This document shows positions 1 through 64,000 of a DNA stretch of 64,000 bases, one piece after another. The notes under the pieces were generated by a model that saw only the letters and a program-made list of their open reading frames with translations, was not told the origin of the DNA and did not search any database. The DNA is from Streptomyces sp. NBC_01241 (GTDB taxonomy: Bacteria; Actinomycetota; Actinomycetes; Streptomycetales; Streptomycetaceae), in contig NZ_CP108494.1 of NCBI RefSeq assembly GCF_041435435.1, forward strand, positions 1,612,001 to 1,676,000, written 5' to 3'. The stretch's first letter is position 1. Every line of letters starts with the position of its first letter. The translations under genes and the position numbers were made by a program.

Positions 1-510
1 GTGATGCTGCCGTTGATCTTCGCCCGGCTCGTCCACCAGGGCCCGCTGCCGCTCGTGCTGACGCCCACGCTGTTCCTGGTCCTCGGCCCGCTGGGCCAGT
101 CGACGACGGCGGTCAATCAGCTCGCCGATGTGGCGCCGGGGGCGATCGGGGCACCGTACGACGTGGGGCTGGGGGTGTTCGCCGTGCTGTACGGGGTGCC
201 GGTGATGGGCTTCGCGCTGATGTGGCTGGCGCTGGCCGTCGCGCTGGTCGTGCGCGCCGTCCGGAACGGCATGACGTTCAGCATGACGTGGTGGGGCTTC
301 ACCTTCCCCGTCGGTACGTGTGTCACGGGCGCCGCGGGCCTGGCCCGGCACACGGGTCTCGCGGCGTACACCTGGCTGGCCGTCGCGCTGTACGTGCTGC
401 TGGTGGCGGCGTGGGCGGTGGCCGGGCTGCGGACGCTGCGCGGGCTGCTCAGCGGAGCGCTGCTCGCAGCGCCGCAGGGGCCCGCACCAGTGACGGCCCG
501 TACCACGTGA
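1..510 (+). CDS. TDT/TehA-type (SLAC1-like) membrane transporter, C-terminal part
   Basis: This is the C-terminal 169 residues or so of a polytopic membrane protein; the 5' end lies before the window, so the GTG at base 1 is probably not the real start. Several hydrophobic helices are visible, with the segment FTFPVGTCVTGAAGL near residue 100, typical of the TDT (tellurite-resistance/dicarboxylate, SLAC1-like) anion-channel family. Such proteins move small anions such as C4-dicarboxylates, tellurite or sulfite; the substrate cannot be read here. The 3' end overlaps the tail of the convergent metal-receptor gene by 62 bases. The family call is fairly secure and the substrate is unknown. Confidence 0.7.
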   Translation: MMLPLIFARLVHQGPLPLVLTPTLFLVLGPLGQSTTAVNQLADVAPGAIGAPYDVGLGVFAVLYGVPVMGFALMWLALAVALVVRAVRNGMTFSMTWWGFTFPVGTCVTGAAGLARHTGLAAYTWLAVALYVLLVAAWAVAGLRTLRGLLSGALLAAPQGPAPVTARTT

Positions 511-1156
511 GGAATCGCCCGTCGACGAGCGCGGCGGGCAGTGCGGGGAAGGCCTCGGGGCCGTCGTCCGCGGTGAAGCGGTACGGCTCGTCGGGCAGGA
601 CGACGAGGTCGGCGCCCGCCGCGTTGAGCGCGTCGAGCGGGATACGGGGGTAGCGCTCGGCGTGGTCCGCGTAGACGTTCTCGACTCCGAGCCTGGCCAG
701 CACGTCTCCGGCGAAGGTGTCGTGGCCCAGCACCATCCAGGGCCTGCGCCAGACGGGTACGACCGCACGGCGTGGGGCACGGGGCGGCGGGAGTGCGGCC
801 CAGGCGGCCTCGGCCTCGTCCAGCCAGCGCGGCCTGGCCTGTCCGCAGGCGGTGGCCAGGACCCGTTCCAGTTCCTCGAAGGCCTGGTCGAGGGTGCGGA
901 CCGTGGTGACGAGCACCTCGATGCCGGCGGCCCCGATCGCCGCGAGGCCGGGCTCGCGGTTCTCCTCCTCGTTGGCGACGACGAGATCGGGCCGGAGCGC
1001 GACGATCGCCGCCACGTCGGGATTCTTGGTGCCGCCGATCCGGGCCACGGTCAACCCGGGCGGATGGGTGCACCAGTCGGTGACGCCGACCAGCAGGCCG
1101 GGGGCGGTGACGGCGACGGCCTCGGTGAGCGAGGGGACCAGGGAGACGACGCGCAC
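449..1156 (-). CDS. helical-backbone metal receptor (BtuF-like), no export signal
   Basis: This 235-residue protein starts directly with the BtuF/FhuD-like fold (MRVVSLVPSLTEAV) and has no signal peptide or lipobox, unlike the exported cobalamin- and siderophore-binding proteins of the same fold. The segment RPDLVVANEEENRE and the late WYGPSLVRAP tail are typical of cytosolic 'helical backbone metal receptor' proteins of actinobacteria. It starts with GTG 15 bases after the XRE-cupin gene stop, so the two are probably co-transcribed. No permease or ATPase is adjacent, so a transport role is unlikely; sensing or handling a metal or corrinoid is possible but not shown. The 3' end overlaps the convergent transporter gene. 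Confidence 0.65.
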   Translation of the reverse strand: MRVVSLVPSLTEAVAVTAPGLLVGVTDWCTHPPGLTVARIGGTKNPDVAAIVALRPDLVVANEEENREPGLAAIGAAGIEVLVTTVRTLDQAFEELERVLATACGQARPRWLDEAEAAWAALPPPRAPRRAVVPVWRRPWMVLGHDTFAGDVLARLGVENVYADHAERYPRIPLDALNAAGADLVVLPDEPYRFTADDGPEAFPALPAALVDGRFLTWYGPSLVRAPAALRAALR

Positions 1157-1171
1157 GGCGGACAGCCTCTC

Positions 1172-1717
1172 TCAGCGACGCGGGTCGAAGGTGGCGTCGA
1201 TGTGCTCGGCCACCGCGACGACCAGCAGACGCGTACCGGGCACCGCGGCCCGCCAGCGGTGGCGCACGCCACCGGACAGGAACAGCGTGTCGCCCTGCTC
1301 CAGCCGGTACGCCTGCCCCTCGGCCTCCACCTCCGCCGCGCCCTGCACCACGTACATCACCTCGTCGTTGCGGTGCTGGAACTCGCGCCCGAGGTCGAGC
1401 TCGCCGGTGAACTCCAGGGCGCTGAGCTGATGGCGTCCGCGCACCACCCTGCGTACCCCGTCGCCCTCGCCCGCCCGTACGACATCGACGGCGCGCGCCG
1501 AGTCCGCGGCGGCGCGCAACCGCGCCGTGCTGGTCTCCAGCGCTTCGGCGACCCGGTCCAGGGAGCGGGCGCTGGGCCGGGCCCGCTCGTTCTCGATCTG
1601 GCTGAGGAACGGCACGGACAGGCCGCTACGGGTGGCGACCGCGGCCAGTGTGAGCCCCAGGGATCTGCGCCGTCGGCGGACCGCGGCGCCTACGCGGAGT
1701 GCTTCCTTGTCGTCCAT
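1172..1717 (-). CDS. XRE-family regulator with C-terminal cupin domain
   Basis: This 181-residue regulator has an N-terminal helix-turn-helix (about residues 8-65, containing LTLAAVATRSGLSVPFLSQIE) and a C-terminal cupin_2 barrel (about 105-175, with HRNDEVMYVVQG and an LEQGDTLFLSGG turn). Proteins of this layout bind a small ligand or metal in the cupin and control nearby metabolic or transport genes. The ATG at 1715-1717 is the natural start, because the family begins a few residues before the HTH. The metal-receptor-like gene follows after 15 bases on the same strand and is the best candidate target or partner. The ligand is unknown. Confidence 0.75.
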   Translation of the reverse strand: MDDKEALRVGAAVRRRRRSLGLTLAAVATRSGLSVPFLSQIENERARPSARSLDRVAEALETSTARLRAAADSARAVDVVRAGEGDGVRRVVRGRHQLSALEFTGELDLGREFQHRNDEVMYVVQGAAEVEAEGQAYRLEQGDTLFLSGGVRHRWRAAVPGTRLLVVAVAEHIDATFDPRR

Positions 1718-1815
1718 GTCCGGCTCCCTCCCGACTCGTCATCCTCCCGGCTGCCGGCACATTACGCACACGGTTACGCAAGGTCGGCCGGTGGATGAGC
1801 GTCTTCCGGACAGCC

Positions 1816-1857
1816 GGAAGGGGTGGGTTACCGTCGTCGGCGGTGCCCACCCCTTCC
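1816..1857 (-). terminator. hairpin after the glycine-betaine transporter gene
   Basis: A 12-bp perfect stem (1816-1827 with 1846-1857, GGAAGGGGTGGG/CCCACCCCTTCC) around an 18-base loop starts 23 bases after the stop of the transporter gene. There is no U-tract. It probably ends the transporter operon before the XRE gene promoter. Confidence 0.6.
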
Positions 1858-1880
1858 CGTTTATCGGGTCCTGCAGGACT

Positions 1881-4517
1881 CTACTGCGGGGCCATCATGT
1901 CCGCGATGCCCGGATTCTTCTCCATCCAGGCCTTCACGGCCTCTTCCTCATGTCCCGCACCGCGCTTCTGGATCTGGTTCTCCAGGCCGGCGAGCTGGTC
2001 CTCGCTCAGCTTGAAGTTCTTGAACCACTTCGTCAGCTGCGGGTAGTTCTTCGGGAAGTCCTTGCTGGCGATGGTATGCAGCCGGTCGCCGTCGCCGAAG
2101 GCCTTCTCGGGGTCCTTCAGCCTGGTCATGCTGAACTCGTTGTACGCCCAGTGCGGCGTCCAGAGCAGCACCGCGATGGGCTCCTTCTTGGCGTACGCGC
2201 GCTTCAGCTCGGACAGCATGCCCGGCGTCGAGGAGTCGACGACCTTGTACTCCTTGTCCAGGCCGTACGTCGGCAGCACGTTCTTCTTGAGGTTCTCCAT
2301 CGTGGCGGTGCCCGGCTCGATGCCGACGATCCGGCCCTTGAACTGCGACCCCTTGCCATTGAGATCGGCGAGGGTCTTGACGTCCTTCACGTATGAGGGC
2401 ACCGCGACCTCGATGGACGTGGGGCCGTACCACGAACCGATGTCGGTCAGCTGGGAGCCGTACTTGTCCCAGTAGTTCTTCTGGGTGTACGGCAGCCAGC
2501 CGTCGAACTGCACGTCGATCTGGCCGCGCGACATCGCGGCGTACATCGGACCGACCTCGAACTGCTTGAGGTTGATCTTGTAGCCGCGCTCCTCCAGGAC
2601 CGCCTTCCACAGGTACGTGGCGGCGATGTCCTCCTCCCAGGGGAACCAGGCCATCTCGACGGCGCGGTCGCGCTCGTCCTTGCCGTTCGCACCCTTGGGC
2701 GCGGCGGCCTTGGCGACGGGGGTCCACTTGTCGGCGACGCCCGGGTTGGCCTTCAGCCAGGTACGGACGGCCTCCTGCTCCTTGCCGGTGCCCGACTTCT
2801 GGATCTGCGCCTCAAGACTGGTGAGCTGGCCCTCGCTCATCTTGAAGTTCTTGAGCCAGCTGCCGGCCTCGGGATTGTCCGCGGAGAAGCCCTTACGGGC
2901 CAGAGTGTGGATGCCGTCGCCCTTGCCCCAGAGGTTCTTGGGGTCCTTGAGCTTGGTGAGCTCGAACTGGTTGTACGCCCAGTGCGGCGACCAGAGCGGG
3001 ACGACGATCGGTTCCTTCTTGGCGTACGCGCGCTTCAGCTCGGCCAGCATCGACGGAGTGGAGCCGTCGACGACCTTGTACTCCTTGTCCAGGCCGTAGC
3101 CCGGCAGGATCTTGTCCTTGAGCAGGCCCATTTCACCGGCGCTCGGCTCGATGCCGACGATCCGGCCCTTGAACTGCGACGCCTTGCCCTTCAGGTCGTC
3201 CAGCGACTGGACGTCCTTCAGGTACGAGGGGACGGCCAGCTCCAGCGAGGTGGAACCGTACCAGGAGCCCATGTCCTCCAGGCGGTCCTGGTACTTCTTC
3301 CAGTAGCTGGCGTGGGTGACGGGGAGCCAGGAGTCGGTCTCGAAGTCGATCTGGCCGTTGGCCATACCGGTGTAGAGCGCACCGGCCTCGTACTGCTTGA
3401 CGTCGACCTGGTAACCGCGCCGCTCCAGCATCTCCTTCCAGAGGAAGGTGGAGGCGATGCCCTCGTCCCACGGGATGTAACCCATGCTGATCTTCTTGCC
3501 CGCGCCGACGTTCGAACCGTCGGCGGTGCCGGCGGACTTGCCCGAGCCGGACGAGCCGAAGATTCCCATGGCACCCGCGACGAGCGCGAGGACGACGATG
3601 CCGGAGACGGCGACGACGGGCTGCGGGCGGTAGTTCCAGATCTTCAGTCCGCCGGCCATCGACTGCGCCTTCGCCAGCGCGCGGCGGGCGAGCGGGGAGA
3701 CCTCGCGGCCGAGCGCGCCGGTCATCCGGTCCAGGTACATCGCCACGATGACGATGGAGATGCCCGCCTCGAAGCCGAGGCCGACGTCGACGTTGCCGAT
3801 GGCGCGGTAGACGGCGCCACCGAGGCCGCCGCCGCCGACCATGCCGGCGATGACCACCATGGACAGGCCCAGCATGATGACCTGGTTGATGCCTGCCATG
3901 ATCGTGGGCAGGGCGAGCGGCAGCTGGACCCGCAGCAGGGTGTTGCGCCGGGTGGTGCCGAACGCTTCGGCCGCCTCGACGAGTTCGCCGTCGACCTGGC
4001 GGATGCCGAGCTCGGTCATCCGGACGCCCGGAGGCAGCGAGAAGATGATGGTGGCGATGATGCCGGGCACCACGCCGACGCCGAAGAAGATCACGCCGGG
4101 GATCAGGTAGACCATGGCGGGCATGGTCTGCATGAAGTCCAGGACCGGCCGGGTCACCGCGCTGACGGTCTTCGAACGGGACGCCCAGATGCCCAGCGGC
4201 ACGGACAGCACCAGCGCGATGATGGTGGCGACGAGCACCAGGGTGACGGTGTCCATCGCTTCGTCCCACAGCTCGACGGAGTCGATGAGGGCGAAGCCCA
4301 CGAAGGCGAGCACACCCGCGAGAAGACCGCGCAGCCACCAGGCGATGACGGCGACGATGCCCGCGAAGAGCAGCGGTGCGGGGGCGGAGAGCACGGCGGC
4401 TATGCCGTCGAACATGCCGCTGACGATCGAGCTGATCGCGTCGAACAGCCAGGAGAGGTGGGTCTGCAGCCAATCGACCGCGGAGTCGACCCAGTCACCG
4501 AGAGGGAGCCTAAACAC
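1881..4517 (-). CDS. glycine betaine/proline ABC transporter: permease fused to two substrate-binding domains
   Basis: This 878-residue protein joins three modules. Residues about 1-290 form a ProW/OpuAB-like permease with several membrane helices and the EAA loop (EAAEAFGTTRRNTLLRVQLP, near residue 185). A further membrane helix lies near 300-322. Two tandem OpuAC-type binding domains follow, at about 339-595 and 620-878, both outside the membrane. Each keeps the aromatic motifs used by betaine-binding proteins: PWDEG or PWEED, WYG[SP]TS, and [SP/TP]HWAYN. The domains are similar but not identical (for example LPVTHASYW against LPYTQKNYW). Single-domain OpuA fusions are known; tandem receptor domains are less common. 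The start GTG overlaps the ATPase gene by 8 bases, so the two genes are translationally coupled. The role is import of osmoprotectant such as betaine. Confidence 0.85.
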   Translation of the reverse strand: MFRLPLGDWVDSAVDWLQTHLSWLFDAISSIVSGMFDGIAAVLSAPAPLLFAGIVAVIAWWLRGLLAGVLAFVGFALIDSVELWDEAMDTVTLVLVATIIALVLSVPLGIWASRSKTVSAVTRPVLDFMQTMPAMVYLIPGVIFFGVGVVPGIIATIIFSLPPGVRMTELGIRQVDGELVEAAEAFGTTRRNTLLRVQLPLALPTIMAGINQVIMLGLSMVVIAGMVGGGGLGGAVYRAIGNVDVGLGFEAGISIVIVAMYLDRMTGALGREVSPLARRALAKAQSMAGGLKIWNYRPQPVVAVSGIVVLALVAGAMGIFGSSGSGKSAGTADGSNVGAGKKISMGYIPWDEGIASTFLWKEMLERRGYQVDVKQYEAGALYTGMANGQIDFETDSWLPVTHASYWKKYQDRLEDMGSWYGSTSLELAVPSYLKDVQSLDDLKGKASQFKGRIVGIEPSAGEMGLLKDKILPGYGLDKEYKVVDGSTPSMLAELKRAYAKKEPIVVPLWSPHWAYNQFELTKLKDPKNLWGKGDGIHTLARKGFSADNPEAGSWLKNFKMSEGQLTSLEAQIQKSGTGKEQEAVRTWLKANPGVADKWTPVAKAAAPKGANGKDERDRAVEMAWFPWEEDIAATYLWKAVLEERGYKINLKQFEVGPMYAAMSRGQIDVQFDGWLPYTQKNYWDKYGSQLTDIGSWYGPTSIEVAVPSYVKDVKTLADLNGKGSQFKGRIVGIEPGTATMENLKKNVLPTYGLDKEYKVVDSSTPGMLSELKRAYAKKEPIAVLLWTPHWAYNEFSMTRLKDPEKAFGDGDRLHTIASKDFPKNYPQLTKWFKNFKLSEDQLAGLENQIQKRGAGHEEEAVKAWMEKNPGIADMMAPQ

Positions 4518-5649
4518 TGGCCACCTTCTTCGTGTCGACCGTGCCGGGCCTGACGTCCTGCGGGATCTCGGCGGGGGTCATCGGCTCGCCGAGGACGGCG
4601 AGCAGCCGGGCCCGCGGTACGACGCCGACGAGCTTGCCCGTGGTGTCGGTCACGGCGACCGCCACGCCGCTCTGCGAGCACGGCGTGAAGAGGTCGATGA
4701 TCGGCGTGGACTCGGTGACGGTGGCCGGGGCGGCCGCCAGGACGTCGGCGGGGGTACGCAGTTCCTTGCCGTCGTCCGTGGTGGTGCCCATGACCGTGTG
4801 CGGCTCGGCCATGATCGCGCCCGCGGTCAGCACCCGGGAGCGGTCGACGTCCTGGGTGAAGGAGGCGACGTAGTCGTTGGCCGGGGTGACGAGGATGTCC
4901 TCGGCGGTGCCGAGCTGGACGATCTTCCCGTCGCGCATCACGGCGATGCGGTCGCCGAGGCGCATGGCCTCGTTGAGGTCGTGGGTGATGAAGACGATCG
5001 TCTTCTTCAGGCGCTTCTGCAGTTCGAGCAGCTGGTCCTGCATGTCGCGGCGGATCAGCGGGTCGAGCGCGCTGAAGGACTCGTCCATCAGCAGCAGGTC
5101 GGCGTCGGTGGCCAGGGCGCGGGCCAGGCCGACGCGCTGCTGCATACCGCCGGACAGCTCGTCGGGCCAGGACTTCTCCCAGCCGGCGAGACCGGTCATC
5201 TCCAGCGCCTCGGCGGCGCGCTTCTCGCGCTCGGCGCGCGGCACACCCTGCACTTCGAGGCCGTATCCGGCGTTCTCCAGCACGCTGCGGTGGGGGAAGA
5301 GCGCAAAGTGCTGGAACACCATGCTGATCTTCGAGGACCGGACGTGGCGCAGTTCGGCGGGGCTCAGAGCGGTCAGATCCTGGCCGTCGAACAGGACGCG
5401 TCCGGCTGTGGGCTCCAGAAGTCCGTTGAGCATCCGCAGCAACGTGGACTTTCCGGACCCGGACAGACCCATCACGACGAAGATCTGTCCCGGTTCGACG
5501 GTGAACGAGGCGTCGATCACCGCTGCGGTCGTTCCGTCGGCGCGCAGCGCGTCGCGGTCGGCGCCGCTTTCGAGCTTCTGCACGGCTTGATCGGGTCGTC
5601 TGCCAAACACCTTGTACAAATGTTCGGCTTGCAGCCTTGACACATACAC
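4510..5649 (-). CDS. glycine betaine/proline ABC transporter ATPase with CBS domains
   Basis: This 379-residue ATPase of the ProV/OpuAA type energises the fused permease-receptor encoded next in the operon. The Walker A is GLSGSGKST (about residue 59), the signature is LSGGMQQRVGLARAL, and the Walker B ends LLLMDESFSALDP. Residues about 270-365 form a CBS pair, which in this family senses ionic strength or nucleotides such as c-di-AMP. The GTG at 5647-5649 gives the usual start (MYVSRLQAEHLYKVFGR). The stop overlaps the permease start by 8 bases. An attenuator-like leader lies directly upstream (see 5666-5762), so regulation probably acts on transcript elongation as well as on ATPase activity. 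Confidence 0.9.
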   Translation of the reverse strand: MYVSRLQAEHLYKVFGRRPDQAVQKLESGADRDALRADGTTAAVIDASFTVEPGQIFVVMGLSGSGKSTLLRMLNGLLEPTAGRVLFDGQDLTALSPAELRHVRSSKISMVFQHFALFPHRSVLENAGYGLEVQGVPRAEREKRAAEALEMTGLAGWEKSWPDELSGGMQQRVGLARALATDADLLLMDESFSALDPLIRRDMQDQLLELQKRLKKTIVFITHDLNEAMRLGDRIAVMRDGKIVQLGTAEDILVTPANDYVASFTQDVDRSRVLTAGAIMAEPHTVMGTTTDDGKELRTPADVLAAAPATVTESTPIIDLFTPCSQSGVAVAVTDTTGKLVGVVPRARLLAVLGEPMTPAEIPQDVRPGTVDTKKVASV

Positions 5650-5665
5650 CTCGCGGGTTGAACCG

Positions 5666-5698
5666 AAAAACGGTCTGCCACCCCCTCCGGCAGACCGT
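5666..5698 (-). terminator. U-tailed intrinsic terminator in the leader of the betaine operon
   Basis: On the minus strand a perfect 10-bp stem (5698-5689 with 5679-5670, ACGGTCTGCC/GGCAGACCGT) with a 9-base G-rich loop is followed by a run of T (5670-5666). It ends only 16 bases before the GTG start of the ATPase gene and after no coding sequence, so it looks like an attenuator rather than the end of another gene. A U-tract is unusual for this genome; most other hairpins in the window lack one. Confidence 0.7.
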
Positions 5699-5762
5699 GG
5701 AGCGACGCGGATTCGGCCCGCATGGCACGTGCGGTAGTTGAAATTGCTACGTGCTCCGCTCC
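5699..5762 (-). ncRNA. candidate structured leader RNA (three-way junction) before the betaine transporter
   Basis: Read on the minus strand, these 64 bases fold into a compact three-way junction. P1 pairs GGAGCG (5762-5757) with CGCTCC (5704-5699). P2 pairs GCACGT (5754-5749) with ACGTGC (5730-5725). P3 pairs GCGG (5721-5718) with CCGC (5710-5707) around the loop GCCGAAT. The junction strands are only 2, 3 and 2 bases. The terminator stem starts at the very next base, and its loop (GGAGGGGGT) can pair with the CTCC of the P1 3' strand, so alternative folds are possible. This is the layout of a riboswitch or attenuator. I do not recognise the class, and the ligand is unknown. Confidence 0.45.
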
Positions 5763-5779
5763 GGCTGCGCGCCTGCCCT

Positions 5780-5817
5780 CACTTACACGAGCCAAACACA
5801 AGAGTGACCCAGCTCAC
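5780..5817 (-). promoter_or_regulatory. possible promoter with a CRP-like palindrome for the betaine operon
   Basis: GTGA-N6-TCAC (5804-5817) is a perfect inverted repeat resembling a CRP-type site. On the minus strand a weak -10-like TAAGTG lies at 5785-5780, and the palindrome covers the -35 position. Transcription starting near 5773 would begin about ten bases before the structured leader. Motif positions are read directly; the promoter assignment is inferred. Confidence 0.35.
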
Positions 5818-5905
5818 ATATGCGCGGGCACCGTTGGGAGCGGGGCCGCCCCCGGCCCGGACCTCCCTGACGGCCGGTGCCGCCCTCGGCTCGGCCGCCC
5901 TCGGC

Positions 5906-5929
5906 TGCCGGTGCCGGTGCCGGTGCCGG
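5906..5929. repeat. four tandem TGCCGG hexamers
   Basis: Four exact copies of TGCCGG lie in the divergent intergenic region, 44 bases before the exonuclease start. The rest of the 323-base gap holds the leader RNA and promoter described separately, and no further gene. The repeat is of the slippage-prone simple type; no function is evident. Confidence 0.8.
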
Positions 5930-5972
5930 TGAGGTGCGACGGGCTGTCAGTGGGGTGCGGCATCATCGGGGT

Positions 5973-6896
5973 GTGACGCGACGCCTGATGCTCCTCGACA
6001 CCGCCTCCCTCTACTACCGCGCCTACTTCGGGGTCCCCGATTCGGTACGCGCCCCGGACGGGACACCGGTCAACGCCGTGCGCGGGCTGCTCGATTTCAT
6101 CGGGCGCCTGGTGCAGGACCACCGGCCGGACGACCTGGTCGCCTGCATGGACGCGGACTGGCGGCCGCACTGGCGGGTGGAGCTGATCCCTACGTACAAG
6201 GCGCACCGGGTCGCGGTGGAGACCGCCGAGGGACTGCCCGACGAGGAGGAGACCCCCGACACCCTGGCCCCGCAGGTGCCGGTCATCGAGGACGTGCTCG
6301 ACGCGCTCGGCATCGCCCGGGTCGGCGTCGCGGACTACGAGGCGGACGACGTGATCGGCACGCTCACGGGCCTGGCCACCGGCCCCGTGGACATCGTCAC
6401 CGGCGACCGGGATCTCTATCAGCTGGTCGACGACGCCCGCGGGGTGCGGGTGCTCTACCCGCTGAAGGGGGTCGGCTCGCTCCAGCTGACGGACGAGGCG
6501 TGGCTGCGGGAGAAGTACGGGGTGGACGGCTCCGGATACGTCGATCTGGCCCTGCTGCGCGGCGACCCGAGCGACGGGCTGCCCGGCGTCCCCGGGATCG
6601 GCGAGAAGACGGCGGCGAAATTGCTGGACGCCTTCGGTGATCTGGCCGGAATCATGGCCGCGGTCGACGATCCGGCCGCCAAGCTGACACCCTCGCAGCG
6701 CAAGCGGCTCGACGAGGCCCGGGACTACGTCGCCGTCGCACCGAAGGTGGTCCGCGTCGCCGGTGACGTACCCCTGCCGGAGTTCGACCCCGCGCTGCCC
6801 TCCGAGCCGCGCGATCCGGTCGCACTCGAAGCCCTCGCGAAGCGGTGGGGGCTGGGCGGCGCACTGCAACGCCTGCTCTCCGCACTGCACGCCTGA
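5973..6896 (+). CDS. 5'-3' exonuclease (PolA N-terminal-like, FEN superfamily)
   Basis: This 307-residue stand-alone nuclease corresponds to the 5' nuclease domain of DNA polymerase I. It acts on flaps and RNA primers with divalent metal ions. Visible motifs are LLDTASLYYRAYF at the N-terminus, YEADDVIGTL (metal-binding acidic residues, about residue 128), VTGDRDLYQLV, and the helix-hairpin-helix DGLPGVPGIGEKTAAKLL (about 195-212). The open frame extends upstream to 5877, but that part is simple repeat; GTG at 5973 (MTRRLMLLDT) matches the family start. The gene appears monocistronic, and the next gene has its own iron-box promoter. Confidence 0.88.
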   Translation: MTRRLMLLDTASLYYRAYFGVPDSVRAPDGTPVNAVRGLLDFIGRLVQDHRPDDLVACMDADWRPHWRVELIPTYKAHRVAVETAEGLPDEEETPDTLAPQVPVIEDVLDALGIARVGVADYEADDVIGTLTGLATGPVDIVTGDRDLYQLVDDARGVRVLYPLKGVGSLQLTDEAWLREKYGVDGSGYVDLALLRGDPSDGLPGVPGIGEKTAAKLLDAFGDLAGIMAAVDDPAAKLTPSQRKRLDEARDYVAVAPKVVRVAGDVPLPEFDPALPSEPRDPVALEALAKRWGLGGALQRLLSALHA

Positions 6897-6930
6897 CTCC
6901 GACCCTCCCCAGCATCTGACCGAGATGCTA

Positions 6931-6948
6931 GCTTAGGTAAGCCTAAGC
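6931..6948 (+). promoter_or_regulatory. iron box (DmdR/IdeR-type operator)
   Basis: A perfect palindrome GCTTAGG-TAAG-CCTAAGC lies 21 bases before the start of the siderophore-interacting protein gene. It matches the TTAGGTTAGGCTAACCTAA-type consensus of actinobacterial iron repressors (DmdR1, IdeR, DtxR). Iron-replete repression of the downstream gene is the expected effect. Confidence 0.85.
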
Positions 6949-6969
6949 AATCGGAGCAGGGAGAACCTC

Positions 6970-7812
6970 GTGGCTGAACGACCGGCACGGCAGGCACCCA
7001 AGGCGCAGGGGGCCCACGTTCTGCGCACCGAGCAGATCACCCCGCACATGGTCCGTGTGGTGCTCGGCGGTGACGGTCTCGCCGATTTCGGGCTCTCCGG
7101 GTTCACCGACCACTACGTCAAACTCTGCTTCGCCCCCGAGGGCGCGGACTACGCGCACCCGTTCGACATGGCCCGCATCCGCGCGGAACAGCCCCGGGAG
7201 CTGTGGCCCACCACCCGCACGTACACGGTGCGCTCCTGGGATCCGGTCGCCCGGGAGCTGGCCATCGACTTCGTGGTCCATGGCGACGAGGGCCTCGCCG
7301 GCCCCTGGGCGATGCGGGCGGCCCCGGGCGATCCGGTGACGTTCCTCGGCCCGGGCGGGGGCTACGGCCCGGACACCTCGGCGGACTGGCACCTTCTGGC
7401 GGGCGACGAGAGCGCCCTCCCGGCCATCGCGGCGACCCTGGAGCAGATACCGGCGGGCGCGGTGGTGCACGCGTTCATCGAGGTGACGGACGCGGCGGAG
7501 GAGCAGAAGATCGTGACGCCCGACGGCGTCGAGGTGACCTGGCTGCACCGCGGGGAGCGACCGGTCGGCGAGGTACTGACCGCCGCGGTGAAGGAGCTGG
7601 AGTTCCCGGCGGGCGAGGTCCAGGCGTTCGTCCACGGCGAGGCGGGCTTCGTGAGGGACATCCGCCGTCATCTGCGCCTGGAGCGCAAGATCCCGCTCCC
7701 CCAGCTGTCCATCTCCGGCTACTGGCGGCTCGGCCAGAACGACGACGCCTGGCGCTCGGTCAAGCGCGAGTGGAACGCGCAGGTGGAGCACGAGCAGGAG
7801 ACGGCGGCATAG
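6970..7812 (+). CDS. siderophore-interacting protein (FAD-dependent ferric-siderophore reductase family)
   Basis: This 280-residue cytosolic flavoprotein of the ViuB/SIP family reduces ferric siderophores to release iron. The FAD-binding motif RTYTVRSWD is near residue 80, followed by the PGGGYGPD loop, a NAD(P)H-binding SIP domain with GDESALPAI (about 140) and the C-terminal signature SGYWRLGQND. It starts with GTG at 6970 after a GGAGCAGGGAG ribosome-binding region. The upstream iron box fits iron-dependent repression. A strong hairpin 15 bases after the stop ends the single-gene unit. No siderophore synthesis or uptake genes are in this window. Confidence 0.92.
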   Translation: MAERPARQAPKAQGAHVLRTEQITPHMVRVVLGGDGLADFGLSGFTDHYVKLCFAPEGADYAHPFDMARIRAEQPRELWPTTRTYTVRSWDPVARELAIDFVVHGDEGLAGPWAMRAAPGDPVTFLGPGGGYGPDTSADWHLLAGDESALPAIAATLEQIPAGAVVHAFIEVTDAAEEQKIVTPDGVEVTWLHRGERPVGEVLTAAVKELEFPAGEVQAFVHGEAGFVRDIRRHLRLERKIPLPQLSISGYWRLGQNDDAWRSVKREWNAQVEHEQETAA

Positions 7813-7827
7813 CACCGGTTCCTTCCC

Positions 7828-7856
7828 GTAAGCCCCGGTCCCCGACCGGGGCTTAC
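7828..7856 (+). terminator. terminator hairpin after the siderophore-interacting protein gene
   Basis: A perfect 13-bp stem (GTAAGCCCCGGTC with GACCGGGGCTTAC) with a 3-base loop lies 15 bases after the stop codon. It has no U-tract. Confidence 0.85.
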
Positions 7857-7956
7857 GCGTTCCCGGCGCACCAGCTCACTCACCGGCGGCAGGCACCACC
7901 ACCCCGCCGCCATGGGGCTTCCTGATGACGCAGCCCACGCCGGGCAGCGAGCGGCG

Positions 7957-8392
7957 GGGAACCTGGACACCGCCGATGTGATCGGCGCGCATTCCGTCGG
8001 CGTACCGGACGGCGGCCCGTCGATGCCGCTCACCAGCTGGTCGACGACCGGCGGCGATCTGCGAATACCGCACTTCGTCGGCATGCACGCGCTCCAACTG
8101 CTGCCGCTCTTCCTCCTCGCGCTGCTCGCACTGGCTCCGCGCGTCCCCCGGCTGCGCGACCCGCGGGTCCGGCTGCGGCTGGTACTGGTCGTCTCCGGCG
8201 CGTACGCGGCGGTCGTCGCGCTGGTCGCCTGGCAGGCGCTGCGCGGCCGGCCGCTGATCCACCCGGACGGCGCGACGCTCGGCGCCGCGGCCCTGATCGT
8301 GGCGGCGAGTGGAGCCTGCGGCTACGCGGCGCTGAGGTCGACCCCCGTACCGCGGACCGGGTCGGCCACGCGTCGCCGCAACAGGGCGTGGG
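7957..8392 (+). pseudogene. remnant of an integral membrane protein (C-terminal part only)
   Basis: The frame encodes a recognisable C-terminal segment of a conserved actinobacterial membrane protein: NLDTADVIGAHSVGVPDGG, WSTTGGDLRIPHFVGMHALQ, then about three hydrophobic helices ending CGYAALRS. The natural N-terminal helices are missing, because the segment begins just after the terminator of the previous gene. The open frame then runs on into the antisense of the ABC permease gene (to 8544) with no plausible protein there. No ribosome-binding site precedes the only ATG (7912). I read this as a 5'-deleted pseudogene; a short functional membrane protein cannot be excluded. Confidence 0.55.
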
Positions 8393-9172
8393 TCAGACGG
8401 ACTTCTGGTACGAGCGGAACGTACGGGTGGACAGCCCGACAGCCACCGCCGCGAGGACCAGCAGGGCTCCCCCGCGGCCGAGCACCAGACCCCATTCGGG
8501 ATCGGAGGTCAGCGCCGAACGGCCCGCCACCATCGCCCAGTTGACCGGGTTGAAGTCGGCGATGTGCCGCATCCAGGGCGGCATCTGGCTCGGGGCCATG
8601 AAGGAGGAGGAGAGGAAAGTCAGCGGCAGCAGCAGAAAGGTGTTGATGCCGATGATCGACTCGCGCTGACGGACCAGCATGCCCAGGGCGTTGGAGAGCG
8701 CGCCGAAGACCGTGCCGAGCAGGATCGACGCGACGACCAGGATCAGCAGGCCGCCCGCGCTGCCCGGGTAGGTGGCTCCGGCGACCCGGCCGAGCAGCAC
8801 GATGACGACGGACTGCACGGCGGTGCTGATGCCGTTCTGCACGACGTTGGCGTTCATCAGCGCGTTGCGGCTGACGGGCGTCGTCAGGAAGCGGTTGAGC
8901 GTGCCGCGCTCGATCTCCTCCAGGGTGCCCATGCCGGCCCACATGCTCGATCCGAGGGCGCTCATCACCACGATGCCGGGGATCAGGTAGTCCAGATAGG
9001 ACGTGGTGCCGAAGCCACCGAGCTCGACGACCTTCCTGAAGAGGTTGCCGAAGAGGAACAACCAGATCACCGGCTGGACGAGGGAGATCACCAGGAAGAC
9101 CGGCTGACGGACGACCGCCATGAGATGACGTTGGGTCATGTACCAGGTCTGGACGAGGACTTGGCTGCTCAT
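8393..9172 (-). CDS. ABC-2 type exporter permease (DrrB-like)
   Basis: This 259-residue integral membrane protein has about six helices and the ABC-2 transporter layout: SLVQPVIWLFLFG in the first helix, an amphipathic coupling segment GTLEEIERGTLNRFLTTPVSR (starting about residue 80), and FLSSSFMAPSQMPPWMRHIADFNPVNW near the end. This resembles DrrB permeases that export daunorubicin-type drugs or lipids. The ATG at 9170-9172 overlaps the stop of the ATPase gene (ATGA). The open frame upstream of it is antisense shadow. It pairs with the DrrA-like ATPase; the substrate is unknown. Confidence 0.88.
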   Translation of the reverse strand: MSSQVLVQTWYMTQRHLMAVVRQPVFLVISLVQPVIWLFLFGNLFRKVVELGGFGTTSYLDYLIPGIVVMSALGSSMWAGMGTLEEIERGTLNRFLTTPVSRNALMNANVVQNGISTAVQSVVIVLLGRVAGATYPGSAGGLLILVVASILLGTVFGALSNALGMLVRQRESIIGINTFLLLPLTFLSSSFMAPSQMPPWMRHIADFNPVNWAMVAGRSALTSDPEWGLVLGRGGALLVLAAVAVGLSTRTFRSYQKSV

Positions 9173-10182
9173 CGGGCGCCTCCGACGGGGGTGGGGGCGG
9201 GGACCTGTCGGGCGTCGGCGGCGTCGGCCTCGGAGAAGCGGCGTCCGGCGTAGCGCAGATAGACGTCGTCGAGGGACGGGCGGGCCACGGTGGCGGCGGC
9301 GACCGCCGCACCGGCCCGCTCCAGGGCGGCGAGCAGGACGGGGACGGCGGCCGCGCCGTCCTCGGCGCGCACGCTCACCCGGCGACCGTCGAGCAGCACC
9401 TCGTGCACCCCGGGCAGTCCGGTGAGCGCGGCGTCGACCGCCCTGGTGTCGCCGTCGGCGCGCAACTCCATGTGGACGGCGTCGCCGCGGAGTTCGCCCT
9501 TGAGGTCGTCGGGGGCGCCCTCGACCACGATCCGGCCGCGGTCGACGATCGCGATGCGTTCGGCGAGCCGGTCGGCCTCCTCCAGGTAGTGCGTCGTGAG
9601 AACGATGGTCAGCCCCTCGTCGCCGGCCAGCCGGGAGATCTCGTCCCACATGGCCGTGCGGGCCTCGGGGTCGAGTCCGGTGGTGGGTTCGTCGAGGAAG
9701 AGCACCTCGGGGCGGTGGACGAGGCCGAGCGCGACGTCGAGACGGCGCTGCATTCCGCCGGAGTACCCCTTGACCTGGCGCTTTCCGGCGTCGGCGAGAT
9801 CGAAACGGTCCAGCAGTTCATCGACACGGCGCTGGACGGCGGCGCCCCGCATCCCGTACAGCCTGCCTTGGAGCAGCAGGTTCTCGCGGCCGGTGGCGAC
9901 CGGGTCGGCACCGGACTTCTGGGCGACGACTCCGATCGCGCGGCGGACCCGGTCGGGGTGGCGCAGGACATCGTGTCCGGCGACGCTCGCGGTGCCCGAG
10001 TCGGGGCGGGCCAGGGTCGTGAGGATCTTGACGGTGGTGGACTTTCCGGCGCCGTTGGGGCCGAGGAGTCCGAAGACCGTGCCGGCGTCGACGTCGAGGT
10101 CCATGCCGCGCAGTGCGGTGACGTCGCCGGGATAGGTCTTGATCAGCTGTCGCGCCGCTACTGCGGGCGCACGGGTGCTCAT
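9169..10182 (-). CDS. ABC exporter ATPase, daunorubicin-resistance (DrrA) family
   Basis: This 337-residue ATPase has Walker A GPNGAGKST (about residue 40), signature YSGGMQRRLDVALGL, Walker B VLFLDEPTTGLDP and the H-loop LTTHYLEEAD. The C-terminal extension after residue 230, with VHEVLLDGRRVSV and a PSLDDVYLRYAGR tail, is the DrrA hallmark. It starts with ATG at 10182 after GGAGAGCTCTGCC and is coupled to the permease gene by a 4-base overlap. The PadR gene lies upstream on the same strand behind a terminator-like hairpin and probably controls the pair. Export of a toxic compound is inferred from the family. Confidence 0.9.
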   Translation of the reverse strand: MSTRAPAVAARQLIKTYPGDVTALRGMDLDVDAGTVFGLLGPNGAGKSTTVKILTTLARPDSGTASVAGHDVLRHPDRVRRAIGVVAQKSGADPVATGRENLLLQGRLYGMRGAAVQRRVDELLDRFDLADAGKRQVKGYSGGMQRRLDVALGLVHRPEVLFLDEPTTGLDPEARTAMWDEISRLAGDEGLTIVLTTHYLEEADRLAERIAIVDRGRIVVEGAPDDLKGELRGDAVHMELRADGDTRAVDAALTGLPGVHEVLLDGRRVSVRAEDGAAAVPVLLAALERAGAAVAAATVARPSLDDVYLRYAGRRFSEADAADARQVPAPTPVGGAR

Positions 10183-10208
10183 GGCAGAGCTCTCCTGTGG
10201 TCAGCGGG

Positions 10209-10229
10209 GTGCTCGGGTGCACCGAGCAC
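10209..10229. repeat. inverted repeat before the ABC exporter operon
   Basis: A perfect 8-bp inverted repeat GTGCTCGG-GTGCA-CCGAGCAC starts 27 bases upstream of the ATPase gene start. It may be an operator or a leader hairpin of the exporter transcript; it does not resemble the palindrome before padR. Confidence 0.5.
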
Positions 10230-10336
10230 GCGGGCATGCCGAGCCGATCCGCGTGAAGAGCGCCGGGCTATCCTGGGTGTGCCGCACCTCGATCGCCCGG
10301 CTCGCCTTCACGGCGTGGCCGGTCCGGGGTTCGAGA

Positions 10337-10372
10337 CCCCGGCGGTCGCTGCTCCAACAGCTTCCGCCGGGG
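10337..10372 (-). terminator. terminator-like hairpin after padR, overlapping an alternative hairpin
   Basis: CCCCGGCGG (10337-10345) pairs with CCGCCGGGG (10364-10372), and an inner GCTG/CAGC stem adds four pairs. It lies 43 bases after the padR stop codon. A second perfect hairpin, CCGGGG-TTCGAGA-CCCCGG (10324-10342), shares the CCCC bases, so only one of the two can form at a time. Confidence 0.6.
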
Positions 10373-10414
10373 CCTTTCCCTCTGCTTCGGTCCTGCGTTC
10401 CCTCCGGTTGTGCG

Positions 10415-11089
10415 CTACGCCTTCCGCTCCGGGTCCAGGACGATCTCCTGCTCGTCCAACTCCTGCCAGTCCTGCGGGACTTCACCGGATTCGTGGAAGG
10501 ACTTCCACTCCTCGATACCACTGATCGTGGCGTCGGTGAGTTCCTGACGGAAGTTCTTGATCCATTCCAGCTGTGCATCGATCATGTGGAGCTGGTATTC
10601 GGTCTCGACGACGAAGAGGCGGGGCAGCTTGTCTCCCAGCTGACCGAGAACCCCCCGGAGCGCCGCAGCCTGGATCTCCAGGGCCGCCTCGCGGGTCTCC
10701 ATCAGCTCGGCCACTTCCTCCGGCGGCAGTACCGGAAGAAGCGACAGGGCCGTCTCGAAGACCGGGTACTCGGCGGCCGGCACGGCGAGCAGGTCGGAGA
10801 GCCAGTCGAGCATCTCCACGCGCCCGGCTTCGGTGATGCCGTAGAGCGTGCGCTCGGGGCGGTTGCCCTGTCGCTGGACGCCCGCGACCTCGACGTAACC
10901 GTGCTTCTCCAAGTTCTGGACGACGGTGTACAGCGAACCGAAATTGATCTTGACGCTGTGTTCCTTGCCGCGTCGGCGAAGCGTCTGGGCGATCTCGTAC
11001 GGATGCATGGAACGCTCGGCGAGCAGCACCATGACCGTCAGTGCCAGTGGATTGCCGAGCTTGCGCCGCTTGGCCACCGCCTCCACCAC
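10415..11089 (-). CDS. PadR-family transcriptional regulator
   Basis: This regulator of about 224 residues has an N-terminal winged helix (about residues 12-85; LLAERSMHPYEIAQTLRRRG, NFGSLYTVVQNLEKHGYVEV) and a C-terminal helical dimerisation domain (VirA-like, about 95-200), so it is of the long PadR class. Several GTG codons in a row (11089, 11086, 11074) make the exact start uncertain. A perfect palindrome and two direct repeats lie in the divergent promoter region (see 11122-11164). The DrrAB-like exporter genes follow on the same strand, as is usual for PadR repressors that respond to the exported compound. Confidence 0.88.
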   Translation of the reverse strand: MVEAVAKRRKLGNPLALTVMVLLAERSMHPYEIAQTLRRRGKEHSVKINFGSLYTVVQNLEKHGYVEVAGVQRQGNRPERTLYGITEAGRVEMLDWLSDLLAVPAAEYPVFETALSLLPVLPPEEVAELMETREAALEIQAAALRGVLGQLGDKLPRLFVVETEYQLHMIDAQLEWIKNFRQELTDATISGIEEWKSFHESGEVPQDWQELDEQEIVLDPERKA

Positions 11090-11121
11090 CCTTCACTTCG
11101 CCATCGAATACTCGTGACCGA

Positions 11122-11164
11122 ATGTATCGCGTTCACCTGAACGCGTCAATCACGATGTATCGCG
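11122..11164. promoter_or_regulatory. candidate PadR operator region
   Basis: Two exact copies of ATGTATCGCG (11122-11131 and 11155-11164), 33 bases apart, flank a perfect inverted repeat CGCGTTCA-CC-TGAACGCG (11128-11145). The cluster sits 33-75 bases before padR, in the gap shared with the divergent sigma-factor gene. PadR proteins commonly bind ATGT-containing palindromes, so autoregulation is the likely role; effects on the sigma gene are possible. Confidence 0.5.
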
Positions 11165-11266
11165 GACTCTTGAGATCGTGGAAGGATCTCGCGCACCGAC
11201 CAATCCGCGCTGCCATCGGCTCCGAATCATCCGGAGAACCGATGAGCGACCAGGGAGGAAGCCCGC

Positions 11267-11851
11267 GTGAAGGAAGCCGTGTACATCAGCGGAGCGCGCT
11301 CGGCGGGGCCCGATCTCCAGGAGCTCCTGGGGATGGTCGCCCGAGGCGACCAGGACGCCTTCGCCGAGGTGTACGACGCGGTCAGCGGGCCGGTCCTCGG
11401 GCTCGTACGGAGCGTGCTGCGTGATCCCGCCCAGTCGGAGGAGGTCGCGCAGGAGGTGCTGGTCGAGGTGTGGCGTACCGCTCCTCGGTTCCGGGCCGCC
11501 CGCGGCAGCGCGATGAGCTGGGTGCTGACACTGGCCCATCGCCGGGCCGTGGACCGGGTGCGCTCGGCCGAGGCCTCGGCGGCCCGTGAGTACAGGACCG
11601 CGCTGCTCGACCGCACACCCCCCTTCGACGAGGTCACCGAGCAGGTCGAGAGCCGGCTGGAGCGTGAACAGGTCCGCCGCTGCGTACGGACGCTCTCCGA
11701 GCTGCAACGGCAGTCCGTGGACCTCGCCTACTACCGGGGGCTGACGTATCGCGAGGTGTCGGAGCTGCTTTCCGTACCGCTCGGGACGATCAAGACACGG
11801 CTGCGCGACGGACTGATCCGGCTGCGCGACTGCCTCGGGGTGGGCGCATGA
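11267..11851 (+). CDS. sigK: ECF RNA polymerase sigma factor, SigK-like
   Basis: This 194-residue group 4 sigma factor has region 2 at about residues 25-95 (YDAVSGPVLGLVRSVL, EEVAQEVLVEVWR, GSAMSWVLTLAHRRAVDRVR) and region 4 at about 130-185 (LSELQRQSVDLAYYRGLTY, LSVPLGTIKTRLRDG). It starts with GTG at 11267 after GGGAGG. Its stop overlaps the next start (ATGA), and the next gene encodes a membrane anti-sigma factor of the RskA type, the standard pairing for SigK in actinobacteria. The sigma factor is therefore probably held inactive at the membrane. Its target genes are not evident here; the molybdoenzyme downstream is one possibility. Confidence 0.88.
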   Translation: MKEAVYISGARSAGPDLQELLGMVARGDQDAFAEVYDAVSGPVLGLVRSVLRDPAQSEEVAQEVLVEVWRTAPRFRAARGSAMSWVLTLAHRRAVDRVRSAEASAAREYRTALLDRTPPFDEVTEQVESRLEREQVRRCVRTLSELQRQSVDLAYYRGLTYREVSELLSVPLGTIKTRLRDGLIRLRDCLGVGA

Positions 11852-12624
11852 GCAACGCCGAACTGCACACGCTGACCGGGGCCTACGCCCTGCAGGCCCT
11901 GCCGGAGGCCGAGCGGCGGGACTTCGAGCGGCATCTCGGCGACTGCGAGGCCTGCGCCGTGGAGGTGCGCGAGCTGTCGGAGACCGCCACCCGGCTCGGG
12001 CTCGCGGTGGCCCGCACACCACCGCCCGAGCTGCGCGAACGGGTGCTGCGGGAGATCACGGACGTGCGGCAGGACTCGCCTTCGGGCGCCGGGCGCCCCC
12101 GCTCCGACGGGGGTGGGGCGGGTCCGGTCGCCGGTGTGACGGGGCCGAGCGGCCGGTGGCCGAAGTTCGCACTCGCCGCGTGTCTGGCCGCCGCCTGCTT
12201 CGGAGGGATCGCCGTCTGGCAGAACCGGGCGGCCGAGGACGCCCGACAGGAGGCCCACACGGCCCGACAGCAGAACGAGCGGCTGGTCCGGGTCCTCGCC
12301 GCACCGGACGCCAAGGCGTCGTCCGGTGCCATGAAGGGCGGTGCGAAGGGAACGATCGTGGTCTCGCGGACCGCGAACCGGGCCGTGTTCATGGCCTCGG
12401 GAATGCAGCAGCCACCCGGCGACAAGGTGTACCAGTTGTGGTTCGACGACCACGGCAGCATGCGTTCCGCCGGTCTGATGAACTCCGCGGCGACGAGCGA
12501 CGCCATGGTGCTGGACGGGCCGGTCGACGGAGCGTCGGGCATAGGCATCACGGTCGAACCCGCCGGTGGCTCCGCGCAACCGACATCGGCACCCATGGCT
12601 CTGATGAACTTTCCGGCGGCCTGA
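11848..12624 (+). CDS. rskA: anti-sigma K factor RskA-like, membrane-bound
   Basis: This 258-residue protein begins with a zinc-type anti-sigma domain (H29-x3-C33-x2-C36 in HLGDCEAC). A single membrane helix follows near residues 106-127 (WPKFALAACLAAACFGGIAVW). The outer domain has the RskA fold motifs VYQLWFDDHG and a late GIGITVEPAGGS. The N-terminal part should bind the SigK-like factor encoded just before it, with which it overlaps by 4 bases. Release would need regulated proteolysis; a site-2 protease is encoded at 38-39 kb, but a link is only a guess. A hairpin follows 21 bases after the stop. Confidence 0.88.
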   Translation: MSNAELHTLTGAYALQALPEAERRDFERHLGDCEACAVEVRELSETATRLGLAVARTPPPELRERVLREITDVRQDSPSGAGRPRSDGGGAGPVAGVTGPSGRWPKFALAACLAAACFGGIAVWQNRAAEDARQEAHTARQQNERLVRVLAAPDAKASSGAMKGGAKGTIVVSRTANRAVFMASGMQQPPGDKVYQLWFDDHGSMRSAGLMNSAATSDAMVLDGPVDGASGIGITVEPAGGSAQPTSAPMALMNFPAA

Positions 12625-12645
12625 CCGGGCGGGGGCCGGGGCGGT

Positions 12646-12676
12646 CTCGCCGACGGACCCCGTCCGTGGGGGCGAG
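12646..12676 (+). terminator. hairpin after the sigK-rskA operon
   Basis: CTCGCC (12646-12651) pairs with GGCGAG (12671-12676) around an inner ACGGAC-CCC-GTCCGT stem with a small bulge. It follows the anti-sigma gene stop by 21 bases. Confidence 0.5.
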
Positions 12677-12731
12677 CCGGAACGACCCGTCGCGCGAGTA
12701 CGGCACGACGACAACGCAACGGCACACGCGT

Positions 12732-13080
12732 ATGACAGTCTCCGTGGCACTGTTCACCTCCGACCTGCGCCTGTACGACAACCCGGTGCTGCGGGCCGCA
12801 CTGCGCGAGGTGGATGCCGTCGTTCCCCTGTTCGTGCACGACAGGGGGATCCAGCGGGCCGGCTTCGACGCGCCGAACCGGCGGGCGTTCCTCGCGGACT
12901 GCCTGGCCGTGGAGTCCGGGCCGTTGCCGGACCGGGCGGAGGTGGCCGGGGTCTCCCCCGGGCTCGCCAGGGGCGGTGAGACCGCCGCGCGTCGGCTGCT
13001 GTCGCACTGGCTGAACGGCCCCTGGCCGACTACGAGACCACCACGGATGTCCGTCACCGGGTGCCCTTCCTGGTCGGCCG
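12732..13080 (+). pseudogene. deoxyribodipyrimidine photolyase remnant
   Basis: An ATG at 12732 opens a clear photolyase N-terminus: MTVSVALFTSDLRLYDNPVL, then PLFVHDRGI and PNRRAFLADCL. After about 75 residues the frame jumps directly to GVSPGLARGGETAARRLLSHWL, a segment that in intact photolyases lies much farther in, at the start of the helical FAD domain. Just after this the sense continues only in another frame (LADYETTTDV, from about 13023). The rest of the FAD-binding domain, needed for activity, is absent. The gene therefore carries at least one internal deletion, a frameshift and a missing 3' half, and it cannot repair DNA. It lies between the sigK operon and the molybdoenzyme gene. 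Confidence 0.8.
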
Positions 13081-13137
13081 GAACGAATCTCACGTCCGAT
13101 CGGGTGACGGACCAATCCGTCCGGCGCCCGGCGACGA

Positions 13138-14775
13138 ATGCTGGTTGTGACTGAAAACCGAGACGATCCGCGGCAGACCGGAGCATCGTCCTCCCGACGA
13201 TCCCGCTGGGCACGCGCCACTCTCGCCGCGCTCAGCGGTCTGATCGCCGGGTTCTGCGCCCTGGCCGTGGCCGAACTTGCCGCGGCTGTCGTACGTCCCG
13301 AGTCGGGCCCGGTCACGGCGGTGGGGAGTGCGGTCATCGACCGCACTCCCCCTGCCGTGAAGGAGTTCGCCGTACGGAATTTCGGCACGGACGACAAGGT
13401 GGTGCTCCAACTCGGGATCCTGGTTCTCCTGGCGCTCTTCGCCATGGGGATCGGGATGCTGGCGCTGCGGCACCGGCTGCTCGGTTCCGCTGCCGTCCTG
13501 GTCTTCGGTCTGGTCGGGGCGGTGTCGGCGGTGGGGCGCCCGGAAGGCGCACCGGCCGACGCGCTGCCTTCGGTGGTGGGGGCCGTGGTGGCCGCGGGGG
13601 TGCTGTATCTCCTGGTCGGGCGGCTCACACCGCCTCCGCCTCCCTCTCCCGCGGCTGGGGAGAGGGAGGCGGAGGCATACGTCACCTTCGACCGCCGCGG
13701 CTTCGTCGTCGCGGGGACCACGGCGGCGGCCGCCTCGGCGGGCGCGGGATTCCTGGGACGCCGGCTCACCTCCTCCGTCCAGGCCGGGGCCGGCGCTTCG
13801 CGTCACAACCTGGTCCTCCCCGTACCGGAATCCGCCGCACCGGCCATTCCCCCGGGCGCCGACCTGAGGATCCGGGGACTGAGTTCCTTCATCACCCCGA
13901 ACAAGGACTTCTACCGGGTGGACACGGCGCTGGTCGTGCCACGCGTCGATGCCGGTACGTGGCGGCTGAAGATCCATGGCAAGGGCGTCGCACGGCCCGT
14001 CACCGTCGACATCCACGATCTGCTGGGCCGAGAGGTCATCGAGCGCGACATCACCCTGGCCTGCGTGTCCAACGAGGTCGGCGGCCCCTACGTCGGCAAC
14101 GCCAGGTGGATCGGCGTACGGCTGGCCGATCTGCTGCGCGAGGCCGGGGTGCGGCCGCCGTCGAAGGGCGGTCCCGCCGACCAGATCGTCGCGCGTTCCG
14201 TCGACGGCATGACGATCGGCACACCGGTCGAAACGGCCATGGACGGACGCGACGCGATGCTCGCCTTCGGCATGAACGGCGAGCCACTGCCTTTCGAGCA
14301 CGGCTTCCCTGTCCGGATGGTCGTTCCCGGCCTGTACGGGTACGTATCGGCCTGCAAGTGGATCAAAGACATCGAGCTCACCACGTTCGACGCGTACGAC
14401 GCCTACTGGGTCGAACGGTCCTGGTCCCAGCAGGCGCCGATCAAGACCGAGTCACGGATCGACACGCCCCGCCCGTTCTCCTCCCCGAAGGCCGGCACGG
14501 TACCGGTGGCCGGGGTGGCCTGGGCCCAGCACCGCGGTATCTCGCGGGTCGAGGTCCGGGTGGACGGCGGGGAGTGGCACACGGCCCGGCTGGCCGCCGC
14601 GGACAACCGGGACACCTGGCGCCAGTGGGTGTGGGAGTGGCCCGCCACATCCGGCAATCACACCCTCGAGGTCCGTGCCACGGACGGAACCGGCGCCACC
14701 CAGACCGGCGACCGCGTCGGCACCGTGCCCAACGGCGCGACGGGCTGGCACTCGGTGATGGTCGACGTGTCCTGA
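13138..14775 (+). CDS. membrane-anchored molybdopterin-dependent oxidoreductase (sulfite oxidase/YedY family)
   Basis: This protein has 545 residues. Residues about 15-160 hold four membrane helices. A proline-rich linker follows, then a twin-arginine-like segment DRRGFVVAGTTAAAA (about 183-197), and the catalytic domain starts near 235. The sulfite-oxidase fold shows HNLVLPVPE, LRIRGLSSFITPNKDFYRVD and ITLACVSNEVGGPYVGN, where the Cys is the expected molybdenum ligand. The dimerisation domain lies at about 440-540. The start is ATG 13138 or GTG 13147; neither has a strong ribosome-binding site. The substrate is unknown. A perfect 19-bp hairpin lies inside the gene at the linker. Confidence 0.85.
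   Translation: MLVVTENRDDPRQTGASSSRRSRWARATLAALSGLIAGFCALAVAELAAAVVRPESGPVTAVGSAVIDRTPPAVKEFAVRNFGTDDKVVLQLGILVLLALFAMGIGMLALRHRLLGSAAVLVFGLVGAVSAVGRPEGAPADALPSVVGAVVAAGVLYLLVGRLTPPPPPSPAAGEREAEAYVTFDRRGFVVAGTTAAAASAGAGFLGRRLTSSVQAGAGASRHNLVLPVPESAAPAIPPGADLRIRGLSSFITPNKDFYRVDTALVVPRVDAGTWRLKIHGKGVARPVTVDIHDLLGREVIERDITLACVSNEVGGPYVGNARWIGVRLADLLREAGVRPPSKGGPADQIVARSVDGMTIGTPVETAMDGRDAMLAFGMNGEPLPFEHGFPVRMVVPGLYGYVSACKWIKDIELTTFDAYDAYWVERSWSQQAPIKTESRIDTPRPFSSPKAGTVPVAGVAWAQHRGISRVEVRVDGGEWHTARLAAADNRDTWRQWVWEWPATSGNHTLEVRATDGTGATQTGDRVGTVPNGATGWHSVMVDVS
13632..13676. repeat. perfect 19-bp inverted repeat inside the oxidoreductase gene
   Basis: The arms 13632-13650 and 13658-13676 are perfectly complementary with a 7-base loop (GCGGCTG). 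The sequence encodes the Pro-rich/Glu-Ala-rich linker between the membrane helices and the catalytic domain, so it is tolerated in the protein. It would form a very stable hairpin in both DNA and mRNA. Confidence 0.8.
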
Positions 14776-14820
14776 CCGGGCGGGACACCCGGGGGATCAC
14801 CCTCCGCACGCGCTGACCGG

Positions 14821-15590
14821 ATGGAACCTCGCGGCGTGGTGGAACGGCAGGACCGGGTGGTGGGTGCCGTCGTCGGGTCGGCGGTCGGTGACGCGCTGGG
14901 GGCGCCCTTCGAGTTCGGCCCCGCCGGTGTCTACACGGCACGCTTCCCGGACGGTGTCGGCACGATGTGCGGGGGCGGCGGCTGGGATCCGGGCGAGGCC
15001 ACGGACGATACCCGGATGGCCGTGCTGGTCGCGGAGTCCCTGCTGGAACGGGGCGGCCTCGACCTCCCCGACCTGTTCGGCCGGATTCGCCGATGGGCGG
15101 CGGGCGGGCCGAAGGACATCGGACTGCAGACCGAGGACCTACTGACGAGCGGCGAGCCCTGGGACATCGCGGCAGCGCTGCACTTCCAGGTCAATGGGCG
15201 CGCGGCGGGCAACGGTCCGCTGATGCGGGCCGCCATGTCGGCCGTGTACTTCGCGCGGGCGGAACCGATGACGACGATGGCCGCTGCACGACGGATCGCC
15301 GCGCTGACACATGGCGACCGGACCGCATGGGAGGGCACCGCCGTGCTGCACGAACCGATCCAGGTGGCACTGAACGGTGGCAATCCGCTCGCCGCCGTTC
15401 CGGGCGCCGGGGACACCGACACGGTCGCGGCGGTGACCGGTGGCCTGGCGGGGACCTGCCGGAATCGCGCCGAAGCTGGGCGGAGCCCCTGCACGTGTCG
15501 CTGCCGGGGTACGGGGACCGGGTGCTGCGGACGCCTGATCTGGTGGACCTGACCGGACAGCTGGAGCGCGCCTCACACGTCGCGATTCCC
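14821..15590 (+). pseudogene. decayed ADP-ribosylglycohydrolase (DraG family)
   Basis: The first 170 residues or so look normal for the family: VVGSAVGDALGAPFEFG, DDTRMAVLVAESLLE (metal ligands) and NGPLMRAAMSA. Around 15400 the frame goes from LNGGNPLAAVPGA straight into GDTDTVAAVTGGLAG, losing roughly 60 residues usually found between these motifs. At about 15455-15475 a further small deletion shifts the frame, and the expected end (WAEPLHVSLPGYGDRVLRTP) continues in another frame. The open frame finally stops at 15552 with a Cys-rich nonsense tail. Intact relatives remove ADP-ribose from proteins using two Mg ions. This copy is probably inactive. Confidence 0.7.
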
Positions 15591-15707
15591 TCCGATATTC
15601 GTAATCCCCGAACCTGCGCATAAGGGCCAGATAAGCGCAAAATGGCATAGAGGGCCGCGTTTCCCCAAAACGGCGGCCAGGTCCGCAGGAGCGAAGGAGA
15701 CCAACCC

Positions 15708-16178
15708 ATGTCAAACCTCTCGCACGCCGGCCGTGACATCGCCAGTCACCCCGATGTTTCCGAAATGCGCGATCGCTATGCGCGAGTGCTCGGCGGCCGC
15801 GACGTGGCCCTCGTGGACGCACCGGTGTTCCTCGTCGGTCTCTACTGCGCCATCTCGCCCTGGGTGCTCGGCTTCACGACGAGCCAGCCCACCCTCGTGG
15901 CACACAACCTGATCATGGGTATCGCCATCGCCGTGCTGGGCCTCGGATTCACCGTCATGCCGGAGCGGATGTACGGCCTGAGCTGGGCCATCTGCGCCAT
16001 AGGCGCCTGGATGATCGCCTCGACGTGGGTGGTCGGCAGCGGCCCGAGCCTCGGCGTCATCCTGAACAACGTCATCATCGGCGGACTGACCCTGCTGCTG
16101 GGGCTGGTCTGCGCGGGCGCGTCGATGAAGATCGGCAAGCGCGGCACGCGCGGCACACGCGGCACGCCCACAGACTGA
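15708..16178 (+). CDS. SPW-repeat membrane protein
   Basis: This 156-residue protein has four hydrophobic helices after a soluble N-terminus of about 40 residues. The first helix pair carries the SPW motif (YCAISPWVLGF); the second has the degenerate form STWVVGSGPS. SPW proteins are small membrane proteins of unknown function, common in actinobacteria and often encoded near stress genes. It starts at ATG 15708 with a good GAAGGAGA ribosome-binding site. The C-terminus ends in a short RGT repeat. A very strong hairpin follows 10 bases after the stop. Confidence 0.8.
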   Translation: MSNLSHAGRDIASHPDVSEMRDRYARVLGGRDVALVDAPVFLVGLYCAISPWVLGFTTSQPTLVAHNLIMGIAIAVLGLGFTVMPERMYGLSWAICAIGAWMIASTWVVGSGPSLGVILNNVIIGGLTLLLGLVCAGASMKIGKRGTRGTRGTPTD

Positions 16179-16188
16179 AAAAGGCGCT

Positions 16189-16221
16189 GTCGGCCGGTCC
16201 GCACGAAGCGGACCGGCCGAC
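16189..16221. terminator. bidirectional terminator between the SPW gene and helY
   Basis: A perfect 14-bp stem GTCGGCCGGTCCGC/GCGGACCGGCCGAC with a 5-base loop lies between two convergent genes. A short A-run before it gives a U-run for minus-strand transcripts. Confidence 0.85.
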
Positions 16222-16297
16222 GACGGACGGGCGCGATGACCCGGATCCACGCTCCGGTGACGCGGTTCCGGCTGACGGCCGCGCAGGCATCCCGCCC

Positions 16298-16343
16298 CCG
16301 GCACCCCGCATTGCGTGGACCCGGCACCCCGCATTGCGTGGAC
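16298..16343. repeat. two exact copies of a 23-base tandem repeat
   Basis: A 23-base unit (CCGGCACCCCGCATTGCGTG followed by GAC) occurs twice in tandem at 16298-16320 and 16321-16343, with a partial third copy. It ends 4 bases before the stop codon of the convergent helicase gene. It is probably a local duplication; no known function. Confidence 0.85.
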
Positions 16344-16346
16344 CCG

Positions 16347-19181
16347 TCACCCCACGGAGCTGTAGGCCACGACCCCCCGCAACACCGCGTCCACCGCCTT
16401 GCGTGCACTCCGCGCCACCGAACTCCCCTCCCGTGGAGCCGCAGCCGCGATCTGCCCCAGCACATCGATCACTTGCTTGCACCACCGCACGAAGTCCCCG
16501 GCCGGCATCTCCACCTCGCCCAGCACCTCGTCCAGCGACCGCCCGGACGCCCACATGTAGACCGCCCAGGCAAACCCGAGATCGGGTTCGCGCTGGCCGA
16601 CCCCCTCCGCTTGGTTGATCTTGAAGTCCTCCTCCAGGGCATCGAGCCGGCCCCAGATCCGGACCATCTCGCCCATCGCGGCTTTCGCGGGCCCCGACGG
16701 CAGCTTCGGCGCCACCGCATCATCGGCCTGCCGCGCCTCGTACACCAACGCGGAGACGCACGCGGCGAGTTCGGCCGGGTTCAAGCCCTCCCACACCCCG
16801 TCCCGCAGGCATTCGCTCGCCAGCAGATCCAGCTCGCCGTAGAGCCGTGCGAGACGCTGCCCGTGCTCGGTGACCTCATTGCCCCGCAAGTAGTCGAGCT
16901 CGGTGAGCAGCGCGACGATCCGGTCGAAGGTACGGGCGATCGTGTTCGTCCGCCCCTCGATCCGCCGCTCCAGTTGCTTGGTGTCGCGCTGCAGCCGGTG
17001 GTACCGCTCGGCCCATCGCGCATGGTCCTCACGCTCGTCGCACCCGTGGCAGGGGTGGGCGCGCAACGCCGCCCGGTAGCGGGCGATCTCCCGGTCGTCG
17101 GCCGCGGGTGACCGATCCCTGCGGTGCCGCTCCGGCGCTATGTGCCCCGCCTTCGTCCGCAGAGCGGAGGCCAGATCGCGACGCGACTGCGGCGAGCGCG
17201 GGTTGAACGACTTCGGCACCCGCATCCGCTCCAGCGCCTCCACCGGAACGGGGAAGTCGATCGAGGCGAGCCTCTTGACCTGTCGCTCGGCGGTCAGCAC
17301 CAACGGCCGTGGCCCGTCGTGGTATTCGAGTCCGCGGTGCCCGTGCCCATTGGTCCGTCCGCCCGGCAGCCCCGGGTCGAGGACCAGCGCCAGTCCGGCG
17401 AACTTGCCGGTGGGCACGTGGATGACATCGCCGGGCTTGAGCTTCTCCAGGGACGCCGCCGCCGCGGCCCGCCGCTGCGATGCGCCCTGCTTGGCGAGCT
17501 CGGTCTCCCGGTCCTTGAGGTCGCGGCGCAGCCGCGCGTACTCCTCGAAGTCACCGAGGTGACAGGTCATGCCCTCGCGATAGCCCTCCAGCCCCTCCTC
17601 GTTCCGCTGGACCTGCCGGGAGATCCCGACCACCGACCGGTCGGCCTGGAACTGCGCGAAGGAGGTCTCCAGCAGCTCGCGCGAGCGGTGCCGCCCGAAC
17701 TGATGCACCAGGTTGACGGCCATGTTGTACGAGGGCCGGAAGCTGGACCGCAGCGGATACGTCCGCGTACCCGCAAGTCCGGCCAGCGCGCCCGGATCCA
17801 TGCCACGCTGCCACAGCACCACCGCATGACCTTCGATGTCGATCCCACGGCGTCCGGCCCGCCCGGTCAGCTGGGTGTACTCGCCGGGGGTGATGTCGGC
17901 GTGCTGTTCGCCGTTCCACTTGACGAGCTTCTCCAGCACGACCGAGCGAGCGGGCATGTTGATGCCGAGGGCGAGCGTCTCCGTCGCGAAGACCGCCTTG
18001 ACGAGCCCTCGTACGAAGAGCTCCTCCACGACTTCCTTGAACGTGGGCAGCATGCCGGCGTGGTGCGCGGCGATGCCACGCTCCAGTCCTTCGAGCCACT
18101 CGTAGTAGCCGAGGACATGGAGGTCCTCGCCGGGGATGGACGCGGTCCGCTCCTCGACGATCTCGCGGACCAGACGCCGCTTGGCCTCGTCGTTGAGCCG
18201 GAGTCCGGCATGCAGACACTGCTGCACGGCGGCTTCGCAGGCGGCCCGGCTGAAGATGAACGTGATGGCGGGGAGCAGCCCTTCGGCGTCCAGCCGGTCG
18301 ATGACCTCGGGCCTGGACGGGGTCCAGATGCGGCTGCGCTCGCGGCGCTCGCGCTCGCGGTCCGCCTCGCGGACCATCTTTCCGCGGCGGCGTTCCCGCG
18401 GGTTGTAGCCCCGCTGGTTCTCCATCCGGGCGAGCCGGACCAGGTCGGGGTTGACTTCGCGCCGTCCAGAGCCGCGGCCGCCGTGGTCGGTCTCCTCCTC
18501 GAAGAGGTCGTATATCCGGCGGCCCGCCAGCACGTGCTGCCAGAGCGGCACGGGGCGGTGTTCGGAGACGATGACCTCGGTGTCACCGCGGACGGTGTCC
18601 AGCCAGTCACCGAACTCCTCGGCGTTGGACACGGTCGCCGACAGTGACACCAGGGTCACGGAGTCGGGGAGGTGAATGATCACTTCCTCCCAGACGGCGC
18701 CCCGGAAGCGGTCGGAGAGGTAGTGCACCTCGTCCATCACCACGTAGCCCAGACCGCGCAGCGTCTGCGAGCCCGCGTACAGCATGTTCCGCAGCACTTC
18801 GGTGGTCATGACGACCACCGGGGCGTCGCCGTTGACGCTGTTGTCGCCGGTCAGCAGGCCGACCTTGTCCGGTCCGTAGCGCTTGACCAGATCGGCGAAC
18901 TTCTGGTTGGACAGGGCCTTGATGGGGGTGGTGTAGAAGCACTTGCGGCCCTGCGCGAGCGCGAGGTGCACGGCGAATTCGCCGACGATCGTCTTGCCCG
19001 AGCCGGTGGGAGCGGCGACGAGCACCCCCTTGCCTGCCTCCAGCGCCTCGCATGCCTCGATCTGGTAGGGGTCCAGATCGAACTCGTACAACTCGCGGAA
19101 GGGCGCGAGTGCCGTGGCCAGCTCGGCGGCGCGGATCCGAGAAGCCTGGTATCGCTCAGCTGGTGAGAGGTCCTCTGTCAT
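16347..19181 (-). CDS. helY: DEAD/DEAH-box RNA helicase, HelY/Mtr4-like
   Basis: This 944-residue Ski2-like helicase has Walker A APTGSGKT (about residues 58-65), a DEVH box in VVMDEVHYL (about 147), SATVSN as motif III, and a helicase C domain with ETLALGINMPAR and QLTGRAGRRGID (about 440). The C-terminal DSHCT domain (about 770-940) is the Mtr4/HelY hallmark. These enzymes unwind structured RNA with ATP, probably during RNA turnover. The gene is last in a minus-strand run with tatA, tatC and the diacylglycerol-kinase-like gene, 44 bases after the latter. Length and start (ATG 19181) agree with actinobacterial HelY proteins. Confidence 0.92.
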   Translation of the reverse strand: MTEDLSPAERYQASRIRAAELATALAPFRELYEFDLDPYQIEACEALEAGKGVLVAAPTGSGKTIVGEFAVHLALAQGRKCFYTTPIKALSNQKFADLVKRYGPDKVGLLTGDNSVNGDAPVVVMTTEVLRNMLYAGSQTLRGLGYVVMDEVHYLSDRFRGAVWEEVIIHLPDSVTLVSLSATVSNAEEFGDWLDTVRGDTEVIVSEHRPVPLWQHVLAGRRIYDLFEEETDHGGRGSGRREVNPDLVRLARMENQRGYNPRERRRGKMVREADRERERRERSRIWTPSRPEVIDRLDAEGLLPAITFIFSRAACEAAVQQCLHAGLRLNDEAKRRLVREIVEERTASIPGEDLHVLGYYEWLEGLERGIAAHHAGMLPTFKEVVEELFVRGLVKAVFATETLALGINMPARSVVLEKLVKWNGEQHADITPGEYTQLTGRAGRRGIDIEGHAVVLWQRGMDPGALAGLAGTRTYPLRSSFRPSYNMAVNLVHQFGRHRSRELLETSFAQFQADRSVVGISRQVQRNEEGLEGYREGMTCHLGDFEEYARLRRDLKDRETELAKQGASQRRAAAAASLEKLKPGDVIHVPTGKFAGLALVLDPGLPGGRTNGHGHRGLEYHDGPRPLVLTAERQVKRLASIDFPVPVEALERMRVPKSFNPRSPQSRRDLASALRTKAGHIAPERHRRDRSPAADDREIARYRAALRAHPCHGCDEREDHARWAERYHRLQRDTKQLERRIEGRTNTIARTFDRIVALLTELDYLRGNEVTEHGQRLARLYGELDLLASECLRDGVWEGLNPAELAACVSALVYEARQADDAVAPKLPSGPAKAAMGEMVRIWGRLDALEEDFKINQAEGVGQREPDLGFAWAVYMWASGRSLDEVLGEVEMPAGDFVRWCKQVIDVLGQIAAAAPREGSSVARSARKAVDAVLRGVVAYSSVG

Positions 19182-19225
19182 CTTGCTTACGAGCCTACCC
19201 GGCGCCTCCGACAGTGACGCGATCT

Positions 19226-20134
19226 TTAAATACCGCCGGGAGAACCCGGTGCGAGAACCCTCGCCGCGCCCGGTACGCAGGTGGCGGTGAGCGGCAGTGC
19301 GCCGAGTTGTTCACCGTCCGCGTATGCCGTGACACCGGCCGCGGCGAGCTCGATCGAGGAGACCCGGTGCGAAGTGACCTTGGGGTGGCCGAGGTGCGTT
19401 CCCTTGTAGACGCGAGGAAATACCTTGAGGAGTGTGGTGCGGCTGCAGTCCCCGACGACGGTCACGTCGAAGAGCCCGTCGTCCATGACGGCGTCCGCGC
19501 AGATCCGCATGCCGCCGCCGTACGTCGATCCGTTGCCGACGGCGATGAGCGTCGCCTCGATCTCCCGGACCGGTCCGCCGTCCAGCCTGATGCGATACGG
19601 GATCGGTTTGAACGCGGCGAGTTCGGCGAGGATCGCGAGGTCGTACTTGAACCGTCCGCCGACCCAGCGCATCCGGTTGCCGCGGTCGTTGACCCGGGAG
19701 TCGAAGCCGGAGGCGAGCACGGACCCGAACCACCGCTCGCCGACCCGGCCGAGATCGATCTCGCGGACCGCCCCGCCCTTGAGCGCCCGGGCGGCGAGCC
19801 GTCCGGCCGCGGCCGGATCCCGTATCGGCACCCCGAGCGCGCGGGCGAAGTCGTTCCCGGTGCCCACGGCGACGACCCCGAGCGGGGTCTCCGTTCCGGC
19901 CACGGCGTGCAGGGCGAGGGACATCATGCCGTCCCCGCCCACCGCTATCAGTGCACCGGTGCCGCCCGCGACGGCCTCCCGCGCACGCCGCAGGGCGTCG
20001 GCGGCGTCCTCGCCGAGAACCGTACGCACGGAGAATCCGGCGTCCCGCAACGCGGAAGCGGCCGGCTGCGCGGCACGCGCGCCCCGGCCGCGTCCCGCGG
20101 TGGGATTGACGAAAAGGGTGATCTCGCTGGTCAC
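19226..20134 (-). CDS. diacylglycerol kinase-like lipid kinase
   Basis: This 302-residue member of the DAGK/YegS family phosphorylates diacylglycerol or a related lipid with ATP. Visible motifs are the N-terminal FVNPTAGRGRGA, the nucleotide loop VGGDGMMSLALHAVAG (about residue 62), VGTGNDFARALG (about 88), and YGGGMRICADAVMDDGLFDV in the C-terminal sandwich domain. It starts 17 bases after the tatC stop on the same strand, so it belongs to the tatA-tatC unit. The physical link to Tat is conserved in Streptomyces as far as I recall, but no functional link is evident. Confidence 0.9.
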   Translation of the reverse strand: MTSEITLFVNPTAGRGRGARAAQPAASALRDAGFSVRTVLGEDAADALRRAREAVAGGTGALIAVGGDGMMSLALHAVAGTETPLGVVAVGTGNDFARALGVPIRDPAAAGRLAARALKGGAVREIDLGRVGERWFGSVLASGFDSRVNDRGNRMRWVGGRFKYDLAILAELAAFKPIPYRIRLDGGPVREIEATLIAVGNGSTYGGGMRICADAVMDDGLFDVTVVGDCSRTTLLKVFPRVYKGTHLGHPKVTSHRVSSIELAAAGVTAYADGEQLGALPLTATCVPGAARVLAPGSPGGI

Positions 20135-20151
20135 CCGGGGACCCTACAAGG

Positions 20152-21102
20152 TCAGGTGATGTCGTCGTAACCGTTGACCCGGTCACGGTCCGAGCTCGTC
20201 TGGGTGGGCAACGACCGGCTGGACGAGACCGATTCGATCTCACCGATGTCTTCGGGGGTGAGGTCCAGCTCCGAGGCCTCGTCGTCGGCGGGCCCCGCCG
20301 CCGCGAGCTGCGCCTTGCGGCGGTCGTTGAGGAGCGAGATCGCCGTGGCCACGAAGTAGAGCACCCAGATCGGTCCGGCGAGCGCCAGCATGCTCACCGG
20401 GTCGGTGCTGGGCGTGGCCACCGCCGCGAAGACCGTGATCCCCATGATCATGCCCCGCCACCAGCCGAGCATCCGCTTGCCGGTGATGACCCCGCCGAAG
20501 TTCAGCATGACGAGCAGCAGGGGCAGTTCGAAGGAGAGCCCGAAGACCACCACCATGCGCGTGATCAGATCCAGCAGGTCGTCCAGCGGCAGCTGGTTGT
20601 CCAGGCCGGCCGGCGAGAAGTCCAGGAGCACTCGGGCCATCGTGGGCAGCGTCTTGTACGCGAAGAGGCCACCGGCGAGGAAGAGCGGGAACCCCGCACC
20701 GACGAAGGCGAGCGAGTACTTCTTCTCGTGCTTGTGCAGACCCGGGGCGACGAAGGCCCACAGCTGGTAGAGCCAGATCGGCGAGGAAAGGACGACGCCC
20801 GCCATCAAGGAGACCTTGAGGGCAAGGGTGAACGGGGTGAGCAGACCGTTCAGGACGATACGCGCGCACGTACCGTCGTCCTTCTTGGCGAGCTCGGCGA
20901 AGCTGGACTCACAACCGACGGACTTCAGTACCGGGTTGGTGAAGAACTCGATGATCCCCTTGTAGAAGAACGCGGCCACGATCGTGACGACGACGATTCC
21001 GAGCAGGCCTTTGGCCAGCCGGTTACGCAGCTCACGCAGGTGCTCCACCAAGGGCATGCGGCCGTCGGGGTCCGTCTCCTGCTTGCGGGCAGACTTGAGC
21101 AA
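20152..21102 (-). CDS. tatC: twin-arginine translocase subunit TatC
   Basis: This 316-residue protein with six membrane helices is the receptor core of the Tat protein-export system. It binds RR signal peptides and assembles with TatA/TatB to move folded proteins. Family motifs are MPLVEHLRELRNRL at the N-terminus (about residue 17), the periplasmic loop and the segment FGLSFELPLLLVML (about 190). The C-terminal 60 residues are a charged cytoplasmic tail, longer than in E. coli. It lies 65 bases after tatA on the same strand; tatB is not in the window. Confidence 0.95.
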   Translation of the reverse strand: MLKSARKQETDPDGRMPLVEHLRELRNRLAKGLLGIVVVTIVAAFFYKGIIEFFTNPVLKSVGCESSFAELAKKDDGTCARIVLNGLLTPFTLALKVSLMAGVVLSSPIWLYQLWAFVAPGLHKHEKKYSLAFVGAGFPLFLAGGLFAYKTLPTMARVLLDFSPAGLDNQLPLDDLLDLITRMVVVFGLSFELPLLLVMLNFGGVITGKRMLGWWRGMIMGITVFAAVATPSTDPVSMLALAGPIWVLYFVATAISLLNDRRKAQLAAAGPADDEASELDLTPEDIGEIESVSSSRSLPTQTSSDRDRVNGYDDIT

Positions 21103-21167
21103 CCCACGTCCTCATCTCGTGCAGCAGGCCGTCACCGATCGCGGCGCCTGCGTCGGCCCGTTTCTTG

Positions 21168-21461
21168 TCAGCGCTTGGTCGAGTCGGTCGGCTCGGCGAC
21201 CGGACGCGAGCTCGTCACGTCACCGGGCGCGGCCTTGATGGTGCGCGGGGCGGCCTGATCCTGGGCGGCGGTGTCGTTCGCCGGTTCGGTCGGGGTGGCC
21301 GACGGGCTGCCCTCGGACTTCATGGCCTTGGCCTCGCTCTTGAGGATGCGGGCCGACTTGCCGAGCGAGCGAGCCATGTCAGGAAGCTTCTTCGCGCCGA
21401 ACAGCAGAACAACAACGACGAGGATCAGGATGATCTCGGGAGCGCCGAGCCTTCCGAACAT
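21168..21461 (-). CDS. tatA: twin-arginine translocase subunit TatA
   Basis: This 97-residue protein starts [22 protein letters not shown], the usual short N-terminus and single membrane helix. An amphipathic helix ([18 protein letters not shown]) and a polar, unstructured tail follow. TatA oligomers form the export pore with TatC. The open frame extends to a GTG at 21479, but a GAGAAGG ribosome-binding site lies inside that extension at the right distance from the ATG at 21459-21461, which also fits the family start. It is the first gene of the tatA-tatC-kinase-helY run. Confidence 0.93.
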
Positions 21462-21914
21462 ATGCGTGTACCTTCTCACCGAGGCAGCAGGGGTGGGGCG
21501 GATCGAACGTCGGACGGACGCCCGATCGTCGTACTGTCAGCGATCGTATCCCGCAGGAGTAAACGCAGGGCAATACTCATGCATCCTTGCGATTGCGGCC
21601 CATGCCTCGCTCTCAGGGCCGCTTGAGCAGCGTACCCCCCGAATCCGGGAAACTGCAGGCCGCGCCGGTTCCGTTCGATCGTCCCTGCTCACAGGCGCGC
21701 AGCGGCGCGGACCCCAGGGCCTCTCGTTTGGATCATGCCGGGCTCGCGTGCCCCGGCACCGCACCTCGCCGCGTTGTCGTCAGTCGCCGACGCTCCTTCC
21801 CCAAGCTCTCGGCTCCGCTCGAGCAGGGGAGACCCCATCCAAGGACTTCCGGCCGTCTTGCGATCGCACGCACTGGACGACGCTCCTTCCGGGCAAACAT
21901 TGCCGGTCGCGGCA
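21462..21914. other. 453-base gene-free region upstream of tatA
   Basis: No credible coding sequence is visible on either strand: the open frames are short, Arg/Pro-rich and without ribosome-binding sites. The region must hold the tatA promoter. Its notable content is the dispersed-type repeat described at 21767-21840 and two copies of GACGCTCCTTCC (21789-21800 and 21878-21889). Confidence 0.6.
21767..21840. repeat. Streptomyces-type dispersed hairpin repeat
   Basis: The core CCCC-AA-GCTC ... GAGC-A-GGGG (21799-21829) forms a hairpin around CTCTCGGCTCCGCTCGAG. From memory, close variants of this sequence occur in many non-coding sites of Streptomyces genomes. A chromosome-wide count would confirm this; I could not run it. 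Confidence 0.5.
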
Positions 21915-22112
21915 CTAGCGCAACGCTTCACCCGTCGCGGCAAGATCCGTCGCGGCGCGTTCGAGGTCCTCCGCCGCCCGGTTGATGCGCTGGGTGGTTC
22001 GCGTCACCTGGTGCCCCAGGCGCTGGGCCTCGACGAAGACCTTGACGGCCAGCACGCCCAGGACGGCGATCCCGAGGAACCCCAGGGCGATGGCGAGCAT
22101 GGGCCAGAACAT
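21915..22112 (-). CDS. small conserved membrane protein, function unknown
   Basis: This 65-residue protein has one membrane helix at the N-terminus (MFWPMLAIALGFLGIAVLGVLAV). A 35-residue amphipathic or coiled-coil-like helix with many Arg, Glu and Ala follows. It lies between the WYL regulator genes and tatA on the same strand and is probably co-transcribed with the zinc-ribbon gene, 35 bases upstream. I do not recognise a family with known function. The size, position and helix pattern make it a real gene, but the role is open. Confidence 0.65.
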   Translation of the reverse strand: MFWPMLAIALGFLGIAVLGVLAVKVFVEAQRLGHQVTRTTQRINRAAEDLERAATDLAATGEALR

Positions 22113-22147
22113 GCGCAGAGCCTCGATGTGTCTAGGTGTCCGGAGGT

Positions 22148-22417
22148 CTAAAGGCTGGTGTGGAGGCGCAGCGTCCGCACCCCGCCACCGGTGAGGAGCT
22201 CGACTATCCGCTCCCCGGCGGGTTTACGGACGGCCGCGCCGCACTCGGGGCAGGTGAACGAGTAGAACGTCGTCCGGCGGCTGGCGCCCACGGCGAGCCG
22301 GATGGCGCCCGCCGCCAGCTCGAACCGCTCACGGCAGTCCGGGCAGGCGGCCTTGAACCGTACGGACTCGGGCACCACCACGGTCGGCACACCCGACACC
22401 ACGGACATATTGTTCAT
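22148..22417 (-). CDS. small zinc-ribbon protein, function unknown
   Basis: This 89-residue protein has two CPxC knuckles (C25-C28 in ACPDCRE and C56-C59 in TCPECG), which probably bind one zinc ion. No other domain is visible. The open frame extends far upstream in antisense-like sequence; the ATG at 22415-22417 (MNNMSVVSG) is the realistic start. It lies 17 bases after the second WYL regulator gene and is probably part of the same transcript. Its zinc ribbon resembles those that touch RNA polymerase or nucleic acids, but this is only an analogy. A regulatory partner of the PafBC-like pair is possible. Confidence 0.65.
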   Translation of the reverse strand: MNNMSVVSGVPTVVVPESVRFKAACPDCRERFELAAGAIRLAVGASRRTTFYSFTCPECGAAVRKPAGERIVELLTGGGVRTLRLHTSL

Positions 22418-22434
22418 ATCTCTCGGATCTCCGC

Positions 22435-23391
22435 TCAGGCCGGGCCGTCGTAGGCAGCGAGCGCCGCACGGGCCGCCTGCTGTGCGCTCCGCGCCAGTTC
22501 CGGTGGGGAGACGATGCGGCCTTCCCCGCCGAGCCGCAGTGCGAGCCTGCGCAGCGAGGCCGGATCGGGGGTGCGCAGGGTGATCCGCAGCCCGCCGTCG
22601 GGCAGTTCCTCGGCGCTGTCGTGCGGGTAGTACTCGGCGACCCACCGGCCACCGGGCCCCACCTCGACCACGACCTCCGGGTCCTCGGCCGCCGGCTGGA
22701 CGAGCCCTTCGGACAGATCGCGCAGTTCCAGCTCGGGCGGCGCGGCCGGCTCGTCCAGCAGCCGGATCTCGGCGACCCGGTCGAGCCGGAACGTACGCCG
22801 GTCCTCGGAGGACCGGCACCAGGCCTCCATGTACGTGTGCCCCACGGCGAACAGCCGGATCGGGTCCACCTCGCGCTCGGTCAGTTCGTCGCGCGCGGGT
22901 GAGTAGTAGCGCAGCCAGAGCCGGCGCCGCTCGGAGATCGCCCGGTCGACATCGGCGAAGACACCGCCCTCGGACTCGAAGGTGACCGAGAGCCGCGAGC
23001 TCGCCGCGCCCACCTCGCCGGCCGCCGTCTCCAGCTTCGCGGTGGCCCGCAGCAGTGCCTGCCGGTCGCTCTCGCGCAGCCCCGGCAGTGTGGCCACGGC
23101 GCGGGCGGCGACCAGGAGCGCGGTCGCCTCGTCGGCCGCGAGCCGCAGCGGCTCCGCGACATCGTCCGGGTTGTGCCACCAGATGCGGTCGCCGTCGGTG
23201 TCGATGTCCAGCAGATCGCCGCCGCGGAAGCTCGTACCGCACATCGGCAGCACATCGAGGTCCGAGATGAGTTCGTCCTCGGTGATTCCGAAGGCACGGG
23301 CGACGTCCTGGACATGGGCGCCGGGGCGTTCCCGCAGATACGTCACCAGGGAGAGCATCCGGCGGGTCTGGTCGATCGCGTTCGTGGCCAT
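22435..23391 (-). CDS. pafC: WYL-domain transcriptional regulator, PafC-like
   Basis: This 318-residue regulator has an N-terminal winged helix (about residues 8-65; LVTYLRERPGAHVQDVARAFGI), a WYL domain at about 150-230 (RRLWLRYYSPARDE, YMEAWCRSSEDRRTFRLDRV) and a WCX C-terminal domain. PafB and PafC act as a heterodimer that switches on DNA-damage genes independently of LexA in mycobacteria, probably by sensing single-stranded DNA. It starts 12 bases after the pafB-like gene stop, and pafA lies about 2.6 kb upstream, which supports the assignment. Here pafA is separated from pafBC by two FKBP genes. Confidence 0.87.
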   Translation of the reverse strand: MATNAIDQTRRMLSLVTYLRERPGAHVQDVARAFGITEDELISDLDVLPMCGTSFRGGDLLDIDTDGDRIWWHNPDDVAEPLRLAADEATALLVAARAVATLPGLRESDRQALLRATAKLETAAGEVGAASSRLSVTFESEGGVFADVDRAISERRRLWLRYYSPARDELTEREVDPIRLFAVGHTYMEAWCRSSEDRRTFRLDRVAEIRLLDEPAAPPELELRDLSEGLVQPAAEDPEVVVEVGPGGRWVAEYYPHDSAEELPDGGLRITLRTPDPASLRRLALRLGGEGRIVSPPELARSAQQAARAALAAYDGPA

Positions 23392-23403
23392 GAATGGGTC
23401 CCC

Positions 23404-24357
23404 TCAGTCCTTGGCCACGGCGCGCAGCCGGTCCACCACATCGGCCCGCAGATCGGCGGGTTCCCGTACGACGACGTCCGGACCGAACTCGACGAGCCAG
23501 GCATCCAGACCGTGTCCGTACGGAATCTCCAACTCGTCCCACCCGTTCCCGAGTTCCCGGACCGATATGGCGCGCGAGCGCAGCGGGTATCCGGCACCGG
23601 TCCGCAGCCTGATCAGCGCGGTCCGGGTCGCCGTCTCCCCCGCCCAGCTCTCGACGGTCTCGCGGACGGTCACGACGTCGGGTACCTCGGCGGTGAACGC
23701 CCCGGCCCGGGAGCGGACCCGGCCGGTGATCCGGGAGAGCCGGAACACCCGCTCGGCGCCGCGGTCCCGGTCCCAGCCGGCCAGGTACCAGTGGCCGCGC
23801 CAGCATTCCAGCGTCCACGGCTCGACCTGGCGCTGCTCGGGCCGGGCGGCGTTGGCCTTGTGGTAGTCGAAGGTCACCGGACGGCGGTCCCGGCAGGCCA
23901 GCATCAATGGCTCGAAGGCGGCCTCGTGAACGGGGATACGGGGTTCGAGGGCGCTGTGCACCTCGTACGCGTCCTCGGCCTCCGGCATGCCGGCGGCCCG
24001 CAGCTTCTGCAGCGCGCCGCTGGCGGCACCGGCCAGCCGTGCCTGCTGCCAGACCTTGGCGGCCAGTCCGAGGGCGGCGGCCTCCTCGGCGTCCAGCGTG
24101 ATCGGGGGCAGCCGGTTGCTGTCGCGGCGGGCGAGATATCCCGTGTCGCCGTCCAGGTTCTCCACGGTCTCGATGACCAGACCGAGCTCGCGCAGATCGT
24201 CCTTGTCGCGCTCGAACATCCGGTTGAAGGCGTCGTCGGAACCGGCCTCCAGGTAGGCCTCGATGGAGCCGCGCAGCTCGCGCTTGCTCAGCGGGCGCCG
24301 GGTCCCCAGCAGACACAGAGCCAGGTTCATCAGCCGCTCGGCCTTGGCAATCGCCAT
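23404..24357 (-). CDS. pafB: WYL-domain transcriptional regulator, PafB-like
   Basis: This 317-residue regulator has an N-terminal helix-turn-helix (AKAERLMNLALCLLGTRRPL at the start), a long helical linker, a WYL domain near 155-230 (RRPVTFDYHKANAARPEQR, EPWTLECWRGHWYLAGWDRDR) and a WCX end (DAWLVEFGPDVVVREPADLR). It is the paralogue and probable dimer partner of the next gene, 12 bases away. In mycobacteria the complex activates the mycobacterial SOS-independent response, including recA. A terminator hairpin separates it from the FKBP gene upstream. Confidence 0.87.
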   Translation of the reverse strand: MAIAKAERLMNLALCLLGTRRPLSKRELRGSIEAYLEAGSDDAFNRMFERDKDDLRELGLVIETVENLDGDTGYLARRDSNRLPPITLDAEEAAALGLAAKVWQQARLAGAASGALQKLRAAGMPEAEDAYEVHSALEPRIPVHEAAFEPLMLACRDRRPVTFDYHKANAARPEQRQVEPWTLECWRGHWYLAGWDRDRGAERVFRLSRITGRVRSRAGAFTAEVPDVVTVRETVESWAGETATRTALIRLRTGAGYPLRSRAISVRELGNGWDELEIPYGHGLDAWLVEFGPDVVVREPADLRADVVDRLRAVAKD

Positions 24358-24421
24358 CGACGCCCTTTCTGTTTTGCCCTACGACCGTCGACCGTACCGC
24401 TCCGCGGTGTCCGGACAAAAG

Positions 24422-24453
24422 CGAGGGCCCGTGCCCCCAGGCACGGGCCCTCG
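24422..24453 (-). terminator. terminator between the FKBP gene and pafB
   Basis: A perfect 14-bp stem CGAGGGCCCGTGCC/GGCACGGGCCCTCG with a 4-base loop lies 17 bases after the stop of the FKBP gene. Confidence 0.85.
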
Positions 24454-24470
24454 TAGTGCACGGGTGCGGA

Positions 24471-24845
24471 TCAGACGGCGACCAGGTCGCAGACGAAGAT
24501 CAGGGTCTCGCCGGGGGCGATACGGCCGCCACCGGCGCCGCGGTCGCCGTACGCGAGGTGCGCGGGGATGGTCAGCTGGCGACGGCCGCCGACCTTCATG
24601 CCCTGCACGCCCTGGTCCCAGCCGGAGATCACCTGGCCGGCACCGAGCTGGAACTGCAGCGGGGCGCCGCGGTTCCAGGAGGCGTCGAACTCCTCGCCGG
24701 TGGAGAATGCCACGCCCACGTAGTGGACGGAGACGGTGGCGCCGGCCTTGGCCACCGCGCCGTCGCCTTCCCAGATGTCCTTGATCTCCAGGTCGGCCGG
24801 CGGCTCGCCACCCGGGAAGTCGATCTCGGGCTTCTCGATGCTCAC
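24471..24845 (-). CDS. FKBP-type peptidyl-prolyl isomerase, cytoplasmic
   Basis: This single-domain FKBP of 124 residues catalyses cis-trans isomerisation of prolyl bonds. Core motifs are VSVHYVGVAFSTGEEFDASW (about residues 38-57), GAGQVISGWDQGVQGMKVGG and RRQLTIPAHLAYGDRG, with the usual aromatic pocket residues Y, F, W. No signal peptide is present. It starts with GTG at 24845 behind GAGGAG. It follows the lipoprotein FKBP gene by 43 bases on the same strand and is ended by its own terminator. Confidence 0.92.
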   Translation of the reverse strand: MSIEKPEIDFPGGEPPADLEIKDIWEGDGAVAKAGATVSVHYVGVAFSTGEEFDASWNRGAPLQFQLGAGQVISGWDQGVQGMKVGGRRQLTIPAHLAYGDRGAGGGRIAPGETLIFVCDLVAV

Positions 24846-24888
24846 TGACTTGCTCCTCTTACTGATGAACTGGGCAACCGGGACAGTC

Positions 24889-25848
24889 TTACATCTTCGC
24901 CAGGATGTCCACGGCGAAGACCAGCGTGGACTTCGCCGGAATCGTCTGCTGTGCCTTGTCGCCGAACCCCTGGTCCGGCGGGATGACGAGGAGCACGCGG
25001 CTGCCGATCTTCTTGCCGACCAGACCGTTCTTGAGCCCCTTCAGGGTGACCTGGGCGAGGGGGAAGGTCTGCGTCTTGCCCGCGCTGTAGGTGCTGTCGA
25101 ACGTCTTGCCGTCCTTCCAGAGCAGCCCCACGTAGTTCACGACGACGCTGTCGGTGTCCTTCACGACGTCGCCCTTGGACTCCAGGATGTAATGGGAGAC
25201 GAGCTTCTTCGGCGGGTCGCTCTTGGTCGGGATCGTGACCTTGGGGGCCTTGCCGTCCGTGTTCGTGCCGACCTTCGGCAGGTCGATGTTGTCCTGGGCG
25301 ACCTCGGTGCCCTTGGCGGACGCCGGGATCTGCGTCGCCTTCAGAACGTCGACGACGAAGACGAGCGTGGCGTTCGGCTTGATGTCGCCCTGGCCCTGCG
25401 CTCCGTAACCGAGCTCCGGCGGGATGACCAGCTGCACCCGGCTGCCGACCTTCTTGCCGACGAGGCCCTTGTCCCAGCCCTGGATCACCATGCCCGCGCC
25501 GAGGGTCAGATCGAACGGCTGCTTGCGGTCGAAGCTGTTGTCGAACGGCTTGTCGGAGTCCCAGGCCTGCCCGAGGTAGTTGACCTGGATCGCGTCGCCG
25601 TTCTTGAGCGTGGCGCCGTCACCCTCGCTGACGACCCTGGTCTTCAGCTCCTTGGGCGGGTTCCCGGTCCCCTTGGCCAGGGTGGGCTTCTCGCCGAACT
25701 TCGCACCCGCGGTGATCGCGGGGAACCCGTCCTTGGACGCGGCGGAAGCGGAAGCGGAAGCGGAAGCGGAAGCGGAGCCCTTTTCGTTACCGCAGGCTGC
25801 TGTCACCAGCAACAGGGGGACGACGAGAAGGCCGGCAAGTCGGCGCAC
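24889..25848 (-). CDS. secreted lipoprotein with two FKBP isomerase domains
   Basis: This 319-residue protein has a lipoprotein signal (MRRLAGLLVVPLLLVTAAC, Cys19), a low-complexity Ser-Ala linker (about residues 24-36) and two FKBP domains at about 80-170 and 225-315. Domain 1 is the better conserved (QVNYLGQAWDSDKPFDNSF, VIQGWDKGLVG, ELGYGAQGQGD). Domain 2 lacks the usual Trp in the GW motif (TLKGLKNGLVGKK), so it may be inactive or only bind. The protein probably assists folding outside the membrane, and Tat/Sec substrates are plausible clients. It lies 43 bases before the cytoplasmic FKBP gene. Confidence 0.88.
   Translation of the reverse strand: MRRLAGLLVVPLLLVTAACGNEKGSASASASASASAASKDGFPAITAGAKFGEKPTLAKGTGNPPKELKTRVVSEGDGATLKNGDAIQVNYLGQAWDSDKPFDNSFDRKQPFDLTLGAGMVIQGWDKGLVGKKVGSRVQLVIPPELGYGAQGQGDIKPNATLVFVVDVLKATQIPASAKGTEVAQDNIDLPKVGTNTDGKAPKVTIPTKSDPPKKLVSHYILESKGDVVKDTDSVVVNYVGLLWKDGKTFDSTYSAGKTQTFPLAQVTLKGLKNGLVGKKIGSRVLLVIPPDQGFGDKAQQTIPAKSTLVFAVDILAKM
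25742..25777. repeat. six tandem GCGGAA-type hexamers within the FKBP lipoprotein gene
   Basis: Five copies of GCGGAA and one GCGGAG are in tandem; they encode the Ser-Ala linker. Each hexamer adds two residues, so slippage would change linker length in frame. Confidence 0.9.
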
Positions 25849-25909
25849 TGGTTCCTCAGATCTCAGACGGCACAGTTGGTTGAGTCCCCGACACTCTAGG
25901 GCGTACGCA

Positions 25910-25938
25910 GGGCCCCGTACGAGGAACGTACGGGGCCC
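25910..25938 (-). terminator. terminator after pafA
   Basis: A perfect 12-bp stem GGGCCCCGTACG/CGTACGGGGCCC with a 5-base loop lies 37 bases after the pafA stop codon and before the FKBP lipoprotein gene. Confidence 0.8.
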
Positions 25939-25974
25939 GCGTCGCGTCGGAGTCCGGGAATTCCTGCCGCCGGC

Positions 25975-27336
25975 TCACATACCCGCGATCAGCTTCTCCA
26001 CCCGGTCGTCCACCGAACGGAACGGGTCCTTGCACAACACCGTGCGCTGCGCCTGGTCGTTGAGCTTGAGATGGACCCAGTCGACGGTGAAGTCCCGCCG
26101 CTGCTCCTGGGCCCTGCGGATGAAGTCCCCGCGCAGTCGCGCCCTGGTCGTCTGCGGGGGCACGGACTTGCCCTCGAAGATCTTCAGGTCGTTGCAGACA
26201 CGGGCGGCCTGCCCCTTGCGCTCCAGCAGGTAGTACAGGCCGCGACGGCGGTGGATGTCGTGGTACGCGAGGTCTATCTGGGCAACCCGCGGATGCGACA
26301 TCGTCATGTTGTGCTTGGCGCGGTACCGCTCGATGAGCCTGTACTTCATCACCCAGTCGATCTCGGTCTCGATCCGGTCGAGGTCCTCGGCCTCGACCGC
26401 GTCGAGCGTACGGCCCCACAGCTCCAGGACCTGGGCGACCGTTCCGGTGCGGATGCCGCGGCGGTCGACGAAGTCGACCGCCTTCTCGTAGTACTCGCGC
26501 TGCACCTCGATGGCGGATGCCTCACGGCCGCTGGCCAGGCGCACCTTGCGCTGCCCCGTGGTGTCGTGACTGACCTCGCGGATCGCCCGGATCGGGTTCT
26601 CCAGCGTCAGATCCCGCATCACGGTGCCCGCCTCGATCATGCGGAGCACCAGATCGGTGGCGCCGACCTTGAGCAGCATCGTCGTCTCGGACATGTTGGA
26701 GTCACCGACGATGACGTGGAGGCGGCGGTACCGCTCCGCGTCCGCGTGCGGTTCGTCCCGCGTGTTGATGATCGGGCGGGAGCGGGTCGTCGCGGAGCTG
26801 ACGCCCTCCCAGATGTGCTCGGCACGCTGGCTGACGCAGTAGACGGCGCCCCGCGGGGTCTGCAGCACCTTGCCCGCGCCGCAGATCAGCTGCCTCGTGA
26901 CGAGGAAGGGAATGAGGATGTCCGCGAGCCGGGAGAATTCTCCATGCCGCGCCACGAGATAGTTCTCATGACACCCGTAGGAGTTTCCCGCCGAGTCGGT
27001 GTTGTTCTTGAAGAGATAGACGTCGCCCGCGATTCCCTCCTCGTGCAGGCGGCGTTCGGCGTCGACGAGCAGACCTTCGAGAATGCGTTCGCCGGCCTTG
27101 TCGTGGGTGACCAGCTCGGTCAGGTTGTCGCATTCGGGGGTTGCATATTCCGGATGCGATCCCACGTCGAGGTAGAGGCGGGCGCCGTTCCGCAGAAAGA
27201 CATTGCTGCTGCGGCCCCATGACACAACACGGCGGAAGAGGTAGCGCGCCACTTCATCAGGAGACAGTCGGCGCTGTCCCCTGAACGTGCACGTGACGCC
27301 GTACTCGTTCTCCAGCCCGAAAATGCGGCGGTCCAT
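25975..27336 (-). CDS. pafA: Pup-protein ligase PafA
   Basis: This 453-residue enzyme attaches Pup, through its C-terminal Glu, to lysines of target proteins with ATP, marking them for the proteasome. It has the glutamine-synthetase-like fold of the PafA/Dop family: N-terminal [16 protein letters not shown] with the Mg/ATP glutamates, and [15 protein letters not shown] with Asp57 as the expected catalytic base. [10 protein letters not shown]-type sequence appears as [14 protein letters not shown]. The length is typical of PafA and distinct from Dop. The MFS gene ends 9 bases before its start on the same strand, so transcription may enter from there. Confidence 0.96.
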
Positions 27337-27345
27337 GACTGAACA

Positions 27346-28605
27346 TTACGCCTGATGGCCTGAGCTGAAACCGGGTTCGACAGCACCGTTTCGCTCATTT
27401 TCCGATCCCCGTACAGCAACTGCCTCACGCCCGGGAACTGCGAGGACCCTTCCCGTGGCCAGCAGAACCAGCAGCGCCGCCACCCCACCGGCCCCCGCGA
27501 CGGCGAAGCTCCACGCCGTGCCGCCCAGTTCGACGGCCGGGCCCGCCACGGCCGTTCCCGCCGCCGCGCCCACCCCGAACGTCGTCACGAGCCAGGAGAA
27601 CGCCTCCGTCACCGTGCCCCGCGGAGCATGCCGGTCGACCACGATGAACGAGCAGGCGATCGCGGGCGCCAGGAAGACTCCGGCCACTGCCGCCAGAGCG
27701 GTCATGGCGACCACTCCCGGGGTCAGCATCAGCGGCAGATAGCCGAGCGCCAGCAGTGCGACGATGACCCGCAGCCGGCGCTCCGGAGCCCCGGCCCACT
27801 GCCGCGCCCCGTACAACGCGCCGCCGACCAGCGCGCCCAGCCCGAGCGCGGCCATCAGCCAGCCGTACACCGACTCCCGGCCGTGGTCGTCGGCGTACGC
27901 CACCCCGGCCACCGTGATGGAACCGAGCGCGAGCCCGACGAAGAAGAACGAACCGAGCAGCGCCAGCAGCCCCGGCGAACGCAGCGCACCCAGCCAGTGC
28001 GCCTCCCGGGGCGCCGAACGCCAGGCGCGGGACGGCTCCGAGAGGACGACGGAAAGCGCCCCCAGAACCCCTATTGCGTTGATGACCAGCAGGGCGGCGG
28101 CGGGCGACCAGAGCGAGACGAGCAGCGTCACCAGCAGCGGGCCCACGGTGAACATGACCTCCTGGGCGACGGCGTCCATCGCGTACGCCCGGTGCACCCG
28201 TTCCTCGCCGCCCAGAACGGTCGGCCACAGGGCCCGCAGACCGCCTTCCAGCGGCGGCGTGAAGACTCCGGCCACCATCACCGCGCCGTAGGCCAGCGGC
28301 AGCGATCCCAGGCCCACCAGGGCCAGCAGGGCCATGCCCAGCGCCGAGGCCACGGCGGCCGGGAGCTGGACGCGTGGCTGGCCGTACAGGTCCACGGCGC
28401 GGCCCAGGAGCGGCTGCCCGACCGCGGTGGACAGCCCGTACACGGCCGCGAGCGCGCCGGCGAGGGTGTAGCTGCCGCCCTCGGCCCGGGTGAACAGCAC
28501 GATCGCGATGTGGGCGGTGCCGCTCGGCAGCCGCCCCACCAGGGTCCCCGTCAGCAAACGGGCGGCATGCCGCGCCCGGAGGATGTCCAGATATCCCGCG
28601 GCCAT
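27346..28605 (-). CDS. MFS transporter
   Basis: This 419-residue membrane protein has twelve predicted helices of the major facilitator superfamily. Typical features are PLLGRAVDLYGQPRVQL (motif A-like, about residue 65) and the second-half repeat ALGLGALVGGALYGARQW. Export of small molecules is the usual role of such single MFS genes; the substrate is unknown. It is divergent from a LacI-family gene, with an inverted repeat between them, so it is probably under that regulator. It runs into pafA with only 9 bases between the genes. Confidence 0.85.
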   Translation of the reverse strand: MAAGYLDILRARHAARLLTGTLVGRLPSGTAHIAIVLFTRAEGGSYTLAGALAAVYGLSTAVGQPLLGRAVDLYGQPRVQLPAAVASALGMALLALVGLGSLPLAYGAVMVAGVFTPPLEGGLRALWPTVLGGEERVHRAYAMDAVAQEVMFTVGPLLVTLLVSLWSPAAALLVINAIGVLGALSVVLSEPSRAWRSAPREAHWLGALRSPGLLALLGSFFFVGLALGSITVAGVAYADDHGRESVYGWLMAALGLGALVGGALYGARQWAGAPERRLRVIVALLALGYLPLMLTPGVVAMTALAAVAGVFLAPAIACSFIVVDRHAPRGTVTEAFSWLVTTFGVGAAAGTAVAGPAVELGGTAWSFAVAGAGGVAALLVLLATGRVLAVPGREAVAVRGSENERNGAVEPGFSSGHQA

Positions 28606-28648
28606 GTCCCGCCCCTCTCCTCCGGGTACTCTCGGGCACCTGAAGTTT

Positions 28649-28675
28649 TACGTATAACGTCGAGGTTCATACGTA
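28649..28675. promoter_or_regulatory. candidate LacI-type operator between the MFS and LacI genes
   Basis: TACGTAT (28649-28655) and ATACGTA (28669-28675) form a perfect inverted repeat with 13 bases between the arms. The AT-rich position, 44 bases before the MFS gene and 65 before the LacI gene, suits an operator for both. Confidence 0.5.
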
Positions 28676-28740
28676 CCATGTGCCCAGTCCGCAGGTCCAC
28701 CTCACGGCGCCTGCCCTCCCGTCCGGCCCGGAGGCCCCGA

Positions 28741-29787
28741 GTGACCAGCGCACCGCAGTCGCGTCCCGACCCGCCCCGGCCCACCAGCCGCGATGTCGCG
28801 CGGGCCGCCGGGGTCTCGCAGGCCACCGTCTCCCTCGTGCTCGGCGACAAATGGCGCGGCCGGGTCTCCGAGGCCACCGCCGAACGCGTACGGCACGCCG
28901 CCCGCGGCCTCGGCTACCAGCCCAACCTCGCCGCCCGCAGCCTCCGCCTCGGCCGCACCAGGACCGCGCTGCTCGTCGTCCCCGCGCTCACCAGCGAGTT
29001 CTTCGCGCGCGTCTACACCGGCGCTGCCACGGTCGCCGCCGAGCACGGCTTCGGGGTCGTCCTCTATCCGTCGCCCGAGGGCACCGGCCCGGCCAGGGAT
29101 CCGTTCGCCTCGGCGCGCGCCTCGCTCGACGGGGTGATCGCCTCGTCCATGGCCGCCGGAGCCCTCGACGCGCTGCGCGGCGCCGGTCTGCCGCTGATCA
29201 TGCTCGACAGCGACCCGGCGGACACCGGTGTCGCGGCCCGGGTCAACCTCGACATCGCCGACGGCATGCGGCAGATCGCGGACCATCTGCTCGCGCTCGG
29301 CCACCGCCGCTTCGTCCACGTCGCGTCGGCAATCGACTCCTGGACCTTCGCCGCCCGCGCCCGGGCCCTCCACGACGCGCTGAAGGCGGTGCCCGGCACC
29401 TCCCTACGGACCGTCGCGGCGGCGCTCGACGTCCCCGCGGGCCGCGCGGCCACGGAGCGGGTGCTGGCCGCCCCCGGCCCCCGGCCCACCGCCCTCGTCT
29501 GCGACGACGACATCCTCGCCGCGGGCGCCTGCAAGGCCGCCCGCAGGCTCGGGCTCCGGGTCCCCGACGACCTCTCCGTCACCGGTTTCGACGATCTGGC
29601 CCTGGCCACGGCCGTCGAACCGGAGCTCACCACCGTGCAGCTGCCCGCCGAGCAGGTCGGCGAACGCGGCATGGCCGCGCTGCTGGCGGTCCTGGACGGC
29701 CGCCCTGCCGAGCCCGGCAGCCTGCCCGTGCGGCTGGTGGCACGCGGCTCCTCGGCGCCCCCGCCCGCGGACGGCCCGCGGACATGA
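28741..29787 (+). CDS. LacI-family transcriptional regulator
   Basis: This 348-residue regulator has the LacI headpiece (about residues 14-70; TSRDVARAAGVSQATVSLVLG, GYQPNLAARSLRLGRT) and a periplasmic-binding-like sensor domain with IMLDSDPA, HRRFVHVASAIDSWT and SVTGFDDLALATAVEPELTTVQ. GTG at 28741 is preferred because GGAGG lies 6 bases before it; the open frame upstream is antisense shadow of the MFS gene. It is divergent from the MFS gene and convergent with prcA. The effector is unknown. The position is an insertion in the otherwise proteasome-related cluster. Confidence 0.9.
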   Translation: MTSAPQSRPDPPRPTSRDVARAAGVSQATVSLVLGDKWRGRVSEATAERVRHAARGLGYQPNLAARSLRLGRTRTALLVVPALTSEFFARVYTGAATVAAEHGFGVVLYPSPEGTGPARDPFASARASLDGVIASSMAAGALDALRGAGLPLIMLDSDPADTGVAARVNLDIADGMRQIADHLLALGHRRFVHVASAIDSWTFAARARALHDALKAVPGTSLRTVAAALDVPAGRAATERVLAAPGPRPTALVCDDDILAAGACKAARRLGLRVPDDLSVTGFDDLALATAVEPELTTVQLPAEQVGERGMAALLAVLDGRPAEPGSLPVRLVARGSSAPPPADGPRT

Positions 29788-29827
29788 CGGTGCCCCGGCC
29801 CGCCGGGAGGGGCGGACCGGGGCACCG
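29788..29827. terminator. bidirectional terminator between the LacI gene and prcA
   Basis: CGGTGCCCCGG (29788-29798) pairs with CCGGGGCACCG (29817-29827) around an 18-base loop, between two convergent genes. Confidence 0.8.
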
Positions 29828-29832
29828 GAGAA

Positions 29833-30657
29833 CTACTCCACGTCCCCGCCGGAATCGGTGGAGTCGGTGGACTTGGTGATGTCCGTCGTGCTCGCGGGAG
29901 ACTCGGATTCCTCGCCGTCCTCGATGTCGGAGGGGGCGTCCGTCGGAGCGACGCCGCCGTCCGCCTCCAGCAGCCGTGCCAGCTGCCGGCCGACGATCCG
30001 CTTGAACTTCCGCTGCTGCGGCCTCGTGCGGTCCAGGACCGCGACCTCCAGCCGCTCCGCGGGGATCTCCCGCTCGCTGCCGTTGGGATCGCGGGACAGC
30101 GCCTGCACGGCCAGCTTGAGCGCCTCGGCGAGCGTCATCCCGTCGCGGTGCCGCTGGTCCAGGAAGGTGCTGATCTGCTCGGCGTTGCCGCCGACGGCGA
30201 CGGAGCCGTGCTCGTCGACGATCGAGCCGTCGTGCGGCAGCCGGTAGATCTGGTCGCCCTCCGGCTCGGTACCCACCTCGGCCACCACCAGCTCCACCTC
30301 GTACGGCTTCTCGGCCGCACTGGAGAAGATGGTGCCCAGCGTCTGCGCGTAGACGTTGGCCAGCCCACGGGCCGTCACATCGTCACGGTCGTAGGTGTAT
30401 CCGCGCAGATCGGCGTAGCGCACACCACCGATACGGAGGTTCTCGTACTCGTTGTACTTGCCGGCGGCGGCGAAACCGATCCGGTCATAGATCTCGCTGA
30501 ACTTGTGCAGCGCACGGGACGGGTTCTCGCCGACGAACACAATGCCGTCGGCGTACTGCAGCACAACCAGGCTGCGACCACGGGCGATGCCCTTCCGGGC
30601 GTATTCCGCCCGGTCGGCCATGGCCTGCTGGGGTGAGACATAGAACGGCGTCGACAC
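29833..30657 (-). CDS. prcA: 20S proteasome alpha subunit PrcA
   Basis: This 274-residue non-catalytic ring subunit forms the outer seven-member rings that gate the proteasome and bind the ARC ATPase. The N-terminal H0 helix region ([22 protein letters not shown]) and the core ([30 protein letters not shown]) are conserved. The C-terminal tail after residue 235 is acidic and unstructured, as in other Streptomyces. It starts with GTG at 30657, 58 bases after prcB on the same strand. Confidence 0.96.
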
Positions 30658-30715
30658 CGGTTATCCGTCCCTTTCTGTCAGTGACAAAAGCATCGAAGAA
30701 GCTGCGGAACGACGG

Positions 30716-31561
30716 TCAGAGCAGCGCGGCGCGCGGGCCGTCGGGCTGTTCCAGCCGGCGTTCCAGAACCGCGCGGGCGATCTCGGAGGATTCCGCCTCG
30801 GTCAGCTTCCGGAAGCCCTCGTCGGTGATGACGGTGACGATCGGATAGATCCGCCGGGCCACATCGGGACCACCGGTCGCCGAATCGTCGTCCGCGGCGT
30901 CGTACAGCGCCTGGACGACCAGGGTGAGGGCCTGCTGCTCCGTCAGATCCTCGCGGTAGAGCTTCTTCATCGACCCACGGGCGAAGATCGACCCGGAGCC
31001 GGTGGCCGCGTAGCCGACCTCCTCGGAACGGCCGCCGGTGACGTCGTACGAGAAGATCCGGCCCTTCTCGCGGTCGATGTCGAAGCCGGCGAAGAGCGGC
31101 ACGACGGCGAGGCCCTGCATGGCCATCGCCAGATTGCTGCGGATCATCGTGGAGAGCCGGTTCGCCTTGCCCTCCAGGGAGAGCTGGGCGCCCTCGACCT
31201 TCTCGAAGTGCTCCAGCTCCAACTGGAAGAGCTTGACCATCTCCACAGCCAGTCCGGCCGTACCGGCGATGCCCACCGCCGAATACTCGTCGGCCGGGAA
31301 GACCTTCTCGATGTCGCGCTGCGCGATCATGTTGCCCATGGTCGCCCGCCGGTCGCCGGCCAGGACCACCCCGCCGGGGAACGTCGCCGCGACGATGGTC
31401 GTCCCGTGCGGTGCCTCGATGGCCCCCTGCAGGGGCGGCAGGTTCCGGTTGCCCGGAAGCAGCTGGGGAGAATGGTCGGACAGGAAATCCATGAACGAAG
31501 AGGATCCCGGCGTCAGGAAGGCAGCTGGTAGACGCCCGGTGCTACGAGTGTTGGCTTCCAC
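30716..31561 (-). CDS. prcB: 20S proteasome beta subunit PrcB (catalytic)
   Basis: This 281-residue catalytic subunit has a 53-residue propeptide ([19 protein letters not shown]...) that is cut before Thr54 ([12 protein letters not shown]), exposing the N-terminal threonine nucleophile. Other active-site residues are in [16 protein letters not shown] (Asp and Arg) and a conserved Lys. The GTG start at 31561 lies inside the remnant endonuclease VII frame, with about 49 bases of overlap; the propeptide sequence and the overlap agree with what I remember of Streptomyces PrcB. It is followed by prcA. Confidence 0.95.
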
Positions 31562-31796
31562 GCGTTTCCCTCCAGGTATGCGACGGCCCTGCGCAGGGTG
31601 TCAGGATCGTCTCCCAACGTGCCGATGGCCGAATTGCAGTCGATGCGGTTACGCCACGGACCCTACCCGTCCCGTGGCAGTGATCCACATGAACTGCGGG
31701 GGCAGCGGCACCGCACCCGCGGTGCCGCTTGTGGACGCGCGGTACGGGCAGATCTCGCCCGCACCGCGCACGCCTCTCCATTCCCCCCGCGTTCAC
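31513..31796 (-). pseudogene. remnant of an endonuclease VII (HNH)-domain gene
   Basis: Between pup and prcB the minus strand encodes APAVHVDHCHGTGRVRG, the centre of a recombination-endonuclease VII (His-Me finger) domain. After this the frame breaks near 31650. The expected continuation is found in another frame as [20 protein letters not shown] and ends [17 protein letters not shown] with a stop at 31513-31515. A Cys of the usual CxxC-type pair is replaced by Arg, and the N-terminal zinc half is missing. I read this as a decayed gene whose 3' end survives because prcB starts within it. A sequencing error could explain the single shift but not the missing N-terminus. Confidence 0.65.
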
Positions 31797-31805
31797 ATCC
31801 GTGAA

Positions 31806-32024
31806 CTACTGTCCACCCTTTTGGACAAATGACCTCACGAAGTCCTCGGCGTTCTCTTCGAGTACGTCGTCGATCTCGTCCAGAACCGAGTCGACATCGT
31901 CACTCAGCTTCTCCTGGCGCTCCTGGAGGTCCTCGGAGGCCTGCGCGTCCTGCGCCTGCTCCTCGACCTCCTCCGTGGAACGCGTCGCCTTCTGCTGTCC
32001 GCCGCCGGTGTCCTTGGTCGCCAT
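31806..32024 (-). CDS. pup: prokaryotic ubiquitin-like protein Pup
   Basis: This 72-residue tag protein is unstructured, with a coiled-coil-prone segment (about residues 20-58) that binds ARC. It ends QKGGQ. The terminal Gln means it must be deamidated by Dop to Glu before PafA can attach it. The open frame begins three residues earlier (GTG 32033), but ATG 32024 (MATKDTGGGQQKATRSTEEV) is the conserved start. It lies 111 bases after dop on the same strand. Confidence 0.97.
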   Translation of the reverse strand: MATKDTGGGQQKATRSTEEVEEQAQDAQASEDLQERQEKLSDDVDSVLDEIDDVLEENAEDFVRSFVQKGGQ

Positions 32025-32144
32025 ATAGCTCACCCCGCTCGGTTCGAAGCACTTGATCAGACCCTACCCACGGGGTCCGACATTGGCCCGGTAGTTGTCT
32101 CAACGTCCGGGGGTCATCCCGATGTTTCCCCGATCGCGGCCCTT

Positions 32145-33656
32145 TCAGCCGCCCGACAGCACCTGGACCAGCTCTTCCGCCGTGCGGCAGCGGTCCAGGA
32201 GCTCCTTGACGTGGTTACGGGTGCCCCGGAGCGGTTCCAGGGTGGGCACCCGCTGCAGCGAGTCATGGCCCGGCAGATCGAAGATGACCGAGTCCCAGGA
32301 GGCCGCGGCCACGTCGTCGGCGTACTGCTCCAGGCAGCGACCGCGGAAATAGGCCCTGGTGTCCTCCGGAGGCCCCGTACGGGCCTTCTCGACGTCACGG
32401 TCGTCCAGCAGGCGCTTCATCTTGCCGCGGGCCGCCAGACGGTTGTACAGGCCCTTCTCGGCCCGCACGTCGGCGTACTGGAGGTCCACCAGGTGCAGCC
32501 GCGCCGCGTCCCAGTCCAGACTGTCACGGCGGCGGTAGCCCTCCATGAGTTCCCGCTTGGCGATCCAGTCGAGCTCGCCAGACAGGCTCATCGGATCGTT
32601 CTCCAGCCGGTTGAGGGTGTCCTCCCAGCGGACCAGGACGTCCTTGGTCTGCTCGTCGGCGTCCGCCCCGTACCGCTCCTCGACGTACTTGCGGCCCAGC
32701 TCGAAGTACTCCATCTGAAGCTGTACCGCGGTGAGCGTACGCCCGCTGCGCAGCGTGATCAGATGCTGCAGCGTCGGGTCGTGGGAGACGTGGTGCAGCG
32801 TGCGCACCGGCTGGTCGACCGCGAGATCGACGTTGATGAAGCCGTCCTCGATCATGGAGAGGACCAGGGCGGTGGTGCCGAGTTTGAGGTAGGTGGAGAT
32901 CTCCGAAAGGTTCGCGTCGCCGATGATCACATGGAGCCGGCGGTACTTCTCCGCGTCGGAGTGCGGTTCGTCGCGGGTGTTGATGATGGGGCGCTTGAGG
33001 GTGGTCTCCAGGCCGACCTCGACCTCGAAGTAGTCGGCACGTTGACTGATCTGGAAGCCGTGCTCGTGGCCGTCCTGGCCGATTCCCACGCGTCCCGCAC
33101 CGGTGACCACCTGGCGGGAGACGAAGAACGGGGTCAGATGGCGCACGATGTCGGAGAAGGGGGTTTCCCGCTTCATCAGGTAGTTCTCGTGCGTGCCGTA
33201 CGAGGCGCCCTTATTGTCGGTGTTGTTCTTGTAGAGGTGGATCGGCTGGGCGCCGGGCAGCTGGGCCGCGCGCTCGGCCGCTTCGGCCATGATGCGTTCG
33301 CCGGCCTTGTCCCAGAGGACCGCGTCCCGCGGATTGGTGACCTCCGGAGAGCTGTATTCCGGGTGCGCGTGGTCGACGTAGAGGCGGGCCCCGTTGGTGA
33401 GGATGACGTTGGCGAGGCCGATGTCCTCGTCGGTGAGCTGGCTGGAGTCCGCGGTCTCGCGGGCGAGATCGAAACCTCGCGCGTCCCGCAGCGGGTTCTC
33501 CTCCTCGAAGTCCCAGCGGGCGCGGCGCGCCCGGTGCATCGCCGCCGCGTAGGCGTTGACGATCTGGGACGAGGTGAGCATGGCATTGGCGTTGGGGTGG
33601 CCGGGGACGGAGATCCCGTACTCCGTCTCGATGCCCATTACTCGCCGTACGGTCAT
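32145..33656 (-). CDS. dop: Pup deamidase/depupylase Dop
   Basis: This 503-residue paralogue of PafA converts the C-terminal Gln of Pup to Glu and also removes Pup from substrates. Motifs are [13 protein letters not shown] (N-terminal Glu for metal/ATP), [16 protein letters not shown] with the catalytic Asp95, and [16 protein letters not shown] longer N-terminal loop (about residues 40-80) separates it from PafA. It starts with ATG at 33656. It follows arc after a 233-base gap that carries a strong terminator, so dop-pup-prcB-prcA probably has its own promoter there. Confidence 0.96.
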
Positions 33657-33844
33657 GCGGCCCTCCTTGCCCGGCGGCGCTCCCTTGAGGGGCGGCGCTC
33701 AAGTACCGCTGCTTGTCGGTGCGCGTGCGTGCCCGTCCACGCACTGCGCGACCGGGCGGTACGCAAGAGCCTAGAGCGCCTCTGTGCTGGTGGGGAGATC
33801 AATTACGTCATTGCTGCGGTGTCGTGCGAGCTGTCCGGAAAGCG

Positions 33845-33882
33845 ACCGGCTGCGGATGCCCGGCCGGGCATCCGCAGCCGGT
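33845..33882 (-). terminator. terminator after arc
   Basis: A perfect 17-bp stem (33845-33861 with 33866-33882, ACCGGCTGCGGATGCCC and its complement) with a GGCC loop starts 8 bases after the arc stop. The rest of the gap to dop holds two GGCGGCGCTC direct repeats and no gene. Confidence 0.85.
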
Positions 33883-33889
33883 GCGCGTT

Positions 33890-35656
33890 CTACAGGTACT
33901 GCCCGGTATTCGCCACCGTGTCGATGGAGCGACCGGTGTCCGCGCCCTGCTTTCCGGTGACGAGCGTGCGGATGAAGACGATCCGCTCGCCCTTCTTGCC
34001 GGAGATGCGGGCCCAGTCGTCCGGGTTCGTGGTGTTCGGCAGGTCCTCGTTCTCCTTGAACTCGTCCACGCATGCCTGGAGGAGATGGGAGACGCGAAGG
34101 CCCTTCTGGCCCTGGTCGAGGAAGTCCTTGATGGCCATCTTCTTGGCCCGGTCGACGATGTTCTGGATCATCGCGCCGGAATTGAAGTCCTTGAAGTAGA
34201 GGACTTCCTTGTCGCCGTTGGCGTACGTGACTTCGAGGAAGCGGTTCTCCTCGGACTCGGTGTACATCCGCTCGACGACGGACTGGATCATCGCGTGCGT
34301 GGCGGCTTCCTTGGAGCCGATGTGCTCCGCGAGGTCGTCCGCGTGCAGGGGCAGCGAAGGCGTGAGGTACTTCGCGAAGATGTCCTTCGCGGCCTCCGCG
34401 TCGGGGCGCTCGATCTTGATCTTCACATCGAGGCGGCCGGGGCGCAGGATCGCGGGGTCGATCATGTCCTCGCGGTTGGAGGCGCCGATGACGATGACGT
34501 TCTCCAGGCCCTCGACACCGTCGATCTCGGCGAGCAGCTGGGGGACGATGGTGTTCTCCACGTCCGAGCTGACGCCGGATCCCCGGGTGCGGAAGAGGGA
34601 CTCCATCTCGTCGAAGAAGACGATGACGGGGGTGCCCTCACTCGCCTTCTCGCGGGCGCGCTGGAAGACCAGGCGGATGTGCCGCTCGGTCTCGCCGACG
34701 TACTTGTTGAGGAGTTCCGGGCCCTTGATGTTGAGGAAGTAGCTCTTGCCCGCGGGCTGGCCGGTGACTTCGGCGACCTTCTTGGCAAGGGAGTTGGCCA
34801 CTGCCTTGGCGATGAGTGTCTTGCCGCAGCCGGGCGGCCCGTAGAGCAGGATGCCCTTCGGCGGCCGCAGTTCGTGCTCCTTGAAGAGGTCGGGGTGGAG
34901 GTAGGGGAGCTCGACCGCGTCCCGGATCAGCTCGATCTGGTCGCCCAGGCCGCCGATCTTGCTGTAGTCGACGTCCGGCACCTCTTCGAGGACGAGCTCT
35001 TCGACCTCGCTCTTGGGGACCACTTCGTAGACGTAGCCGGACCTGGGTTCGAGCAGCAGGGAGTCGCCGGGGCGGATGGTGGCGTCCAGCAGCGGCTCCG
35101 CGAGCCGTACCACCCGTTCCTCGTCGGTGTGCCCGATGACCAGGGCGCGCTCGCCGTCCTCAAGGATTTCCTTGAGGGTCACGATGTCCCCGGCCCGTTC
35201 GAATTCCATGGCGTCGACCACGTTGAGCGCTTCGTTGAGCATGACTTCCTGGCCGCGCCGGAGGTCGTCGAGCTCGACGCTGGGACTGACATTCACCCGG
35301 AGTTTCCGGCCTCCGGTGAAGATGTCGCAGGTGCCGTCCTCATTGCCCTGCAAGAACACGCCGAAACCGGCCGGCGGCTGTGCGAGCCGGTCGACTTCTT
35401 CCTTGAGGGCCACGATCTGGTCGCGGGCCTCGCGGAGCGTGTTGGCGAGCCGCTCGTTCTGCGCGGACACGCCTGCCAGGTTGGTCTGCAACTCGACGAT
35501 CCGCTCTTCGAGAATCCTCGTATGGCGCGGAGAGTCGGCGAGCTTACGTCGCAGGACGGCGATTTCCTGCTCGAGATAGGCGACCTGGCCGGCTGGGTCT
35601 TCGGACCCCCGCCCGGGCCGGATGCCGCGGTTGATGTCGTCGTCGTGGGCTGCCAC
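33890..35656 (-). CDS. arc: proteasome-associated AAA ATPase ARC (Mpa)
   Basis: This 588-residue ATPase forms hexameric rings that unfold pupylated proteins and feed them into the proteasome. An N-terminal coiled coil (about residues 20-75) binds Pup, and two OB domains follow (about 80-230). The AAA domain shows Walker A GPPGCGKT and Walker [12 protein letters not shown], and the C-terminus ends GQYL, the docking tail for the proteasome alpha ring. The open frame starts at a TTG (35674), but that stretch is the ribosome-binding site itself (GGAGGAGGTGAGG), so GTG at 35656 (MAAHDDD...) is the real start. Confidence 0.96.
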
Positions 35657-35897
35657 GGTCCTCACCTCCTCCAAGGGGAGCTGGACGCTTCCTGACCCTA
35701 CCTGGGTGGGTGATGATTGAAACCCCTAGATCACAAAGACTGCGGGGTGTGTCCGATCTTCACCCTTGCGTTCCCCCTCGTGAGAGGGGAATACCCACCC
35801 TTCAACATCGGAAAGCGGCCAGTTGTATCGTCGAACCGTTCAACACCCGTCAGGGCTGGCTTCATTTGGTTCGGATACGCAGGGAACGGCAGGAGAA

Positions 35898-36209
35898 ATG
35901 ACCGTGCAGCAGGAGGCTCCCACCGGCAGCGACACTCAGGACCTGGAGGTCTGGATCGACCAGGACCTGTGTACGGGGGACGGGATCTGCGTGCAGTACG
36001 CACCCGAGGTGTTCGAGCTGGACATCGACGGCCTGGCGTATGTGAAGAGCGGTGACGACGAGCTGCTGCAGGACAAGGGCGCGACCACACCCGTACCGCT
36101 TCCGCTGCTTCAGGATGTCGTCGATTCGGCCAAGGAGTGCCCGGGCGACTGCATCCATGTACGTCGCGTTTCGGACAGGGTCGAGGTGTACGGACCCGAG
36201 GCCGCCTGA
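35898..36209 (+). CDS. ferredoxin, 3Fe-4S type
   Basis: This 103-residue small electron carrier has cysteines in DLCTGDGICVQYAPEVF (C-x5-C) and AKECPGDCIHV. That is the pattern of actinobacterial 3Fe-4S ferredoxins (C-x5-C...CP), with one extra Cys. It is divergent from arc, a position I remember as conserved in Streptomyces. AGGAG lies too close to the ATG at 35898; the in-frame GTG at 35904 has better spacing and would remove two residues. The redox partner is not in the window. Confidence 0.88.
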   Translation: MTVQQEAPTGSDTQDLEVWIDQDLCTGDGICVQYAPEVFELDIDGLAYVKSGDDELLQDKGATTPVPLPLLQDVVDSAKECPGDCIHVRRVSDRVEVYGPEAA

Positions 36210-36248
36210 TCCGGCGGTTGTGGGCGGGCGGGCACGCGCGGTGACCGC

Positions 36249-36833
36249 TCAGGCATTGCCGGGGCCGTCCTGGATGGTGCGGACGAACGCACCGCCCTGC
36301 CACCGCCAGGTGACCTTTTCCTGCTGGTCGGGACAGCAGCGGGGTACGTCGGCCGAGGAGTAGCCGAACAGGGTGGCGAAGACAGCTCCGTCACGCACCG
36401 CGAAATCGCCGATGCTCATCTGCTGGGCGGGGTCCACCAGGGTCGCCACGATCCTGGGCGCGGCCCCGTCCCCGTCCCCCTGTGTGAGGACGTAGACACC
36501 GCTGGGCGGGGTGCCGGATCCGGCCGCGCAGTGGACCACGGCTACGGTCTCGGGGCGGCCGTCGCCGTCGAGGTCGCCGGGCGCCTGCTGGGCCACGGTG
36601 TTCTCCAGCCCGGCACATTCCAGGGGGTAGGCCACCCGCTGCGGATCGGGGGCGGCGACGGGCGCGGTGCCGTGCCGTGCGGCCGTCCCGTGGGGGGCCG
36701 AGGCGGGGGCGGTGGGGTCCGGCTGGAGCATGCCGGCTGCCGCGATGACGGCGGCCATCGCTGTCGCGGTGGCGAGCCAGTGGAGCGGCTTGGTGTCGGT
36801 GTGCGCGAGGTCCGGGAGCTCGGAGGTCTGCAC
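36249..36833 (-). CDS. membrane-anchored or secreted protein of unknown function
   Basis: This 194-residue protein has an N-terminal hydrophobic helix (about residues 20-37; WLATATAMAAVIAAAGML) and an Ala/Pro-rich linker. An outer domain follows, with DLDGDGRPETVAVVHC, a calcium-binding-like FG-GAP motif, and paired Cys later on (PRCCPDQQEK). GTG at 36833 has AGGAGA at the right distance; the open frame continues upstream to 36926 without support. I do not recognise a named family. It is convergent with the ferredoxin gene and has no obvious operon partner. Confidence 0.65.
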   Translation of the reverse strand: MQTSELPDLAHTDTKPLHWLATATAMAAVIAAAGMLQPDPTAPASAPHGTAARHGTAPVAAPDPQRVAYPLECAGLENTVAQQAPGDLDGDGRPETVAVVHCAAGSGTPPSGVYVLTQGDGDGAAPRIVATLVDPAQQMSIGDFAVRDGAVFATLFGYSSADVPRCCPDQQEKVTWRWQGGAFVRTIQDGPGNA

Positions 36834-36988
36834 GCGGGATGTCTCCTGTGGTTCCTGTGGATCGAGGATGCCTGGTCGGGCGGTGCCACCGGTGGGACGT
36901 CCGCGGTGGTGCGGGGTGGCCAGCATCGTGCCACACCGCGCAGATCAGGGGAACGGTGGGGTCGGCCAGGGACGCGTGTCCGCAGCGG

Positions 36989-37056
36989 CAACGTACCGGC
37001 GCCGCCGCCGAGTTCCCGGGTCGGTCCGGGAACTCGGCGGCGGCGCCGGTACGTTG
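36989..37056. terminator. 31-bp perfect hairpin after the tRNA methyltransferase gene
   Basis: The arms 36989-37019 and 37026-37056 are perfectly complementary with a 6-base loop (GTCGGT). It lies 29 bases after the trmI stop codon, so termination is the likely role. The length is far beyond the 10-17 bp of the other terminators in the window. The rest of the gap to 36833 holds no gene. Confidence 0.75.
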
Positions 37057-37084
37057 TGCGGCTCGGAGGTCACCCGACAGCCTC

Positions 37085-37990
37085 TCAGCCGCGGGAGGAG
37101 CCGCTCTGGCTGCCGGGACCGTCGTAGTCCTCGCCGTAGGCGCCCTTGGCGGGGCGGCGGCGGCGCAGCGGGGCCTCCACACCGTCGGCCAGGCGGCGGG
37201 CGGTGACGAGGAAGCCGGTGTGGCCGATCATGCGGTGGTCCGGGCGGACGGCCAGGCCCTCTACGTGCCAGTTGCGGATCATCGATTCCCAGGGCTGCGG
37301 TTCGGCGAAGCAGCCGATCTCGCGGATCGACTCGACGGTCCGCGCGAGCTGCGTGGTGGTCGCGACGTACGCGCAGAGGATGCCGCCGGGCACGAGCGCC
37401 TTGGAGACGGCCTCCAGGCACTCCCAGGGGGCGAGCATGTCAAGGATGACACGGTCGACGTCGGTGTCCGACAGGTTGTCCTGGAGGTCGCCGACGGTGA
37501 GCTGCCAGGCGGGGTGCGGTTCGCCGAAGTAGCGCTCCACGTTCTGCTGGGCGATCTCGGCGAAGTCCTCGCGGCGCTCGTAGGAGTGCAGCATGCCCTG
37601 GTCGCCGATGGCGCGCAGCAGGAAGGTGGAGAGCGAGCCGGAGCCGACGCCGGCTTCCACGACGCGGGCGCCGGGGAAGATGTCCGCGAAGGCCAGGATC
37701 TGCCCCGCGTCCTTGGGGTAGACCACGGCGGCGCCGCGGGGCATGGACAGGACGTAGTCGGGGAGCAGGGGGCGCAGCGCGAGGTAGGCGACGTTTCCCG
37801 TGGTTCGGACAACACTGCCCTCGGGGGCACCGATCAGCTCGTCGTGCGGGAAAGAACCCTTGTGGGTGTGGAAGTTCTTTCCGGCTTCGAGCGTGAAGGT
37901 GTAGTGGCGTCCCTTGGGATCGGTGAGCTGGACCTGGTCCCCGACCTTGAAGGGCCCGCGTCGGCGGGCGGCACCGGTCGGTTCAGACAT
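37085..37990 (-). CDS. trmI: tRNA (adenine-58-N1)-methyltransferase TrmI
   Basis: This 301-residue enzyme methylates adenosine 58 in the T-loop of tRNAs with S-adenosylmethionine. An N-terminal beta domain (about residues 14-70) precedes the Rossmann core with VVEAGVGSGSLSTFLLRAIG (SAM loop, about 110), YERREDFAEIAQQNVERYFG, and DRVILDMLAPWECLEAV (catalytic region). The C-terminal 25 residues are a basic, unstructured tail. The ATG at 37990 fits the family. It follows the site-2 protease gene by 69 bases on the same strand. Confidence 0.92.
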   Translation of the reverse strand: MSEPTGAARRRGPFKVGDQVQLTDPKGRHYTFTLEAGKNFHTHKGSFPHDELIGAPEGSVVRTTGNVAYLALRPLLPDYVLSMPRGAAVVYPKDAGQILAFADIFPGARVVEAGVGSGSLSTFLLRAIGDQGMLHSYERREDFAEIAQQNVERYFGEPHPAWQLTVGDLQDNLSDTDVDRVILDMLAPWECLEAVSKALVPGGILCAYVATTTQLARTVESIREIGCFAEPQPWESMIRNWHVEGLAVRPDHRMIGHTGFLVTARRLADGVEAPLRRRRPAKGAYGEDYDGPGSQSGSSRG

Positions 37991-38059
37991 GTGACCAGCC
38001 TACCGGTGATTCCCGGGGCTCCGACCGCGAGGCGGGGCGGACGCCTGGCCGGCAGCCTC

Positions 38060-39346
38060 TCAGGCGGCCGGCCTGGCCAGGGCGGCGACGAAGGCCCGTT
38101 CTACATCGGCGGTGGACAGCACTCCGTAGATCTCCCCGGTCTCCTCCAGGACGAGGTACTCGGTGGCGGGATGGGCCTTGAGGCGGTCCAGGAGTGCTTC
38201 GCCGGCCAGCTCTGCGGAGATCTTCATGCCCTCCGTGAGGTCCTGGGCGAGGCCGCTGACGGCGACCCAGGGGCGGCGGTGTTCGGGGATGGAGACGATC
38301 GACGTTTCGCGGACGACGCCCGTGGGTTCGCCGTGTCCGTCGACGACGACGAGGGCGCGGGCGCCCGCCTCGTTGGCGCGGCGCAGGGCCTCGGAGAGCG
38401 GGGTGTCGGCCTCCACGGGCACGGCGCGCCGGGTGAGGGTGCGGGCACGCAGTTCGGGAAGGTGCTCGCGCAGCCGGGCCACGCGCAGGCTGTTGCCCGC
38501 TCCGGTCCAGATGATGGCGGCGAGGATGGCGGCGAGCAGGGCGTCGGTGACGGTCTCCATGCCGCTGAGCTCCCGGGGATTGTTCCCGAAGGAGCCGGTG
38601 TGGGTGAGCAGCGGGAGGCCGATGAGGGTGACGACGGCGAGGGCGCGGCCGACCCAGGCGGCGGCGACGGTGCCGCTCATCGGCCGGCCGGTGATCTTCC
38701 AGACGACGGCGCGGAGCATCCGTCCGCCGTCGAGCGGGAGGCCGGGCAGGAGGTTGAAGGCGGCCACCAAGAGGTTGGAGACCATCAGTCCGGCGAGGAG
38801 GACACCGGGCACGGTGCCGGGTTCGACGAACTTCATCCCGGCGTAGAAGACGCCGGCGAGCACCAGGGAGAGCAGGGGGCCGACGAAGGCGAGGAGGAAT
38901 TCGCGGCCGGGGGTCTCGGACTCCTTCTCGATCTCGGAGACGCCGCCGAAGAACTGGAGCTGGATGCGGCGCACCGGCAGCTTGTAGCGCAGCGCGACGA
39001 CCGTGTGGGCGAGTTCGTGGACGAGTACGGAGGCGTAGAAGGCGATCGCGAAGAACAGGGAGACCAGATAGCGCGCGGCGCCGAGCTCGGGCAGCACCCG
39101 TTCGAGCTGGCCGCCGAAGACCCAGGTGATCAGTGCGGCCACGACGAACCAGCTGGGTGCAACGTACACGGGCACGCCGAAAGGACGGCCCATGAGAAGG
39201 CCCCCTCCGGGTTCTTCGGGGCGCCGCGGCTCGCCCTTGTCGGGGCCGGTGCCGGGGGCTGTTCCCCCCGTACCGGGCTGCGGCCGCCCGCTGTCGCCGC
39301 TCTCGTCCACGAGGTCCCTTCGGTCGGTGCCGGTCGGCACGATCAT
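38060..39346 (-). CDS. site-2 protease family zinc metalloprotease with CBS domains
   Basis: This 428-residue membrane protease has a disordered N-terminus of about 50 residues and six membrane helices. The zinc site is HELAHTVVAL (HExxH, about residue 112), with a third ligand in NLLPGLPLDGGRML (about 218). A CBS pair follows at about 300-415. The layout matches the Rip3-like class, which cuts proteins within the membrane, for example anti-sigma factors; the CBS domains probably sense nucleotides. No substrate is adjacent. It is divergent from the RecB-like gene with 68 bases between the starts. Confidence 0.9.
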   Translation of the reverse strand: MIVPTGTDRRDLVDESGDSGRPQPGTGGTAPGTGPDKGEPRRPEEPGGGLLMGRPFGVPVYVAPSWFVVAALITWVFGGQLERVLPELGAARYLVSLFFAIAFYASVLVHELAHTVVALRYKLPVRRIQLQFFGGVSEIEKESETPGREFLLAFVGPLLSLVLAGVFYAGMKFVEPGTVPGVLLAGLMVSNLLVAAFNLLPGLPLDGGRMLRAVVWKITGRPMSGTVAAAWVGRALAVVTLIGLPLLTHTGSFGNNPRELSGMETVTDALLAAILAAIIWTGAGNSLRVARLREHLPELRARTLTRRAVPVEADTPLSEALRRANEAGARALVVVDGHGEPTGVVRETSIVSIPEHRRPWVAVSGLAQDLTEGMKISAELAGEALLDRLKAHPATEYLVLEETGEIYGVLSTADVERAFVAALARPAA

Positions 39347-39401
39347 GCAGTGTTCGAGGTGTGTGGTCGATGGTATGCCGCCGACTGTCAGTGGCGGGCC
39401 G

Positions 39402-39407
39402 TAGGGT
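39402..39407 (+). promoter_or_regulatory. -10-like element for a probably leaderless RecB-family transcript
   Basis: TAGGGT lies 7 bases before the ATG at 39415, and no ribosome-binding site precedes that ATG. This spacing suits a transcript that begins at or next to the start codon, which is common in actinobacteria. No clear -35 is visible. Confidence 0.35.
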
Positions 39408-39414
39408 CTTCGAC

Positions 39415-40326
39415 ATGACGTCCCTGCCGCGGCCGCCGCAGCCGCCTTCGTCCCTGTCGCCGTCGCGGGCGAGCGATTTCATGCAGTGTCCTCTGCTGTA
39501 CCGCTTCCGGGTCATCGACAAACTGCCGGAGAAGCCCAGCGAAGCGGCCACCCGGGGCACGCTGGTGCACGCGGTGCTGGAGCGGCTCTTCGACAACCCG
39601 GCCGCGGAGCGCACGGCCGGCCGGGCCACGGCCCTGATCCCCGCCCAGTGGGACCGGCTGCTGGAGTCGAAGCCGGAGCTGTCGGAGCTGTTCGCGGAGG
39701 ATGCCGGGGGCGAGCGGCTGTCGCGCTGGCTCTCCGAGGCGGAGAGCCTGGTGGAGCGGTGGTTCTCGCTGGAGGATCCGACGCGCCTGGAGCCCGCCGA
39801 GCGGGAGCTGTTCGTCGAGACGGAGCTGGAGTCGGGGCTGCGGCTGCGCGGGGTGATCGACCGGATCGATGTGGCACCCACGGGCGAGGTCCGGATCGTC
39901 GACTACAAGACGGGGAAGGCGCCGCGTCCGGAGTACGCGGAGGGTGCGCTCTTCCAGATGAAGTTCTACGCGCTGGTGATCTGGCGGCTGAAGGGTGTGG
40001 TGCCGCGGCGGCTCCAGCTCGTCTATCTCGGCAGCGGCGACATCATGACGTACGACCCGGTGGTGGCGGATCTGGAGCGGGTCGAGCGGAAGCTGCTGGC
40101 GCTCTGGGACGCGATCCGGCTGGCGACGGAGACGGGCGAGTGGCGGCCCCGGCCGACGAAGCTCTGCGGCTGGTGCGACCACCAGGCGGCCTGCCCCGAA
40201 TTCGGCGGCACTCCCCCGGTATATCCGTTGTCCGTACGCCCGGCGGAATCGGAGCAGGATGTCCAGGGCAGAATGGATCCGGTCCGTGCCGAGGCCGCCC
40301 GGCCTGTGGCCCTGGAAGGACCTTGA
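39415..40326 (+). CDS. RecB-family (PD-(D/E)xK) exonuclease with Fe-S cysteines
   Basis: This 303-residue stand-alone nuclease is of the Cas4/AddB-like type. Motifs are SLSPSRASDFMQCPLLYRFR (first Cys), RGTLVHAVLERLF, GVIDRIDVAPTGEVRIVDYKTGKAP (catalytic Asp, Asp, Lys; about residue 158) and LCGWCDHQAACPEFG near 245. The one N-terminal and three C-terminal cysteines form the iron-sulfur staple of AddB nucleases. ATG 39415 is chosen; the upstream extension overlaps the divergent protease promoter. A response-regulator gene follows after 9 bases. Confidence 0.9.
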   Translation: MTSLPRPPQPPSSLSPSRASDFMQCPLLYRFRVIDKLPEKPSEAATRGTLVHAVLERLFDNPAAERTAGRATALIPAQWDRLLESKPELSELFAEDAGGERLSRWLSEAESLVERWFSLEDPTRLEPAERELFVETELESGLRLRGVIDRIDVAPTGEVRIVDYKTGKAPRPEYAEGALFQMKFYALVIWRLKGVVPRRLQLVYLGSGDIMTYDPVVADLERVERKLLALWDAIRLATETGEWRPRPTKLCGWCDHQAACPEFGGTPPVYPLSVRPAESEQDVQGRMDPVRAEAARPVALEGP

Positions 40327-40335
40327 GGAGACCTT

Positions 40336-41007
40336 GTGGCTATCCGCGTCCTACTGGTCGACGACCAACCGCTGCTGCGCACCGGCTTCCGGATGATTCT
40401 GGAGGCGGAGGGGGATCTCGCGGTGGTGGGCGAGGCCGGTGACGGCCTCCAGGCTCTCGACCAGGTGCGGGCGCTGCAGCCCGATGTGGTGCTGATGGAC
40501 ATCCGTATGCCGCGGATGGACGGCGTCGAGGCGACGCGTCAGATCACCGGTCCGGGCCGGGACGGTCCGGCGAAGGTGCTGGTGCTGACCACGTTCGATC
40601 TCGACGAGTACGTGGTGGAGGCGTTGCGCGCCGGTGCCAGCGGCTTCCTGTTGAAAGACGCTCCGGCCAATGAACTGGTGCAGGCGATCCGTGTGGTCGC
40701 GGCGGGCGAGGCGATGCTCGCTCCGAGCATCACCCGCAGGCTGCTCGACAAGTACGCGGATCATCTGCCGTCCGGCGAGGAGCCGGTGCCCGACACCCTG
40801 CACACGCTGACGGACCGTGAGGTCGAGGTGCTGAAGCTGGTGGCGCGCGGCCTGTCGAACGCGGAGATCGCCGCGGATCTGTTCGTCAGTGAGACGACGG
40901 TCAAGACGCATGTCGGCCATGTCCTGACCAAGCTCGGCCTGCGGGACCGGGTGCAGGCGGCCGTGTACGCGTACGAGAGCGGTCTGGTGCGCCCCGGCGC
41001 CCAGTGA
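40336..41007 (+). CDS. LuxR/NarL-family response regulator, no adjacent kinase
   Basis: This 223-residue regulator has a receiver domain (about residues 1-120) with Asp55 as phosphorylation site in DVVLMDIRMPRMDG, the acidic pocket VDDQ and the conserved Lys in LLKDAP. A LuxR helix-turn-helix sits at about 150-210 (LTDREVEVLKLVARGLSNAEI, VKTHVGHVLTKLGL). It starts with GTG, 9 bases after the RecB-family gene with GAGGAG between, so the two genes are probably co-transcribed. No histidine kinase gene is in the window, so it is an orphan here. Confidence 0.92.
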   Translation: MAIRVLLVDDQPLLRTGFRMILEAEGDLAVVGEAGDGLQALDQVRALQPDVVLMDIRMPRMDGVEATRQITGPGRDGPAKVLVLTTFDLDEYVVEALRAGASGFLLKDAPANELVQAIRVVAAGEAMLAPSITRRLLDKYADHLPSGEEPVPDTLHTLTDREVEVLKLVARGLSNAEIAADLFVSETTVKTHVGHVLTKLGLRDRVQAAVYAYESGLVRPGAQ

Positions 41008-41037
41008 GCGGACGAACGGGCCGGCGGAGCCTGCGTG

Positions 41038-41063
41038 CGCCCCGGCCGGGTACGGCCGGGGCG
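41038..41063. terminator. bidirectional terminator between the response regulator and the binding-protein gene
   Basis: A perfect 11-bp stem CGCCCCGGCCG/CGGCCGGGGCG with a 4-base loop lies between convergent genes. Confidence 0.85.
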
Positions 41064-41073
41064 TCGTCCGTAC

Positions 41074-42675
41074 TCAGACGGTGCTGTCGGCGAGCTCCCA
41101 GAGCTGGAGGTCGGCGGATGAGTTGACCGCCCATTCGACGCCGGTGAGGCCTTCGCGGGAGGCGACGTACTGCTTGTCCTGCCAGATCGGCAGTACGGGG
41201 ACGTCCTGGGCAACGATGTCCTGGAGCCGCTGGAATGTCTTGGCCGAAGCGCTGCGGTCGGACTCCCGGCGGGACTGCGGGATGAGCGTCTTCCGGGCCA
41301 GGTCCGACGTGTAGGGCGAGTTGAGGAAGTTGTTCCCGTCGAGGAACGGCGCCGTGAAGTTGTCGGGGTCCGGGAAGTCGGGGAACCAGCCCATGCCGTA
41401 GACGGCGTAGTCGCCGCGCACCTGCGCGGGGCGGTACTTCTCCCAGGCAGTGCCCCGGACGGTGACGTCGAACAGCCCGGTGTCGTTGAACTGCTTCTTC
41501 AGGGCTTCGAATTCGGTGGCCGTGCCGGTGCCGAAGTGGTCTGTCGTGTAGTGCAGGGTGAGCTTCACCGGGGTGTCGATGCGCGCGGCGTGCAGGATCG
41601 CTGCGGCCTTCGCGGTGCTGGGCTCGCCGTACTTGTTGTAGAACGAGTTGGTGTGCGCGGTGATGCCGGACGGGATCAGCGAGTACAGCGGCTCGGCCGT
41701 GGTGCCGTACACCTTGCTCGCGATCTCACCCCGGTCGACGACCTGGGCCATGGCCTGGCGTACGGCCTTGTTCTTCACGGCCGGGTCCTTGGTGTCGAAG
41801 CCGAGGAAGCGGATGGCGAGACCGGGCATCTCGGTGAGCTTGATGCCGCTCTCGGGGTTTTCGAGCAGCTCCCGGGACTGCTCGGGTGACATGGTGCGGG
41901 TCATCATGTCGATCTTCTTGCTGTCCAGGGCCTTCCCCATCTTCTTGGCGTCGGGGAAGAGGTCCAGTTCGACCTCGTCGTTCCGTACCACCAGATCGCC
42001 CTTGTAGTGCGGGTTCCTGGTGAAGAGGACCTTGACGACCCGGTGGTGCACGACTTCCGCCTTCATGGTGTACGGCCCGGAGCCGTCCACCTGGAATCCG
42101 GTGCGCGCGGACTTCGCGGCGTACTTACTCCGCGGCACTATCCCGGCGACCGGGGTGGCGAGCTTGTACGGGAACGTGGCGTCCGGCGTGCGGAGGTGGA
42201 AGACAACCTCCCGCTCGCCCCGCGTCTCGACGGTGTCGATGTTGGCGAGCAGGGCGACGGGCCCGTTGGCCGCATTGATGCGGATGACGCGGTCGATGGA
42301 GTACTTCACGTCATCGGCGGTGATCGGCTTGCCGTCGGCGAACTTCAGGCCGGCGCGCAGCTTGCAGCGGTAGCTCTCGTTCTGGGTGTCCGTGAAGATG
42401 CAGCTCTCGGCCGCTTCGGGCACCGGCTCGCCGCCGCCGCGCGGCACATGTGTCAGGGTCTGCACGGTCTGCCGGAGCACGTTCCACACGCCCGCTTCGT
42501 AGCCGATGGCGGGGTCGAGCGGTGCGGGATTCGCCTTGGAGGTCACGAACTGGTCCGTGGTGCCGACAACGATGGCGGCCCTGCCATCGCTCCCGTCACC
42601 CGACGCGCCGCAGGCGGCGAGTGCGGGTGCGAGCAGGCCGACGACGGCCGGCAGCACCAGAGTCTTACGGTTCAT
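41074..42675 (-). CDS. ABC transporter substrate-binding lipoprotein, family 5 (peptide/nickel type)
   Basis: This 533-residue protein has a lipoprotein signal (VGLLAPALAAC, Cys22) and the SBP_bac_5 fold: LKFADGKPITADDVKYSIDR (about residue 118), KNKAVRQAMAQVVDR, and YGMGWFPDFPDPDNF near the C-terminus. The family binds oligopeptides, nickel or other solutes for import. No permease or ATPase gene is adjacent, so it must work with transport proteins encoded elsewhere. A GTG-N6-GTCAC palindrome lies upstream (see 42676-43040). Confidence 0.9.
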   Translation of the reverse strand: MNRKTLVLPAVVGLLAPALAACGASGDGSDGRAAIVVGTTDQFVTSKANPAPLDPAIGYEAGVWNVLRQTVQTLTHVPRGGGEPVPEAAESCIFTDTQNESYRCKLRAGLKFADGKPITADDVKYSIDRVIRINAANGPVALLANIDTVETRGEREVVFHLRTPDATFPYKLATPVAGIVPRSKYAAKSARTGFQVDGSGPYTMKAEVVHHRVVKVLFTRNPHYKGDLVVRNDEVELDLFPDAKKMGKALDSKKIDMMTRTMSPEQSRELLENPESGIKLTEMPGLAIRFLGFDTKDPAVKNKAVRQAMAQVVDRGEIASKVYGTTAEPLYSLIPSGITAHTNSFYNKYGEPSTAKAAAILHAARIDTPVKLTLHYTTDHFGTGTATEFEALKKQFNDTGLFDVTVRGTAWEKYRPAQVRGDYAVYGMGWFPDFPDPDNFTAPFLDGNNFLNSPYTSDLARKTLIPQSRRESDRSASAKTFQRLQDIVAQDVPVLPIWQDKQYVASREGLTGVEWAVNSSADLQLWELADSTV

Positions 42676-43040
42676 TGTGGACGCTCTCCCTCATCCCGGC
42701 ATGGAGAAAACGACATTAGCGGGCGGCGTCGGCAATGCCGGACCGGATATGCCCGGTGTGTAATCAGGCTGCGCCGGGAATTACCGGCGAGCCGTTTTTC
42801 CTGGCGGGGAGAGTTTCGGGCAAGAGGCCATCAATCGTGACACTTCGACACCCCGAATCGGACACCTCGGACGATCTCGGAAGGCCCTCCTCTGTAATTC
42901 GGGTGACAAAGGTCACGCCTGGGCCTCTTTCTTTCCTTTGTCGGGCGCCCGGCCTTCACGCACGTGCACACGACAGAAAATGCACCATCCGATGCCGAGA
43001 ATTTTTCGGTTTATTCACAGAAACACTCTCGGTGTGTGGA
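42676..43040. promoter_or_regulatory. 365-base gene-free region with CRP-like and other inverted repeats
   Basis: GTGAC-AAAG-GTCAC (42903-42916) is a perfect inverted repeat that fits the GTG-N6-GNCAC form I remember for Streptomyces Crp sites. CGCCGG-GAATTA-CCGGCG (42772-42789) is a second perfect repeat, nearer the binding-protein gene. The region is richer in A and T than its surroundings and contains no credible gene. It presumably holds the promoter of the binding-protein gene. Confidence 0.45.
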
Positions 43041-43742
43041 TCACTGCATTCCCGTGACCAGCCCCCGGAGAAATGCGAGGTCGACTTCTTCGAGCGAACG
43101 TACGACCACACGGCCGGATGCCGGGGCGATCGGTGCGACGGACGGTACGGCGACCACCCAGCAGCCCGCGGCCTCCGCGGCCGCGACTCCGGTCGCGGTG
43201 TCCTCGATGACCGCACACCGCTCGGGCTCGGCCCCGAAGCCGGACGCGGCGGTGAGGTAGGGCTCCGGGTGCGGCTTCGTACGGGCGACCTCGTCGCCCG
43301 CGACGGTCAGCGAGAAGTGGTGGTGACCCACCGAGTCCAGCACCCGGTCGATGATCCGGCGGTGCGAGGCGGAGACCAGGGCGGTGGGAATCTCGTGCCT
43401 GGCCAGTTCGGCCAGCAGCCGTGCCGCACCCGGCATCAGCGGCACACCACGGCCGATGCGCGCCTCGAAGCGGTCGTTGAGCAGCACGGTGAGTTCGGCG
43501 AGGGTGATGTCCGCGCCGGTCACATCCATGAGGTAGCCGGCACTGCGGGTCATCGGCCCGCCGACCACCACATCCCGCCACGCCTCGTCGAGCTGGTGCC
43601 CGAGCTCGGCGAAGACCTCCACTTCGGCGTCCCACCAGAAGCCCTCGGTGTCGACGAGGGTGCCGTCCATGTCGAGCAGGACGGCCTGCAGGGCGGCGCC
43701 TTCCGCCGTGCGGGTCATGGACACAGGAACCGTGCTGGTCAT
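43041..43742 (-). CDS. HAD-superfamily hydrolase (phosphatase/mutase type)
   Basis: This 233-residue enzyme has the HAD motifs AVLLDMDGTLVDTEGFWW (nucleophile Asp, about residue 19), TALVSASHRR (motif II Ser), TKPHPEPYLTAA (motif III Lys) and CAVIEDTATGVAAAEAAG (motif IV). The helical cap between residues 35 and 95 is of the beta-phosphoglucomutase-like subgroup I. The substrate is not evident. GAAGG lies 8 bases before the ATG at 43742, so that start is chosen over the GTG three codons upstream. It follows metH on the same strand behind a terminator. Confidence 0.88.
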   Translation of the reverse strand: MTSTVPVSMTRTAEGAALQAVLLDMDGTLVDTEGFWWDAEVEVFAELGHQLDEAWRDVVVGGPMTRSAGYLMDVTGADITLAELTVLLNDRFEARIGRGVPLMPGAARLLAELARHEIPTALVSASHRRIIDRVLDSVGHHHFSLTVAGDEVARTKPHPEPYLTAASGFGAEPERCAVIEDTATGVAAAEAAGCWVVAVPSVAPIAPASGRVVVRSLEEVDLAFLRGLVTGMQ

Positions 43743-43769
43743 CCGGCACACCTTCCGTAAGGGACGAGA

Positions 43770-43808
43770 AGGCCGGCCGCCTTTTCCCGTGGGAAGGGCG
43801 ACCGGCCT
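43770..43808 (-). terminator. terminator after metH
   Basis: AGGCCGG...TTTCCC (from 43770) pairs with GGGAA...CCGGCCT (to 43808) in a long, slightly imperfect hairpin 54 bases after the metH stop codon. Confidence 0.7.
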
Positions 43809-43862
43809 GCACTGGACCGACCAGTCTACGACTTGTTCTGCTGCGACGCGTCGAACGCAGTC

Positions 43863-46800
43863 CTACCGCGCGTTGAAGTACTTCGCCTCCGGGTGATGGA
43901 TGACGATCGCGTCGGTGGACTGTTCCGGGTGCAGCTGGAATTCCTCCGAGAGCTGCACGCCGATCCGCTCCGGCTGGAGCAGCTCGGCGATCTTCGCCCG
44001 GTCCTCCAGGTCGGGGCAGGCGCCGTAGCCGAGGGAGAAGCGCGCGCCGCGGTACTTCAGGGCGAACATGTCCTCGACATCGGCCGGGTCCTCGCCGCCG
44101 AAGCCGAGCTCGGAGCGGACGCGGGCGTGCCAGTACTCGGCGAGGGCCTCGGCCAGCTGTACGGACAGGCCGTGCAGCTCCAGGTAGTCGCGGTAGGCGT
44201 TGGCCTCGAAGAGCTTGGCGGTCTCGCCGCCGATCTTCGAACCGACGGTGACGACCTGGAGGCCGATCACGTCCGTCTCGCCGGACTCCTCGGGGCGGAA
44301 GAAGTCCGCGAGGCAGAGGCGGCGGCCGCGGCGCTGGCGCGGGAAGGTGAAGCGGGTGCGCTCGGAACCGTCCTCGTGGAGCAGGATCAGGTCGTCGCCC
44401 TTGGAGACGCAGGGGAAGTAGCCGTAGACGACGGCGGCTTCCAGCAGGTTCTCGGTGTGGAGCTTGTCGAGCCAGCCGCGCAGGTGCGGGCGGCCCTCGG
44501 TCTCGACCAGTTCCTCGTACGTCGGTCCGTCACCGGCGCGGGCCTGCTTCAGGCCCCACTGGCCCTTGAAGAGCGCGCCCTCGTCCAGCCAGGACGCGTA
44601 CTCCTTGAGCTGGATGCCCTTGACGACCCGGGTACCCCAGAAGGGGGGCTCGGGGACCGGGTTGTCCACGGCGACGTCGGAGCGGACGCCCTCCTGCGGC
44701 TCGTCGATCTCCAGGACCGCAGTGTCGCGCTTGGGAACGCGGCGCTGCTTGAGTTCCGGAAGGACGGCGCCGGGCACGCCGCGCTTGACCGCGATCAGGG
44801 CGTCCATCAGACGCAGCCCCTCGAACGCGTCGCGGGCGTAGCGGACCTCGCCCTCGTAGATCTCGTGGAGGTCCTGCTCGACGTAGGCCCGGGTGAGGGC
44901 GGCGCCGCCGAGGATCACCGGGAAGTCGGCGGCCAGCTTGCGCTGGTTCAGCTCCTCCAGGTTCTCCTTCATGATCACGGTGGACTTCACCAGCAGGCCG
45001 GACATGCCGATGACGTCGGCGCGGTGCTCCTCGGCGGCCTCCAGGATCGCGGAGACGGGCTGCTTGATGCCGAGGTTCACGACGTTGTAGCCGTTGTTGG
45101 AGAGGATGATGTCGACGAGGTTCTTGCCGATGTCGTGGACGTCGCCGCGGACGGTGGCCAGGACGATGGTGCCCTTGCCCTCGGCGTCGGACTTCTCCAT
45201 GTGCGGCTCCAGGTAGGCCACCGCGGTCTTCATGACCTCGGCGGACTGGAGCACGAACGGCAGCTGCATCTGGCCGGAGCCGAAGAGCTCGCCGACGACC
45301 TTCATGCCCTCCAGGAGGGTGTCGTTGACGATGTCGAGGGCCGGGCGGGTCCTCAGGGCCTCGTCGAGGTCGGTCTCCAGGCCGTTCTTCTCGCCGTCGA
45401 TGATGCGGCGCTGGAGGCGTTCGTCGAGCGGCAGGGCGAGGAGTTCCTCGGCCTTGCCCGCCTTCATCGACTTCGTGCTGACGCCCTCGAAGAGCTCCAT
45501 GAGCTTCTGGAGGGGGTCGTAGCCCTCGGAGCGCCGGTCGTAGATGAGGTCGAGCGCGACCTCGACCTGCTCCTCTTCGAGGCGTGCGATCGGAAGGATC
45601 TTGGAGGCGTGCACGATCGCGGAGTCGAGACCGGCCTTGACGCACTCGTCGAGGAAGACGGAGTTGAGGACGACACGGGCGGCCGGGTTGAGGCCGAAGG
45701 AGATGTTGGACAGGCCGAGCGTCGTCTGTACGTCGGGGTGGCGCTTCTTCAGTTCGCGGATGGCCCCGATGGTGGCGACGCCGTCGCCGCGGGATTCCTC
45801 CTGGCCGGTACAGATCGTGAAGGTCAGGGTGTCGATGAGGATGTCCGACTCCTGGATGCCCCAGTTGCCGGTCAGGTCCGCGATGAGCCGCTCGGCGATG
45901 GCGACCTTGTGCTCGACCGTGCGGGCCTGGCCCTCCTCGTCGATGGTCAGGGCGATCAGCGCAGCGCCGTGCTCGGCGGCCAGCGCGGTGACCTTGGCGA
46001 AGCGGGACTCGGGTCCGTCGCCGTCCTCGTAGTTGATGGAGTTGAGGACGGCACGGCCGCCGAGCTTCTCCAGACCTGCGCGCAGGACGGGCAGTTCGGT
46101 GGAGTCGAGCACGATCGGCAGGGTGGAGGCGGTGGCGAAGCGGCCGGCCAGCTCCTCCATGTCCGCCACTCCGTCGCGGCCCACGTAGTCGACGCACAGG
46201 TCGAGCATGTGGGCGCCCTCGCGGATCTGGTCGCGGGCCATCTCCACGCAGTCGTCCCAGCGGGCCTCCAGCATGGCCTCGCGGAACTTCTTGGAGCCGT
46301 TGGCGTTCGTCCGCTCACCAATCGCGAGGTACGAGGTGTCCTGGCGGAACGGGACGGTCTGGTAGAGGGACGCGGCGCCCGGCTCGGGGTGCGGGACGCG
46401 GGGGGTGACGGCGACGCCGCGGACCCGCTCGACGACCTGGCGCAGGTGCTCCGGGGTCGTACCGCAGCAGCCGCCGACCAGCGCGAGGCCGTACTCGCGG
46501 ACAAAGGTCTCCTGGGCGTCGGCCAGTTCGGCCGGGGACAGCGGGTAGTGCGCGCCGTCCTTGCCGAGCACGGGGAGGCCGGCGTTGGGCATGCAGGAGA
46601 GCGGGATGCGCGAGTGCCGGGCGAGGTAGCGCAGGTGCTCGCTCATCTCGGCCGGGCCGGTGGCGCAGTTCAGACCGATGAGGTCGATGCCGAGCGGCTC
46701 CAGGGCGGTGAGCGCCGCGCCGATCTCGGAGCCGAGCAGCATGGTGCCGGTCGTCTCGACGGTGACGGAGCAGATCACCGGGAGGTTGGCCCCGGTGGCC

Positions 46801-47375
46801 TCCAGGGCGCGGCGGGCGCCGACGACGGAGGCCTTGGTCTGCAGCAGGTCCTGGGTGGTCTCGACCAGGAGGGCGTCGGCACCGCCGGCGATCATGCCCT
46901 CGGCGTTCTGCTGGTAGGCGTCGCGGAGCTTGGTGTACGGGGCGTGGCCCAGCGTCGGCAGCTTCGTGCCCGGGCCCATGGAGCCGAGCACCCAGCGCTG
47001 CTGCCCGGTGGAGGCGGTGAATTCGTCGGCGACCTCGCGGGCGATGCGCGCGCCGGACTCGGAGAGCTCGAAGACCCGCTCGGCGATGTCGTACTCGCCC
47101 AGGGCGGCCAGGTTGGCGCCGAAGGTGTTCGTCTCGACACAGTCCACGCCGACGGCGAAGTACTCCTCGTGCACGGAGCGCACGATGTCGGGGCGCGTGA
47201 CGTTCAGGATCTCGTTGCAGCCTTCGAGGTTCTGGAAGTCCTCGAGGGTCGGGTCCTGTGCCTGGAGCATGGTGCCCATGGCACCGTCGGCCACCACCAC
47301 CCGGGTGGCGAGTGCCTCACGGAGGGCTTCGGCTCGGTTCCGGCTGTCGGCGGAAGGGGTCGGCGACGAGGCCAT
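43863..47375 (-). CDS. metH: cobalamin-dependent methionine synthase MetH
   Basis: This 1170-residue multidomain enzyme moves the methyl group of methyl-tetrahydrofolate to homocysteine through cobalamin. A homocysteine domain with zinc cysteines comes first (GLNCATGPAEM, GGCCGTTPEHL; about residues 10-310). Next are a pterin-binding domain (IGERTNANGSKKF, about 345-610), a B12 domain (about 640-880) with GDVHDIGKNLV, where His747 is the expected cobalt ligand, and a reactivation domain that binds SAM (about 890-1170). AGGGAG lies 7 bases before the ATG at 47375; the frame upstream is unsupported. It is divergent from gylR. I see no B12 riboswitch before it. Confidence 0.96.
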   Translation of the reverse strand: MASSPTPSADSRNRAEALREALATRVVVADGAMGTMLQAQDPTLEDFQNLEGCNEILNVTRPDIVRSVHEEYFAVGVDCVETNTFGANLAALGEYDIAERVFELSESGARIAREVADEFTASTGQQRWVLGSMGPGTKLPTLGHAPYTKLRDAYQQNAEGMIAGGADALLVETTQDLLQTKASVVGARRALEATGANLPVICSVTVETTGTMLLGSEIGAALTALEPLGIDLIGLNCATGPAEMSEHLRYLARHSRIPLSCMPNAGLPVLGKDGAHYPLSPAELADAQETFVREYGLALVGGCCGTTPEHLRQVVERVRGVAVTPRVPHPEPGAASLYQTVPFRQDTSYLAIGERTNANGSKKFREAMLEARWDDCVEMARDQIREGAHMLDLCVDYVGRDGVADMEELAGRFATASTLPIVLDSTELPVLRAGLEKLGGRAVLNSINYEDGDGPESRFAKVTALAAEHGAALIALTIDEEGQARTVEHKVAIAERLIADLTGNWGIQESDILIDTLTFTICTGQEESRGDGVATIGAIRELKKRHPDVQTTLGLSNISFGLNPAARVVLNSVFLDECVKAGLDSAIVHASKILPIARLEEEQVEVALDLIYDRRSEGYDPLQKLMELFEGVSTKSMKAGKAEELLALPLDERLQRRIIDGEKNGLETDLDEALRTRPALDIVNDTLLEGMKVVGELFGSGQMQLPFVLQSAEVMKTAVAYLEPHMEKSDAEGKGTIVLATVRGDVHDIGKNLVDIILSNNGYNVVNLGIKQPVSAILEAAEEHRADVIGMSGLLVKSTVIMKENLEELNQRKLAADFPVILGGAALTRAYVEQDLHEIYEGEVRYARDAFEGLRLMDALIAVKRGVPGAVLPELKQRRVPKRDTAVLEIDEPQEGVRSDVAVDNPVPEPPFWGTRVVKGIQLKEYASWLDEGALFKGQWGLKQARAGDGPTYEELVETEGRPHLRGWLDKLHTENLLEAAVVYGYFPCVSKGDDLILLHEDGSERTRFTFPRQRRGRRLCLADFFRPEESGETDVIGLQVVTVGSKIGGETAKLFEANAYRDYLELHGLSVQLAEALAEYWHARVRSELGFGGEDPADVEDMFALKYRGARFSLGYGACPDLEDRAKIAELLQPERIGVQLSEEFQLHPEQSTDAIVIHHPEAKYFNAR

Positions 47376-47576
47376 GGATGTACTCCCTGGGATGCGACGG
47401 CTGTCGGCTTTGCGGCTTCGGCGGAAGGCGCACCACGCCAGCGTAGCCGGGCGGCGCCCGGGGCCGTCACTCCGTCCCACGGAACGGACGGCATGCTGTG
47501 CGGGGCGGATGTCCGGATCGCAGTGGTGCCGCGGTTTTCCTGCGCGCGCACGCAAGGGTCGGCATCGACCGATAGT

Positions 47577-47593
47577 GTTCAGCATTGTCGAAC
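47577..47593 (+). promoter_or_regulatory. candidate GylR operator before gylR
   Basis: GTTC-N9-GAAC contains GCATTGTCGAAC (47582-47593), which recurs before glpF. It lies just after a -10-like TAGTGT (47573-47578), so bound protein would block transcription of gylR itself. Motif positions are seen; protein binding is inferred. Confidence 0.55.
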
Positions 47594-47615
47594 CGAGGTG
47601 GAGGAGTACGGCGCG

Positions 47616-48380
47616 ATGGCCAAGAACATCCAGTCGCTGGAGCGGGCGGCGGCGATGCTGCGCCTGCTGGCAGGCGGCGAGCGTCGGCTGGGGCTGTCCG
47701 ACATCGCCTCTTCACTGGGCCTGGCCAAGGGCACCGCACACGGCATTCTGCGCACGCTCCAGCACGAGGGCTTCGTCGAGCAGGACGCGGCGTCCGGCCG
47801 CTATCAGCTGGGCGCCGAGCTGCTGCGCCTGGGCAACAGCTATCTGGACGTCCACGAGCTGCGGGCGCGCGCGCTCGTCTGGACGGACGACCTGGCCCGC
47901 TCCAGCGGCGAGAGCGCCTATCTGGGGGTCCTTCACCAGCAGGGCGTCCTCATCGTCCACCACGTGTTCCGGCCCGACGACAGCCGGCAGGTCCTGGAGG
48001 TCGGGGCCATGCAGCCGCTGCACTCCACGGCCCTGGGCAAGGTGATCTCGGCGTACGACCCGGTGGCGCACACCGAGGCGATGGAGGCCGAGCGGAGGTC
48101 CTTCACCCCGCACACCGTCACCGCTACGGCGGAGTTCGAGGCGATGCTCGATCTGATCCGGGCCCGCGGCTGGGCGGCCGACGTGGAGGAGACCTGGGAG
48201 GGCGTGGCCGCGGTGGCCGCCCCGATCCACGACCGGCGGCGGATGCCGGTCGGCGCGGTGGCCGTGACCGGCGCGGTGGAGCGGGTCTGCGCGGACGGGG
48301 AGCTGCGCCCCGAACTGATCGCCGCGGTGCGGGACTGCGCCCGCGCGGTCTCCAGGGATCTGGGCGCCCGGCCCTTCTGA
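47616..48380 (+). CDS. gylR: IclR-family glycerol operon regulator GylR
   Basis: This 254-residue regulator has an IclR winged helix at about residues 5-65 (SLERAAAMLRLLAGGERRLGL, LAKGTAHGILRTLQHEGFVEQ) and an IclR effector-binding domain at about 75-250 (LHSTALGKVISAYDP, WEGVAAVAAPIHD). It precedes glpF-glpK-glpD on the same strand, the gene order known for the glycerol (gyl) cluster of Streptomyces, where GylR represses the operon and itself until glycerol or its phosphate is present. It starts with ATG at 47616 behind GGAGG. The long open frame upstream is antisense of metH. Confidence 0.93.
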   Translation: MAKNIQSLERAAAMLRLLAGGERRLGLSDIASSLGLAKGTAHGILRTLQHEGFVEQDAASGRYQLGAELLRLGNSYLDVHELRARALVWTDDLARSSGESAYLGVLHQQGVLIVHHVFRPDDSRQVLEVGAMQPLHSTALGKVISAYDPVAHTEAMEAERRSFTPHTVTATAEFEAMLDLIRARGWAADVEETWEGVAAVAAPIHDRRRMPVGAVAVTGAVERVCADGELRPELIAAVRDCARAVSRDLGARPF

Positions 48381-48486
48381 TCGCGGCAGCGGGTGATCAC
48401 CGCCGGCGGCCGCGCCACCCGCGGGCCGTCGGTAACGATCGAGTTCCAGGCCACACAACCCTTGACGCGTGTTTCACCTGGGGGAA

Positions 48487-48518
48487 GCATTGCCGTTCAC
48501 CGGTCGGCATTGTCGAAC
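48487..48518 (+). promoter_or_regulatory. candidate GylR operators before glpF
   Basis: GCATTGCCGTTC (48487-48498) and GCATTGTCGAAC (48507-48518) repeat at a 20-base distance, two helical turns. The second is identical to the motif before gylR. A TTGACG hexamer (48462-48467) upstream can serve as -35, which would place the first motif over the -10 and start region. Confidence 0.55.
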
Positions 48519-48644
48519 AGCTAACGGAATTCCACGTTAAGGTGTGCCAGCGCCAAGGGCCGGAAAACGCCCTCATGTGAGGGCGCGGACCACCGGAGGG
48601 ACCCGGGGTTCGGCTTTCCTGGACGAAGGACAAAGGAGTCGCGG

Positions 48645-49436
48645 GTGTCCAGCTCCGACATCTTCATCGGCGAGACCACCGGTACCGCCGTACTCATCCT
48701 GCTCGGCGGCGGTGTCTGCGCGGCCGTCACTCTCAAGCGCTCCAAAGCGCAGAACGCCGGCTGGCTCGCCATCACCTTCGGGTGGGGTTTCGCGGTCCTG
48801 ACCGGCGCGTATCTGGCCGGCGGCGTGTCCGGCGCGCATCTCAATCCGGCGGTCACGATCGGTCTCGCGATCGAGGGCGGCACCAAGTGGAGCGATGTAC
48901 CGCTGTACCTCGTCTCGCAGCTGTTCGGCGCGATGATCGGCGCGGTGCTGGTCTGGCTGACGTACTACGGGCAGTTCCGGGCGCATCTCACAGATCCGGA
49001 GATCGTGGGCGCCCAGCCGGGTGAAGAGGCCATGGTCGACCAGTCCTCCGCCCCGAAGGCAGGCCCGGTGCTGGGCATCTTCTCCACCGGCCCCGAGATC
49101 CGGCACGCGGTGCAGAACCTCGCCACCGAGATCATCGCCACCGTCGTGCTCGTCCTGGCGATCCTCACCCAGGGCCTCAACAACGACGGCAACGGCCTCG
49201 GCACGCTCGGCGCGTTGGTCACCGCGCTGGTCGTCGTCGGTATCGGTCTCTCGCTCGGCGGGCCGACGGGTTACGCGATCAACCCGGTTCGCGACCTCGG
49301 TCCGCGTATCGTGCACGCGCTGCTTCCGCTGCCGAACAAGGGCGGCTCCGACTGGGGCTACGCATGGATCCCGGTCGTCGGACCGCTCGTCGGCGGCGCG
49401 ATCGCGGGCGGGCTCTACAACGTCGCCTTCGCCTGA
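48645..49436 (+). CDS. glpF: glycerol uptake facilitator (aquaglyceroporin)
   Basis: This 263-residue membrane channel of the MIP family has six helices and two half-helices. The first pore motif is canonical ([12 protein letters not shown], about residue 66); the second reads [10 protein letters not shown] instead of NPA, with the Arg of the selectivity filter kept (about 207). It lets glycerol diffuse into the cell, where GlpK traps it by phosphorylation. It starts with GTG at 48645 after AAGGAG. The stop codon is the beginning of a 15-base tandem repeat before glpK, 71 bases away. Confidence 0.94.
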
Positions 49437-49473
49437 GCCGTGACGTACAGAGCTGTGACGTACAGAGCCGTAA
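49435..49473. repeat. 15-base tandem repeat between glpF and glpK
   Basis: The unit GAGCCGTGACGTACA occurs at 49435-49449 and, with one change, at 49450-49464; a partial third copy follows. It includes the glpF stop codon and ends 35 bases before glpK. Confidence 0.85.
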
Positions 49474-49507
49474 CCCTCACGACCACACAGACCTCCGGGA
49501 GCACACC

Positions 49508-51034
49508 GTGACCGACGCACACACCACCGGCCCGTTCATCGCGGCCATCGACCAGGGCACCACCTCCAGCCGCTGCATCGTCTTCGACAAGGACGGCCGG
49601 ATCGTCTCCGTCGACCAGAAGGAGCACGAACAGATCTTCCCGAAGCCGGGCTGGGTCGAGCACAACGCGAGGGAGATCTGGGAGAACGTCCAGGAGGTCG
49701 TGGCGGGCGCCGTCGTCAAGGCGGGCATCACCGCCGCCGACGTGAAGGCCATCGGCATCACCAACCAGCGCGAGACCACGCTGCTCTGGGACAAGAACAC
49801 CGGTGAGCCGGTCCACAACGCCCTCGTCTGGCAGGACACCCGCACCGACGCGCTCTGCAAGGAGCTCGGCCGCAATGTGGGCCAGGACCGCTTCCGCCGC
49901 GAGACCGGTCTGCCGCTCGCCTCGTACTTCGCGGGCCCCAAGGTCCGCTGGCTGCTCGACAACGTCGAGGGGCTGCGCGAGCGCGCCGAGCGCGGCGACA
50001 TCCTCTTCGGCACGATGGACTCCTGGGTCATCTGGAACCTGACCGGCGGTACGAACGGCGGCGTCCACGTCACCGACGTCACCAACGCCTCGCGCACCCT
50101 CCTGATGAACCTGCACTCCATGACGTGGGACACCAAGATCCTCGCGTCCATGGAGATCCCGGCGGCCGTGCTGCCCGAGATCCGCTCCTCCGCCGAGGTG
50201 TACGGCACCGCGAAGGGCGGCGTCCTGGACGGCGTCCCGGTCGCCTCCGCGCTCGGCGACCAGCAGGCGGCCCTCTTCGGCCAGACCTGTTTCTCCGAGG
50301 GCGAGGCCAAGTCCACGTACGGCACCGGCACCTTCATGCTGATGAACACCGGTGAGACGCCCGTCAACTCGTACAACGGACTGCTGACGACCGTGGGGTA
50401 CCGGATCGGCGAACAGAAGCCGGTCTACGCCCTGGAAGGCTCCATCGCCGTCACCGGCTCGCTGGTGCAGTGGATGCGCGACCAGATGGGCCTGATCAAC
50501 TCGGCGGCCGAGATCGAGACGCTGGCCCTGTCGGTCGAGGACAACGGCGGCGCGTACTTCGTGCCCGCCTTCTCCGGTCTGTTCGCCCCGTACTGGCGCT
50601 CCGACGCCCGCGGCGTCATCGCCGGCCTGACCCGGTACGTCACCAAGGCCCACATCGCCCGTGCCGTCCTGGAGGCCACCGCCTGGCAGACCCGGGAGAT
50701 CACCGACGCCATGACGAAGGACTCCGGTGTCGAACTCGCCGCCCTGAAGGTCGACGGCGGCATGACCTCCAACAACTTGCTGATGCAGACGCTCGCCGAC
50801 TTCCTGGACGCACCCGTGGTGCGGCCCATGGTCGCCGAGACGACCTGCCTCGGCGCCGCCTACGCCGCCGGTCTCGCCGTCGGCTTCTGGCCGGACACCG
50901 ACGCACTGCGCGCCAACTGGCGCCGGGCCGCCGAGTGGACACCCCGCATGGACGCGGACACCCGCGACCGCGAGTACAAGAGCTGGCTCAAGGCCGTGGA
51001 ACGGACCCTGGGCTGGCTCGAAGACGAGGAGTAA
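49508..51034 (+). CDS. glpK: glycerol kinase
   Basis: This 508-residue FGGY-family kinase makes glycerol 3-phosphate from glycerol and ATP. The N-terminal nucleotide motif [16 protein letters not shown] is near residue 10, [13 protein letters not shown] near 82, and the second-domain signature [17 protein letters not shown] near 418. The length is typical. The open frame begins in the glpF region; GTG at 49508, with GGGAG 6 bases before it, is the real start. It lies between glpF and glpD, 5 bases from the latter, in one operon. Confidence 0.96.
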
Positions 51035-51039
51035 TCACC

Positions 51040-52650
51040 ATGACCACCCTGCAGAGCGTCCCGGCACTCGGGACACACCCGGCCTCCGGCTCCCTCCCGA
51101 GCCGCGCCGAGACCCGGGAGCAGCTGTCCAAGGCTGCGTACGACCTCCTGGTGATCGGTGGCGGCATCCTGGGCATCTCCACCGCCTGGCACGCCGCGCA
51201 GTCCGGGCTGCGGGTGGCCCTGGTGGACGCCGGCGACTTCGCCGGCGCCACCTCCTCCGCCTCCTCCAAGCTGCTCCACGGCGGTCTGCGCTACCTGCAG
51301 ACCGGTGCGGTGAAGCTCGTCGCGGAGAATCACTTCGAGCGCCGTGCGGTGTCCCGTCAGGTCGCACCGCACCTGACCAATCCGCTCACCTTCTACCTGC
51401 CGGTCTACAAGGGCGGCCCGCACGGCGCGGCCAAGCTCGGCGCCGGTGTGTTCGCGTACTCGGCGCTCTCCGCGTTCGGTGACGGGGTCGGGCACGTCAT
51501 CAGCCCGGCGAAGGCGCAGCGCGATGTGCCGGAGCTGCGTACGGACGGTCTGAAGGCCGTCGCGGTCTACGGCGACGACCAGATGAACGATGCCCGGATG
51601 GCGCTGATGACGGTCCGCGCGGCCGTCGACGCGGGTGCGGTCGTCCTCAACCACGCGGCGGTGACCGGACTGCGGTTCACCCGGGGCCGGGTGACGGGCG
51701 CCGACCTGGAGGACCGTACGGACGGTACGGAGTTCGGCGTCAACGCCCGTCTGGTGCTGAACGCCACCGGCCCGTGGGTCGATCACCTGCGGAAGATGGA
51801 GGACGCCGGCGCGGCTCCTTCGATACGTCTTTCCAAGGGCGCGCACCTGGTCCTGAAGCGGACGCGGCCGTGGAAGGCCGCGCTGGCGACCCCGATCGAC
51901 AAGTACCGGATCGCGTTCGCCCTGCCCTGGGAGGACATGCTGCTGCTCGGCACGACGGACGAGGAGTACGAGAGCGATCCGGCGGACGTCGCGGTCAACG
52001 AGAAGGACACCGCGCAGATCCTGGACGAGGCCGCTTTCTCCATCAAGGACCAGCAGCTGTCGCGCGATCTGATCACGTACTCCTTCGCGGGTCTGCGGGT
52101 GCTGCCCGGAGGCCCGGGCGACACGTCCAAGGCCAAGCGCGAGACGGTCGTGACGGAGGGCCGCGGCGGGATGCTGTCGGTCGCGGGCGGCAAGTGGACG
52201 ACGTTCCGCCACATCGGCCGTACGGTGATGAACAAGCTGGCCGCGCTCCCCGGCCACCCCCTGGCGGACGACATGGAGCCGATCTCGCGGCTGCCGAAGA
52301 AGCTCCCGCTGCCCGGCATCGCCAACCCGAACGCGGTGGCGCACCGGCTGCTGATCGACGGCGGTACGCCCGGCCCGCGGATGGCGGCCGACACGGCTCG
52401 CCACCTCGCCACCCACTACGGCTCGCTCGCCTTCGACATCGCACGGCTGGCGAACGAGAAACCGGCGCTGGCCGAGCGCGTCCACCCGGACGCGCCGGAG
52501 ATCTGGGCGCAGGTCGCCTACGCGCGTGATCACGAGTGGGCCGAGACGGCGGACGACGTGCTGCGCCGGCGGACGACGCTGACGATCCGGGGCCTGGCGA
52601 CGGACGAGATCCGGGCCGGCGTCGAGTCCATGCTCGGCGACCGGGGCTGA
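51040..52650 (+). CDS. glpD: FAD-dependent glycerol-3-phosphate dehydrogenase
   Basis: This 536-residue flavoenzyme oxidises glycerol 3-phosphate to dihydroxyacetone phosphate and passes electrons to the membrane quinone pool. The FAD motif is LLVIGGGILGISTAWHAAQS (about residue 36), followed by FAGATSSASSKLLHGGLRYL, typical of GlpD, and the late FAD contact SVAGGKWTTFRHIG. ATG 51040 has GAGGAG 8 bases upstream and starts 5 bases after the glpK stop. It is the last gene of the glycerol operon. The 188 bases to the next operator hold no gene. Confidence 0.95.
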   Translation: MTTLQSVPALGTHPASGSLPSRAETREQLSKAAYDLLVIGGGILGISTAWHAAQSGLRVALVDAGDFAGATSSASSKLLHGGLRYLQTGAVKLVAENHFERRAVSRQVAPHLTNPLTFYLPVYKGGPHGAAKLGAGVFAYSALSAFGDGVGHVISPAKAQRDVPELRTDGLKAVAVYGDDQMNDARMALMTVRAAVDAGAVVLNHAAVTGLRFTRGRVTGADLEDRTDGTEFGVNARLVLNATGPWVDHLRKMEDAGAAPSIRLSKGAHLVLKRTRPWKAALATPIDKYRIAFALPWEDMLLLGTTDEEYESDPADVAVNEKDTAQILDEAAFSIKDQQLSRDLITYSFAGLRVLPGGPGDTSKAKRETVVTEGRGGMLSVAGGKWTTFRHIGRTVMNKLAALPGHPLADDMEPISRLPKKLPLPGIANPNAVAHRLLIDGGTPGPRMAADTARHLATHYGSLAFDIARLANEKPALAERVHPDAPEIWAQVAYARDHEWAETADDVLRRRTTLTIRGLATDEIRAGVESMLGDRG

Positions 52651-52838
52651 GGGGGCCGTACGCGTCGGACGGGGCGGTTCCCGGGTGGGGCCGCCCCGTC
52701 CGTATGTCCGTACGTCCGCCTGCCGGGGAGGCCTCGGGCCGGTGGGCGAGCCGTACGGGCGCCGTGCGTGTGCGATCCCCCGGGGCGACCTGCGGCAGAC
52801 CTGGTTCATCGGTCTCTTCCGACCCGCATAATGAGGGG

Positions 52839-52853
52839 AGACATCGGATGTCT
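52839..52853 (+). promoter_or_regulatory. operator palindrome before the GntR gene
   Basis: AGACATC-G-GATGTCT is a perfect 15-base palindrome located 6 bases after a -10-like CATAAT (52827-52832), so it covers the probable transcription start. Its core ACATCGGATGT is found twice, in slightly changed form, before the fuconate operon at 59580-59610. Confidence 0.7.
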
Positions 52854-52882
52854 GATTCCAGTCTGGATCCAGGAGGACCGTC

Positions 52883-53554
52883 ATGGCTGTCACCGACGAG
52901 GCGATCGAGAAGATCAAGGGAATGATCGTCTCGGGTGCGCTACGGCCCGGCGACCGGCTCCCCAAGGAGAGCGAACTCGCGGCCGAGCTGGGGCTCTCCC
53001 GCAACTCCCTCCGGGAGGCGGTGCGCGCCCTGTCGCTGATCCGCATCCTCGACGTGCGGCAGGGCGACGGCACATATGTGACCAGCCTCGATCCGCAGTT
53101 GCTGCTGGAGGCGCTGAGCTTCGTCGTGGACTTCCACCGCGACGACACGGTGCTCGAATTCCTGGCGGTCCGCCGGATCCTGGAACCGGCGGCGACGGCG
53201 ATGGCGGCCACCCGGATCAGCGAGGCCCAACTGGACGTGCTGAGCTCGCAGTTGGACGCCCTGGGCGCGCAGCCCTCGGTGGAGGAGCTGGTCGCCTGCG
53301 ATCTGGAGTTCCACCGCGGGATCGTGCAGTCCTCCGGGAACTCGGTGCTCTGCTCGCTGCTCGACGGGTTGTCGGGGCCGACGACCCGGGCGCGGGTCTG
53401 GCGCGGTCTGACGCAGGAGGACGCGGTGAGCCGCACGCTCCATGAGCACCGGGCGATCGTGTCGGCGCTGCGGGACCGGGACGCGGAGGCCGCGCGGGCG
53501 TGGGCGACGGTGCATGTGGCGAGCGTGGAGCAGTGGTTGCGGTCGACGCTGTAG
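52883..53554 (+). CDS. GntR/FCD (FadR subfamily) regulator of the fuconate operon
   Basis: This 223-residue regulator has an N-terminal GntR winged helix (about residues 5-70; GALRPGDRLPKESELAAELGLSR, RQGDGTYVT) and a C-terminal FCD ligand domain (about 85-210) with metal-binding residues in FHRGIVQSSGN and TLHEHRAIVSALRDRD. It sits at the distal end of, and faces, the sugar-acid operon, and a matching palindrome lies before both transcription units. Repression released by a sugar acid such as L-fuconate is the expected mode. It starts with ATG at 52883 after a GGAGGA ribosome-binding site. Confidence 0.88.
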   Translation: MAVTDEAIEKIKGMIVSGALRPGDRLPKESELAAELGLSRNSLREAVRALSLIRILDVRQGDGTYVTSLDPQLLLEALSFVVDFHRDDTVLEFLAVRRILEPAATAMAATRISEAQLDVLSSQLDALGAQPSVEELVACDLEFHRGIVQSSGNSVLCSLLDGLSGPTTRARVWRGLTQEDAVSRTLHEHRAIVSALRDRDAEAARAWATVHVASVEQWLRSTL

Positions 53555-53642
53555 CGCGGGAAGGGGCTGGTGGGTTGTTTCCCCCACCCGCCCCTTCCCG
53601 TAACCGGGGCTCCGCCCCGGGCCCCGGACCCCGGTCCTCGAG

Positions 53643-53672
53643 CGCCGGACGGGCGGATCTGCCCGTCCGGCG
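53643..53672. terminator. bidirectional terminator between the GntR gene and the ABC permease gene
   Basis: A perfect 12-bp stem CGCCGGACGGGC/GCCCGTCCGGCG with a GGATCT loop lies between convergent genes. A GC-rich CCGGGGCTCCGCCCCGG hairpin precedes it. Confidence 0.85.
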
Positions 53673-53687
53673 TTCGGGAGGCGGGCC

Positions 53688-54740
53688 TCAGTCCTGCTTC
53701 TCGCCGCTCGCGAAGCGGGAGATGACCAGGGCGACGATGATGATCGCGCCGTTGAGGAACTGGTTCCACAGCGCCGGGACACCGCCGAGGGTCATCACGT
53801 TGACCACCAGTTGGAGCGTCAGTACGCCGGTCAGCGCGCCGAACAGGGTGCCACGGCCGCCCTTGAGACTGATGCCGCCGATGACCGCGGCGGCGAACAC
53901 CTGGAAGATCCAGCCGTTGCCCTGGGTCGCCGCGACCGATCCGTAGTGGCCGGTGTAGAGGATGCCCGCGAAGGCCGCCAGCAGACCGCCGATGGCGAGG
54001 ACGATCCAGGTGACGCGGTCCACCCGGATGCCCGCGGCGCGCGCGGCCTCCGGGTTGCCGCCGATCGCGTACAGCGAACGTCCGTGGCGCAGCCAGGCCA
54101 GCGCGGCGCCGCCGACGGCGAACAGCGCCAGGCAGATCCAGACGGCGGCCGGTGCGCCGAACCACTCGCTCTTGCCGAGGTAGCGGAAGGACTCCGGAAC
54201 GTCGGTGATGGACTTGCCCTCGGTGATGCCGATGTGGAGGCCGCGCAGCATGGTGAGCATGCCGAGCGTGGCGATGAAGCCGTTGACCCGCAGTTTCAGC
54301 ATCAGGAAGCCGTTGACGGCACCGATGGCGAGGCCCACGAGCAGACAGAGCGGGATCGCCGACCAGGTGGGCAGCAGGCCCAGGCCCGCGAAGCGGCCGC
54401 CCTCGGTGGGCAGGACGAGCCACATCGCGACGACGGGTGCGATGCCGATCGTCGACTCCAGCGACAGGTCCATCCGCCCGCAGATCAGGATCAGCGCCTG
54501 GCCCAGGACCAGCAGGCTCAGCTCGGAGGACTGCTGGACGACGCTGATCAGGTTCTCGGAGGTCAGGAACACCGGCGAGACGATGAACCCGATCACCATC
54601 AGCACCAGGATCACCGGTACCAGGGAGAAGTCGCTCCACCGGATCAGCTTCAGCCGGTCCAGCGGGCGTTCGCCCGTCAACGAGCCCTTGGACCCGCCGT
54701 TGATGTCGTCGGCCGCCGCGGGCCGTACCGTGCCGGTCAT
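53688..54740 (-). CDS. sugar ABC transporter permease (RbsC-like)
   Basis: This 350-residue membrane protein has about ten helices of the ribose/xylose permease family (BPD_transp_2). Family motifs are GRMDLSLESTIGIAPVVAM (about residue 84), VNGFIATLGMLTMLRGL, and AVIGGISLKGGRGTLFGALTGV near 300. It works with the double ATPase and the binding protein encoded just upstream in the operon. ATG at 54740 overlaps the ATPase stop (ATGA); the much longer open frame upstream is shadow. The likely substrate is L-fucose or a related sugar, given the fuconate genes. Confidence 0.9.
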   Translation of the reverse strand: MTGTVRPAAADDINGGSKGSLTGERPLDRLKLIRWSDFSLVPVILVLMVIGFIVSPVFLTSENLISVVQQSSELSLLVLGQALILICGRMDLSLESTIGIAPVVAMWLVLPTEGGRFAGLGLLPTWSAIPLCLLVGLAIGAVNGFLMLKLRVNGFIATLGMLTMLRGLHIGITEGKSITDVPESFRYLGKSEWFGAPAAVWICLALFAVGGAALAWLRHGRSLYAIGGNPEAARAAGIRVDRVTWIVLAIGGLLAAFAGILYTGHYGSVAATQGNGWIFQVFAAAVIGGISLKGGRGTLFGALTGVLTLQLVVNVMTLGGVPALWNQFLNGAIIIVALVISRFASGEKQD

Positions 54741-56260
54741 TCCCTTTCCCCCACACCTTCCATGGCGGCGACGAGTTCCCCGTCGGTCCACCCGCTGGCG
54801 AATGTCGCGACCACACGCCCGTGGAACAGGGCGAGTACCCGGTCGCAGACCCGCAGATCGTCCAGTTCGTCCGAGATGATCACTGCGGCGTTCCCCTCGT
54901 CGGCGACCCGCCGTACGACTCCGAGCAGCGAGTCCTTGGACTTGACGTCCACACCCGCGGTGGGCCGGACCGCCACCAGCACGCTCGGATTGCGGGCCAG
55001 CGCGCGGGCGACCACCACCTTCTGCTGGTTTCCGCCGGAGAGTCCGGAGACGGGCTGCTCGGGCCCCTGTGTCTTGATGTCCAGCGAGGTGATCATGGTC
55101 CGTGCGAACTCCCTGGTACGGGAGGGCAGTACGGTCCCCCACGGGCCGAGCTGGTCCGTGACGGTGAGGGTGGCGTTCTCGGCGACGCTGCGTTCCAGGA
55201 CGAGGCCCTGGTCGTGCCGGTCCTCGGGGATGTAGCCGATCCCGGCGTCCAGTGCGTGCGGCACGCTGCCGGAGCGCACGGCCCTGCCGTGGACGGAGAC
55301 CGTGCCGCCGCTCGCCTTGCGCATTCCGGCCAGGGTCTCGCCCAGGGCCGTGTTGCCGCTGGCCGCGGAGCCGGCGAGGCCGAGCACCTCGCCGGGGCGG
55401 ACCTCCAGGTCCAGGGGTTCGAACCGGCCCTGGATGGTGAGGCGTTCGGTACGCAGGACGGGCGCGGTCGATTCGTCCCGTGCCGTCGCGCCGTCACCGC
55501 TCGCGTGCCAGGCGGTGGCGCCGGCGGACTGTTCGCCGGTCATCGCCGCCACCAGTTCCGCCTTGGCGACGTCGGCGACCGGCGCGCTGAGCACATGACG
55601 GGCGTCGCGGTAGACGGTGACCGCCGTGCACAGCTCGTACACCTCCTGCAGATGGTGGGAGATGAAGAGGAACGCCACTCCCTGGCTCTGCAGTTCCCTG
55701 AGTTTGTCGAAGAGCCGCCCGATGCCGCGGGCATCGAGCTGGGCGGTCGGCTCGTCCAGGATGATCAGCCGGGCGCCGAAGGACAGCGCCCGCGCGATCT
55801 CGACGAACTGCCGCTGCTCGACGGCGAGATCGCGCGCCCGGGTGCCGGGGTCGACCTGGACGCCGTACTCGGCGAGGAGCTCCTCGGCCCGCTTGCGGAG
55901 CTTCCCCCAGCTGATCCAGCGGGCGTTGTCGTCGAAGCGGTTGAGGAAGAGGTTCTCGGCGACGGTCAGGTCGGGGACGACCATCGACTTCTGGTAGACG
56001 CAGGCGACCTTCGACTGCCAGGCCGTGGTGTCCCCGAAGGCGGGCGCGGGCTCCCCACCGAAGGTGACCGTGCCCGCGTCCGCCTTGTGGAGCCCGGTCA
56101 GGACACTGACCAGCGTCGACTTGCCCGCGCCGTTGCGGCCGACGAGGGCGTGGGACTCACCGGGCCGCACGGTGAGCTTCACCCCGTCGAGCGCCACGGT
56201 CGGACCGAAGCGTTTGACGATGCCCGCCGCCTCTACGGCAGGTGGTGGTGCCTGGATCAT
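54737..56260 (-). CDS. sugar ABC transporter ATPase with two nucleotide-binding domains (RbsA-like)
   Basis: This 507-residue protein carries two ATPase domains. The first is complete: GRNGAGKST (about residue 39), a DLAVEQRQFVEIARAL signature and LIILDEPTAQLDA. The second looks degenerate: the P-loop position reads GLAGSAASGNTAL, and the Walker B reads VAVRPTAGVDV in place of the usual LDEPTRG, although its signature (LSGGNQQKVVVARAL) is intact. One active site per protein is therefore expected. ATG at 56260 starts 2 bases after the binding-protein stop, with GAAGAAGAG before it. It is coupled to the permease gene by a 4-base overlap. Confidence 0.92.
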   Translation of the reverse strand: MIQAPPPAVEAAGIVKRFGPTVALDGVKLTVRPGESHALVGRNGAGKSTLVSVLTGLHKADAGTVTFGGEPAPAFGDTTAWQSKVACVYQKSMVVPDLTVAENLFLNRFDDNARWISWGKLRKRAEELLAEYGVQVDPGTRARDLAVEQRQFVEIARALSFGARLIILDEPTAQLDARGIGRLFDKLRELQSQGVAFLFISHHLQEVYELCTAVTVYRDARHVLSAPVADVAKAELVAAMTGEQSAGATAWHASGDGATARDESTAPVLRTERLTIQGRFEPLDLEVRPGEVLGLAGSAASGNTALGETLAGMRKASGGTVSVHGRAVRSGSVPHALDAGIGYIPEDRHDQGLVLERSVAENATLTVTDQLGPWGTVLPSRTREFARTMITSLDIKTQGPEQPVSGLSGGNQQKVVVARALARNPSVLVAVRPTAGVDVKSKDSLLGVVRRVADEGNAAVIISDELDDLRVCDRVLALFHGRVVATFASGWTDGELVAAMEGVGERE

Positions 56261-56262
56261 GG

Positions 56263-57303
56263 CTAGCTCTTCTTCTCCAGCTGATTGGCCCACAGTTTCG
56301 GGTCGTCCACGTTGTCCTTGGTCACCAGGGGCGCGGGGAGTTGGTCCTCGAAGCCGTTCGGGATCCTGATGATGTTCGAGTCGTGGTCGGTCGGGCCTTC
56401 CTTGAAGGTCTTGCCGTCCAGGGCCGCCTTCGCGTAGTACAGCGCGTACTTCGCGTACAGGTCGGCGGGCTGCGAGATCGTCGCGTCGATCTTCCCCGCC
56501 TTGATGGCGTCGAACTCCTCCGGGATGCCGTCGTTGGAGATGATCGTGATGTGGCCCGGCGTACCGGCCGGCTTCAGCAGCTTCTTCTGCTCCAGGAGCG
56601 CGAGGGTGGGCTGCAGGAAGACGCCGCCCGCCTGCATGTAGATGCCGTTGATGTCGGGGTTGGCGGCCAGGGTGGCCTGGAGCTTGGCGGAGGCGACGTC
56701 GCCCTTCCAGTCGGTGGCCAGCTCGAAGACCTTGATGCCGGGAAAGTCCTTGTCCATGCAGGCCTTGAACGCCTCGGACCGGTCACGGCCGTTGATCGAG
56801 GCGAGGTCGCCCTGGAACTCGACGACCTTGCCCTTGCCCTTCAGCTGCTCGCCGAGGTACTTGCAGGCATTGGTCCCGTACGCCTTGTTGTCGGCCCGCA
56901 CCACCATGTAGATGTTGCCCTTGTCGGGGCGGGTGTCGACGCTGATGACGGGGATCTTCTTCTCGTTCAGCGTGTTGAGCGATTCGGCTATCGCACCGGT
57001 GTCCTGGGGTGCCATCACGACGGCCTTGGCGCCCTGGTCGGTGAAGGTCTGGACGTTGGCGACCAGCTTGCCGATGTCGTTCTGCGAGTTGGTCAGCGGC
57101 AGGGCCTTGACCTCGCCTGCCTTGACCCCCTTCTGCACGTAGTTCTGGTACGAGTTCCAGAAGTCGCTGTCGCTGCGCGGCAGGTCGATTCCGACCTTCC
57201 CGCCTCCCGCGCCGTCGGCGGAGGACTCGCGGTTGCAGCCCGCGAGGGCAGTGACGGCCAGCAGTACGGCGCAGGCTGCCGCACTCGTCGTACGCACTCT
57301 CAT
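56263..57303 (-). CDS. sugar ABC transporter substrate-binding lipoprotein (RbsB-like)
   Basis: This 346-residue lipoprotein has a signal ending AVTALAGC and a periplasmic-binding-protein type I fold. Recognisable parts are VGIDLPRSDSDFWNSYQNYV, GAKAVVMAPQDTGAIAESL, KKIPVISVDTRPDKG and IISNDGIPEEFDAIKAGKI. The family binds pentoses, galactose or fucose-like sugars. ATG at 57303 gives a normal signal length; the frame upstream is non-coding. It is the first gene of the transport part of the operon, after a hairpin that may lower read-through from the two enzyme genes. Confidence 0.9.
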   Translation of the reverse strand: MRVRTTSAAACAVLLAVTALAGCNRESSADGAGGGKVGIDLPRSDSDFWNSYQNYVQKGVKAGEVKALPLTNSQNDIGKLVANVQTFTDQGAKAVVMAPQDTGAIAESLNTLNEKKIPVISVDTRPDKGNIYMVVRADNKAYGTNACKYLGEQLKGKGKVVEFQGDLASINGRDRSEAFKACMDKDFPGIKVFELATDWKGDVASAKLQATLAANPDINGIYMQAGGVFLQPTLALLEQKKLLKPAGTPGHITIISNDGIPEEFDAIKAGKIDATISQPADLYAKYALYYAKAALDGKTFKEGPTDHDSNIIRIPNGFEDQLPAPLVTKDNVDDPKLWANQLEKKS

Positions 57304-57395
57304 TGGTGTCCCAATCCTTGGTGGAGTACCGGTCGGAGCTCTGCGGGCAGAGCGGCGGTGCATGGTGCTCGGGGGCGCGGCCCGGTGGTGCGGCT

Positions 57396-57431
57396 CGGGC
57401 CTGTCCGGCGGATCAGGGCCGGACAGGCCCG
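57396..57431 (-). terminator. intra-operon hairpin between the dehydrogenase and binding-protein genes
   Basis: A perfect 14-bp stem CGGGCCTGTCCGGC/GCCGGACAGGCCCG with an 8-base loop starts 19 bases after the dehydrogenase stop. It lies within a same-strand gene series, so it may set different expression levels or protect the mRNA end. Confidence 0.65.
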
Positions 57432-57449
57432 GGGGCCGCGCGTCCTTGA

Positions 57450-58229
57450 TCAGCTTTCGGCGGGGCGCAGGCGCAGGCCCTGCATTCCGCCGTCGACGGC
57501 GAGTGCCGTGCCGGTGACGGAGGCGGCGGCGGGGCTCGCGAGGTAGACGATCGCGGCGGCCACCTCATCGGCCGAGACCAGCCGCCCGAGCGGCTGGCGG
57601 GCGTCCAGCGCGGCCCGTTCGGCGGCCGGGTCGTCGGCCTGTCCGAGGAGCCGGCCGATCCACGGGGTGTCCGCGGTGCCCGGGTTGACGCAGTTGACCC
57701 GGATGCCCTCGCGGACGTGGTCGGCGGCCATCGCGAGGGTCAGGGAGAGGACCGCGCCCTTGCTCGCGCTGTACAGGGCGCGCTGCGGCAGCCCGGCGGT
57801 CGCGGCGATCGAGCAGGTCTGGGTGATCGAGACGGCACCGGGGCGTTCGGCCGCCGCGCTCCGCAGATGGGGCAGGGCGTGCCGGGCGGTGCGGACCATG
57901 CCGAGGACGTTGATGTCCAGGACCCGGGTCCACTCCTCGTCGGCGTTGTCCTCGACGGTGCCGATGGAACCGATGCCCGCGTTGGACACGACGGTATGCA
58001 GGCCGCCGAGTTCGCCGGCCGCCCGGTCGACCGCCTCGCGCACGGCGTGGTCGTCGGTGACGTCCGCCTTGACGGCCAGGACGCCCGCGGGGGCGCCCGC
58101 GGTCTCCCGGTCGAGCACCGCCACCTGGGCGCCGCGCGCCAGCAGCAGGGTCGCGACGGCGGCGCCGATGCCGGAGGCGCCGCCCGTCACCAGGGCGTTC
58201 ATCCCCTCGAAGTCGCGTGTGCCGGTCAT
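57450..58229 (-). CDS. short-chain dehydrogenase, probable 2-keto-3-deoxy-L-fuconate dehydrogenase
   Basis: This 259-residue SDR has the NAD motif ALVTGGASGIGAAVA (about residue 10), VSNAGIG, and the catalytic YSASK with a Ser upstream in TQTCSIAATAG. The last residues TGTALAVDGGMQGLR are typical. Its start overlaps the stop of the fuconate dehydratase gene by one base (TGATG), so the product of that enzyme, 2-keto-3-deoxy-L-fuconate, is the likely substrate. The SDR family alone does not prove this. ATG at 58229 is chosen. Confidence 0.8.
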   Translation of the reverse strand: MTGTRDFEGMNALVTGGASGIGAAVATLLLARGAQVAVLDRETAGAPAGVLAVKADVTDDHAVREAVDRAAGELGGLHTVVSNAGIGSIGTVEDNADEEWTRVLDINVLGMVRTARHALPHLRSAAAERPGAVSITQTCSIAATAGLPQRALYSASKGAVLSLTLAMAADHVREGIRVNCVNPGTADTPWIGRLLGQADDPAAERAALDARQPLGRLVSADEVAAAIVYLASPAAASVTGTALAVDGGMQGLRLRPAES

Positions 58230-59560
58230 CAGTTGGCCTCCTCGGTGGTGCGGCGGGCCTGCCATACGGGGCCCTGCGGATAGCGGTGCGCGGCGATCGA
58301 CTCGGGGAGCATCCGGGCGGAGAAGCCCGGTGAATCAGGCGCGGCGTAACGGCCGTTCTCGATCACGGTGGGGTCGGCGAAGTGTTCGTGGAGATGGTCG
58401 ACGTACTCGATCACGCGGTTCTCCCAGCTTCCGGAGACCGCCACATAGTCGAACATCGAGAGGTGTTGCACCAGCTCGCAGAGCCCGACTCCGCCCGCGT
58501 GCGGGCAGACCGGCACGCCGTACTTGGCGGCGAGCAGCAGGATCGCCAGGTTCTCGTTGACGCCCGCGACCCGGGCCGCGTCGATCTGGACGAAGTCGAC
58601 GGCTCCGGCCTGCAGCAGCTGTTTGAACACGACCCGGTTGGCGACGTGCTCACCGGTGGCGACCTTGACGGGCTGCCCGGCGCGGACGGCCGCGTGGCCG
58701 AGGATGTCGTCGGGGCTGGTCGGCTCCTCGATCCAGTGCGGGTCGAACGGCGCGAGCGCGGTCATCCACTCCACCGCGTCGGCGACGTCCCAGCGCTGGT
58801 TGGCGTCGACGGCGATCCGGACGTCCGGCCCGACGGCCTCGCGGGCCAGCGCGAGTCTGCGGATGTCGTCGCGGATGTCGCCGCCGACCTTCAGCTTGAT
58901 CTGGGTGAAGCCGTCGGCGACGGCCTCCTTCGCCAGCCGGACCAGCTTGTCGTCGGTGTATCCCAGCCAGCCCGGCGAAGTGGTGTACGCGGGGTAGCCC
59001 TCGGCGCGCAGCCGCTCGGCGCGCTCGGCCCGCCCCGGTTCGGCGGCCCGCAGGATCGCGAGGGCCTCGTCGGGGGTGAGGGCGTCGGTGAGATAGCGGA
59101 AGTCGACGAGCGAGACGAGCTCCTCGGGCGTCATCTCGGCGAGGAACTGCCAGACGGGCCTGCCCGCCTGCTTCGCCGCCAGGTCCCAGGCCGCGTTGAC
59201 GACCGCGCCGGCCGCCATGTGCATCACGCCCTTCTCGGGGCCGAGCCAGCGCAGTTGGGAGTCATGGGTGAGCTCGCGATGCAGTGCGGCGAGGTCGGCC
59301 GCGGTTCTGGGCGCCGGGCGCCCCACGACGTACGGGCGCAGCGTCTCGATGGCGGCGGCCATCACCTCGTTGCCGCGCCCGATGGTGAAACAGAAGCCAT
59401 GTCCCTCGATGACGGCGCCCTCGTCGAGAATTTCGGTACGCAGGACGACGTAGGCGGCCGAGTAGTCGGGATCGGCGTTCATGGCGTCCGAGCCGTCCAG
59501 TTGTTCCGAGGTCGGAAAACGGATGTCGTGAACCTCGAAATCCGTGACGGTCTGACTCAT
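58229..59560 (-). CDS. fucD: L-fuconate dehydratase (enolase superfamily)
   Basis: This 443-residue enzyme of the mandelate-racemase subgroup has [15 protein letters not shown] (catalytic Lys), metal ligands in [19 protein letters not shown] and [10 protein letters not shown], and the general acid/base His in [15 protein letters not shown]. The segment [15 protein letters not shown] and the wording of the metal motifs match characterised L-fuconate dehydratases closely. It converts L-fuconate to 2-keto-3-deoxy-L-fuconate. It is the first gene of the operon, 19 bases after the double operator. L-fucose dehydrogenase and lactonase, needed to make fuconate from fucose, are not in the window. Confidence 0.9.
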
Positions 59561-59579
59561 GTGCGCCCCCAGGGGAATA

Positions 59580-59610
59580 ACATCGGATCTCTGTTCTGAT
59601 CATCCGATGT
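59580..59610 (-). promoter_or_regulatory. double operator before the fuconate operon
   Basis: ACATCGGAT (59580-59588) and ATCCGATGT (59602-59610) face each other with 13 bases between. Each is most of the ACATCGGATGT palindrome found before the GntR gene. They lie 20-50 bases upstream of fucD, at a promoter position. The rest of the 255-base gap to parJ contains no gene; a TAAGGT at 59773-59778 may be the parJ -10. Confidence 0.7.
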
Positions 59611-59815
59611 ATAGCGTCACGAAGGCCCCAACGTCCAGAGTCGGAGCGAAATTGACGGACACAGCTCGGATGTATTCAGAGACTGATGCCCTGATTCGAC
59701 CGGTGATGCACCCCCATGGCACAGGTTCACCCGGCTGTGCACAGGGGCTGCGGTGGGAGTGGCCGGAAGCCGTAAGGTTGGTGCGTACGCAAGGGAACTT
59801 CGGAAGGAGGCCTGG

Positions 59816-60886
59816 GTGATCGAGCTCGAGGGGGTTCCCGAGCTGATCGACCCGGTCATGGTGGCCGCGTTCGAGGGATGGAACGACGCAGGTGACGCCG
59901 CCTCCACGGCGGTCGCGCATCTGGACCGGGAGTGGAAGGGAGAGGTGTTCGCGGCACTGGACGCCGAGGACTACTACGACTTCCAGGTCAACCGGCCGAC
60001 GGTCTGGCTGGACGGCGGGGTGCGCAAGATCACGTGGCCGACCACCCGGCTCTCCGTGGTCCGTGTGGGCGGGGAGAAGCCCCGTGACCTCGTCCTGGTC
60101 CGCGGTATCGAACCGTCCATGCGCTGGCGCTCGTTCTGCAACGAGATCCTGGCCTTCGCCCATGAGCTGGGCGTGGAGATGGTGGTGATCCTGGGCGCAC
60201 TGCTCGGCGACACCCCGCACACCCGCCCGGTGCCGGTCAGCGGAGTCACCTCCGACCCGGATCTGGCGCGGACCATGGACCTGGAAGAGACCAGGTACGA
60301 GGGTCCGACGGGCATCGTCGGCATCCTCCAGGAGGCCTGCACGCACGCGGGCGTACCCACGGTGAGTCTGTGGGCGGCGGTGCCGCACTACGTGTCGCAG
60401 CCGCCCAATCCGAAGGCCACCCTCGCGCTGCTCAACCGCCTGGAGGACCTCATCGGCCTGCGCATCCCGCTGGGCGAACTGCCCGAGGACGCCCGTGCCT
60501 GGCAGCTCGGCGTGGACCAACTGGCCTCCGAGGACAGCGAAGTGGCGGAGTACGTGCAGACGCTGGAGGAGGCCCGGGACACCGCGGAGCTTCCCGAGGC
60601 GAGCGGCGAGGCCATCGCCCGGGAGTTCGAGCGCTATCTGCGCCGTAGGGACGTCGGTCCGGGCCAGGGGCCCGGCGGGCATGCGACGGAGAGTGGCGAC
60701 GCCTCGTATCTGCGCGACACCTCCGGTGGCCGCACCCGTTCGCCGAAGCCGCTCCGGCCGGAATCCGGCGGCGGGACGGGACCCGGCCGGCAGTCTCCGG
60801 CCGGCCAGGAGGACGAGGACGGCGACGGCGGTCACGACGGGGGCGACGGCCCTCAGGATTCATCGGAGGACTCCTCGGAGGACTGA
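59816..60886 (+). CDS. parJ: PAC2-family protein, ParJ-like
   Basis: This 356-residue protein has the PAC2 (proteasome-assembly-chaperone-like) fold at about residues 5-250: ELIDPVMVAAFEGWNDAGDA, GGEKPRDLVLVRGIEPSMRW, VILGALLGDTPHTRPVPV, THAGVPTVSLWAAVPHYV. The last 80 residues are a Gly/Asp/Ser-rich acidic tail. From memory, the Streptomyces orthologue next to glpD is ParJ, which binds ParA and regulates chromosome segregation during sporulation. GTG at 59816 has AAGGAGG 5 bases upstream; the 21 residues before it are unsupported. The orthology rests on family and neighbourhood only. Confidence 0.8.
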   Translation: MIELEGVPELIDPVMVAAFEGWNDAGDAASTAVAHLDREWKGEVFAALDAEDYYDFQVNRPTVWLDGGVRKITWPTTRLSVVRVGGEKPRDLVLVRGIEPSMRWRSFCNEILAFAHELGVEMVVILGALLGDTPHTRPVPVSGVTSDPDLARTMDLEETRYEGPTGIVGILQEACTHAGVPTVSLWAAVPHYVSQPPNPKATLALLNRLEDLIGLRIPLGELPEDARAWQLGVDQLASEDSEVAEYVQTLEEARDTAELPEASGEAIAREFERYLRRRDVGPGQGPGGHATESGDASYLRDTSGGRTRSPKPLRPESGGGTGPGRQSPAGQEDEDGDGGHDGGDGPQDSSEDSSED

Positions 60887-60947
60887 TACGGCCGGTGGAG
60901 CGCCGAGCGGATGCGTACGGTTCGTGTGCACCCGCCCGGTGCTCCTG

Positions 60948-61020
60948 TGCTGTCCGGGTCATTCACCACCATCTGCTGTCCGGGTCATTCACGGACATCC
61001 GGACGTTCCGGGACATCCGG
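60948..61020. repeat. short direct repeats between parJ and the glycosidase gene
   Basis: TGCTGTCCGGGTCATTCAC occurs at 60948-60966 and again at 60974-60992, a 26-base period. GGACATCCGG follows at 60993-61002 and 61011-61020. The gap between the convergent genes has no clear hairpin terminator. Confidence 0.8.
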
Positions 61021-61025
61021 GTCCG

Positions 61026-64000
61026 TCAGGAGCAGGTGAATCGCGCCGCGGCCCAGTCCCCGTGGTCACCGGTCTTGGACCCATTGGTGTCCGTGACCTT
61101 CAGATGCACATGGCGCGCCCCGTCGAGCCGCACATCGACGGGTACGGTCGCGGACGCCCCCGTCACCTTCGGCGAGGTCCACAGCACCTTGCCGTCCGCC
61201 TCGACGGAGAACGCCACTTCGCCGTAGCCGTTGATCTCGTCGTCGATCCCGACGTCGGCGGTGAACTTCGAGCAGCGTCCGCCGAGATATACCTCGATGT
61301 CGGAGTCGGCATGGGTGCCGATGCCCTTCTCGTACACCTTCCCCGCCAGCGTGAGGGGGTGTCCGTCGGCGGCGCCCGACTCGCCGTTGCTGCGGTCCCG
61401 TTCGGCGGGCCCGTAGCCGTTCACCGACGTCAGCCACACCAGATCGCTCGCCCAGGCCTCGCCGGAGGGCGGCGGTGGCATCACCGCGGCGGCGAACCGC
61501 TGGGCGGTGGTGCGGGATTCACCGGCCGACCGGTAGCGGGCGAGCGCGGTGATCCTCGCCTCCCCCGCCGCGGCGTCCTTCGCCGGGGTGACCGGCACCT
61601 CGACCCGCCGGGTGGTGCCCGCCGGGATCCGGTCCACGGTCGCGGCCGGTGCGACCTGCCAGCCGTCGGGCACGGCCAGGGTGACCGCGGCGCCCGTCAC
61701 GTCGGCGCTGCCCGCCGTGACGTCGACGGCGACGGTGCCTTCGGCTCCGGCACCGAGCTCCTGCCCGGCGGGCGCGGAGACGACGGCCGTCGCGGCGGCG
61801 TTCCGGCCGCCGACCGCGCTCGTCGCCTTCAGCTTCACGGAGAACTTCTTGTCGGTGGAGCGCGGCGCGGTCTTGATCTTCACGACACCACCGCGGTCGT
61901 CCCGGTCGTACCACCAGCCCTGTTTCGCGCTCTTGTACGCGGCCGCGGAAGCCAGCCGGGGCAGCTTGCCGTCGAGCTCGACCGTGCTCGGCGCGGAGCC
62001 GGTGTGCACGCTGAACTCGTACGGGCGGCTGCTCTGCTTACCCGTGAACTCCCCCTTGCTCGCACCGATCCGCACGGTGACGTCGCCCGCGCCCCGGACC
62101 GGTGCGTCCACGTCGGCGGTCTGGGTGGCGTACTTGCCGTCGCGGTGCTGCCGGGTGACGCCGTCGTCCTCGTACAGCGTGAACGACGAGGAGCCCTGCG
62201 GGTAGATGTCCCAGGCGAGCGGGGAGCCGGCGGTGCGGTCCTTGTACGAGCGGATGCCCGGCCACATCGGCACGCCGGCACCGCCCTTGACGAACAGCGG
62301 CAGGGTGTCGAGCGGGGCGCTGTAGTGGTCGACGGTGGTCGGGCCCTCGTATGTGCGGCCGTTCCAGTAGTCGGTCCAGGTGCCCTTCGGCAGATAGATG
62401 CCGTTGCGCTCGGTGGTGTCCTGGTAGACGGGTGCGACGAGGAAGTCCTCGCCGGACATGAACTCGTACTTCGCCGCGTCCGTCGCCGCCTTCGGGTCGT
62501 CGGGGAATTCGAGGGCCAGGGGCCGGACCATGCCGACGCCGGTCTTCGTCGCCTCGTGCGCGTAGGAGTACTGATAGGGCAGCAGCGACTCCTTGAGCTT
62601 GAGGTAGTCGCGGTTGATGGAGGTGTACGGCTCCCCGTACCGGTAGGGCTGCTTGTCGCTGGCCGCCCAGCCGTCCATGGTCATCGTGGTCCCCAGGAAC
62701 ATCTTCCACTGGAGGTCACGGGTGTACGTCTTGGCGCTGCCGCCGAAGATGCCGTCGACATCGCCGGTGGTGTACGCGAGACCGGACATCGTGGCGCCCG
62801 CGTAGGTCGGAATCTGCCAGCGGATGTAGTCCCAGGTGCCGTACTGGTCACCGGACCACTGGACGCCGCAGCGCTGCGCACCCGCCCAGCTCTCGGGGGC
62901 GTAGGTGAAGCCGCGGGCGTCGCTGTTGTCCTCGATGCCCTTGTACGCGTCCTTGCAGCCGTCGAGAGCGAACTTGTAGCCCTCGCCGATCCAGGCGACA
63001 TCGAGCTTCGCAACCCGCTGGCCCGCCTTGACCTGGTCGGCGATCTTGTCGATGCCGTCCTGGGTCCACAGGCCGAGCTGCATGCCGCGGTCCTGCAGGC
63101 CCTTCGCGGTCTCGGCGAGGTCCTCGTACCCGCAGCCGTAACCGTCGTTGACGAGCATCCAGCCGTTCGGCATGTCGTGCTCGACGTACCCGTCGGCGAC
63201 CTTCAGGGCGTCGAGGGTGCGCCGCTCGCCGCGGTTGGCGTTGTGGAGGTAGCAGTCGGCGTCGCCGATCTCCATCCCGTACACGGGTGGCAGGAAGGGC
63301 TTGCCGGTGAGTTTCGTGTACTGGCCGATGACGTCCTTGGCGCTGTCGCCCGCGAAGTAGTAGGCGTCGAAACGCTTTTCCTTCGCGCTGGTGGTCACCG
63401 GGTCGGTGAAGGCGTAGGTGTTCGGCGCGTAGGTATTGCGGAAGACGCCGTAGCCCGCCGAGGAGAGGTAGAACGGCACCGAGTTGGGGTGCCCGCCGTC
63501 GTCCCAGTTGTAGTCGACGCCGACCTCGACGGTCTTGTCCCGGTGCGAGGTGTTGCCGCGGCCGTTCTGCATCCCGGCGCCGTAGAACTGCTCGTCGGCG
63601 CCGCGGGCCAGGGTCTGCGTGGTCTGCTTCCCGTCCCAGCTCAGCCCCTTGGTCTCGGACCAGACCCGGGTACCGTCGGCCCGGTAGAGCGCGAAGCGCA
63701 GGGGCGCCTTGTAGGCGCGCAGGGTGATGCTGCCGGTGGAGAGTTCGTAGCGGTCGCCCTGCTCCTTCCACCGGGTGTGCGGCGGTGTGCCCTGTGGCAG
63801 CACGATGTCGTCGCCGGCCGGGTCGGAGAACGTACCGTCCGGGGCGAGTTCGATGCGGAAGGTCTCGGCGGAGACGAAGCTGACGCGAGCCTCGGCGGTG
63901 CCGGCCCGCAAGTGGTAGACGGATCTGTCGGCGGAGAACCCGGTGAGGTCGCCGACCGTGGTGGGGTCCGGTTCGGCGGCGCCGGCCTGACCGGCACCGG
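61026..64000 (-). CDS. secreted GH31 glycosidase with NPCBM domain (5' end outside the window)
   Basis: At least 990 residues are visible, and the frame stays open to the window edge, so the start and signal peptide are missing; the first in-window start codon (TTG at 63911) lies inside the domain. The N-terminal GH31 domain (FYGAGMQNGRGN, YLSSAGYGVFRNT) leads into the TIM barrel. There, AKLDVAWIGEGYKF carries the nucleophile Asp and QWSGDQYGTWDY the acid/base Asp. Beta domains follow, then an Ig-like NEW3 domain (about 50 residues beginning EGTVAVDVTAGS) and a C-terminal NPCBM galactose-binding-like domain (VWLTSVNGYGPAERD, GIGTHADSDIEVYLGGRCSKF). The substrate may be alpha-linked galactose, GalNAc or xylose; this cannot be fixed from sequence alone. 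Confidence 0.85.
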   Translation of the reverse strand, partial: GAGQAGAAEPDPTTVGDLTGFSADRSVYHLRAGTAEARVSFVSAETFRIELAPDGTFSDPAGDDIVLPQGTPPHTRWKEQGDRYELSTGSITLRAYKAPLRFALYRADGTRVWSETKGLSWDGKQTTQTLARGADEQFYGAGMQNGRGNTSHRDKTVEVGVDYNWDDGGHPNSVPFYLSSAGYGVFRNTYAPNTYAFTDPVTTSAKEKRFDAYYFAGDSAKDVIGQYTKLTGKPFLPPVYGMEIGDADCYLHNANRGERRTLDALKVADGYVEHDMPNGWMLVNDGYGCGYEDLAETAKGLQDRGMQLGLWTQDGIDKIADQVKAGQRVAKLDVAWIGEGYKFALDGCKDAYKGIEDNSDARGFTYAPESWAGAQRCGVQWSGDQYGTWDYIRWQIPTYAGATMSGLAYTTGDVDGIFGGSAKTYTRDLQWKMFLGTTMTMDGWAASDKQPYRYGEPYTSINRDYLKLKESLLPYQYSYAHEATKTGVGMVRPLALEFPDDPKAATDAAKYEFMSGEDFLVAPVYQDTTERNGIYLPKGTWTDYWNGRTYEGPTTVDHYSAPLDTLPLFVKGGAGVPMWPGIRSYKDRTAGSPLAWDIYPQGSSSFTLYEDDGVTRQHRDGKYATQTADVDAPVRGAGDVTVRIGASKGEFTGKQSSRPYEFSVHTGSAPSTVELDGKLPRLASAAAYKSAKQGWWYDRDDRGGVVKIKTAPRSTDKKFSVKLKATSAVGGRNAAATAVVSAPAGQELGAGAEGTVAVDVTAGSADVTGAAVTLAVPDGWQVAPAATVDRIPAGTTRRVEVPVTPAKDAAAGEARITALARYRSAGESRTTAQRFAAAVMPPPPSGEAWASDLVWLTSVNGYGPAERDRSNGESGAADGHPLTLAGKVYEKGIGTHADSDIEVYLGGRCSKFTADVGIDDEINGYGEVAFSVEADGKVLWTSPKVTGASATVPVDVRLDGARHVHLKVTDTNGSKTGDHGDWAAARFTCS

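Follow-up and report, generated by a model that had tools for sequence, protein, structure and literature searches.

A conserved three-way-junction leader RNA ahead of a betaine importer operon in Streptomycetaceae

The betaine importer operon of Streptomyces sp. NBC_01241 is preceded by a folded leader RNA that is real and evolutionarily conserved, namely a three-way junction (helices P1, P2, and P3) followed, with zero linker, by a 10-bp hairpin (T) and a U-rich tail, on the minus strand from 5762 to 5666 of the window (the whole 64,000-nucleotide stretch analyzed). We describe here this fold, its conservation, a conserved promoter motif in front of it, and the operon behind it, and we propose, giving the idea about an even chance of being right, that the leader attenuates, in cis, an osmoprotectant operon induced by stress, with a protein or a ligand as trigger. 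Osmoregulation in Streptomyces is poorly understood (review PMC10117811), and the locus, where a betaine importer is preceded by both a stress-type promoter and a conserved, unlisted leader RNA, makes a defined case open to testing. Sensing of an osmolyte, an ion, or a messenger by the leader would mean that RNA contributes a further layer to the osmotic response; were the leader instead a protein-bound attenuator, its roughly 90 aligned members would still form a new family of regulatory RNAs. The features discussed below, each with the evidence that places it, are these:

5804-5817, minus strand: palindrome GTGAGCTGGGTCAC (GTGA-N6-TCAC), putative Crp-like activator site; conservation in leaders
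5792-5797, minus strand: -35 box GTTTGG, SigB-family type; conserved GTTTG, resembling the SigB-family promoters of PMC8346170
5773-5778, minus strand: -10 box GGGCAG; motif conservation, with GGGTAC or GGGTAG there in other genera
5762-5767, minus strand: predicted transcription start region, about 5766; published -10-to-start distances
5762-5756 / 5705-5699, minus strand: P1, 7 bp, 5' strand GGAGCGG, 3' strand TCGCTCC; covariation, RNAalifold
5754-5749 / 5730-5725, minus strand: P2, 6 bp, 5' strand GCACGT, 3' strand ACGTGC; covariation, mutual information
5747-5746 / 5732-5731, minus strand: inner part of P2, 2 bp beyond a bulged A, 3' strand GC
5733-5745, minus strand: P2 loop, with UUCAAC at 5742-5737 (T/T/C/A/A/C 85-95% conserved)
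5706-5722, minus strand: P3 hairpin, 6 bp (5722-5717 / 5711-5706), pentaloop CCGAA, consensus CNGAH
5670-5698, minus strand: terminator-like hairpin T, loop with near-invariant GGGGG (5685-5681); covariation, terminator scan match
5666-5670, minus strand: T run TTTTT; sequence, terminator scan
5649-5652, minus strand: Shine-Dalgarno GAGG of the ATPase gene; sequence
4510-5643, minus strand: betaine ABC transporter ATPase, likely start GTG 5643; PF00005, weak CBS match
1881-4517, minus strand: betaine permease fused to two OpuAC binding domains; PF00528, OpuAC in two stretches

Fold, conservation, and distribution of the leader

Folding of the leader recovered the same junction and hairpin, and the junction alone reached -27.6 kcal/mol (z = -2.9), a stability equaled in 2 of 200 shuffles. 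P1, P2, and P3 are present on the minus strand as originally predicted, although their extents needed correction: P1 spans 7 bp, P3 spans 6 bp closed by the CCGAA pentaloop, including an extra pair that had been missed, and the junction linkers are tighter (1, 2, and 0 nt) than the 2, 3, and 2 bases first given. The 10-bp terminator that had been placed directly after P1 was found as T at 5698-5670 plus TTTTT, with a P1-T linker of 0 nt in 89 of 90 leaders.

Streptomyces orthologues (n = 80) were collected via the ATPase and their leaders aligned. When 55 leaders were aligned with MAFFT alone, both-sided changes were seen in 15 of 30 pairs (135 cells vs 62±9 in shuffles), and RNAalifold, supplied with no structure and with an alignment not fitted to one, recovered P1, P2, P3, and T alike. 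A covariance model gathered 90 distinct Streptomycetaceae members, and in their alignment, which is fitted to this model and hence biased towards its structure, both-sided changes occurred in 24 of 30 pairs, T included (264 cells vs 92±8 shuffled), with a covariation score of 0.284 vs 0.03-0.07 when partners were slid. Covariation of P1-P3 among relatives had been named beforehand as the check on the original prediction, and here it was borne out. The top nine pairs of a mutual-information scan were all helix pairs, one being the extra closing pair of P3 that RNAalifold also returned; both-sided changes were seen in five model pairs of P3 and in 7 of the 10 pairs of T. P1 is little variable and has modest covariation support in the core set; two diverged relatives (L127, L129) allow it to be read as CUGGGU/ACUCAG. 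The 5' leader thus contains a conserved, covarying, aptamer-like structure, one of the several properties expected of a riboswitch.

The loops UUCAAC (P2), CNGA (P3), and GGGGG (T) are far better conserved than the drifting stems around them. The C, G, and A of the P3 loop are 96-97% conserved, and the five consecutive G of the T loop (5685-5681, minus strand) reach 98-100% across the 90 leaders and are retained in leaders whose junction is reduced or missing (L126, L157, L161, L162). The P2-loop UUCAAC is also seen in leaders without P3. TTCAAC occurs twice on the minus strand, in the P2 loop (5737-5742) and between the T tail and the Shine-Dalgarno sequence (5657-5662); both copies are kept in close relatives, the one at 5657-5662 being variable in others, and the doubling possibly represents a repeated recognition site.

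The model matches once per genome and only in Streptomycetaceae, and every credible match stands before the same betaine ABC ATPase, in sense orientation. No credible match before other genes was found in the leader's own genome, 200 family genomes, about 300 class genomes, or 40 relatives, the multi-genome searches using a stringent pre-filter that weak copies may escape. Among 100 further leaders, several architectures lie downstream of the same promoter, including the full form (P1-P3 and T), a form in many Streptomyces with P1 and the UUCAAC hairpin and without P3 and T, a third with P1-P3 and a hairpin lacking GGGGG, and a fourth in which T is kept and the junction is reduced or lost; some relatives have neither P2 nor P3, and in S. 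griseus and S. atratus both the junction and T are present. This variety indicates that the element evolves fast, which counts against a single indispensable ligand pocket; and since P3 and T are missing in many Streptomyces orthologues and the junction is reduced or lost in a few relatives, betaine transport can do without either one. Some structure is also seen in leaders without the model (mean z about -1.5). In leaders without P3 and T (L139, L141, L183, L185, L210, L212, and similar), a very conserved GGTTG(N6-7)TTCAACTGTT element follows right after the promoter and may be an RNA hairpin or a DNA site.

Promoter region and downstream operon

A promoter motif that the original prediction did not mention spans 5797-5773 on the minus strand. 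Its pattern, GTTTG-N13-15-GGG[CT]A, was present in 143 of 183 leaders (with N14 in 141) vs a shuffled mean of 0.26. As in SigB-family promoters, a GNNT/GTTT -35 box and a GGG-x-A -10 box are separated by a 12-15 nt spacer. Across the genome the exact pattern and its reversed control are equally frequent (4 vs 4), so it is conservation rather than rarity that speaks for this promoter. Mapped SigB-family promoters of S. coelicolor, such as GTTTGC-N14-GGGCAA and GTTTGC-N14-GGGTAG, are alike (here GTTTGG-N13-GGGCAG), although the text on them does not name the betaine operon (PMC8346170). From sequence, we infer that a SigB-family sigma factor drives the leader promoter. In mapped SigB-family promoters, the distance from the -10 box to the start is about 6-11 nt (PMC8346170), and by these distances the RNA should start at about 5766 (5762-5767), at the foot of P1. 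A start downstream of 5699 had been named as evidence that would count against the leader, and the predicted start lies upstream of that position. An antiterminator helix P0 (GGCAGGC with GUCUGCC) was considered and rejected, as it showed no covariation and GGGCAG is the -10 box, hence outside the RNA.

Upstream of the promoter lies a palindrome (5817-5804), likewise absent from the original prediction. GTGA-N6-TCAC with at most one mismatch was found within 45 nt in 133 of 141 leaders (1.7 expected from shuffles), and in 131 of the 141 it stands 5-6 nt upstream of GTTTG (6 nt in 120, 5 nt in 11). We liken this palindrome to Crp sites, an assumption under which its regulator would be a Crp-like activator.

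Downstream of the leader, the ATPase gene and the permease/OpuAC gene encode, judging by their domains (PF00005; PF00528 with OpuAC), a betaine-type importer, in agreement with the original prediction. The two tandem OpuAC domains on the membrane domain imply several binding sites per transporter. The GAGG at 5652-5649 overlaps the GTG at 5649, so that the ATPase more likely starts at GTG 5643, and the T tail ends 22 nt upstream of this start codon, instead of the 16 bases proposed for GTG 5649. In S. coelicolor, salt raises the expression of SCO1620-SCO1621, which encode an OpuA-type glycine/betaine transporter, at a salt level at which known SigB target genes were not activated (PMC13011467); we take these genes, matched by description alone, as the counterpart of the operon. 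Immediately after the permease gene, and in the same orientation, comes an XRE/cupin regulator gene (window 1172-1717, minus), whose product is possibly a local regulator.

Terminator-like hairpin and candidate mechanisms

T was found independently by a terminator scan (0.3 expected by chance) and is the sole terminator-like site detected between 5600 and 5900 of the window. U-rich terminators of Streptomyces are defined by a GC-rich hairpin and a tail with 3 or more U per 8 nt (PMC8269248). T fits this definition, and all 58 relatives with canonical arms reach that U count, taken over the 8 nt from the hairpin end, while a contiguous T run of at least 4 follows the hairpin in only 32 of the 58. 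T is predicted to terminate part of the transcripts. The idea that the T loop might sense K+ through a two-tetrad G-quadruplex was dropped: at least 8 bp of T would survive its formation, and conservation does not extend to the outer G tracts.

Mutually exclusive folds between the T loop and the 3' strand of P1, also part of the original prediction, proved feasible, the P1 3' strand pairing with GGGGUGGC of the T loop over 7-8 bp, longer than first stated. In a transcript ending inside T, this alternative lies within 1.1 kcal/mol of the P1 fold in the window and equals it in L045. However, the pairing is no better than that of control loops: shuffled loops pair with the P1 3' strand equally well on average, random GC-rich loops do so at nearly the same cost (median 1.8 vs 1.6), and loops ending in GGGGGU alone beat random ones (0.6 vs 1.8), those ending in GGGGGA fitting less well. 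No covariation for the alternative fold appeared in the mutual-information scan, and as the P1 3' strand and T loop are both near-invariant, covariation cannot test their pairing. Two other candidates were rejected, namely a kissing contact between the P3 loop (GAA) and the P2 loop (UUC), which offers only 2-3 pairs and no mutual-information signal, and a leader peptide, for which no conserved ORF was seen, closed uORFs of at least 5 codons being limited to 45 of 141 leaders and varying in position.

In the attenuator model, SigB-family RNA polymerase, probably aided by a Crp-like activator at GTGA-N6-TCAC, would initiate a few bases from P1; the nascent RNA would form the three-way junction, and part of the transcripts would then end at T and its U-rich tail, ahead of the ATPase start codon. 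Termination at T would be regulated, with read-through most likely set not by a leader peptide but by a protein or small ligand recognizing the junction and the conserved loops UUCAAC, CNGAH, and the GGGGG of T. We count in favor of this model the covariation in P1-P3 and T, the U-rich tail, the abutment of P1 and T, the loop conservation, the near-fixed spacing of promoter and palindrome, the lack of a conserved leader peptide, and the salt response of SCO1620-SCO1621; against it count the T-run frequency, the orthologues without P3 and T, and the lack of a covarying alternative fold. The last point would suit a static 5' structure, in which junction and stacked hairpin shield the mRNA against nucleases or hold the ribosome site accessible, without any switching. 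We hold this reading to be unlikely: P1 begins a few bases from the predicted start and stacks directly on T, other structures replace the junction in relatives, and leaders without the model retain some structure, but three loop sequences are conserved beyond what stability needs, and T carries a U-rich tail.

The layout had been originally likened to a riboswitch or attenuator, and a structured, covarying leader with a terminator-like hairpin is indeed present, although the riboswitch claim itself was not established. A small molecule or ion might stabilize P1, the unliganded P1 3' strand pairing instead with GGGGGUGG of T and blocking termination (or the reverse), a switch for which we see a low probability. 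The energies of the two folds are near-equal, and P1 and GGGGG are both near-invariant, as expected of dual-use strands, but shuffled and random loops perform nearly as well, GGGGGA-ending loops fit less well, a single gene is preceded by the motif, with no regulon, GGGGG is kept without P1-P3 in some relatives, and no Rfam family matches. Lower still is the probability we assign to a new Streptomycetaceae riboswitch class, whose compact junction would sense an osmotic signal (osmolyte, ion, or nucleotide messenger) and hand the P1 3' strand to the GGGGG loop to decide read-through into the betaine importer. A stress-type promoter, a terminator, and exposed conserved loops would also befit a terminated RNA of about 97 nt acting in trans as a stress-induced small RNA through UUCAAC or GGGGG, yet all credible copies stand before the same operon in sense orientation, making this very improbable. 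Lastly, the conserved bases could reflect sites in the DNA (within the P2 region, an operator around TTGCG-N10-TTGCG), with the folds being incidental, as UUCAACURUUGC is common to leaders without P3 and T; this is strongly disfavoured, since the stems flanking the P2 loop covary (-7.6 kcal/mol with own stems vs -5.4 when flanks were swapped), as do P3 and T.

Relation to known leader RNAs

The leader and ten relatives scored below every gathering cut-off of Rfam (4227 models, including ydaO, RF00379), consistent with the original impression of no match to a familiar class, and this leader was not found described in the open-access article texts searched. The resemblance of the P3 loop to ydaO was superficial only, the window leader giving no ydaO match even at E = 10. 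The ydaO/yuaA c-di-AMP riboswitch (RF00379) is also a cis-acting, terminator-type, osmosis-linked leader in Streptomyces (PMC10117811), but it precedes cell-wall hydrolases there and has another fold, whereas the leader described here precedes a betaine importer. The opuB motif likewise is a structured leader before compatible-solute ABC transporter genes; it is found mostly in Enterobacteriaceae, with five helices, the Shine-Dalgarno sequence inside P1, and a ligand said to be shikimate-related (PMC11109978), in contrast to a three-way junction with a terminator-like hairpin and the Shine-Dalgarno sequence outside. The dauA, livJ, and asfR motifs are Streptomyces-limited orphan leader candidates, some with a three-stem junction, that precede other genes and, in dauA and livJ, include the Shine-Dalgarno sequence (PMC11109978); by these published descriptions, the present leader is set apart by its outlying Shine-Dalgarno sequence and the terminator-like hairpin that follows. 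The nearest published analogues are these Streptomyces orphan motifs and the enterobacterial opuB motif, none having this fold as described. The sole Rfam match in the window is a Streptomyces-metH RNA (RF03076) at 47373-47491 on the minus strand (111 bits).
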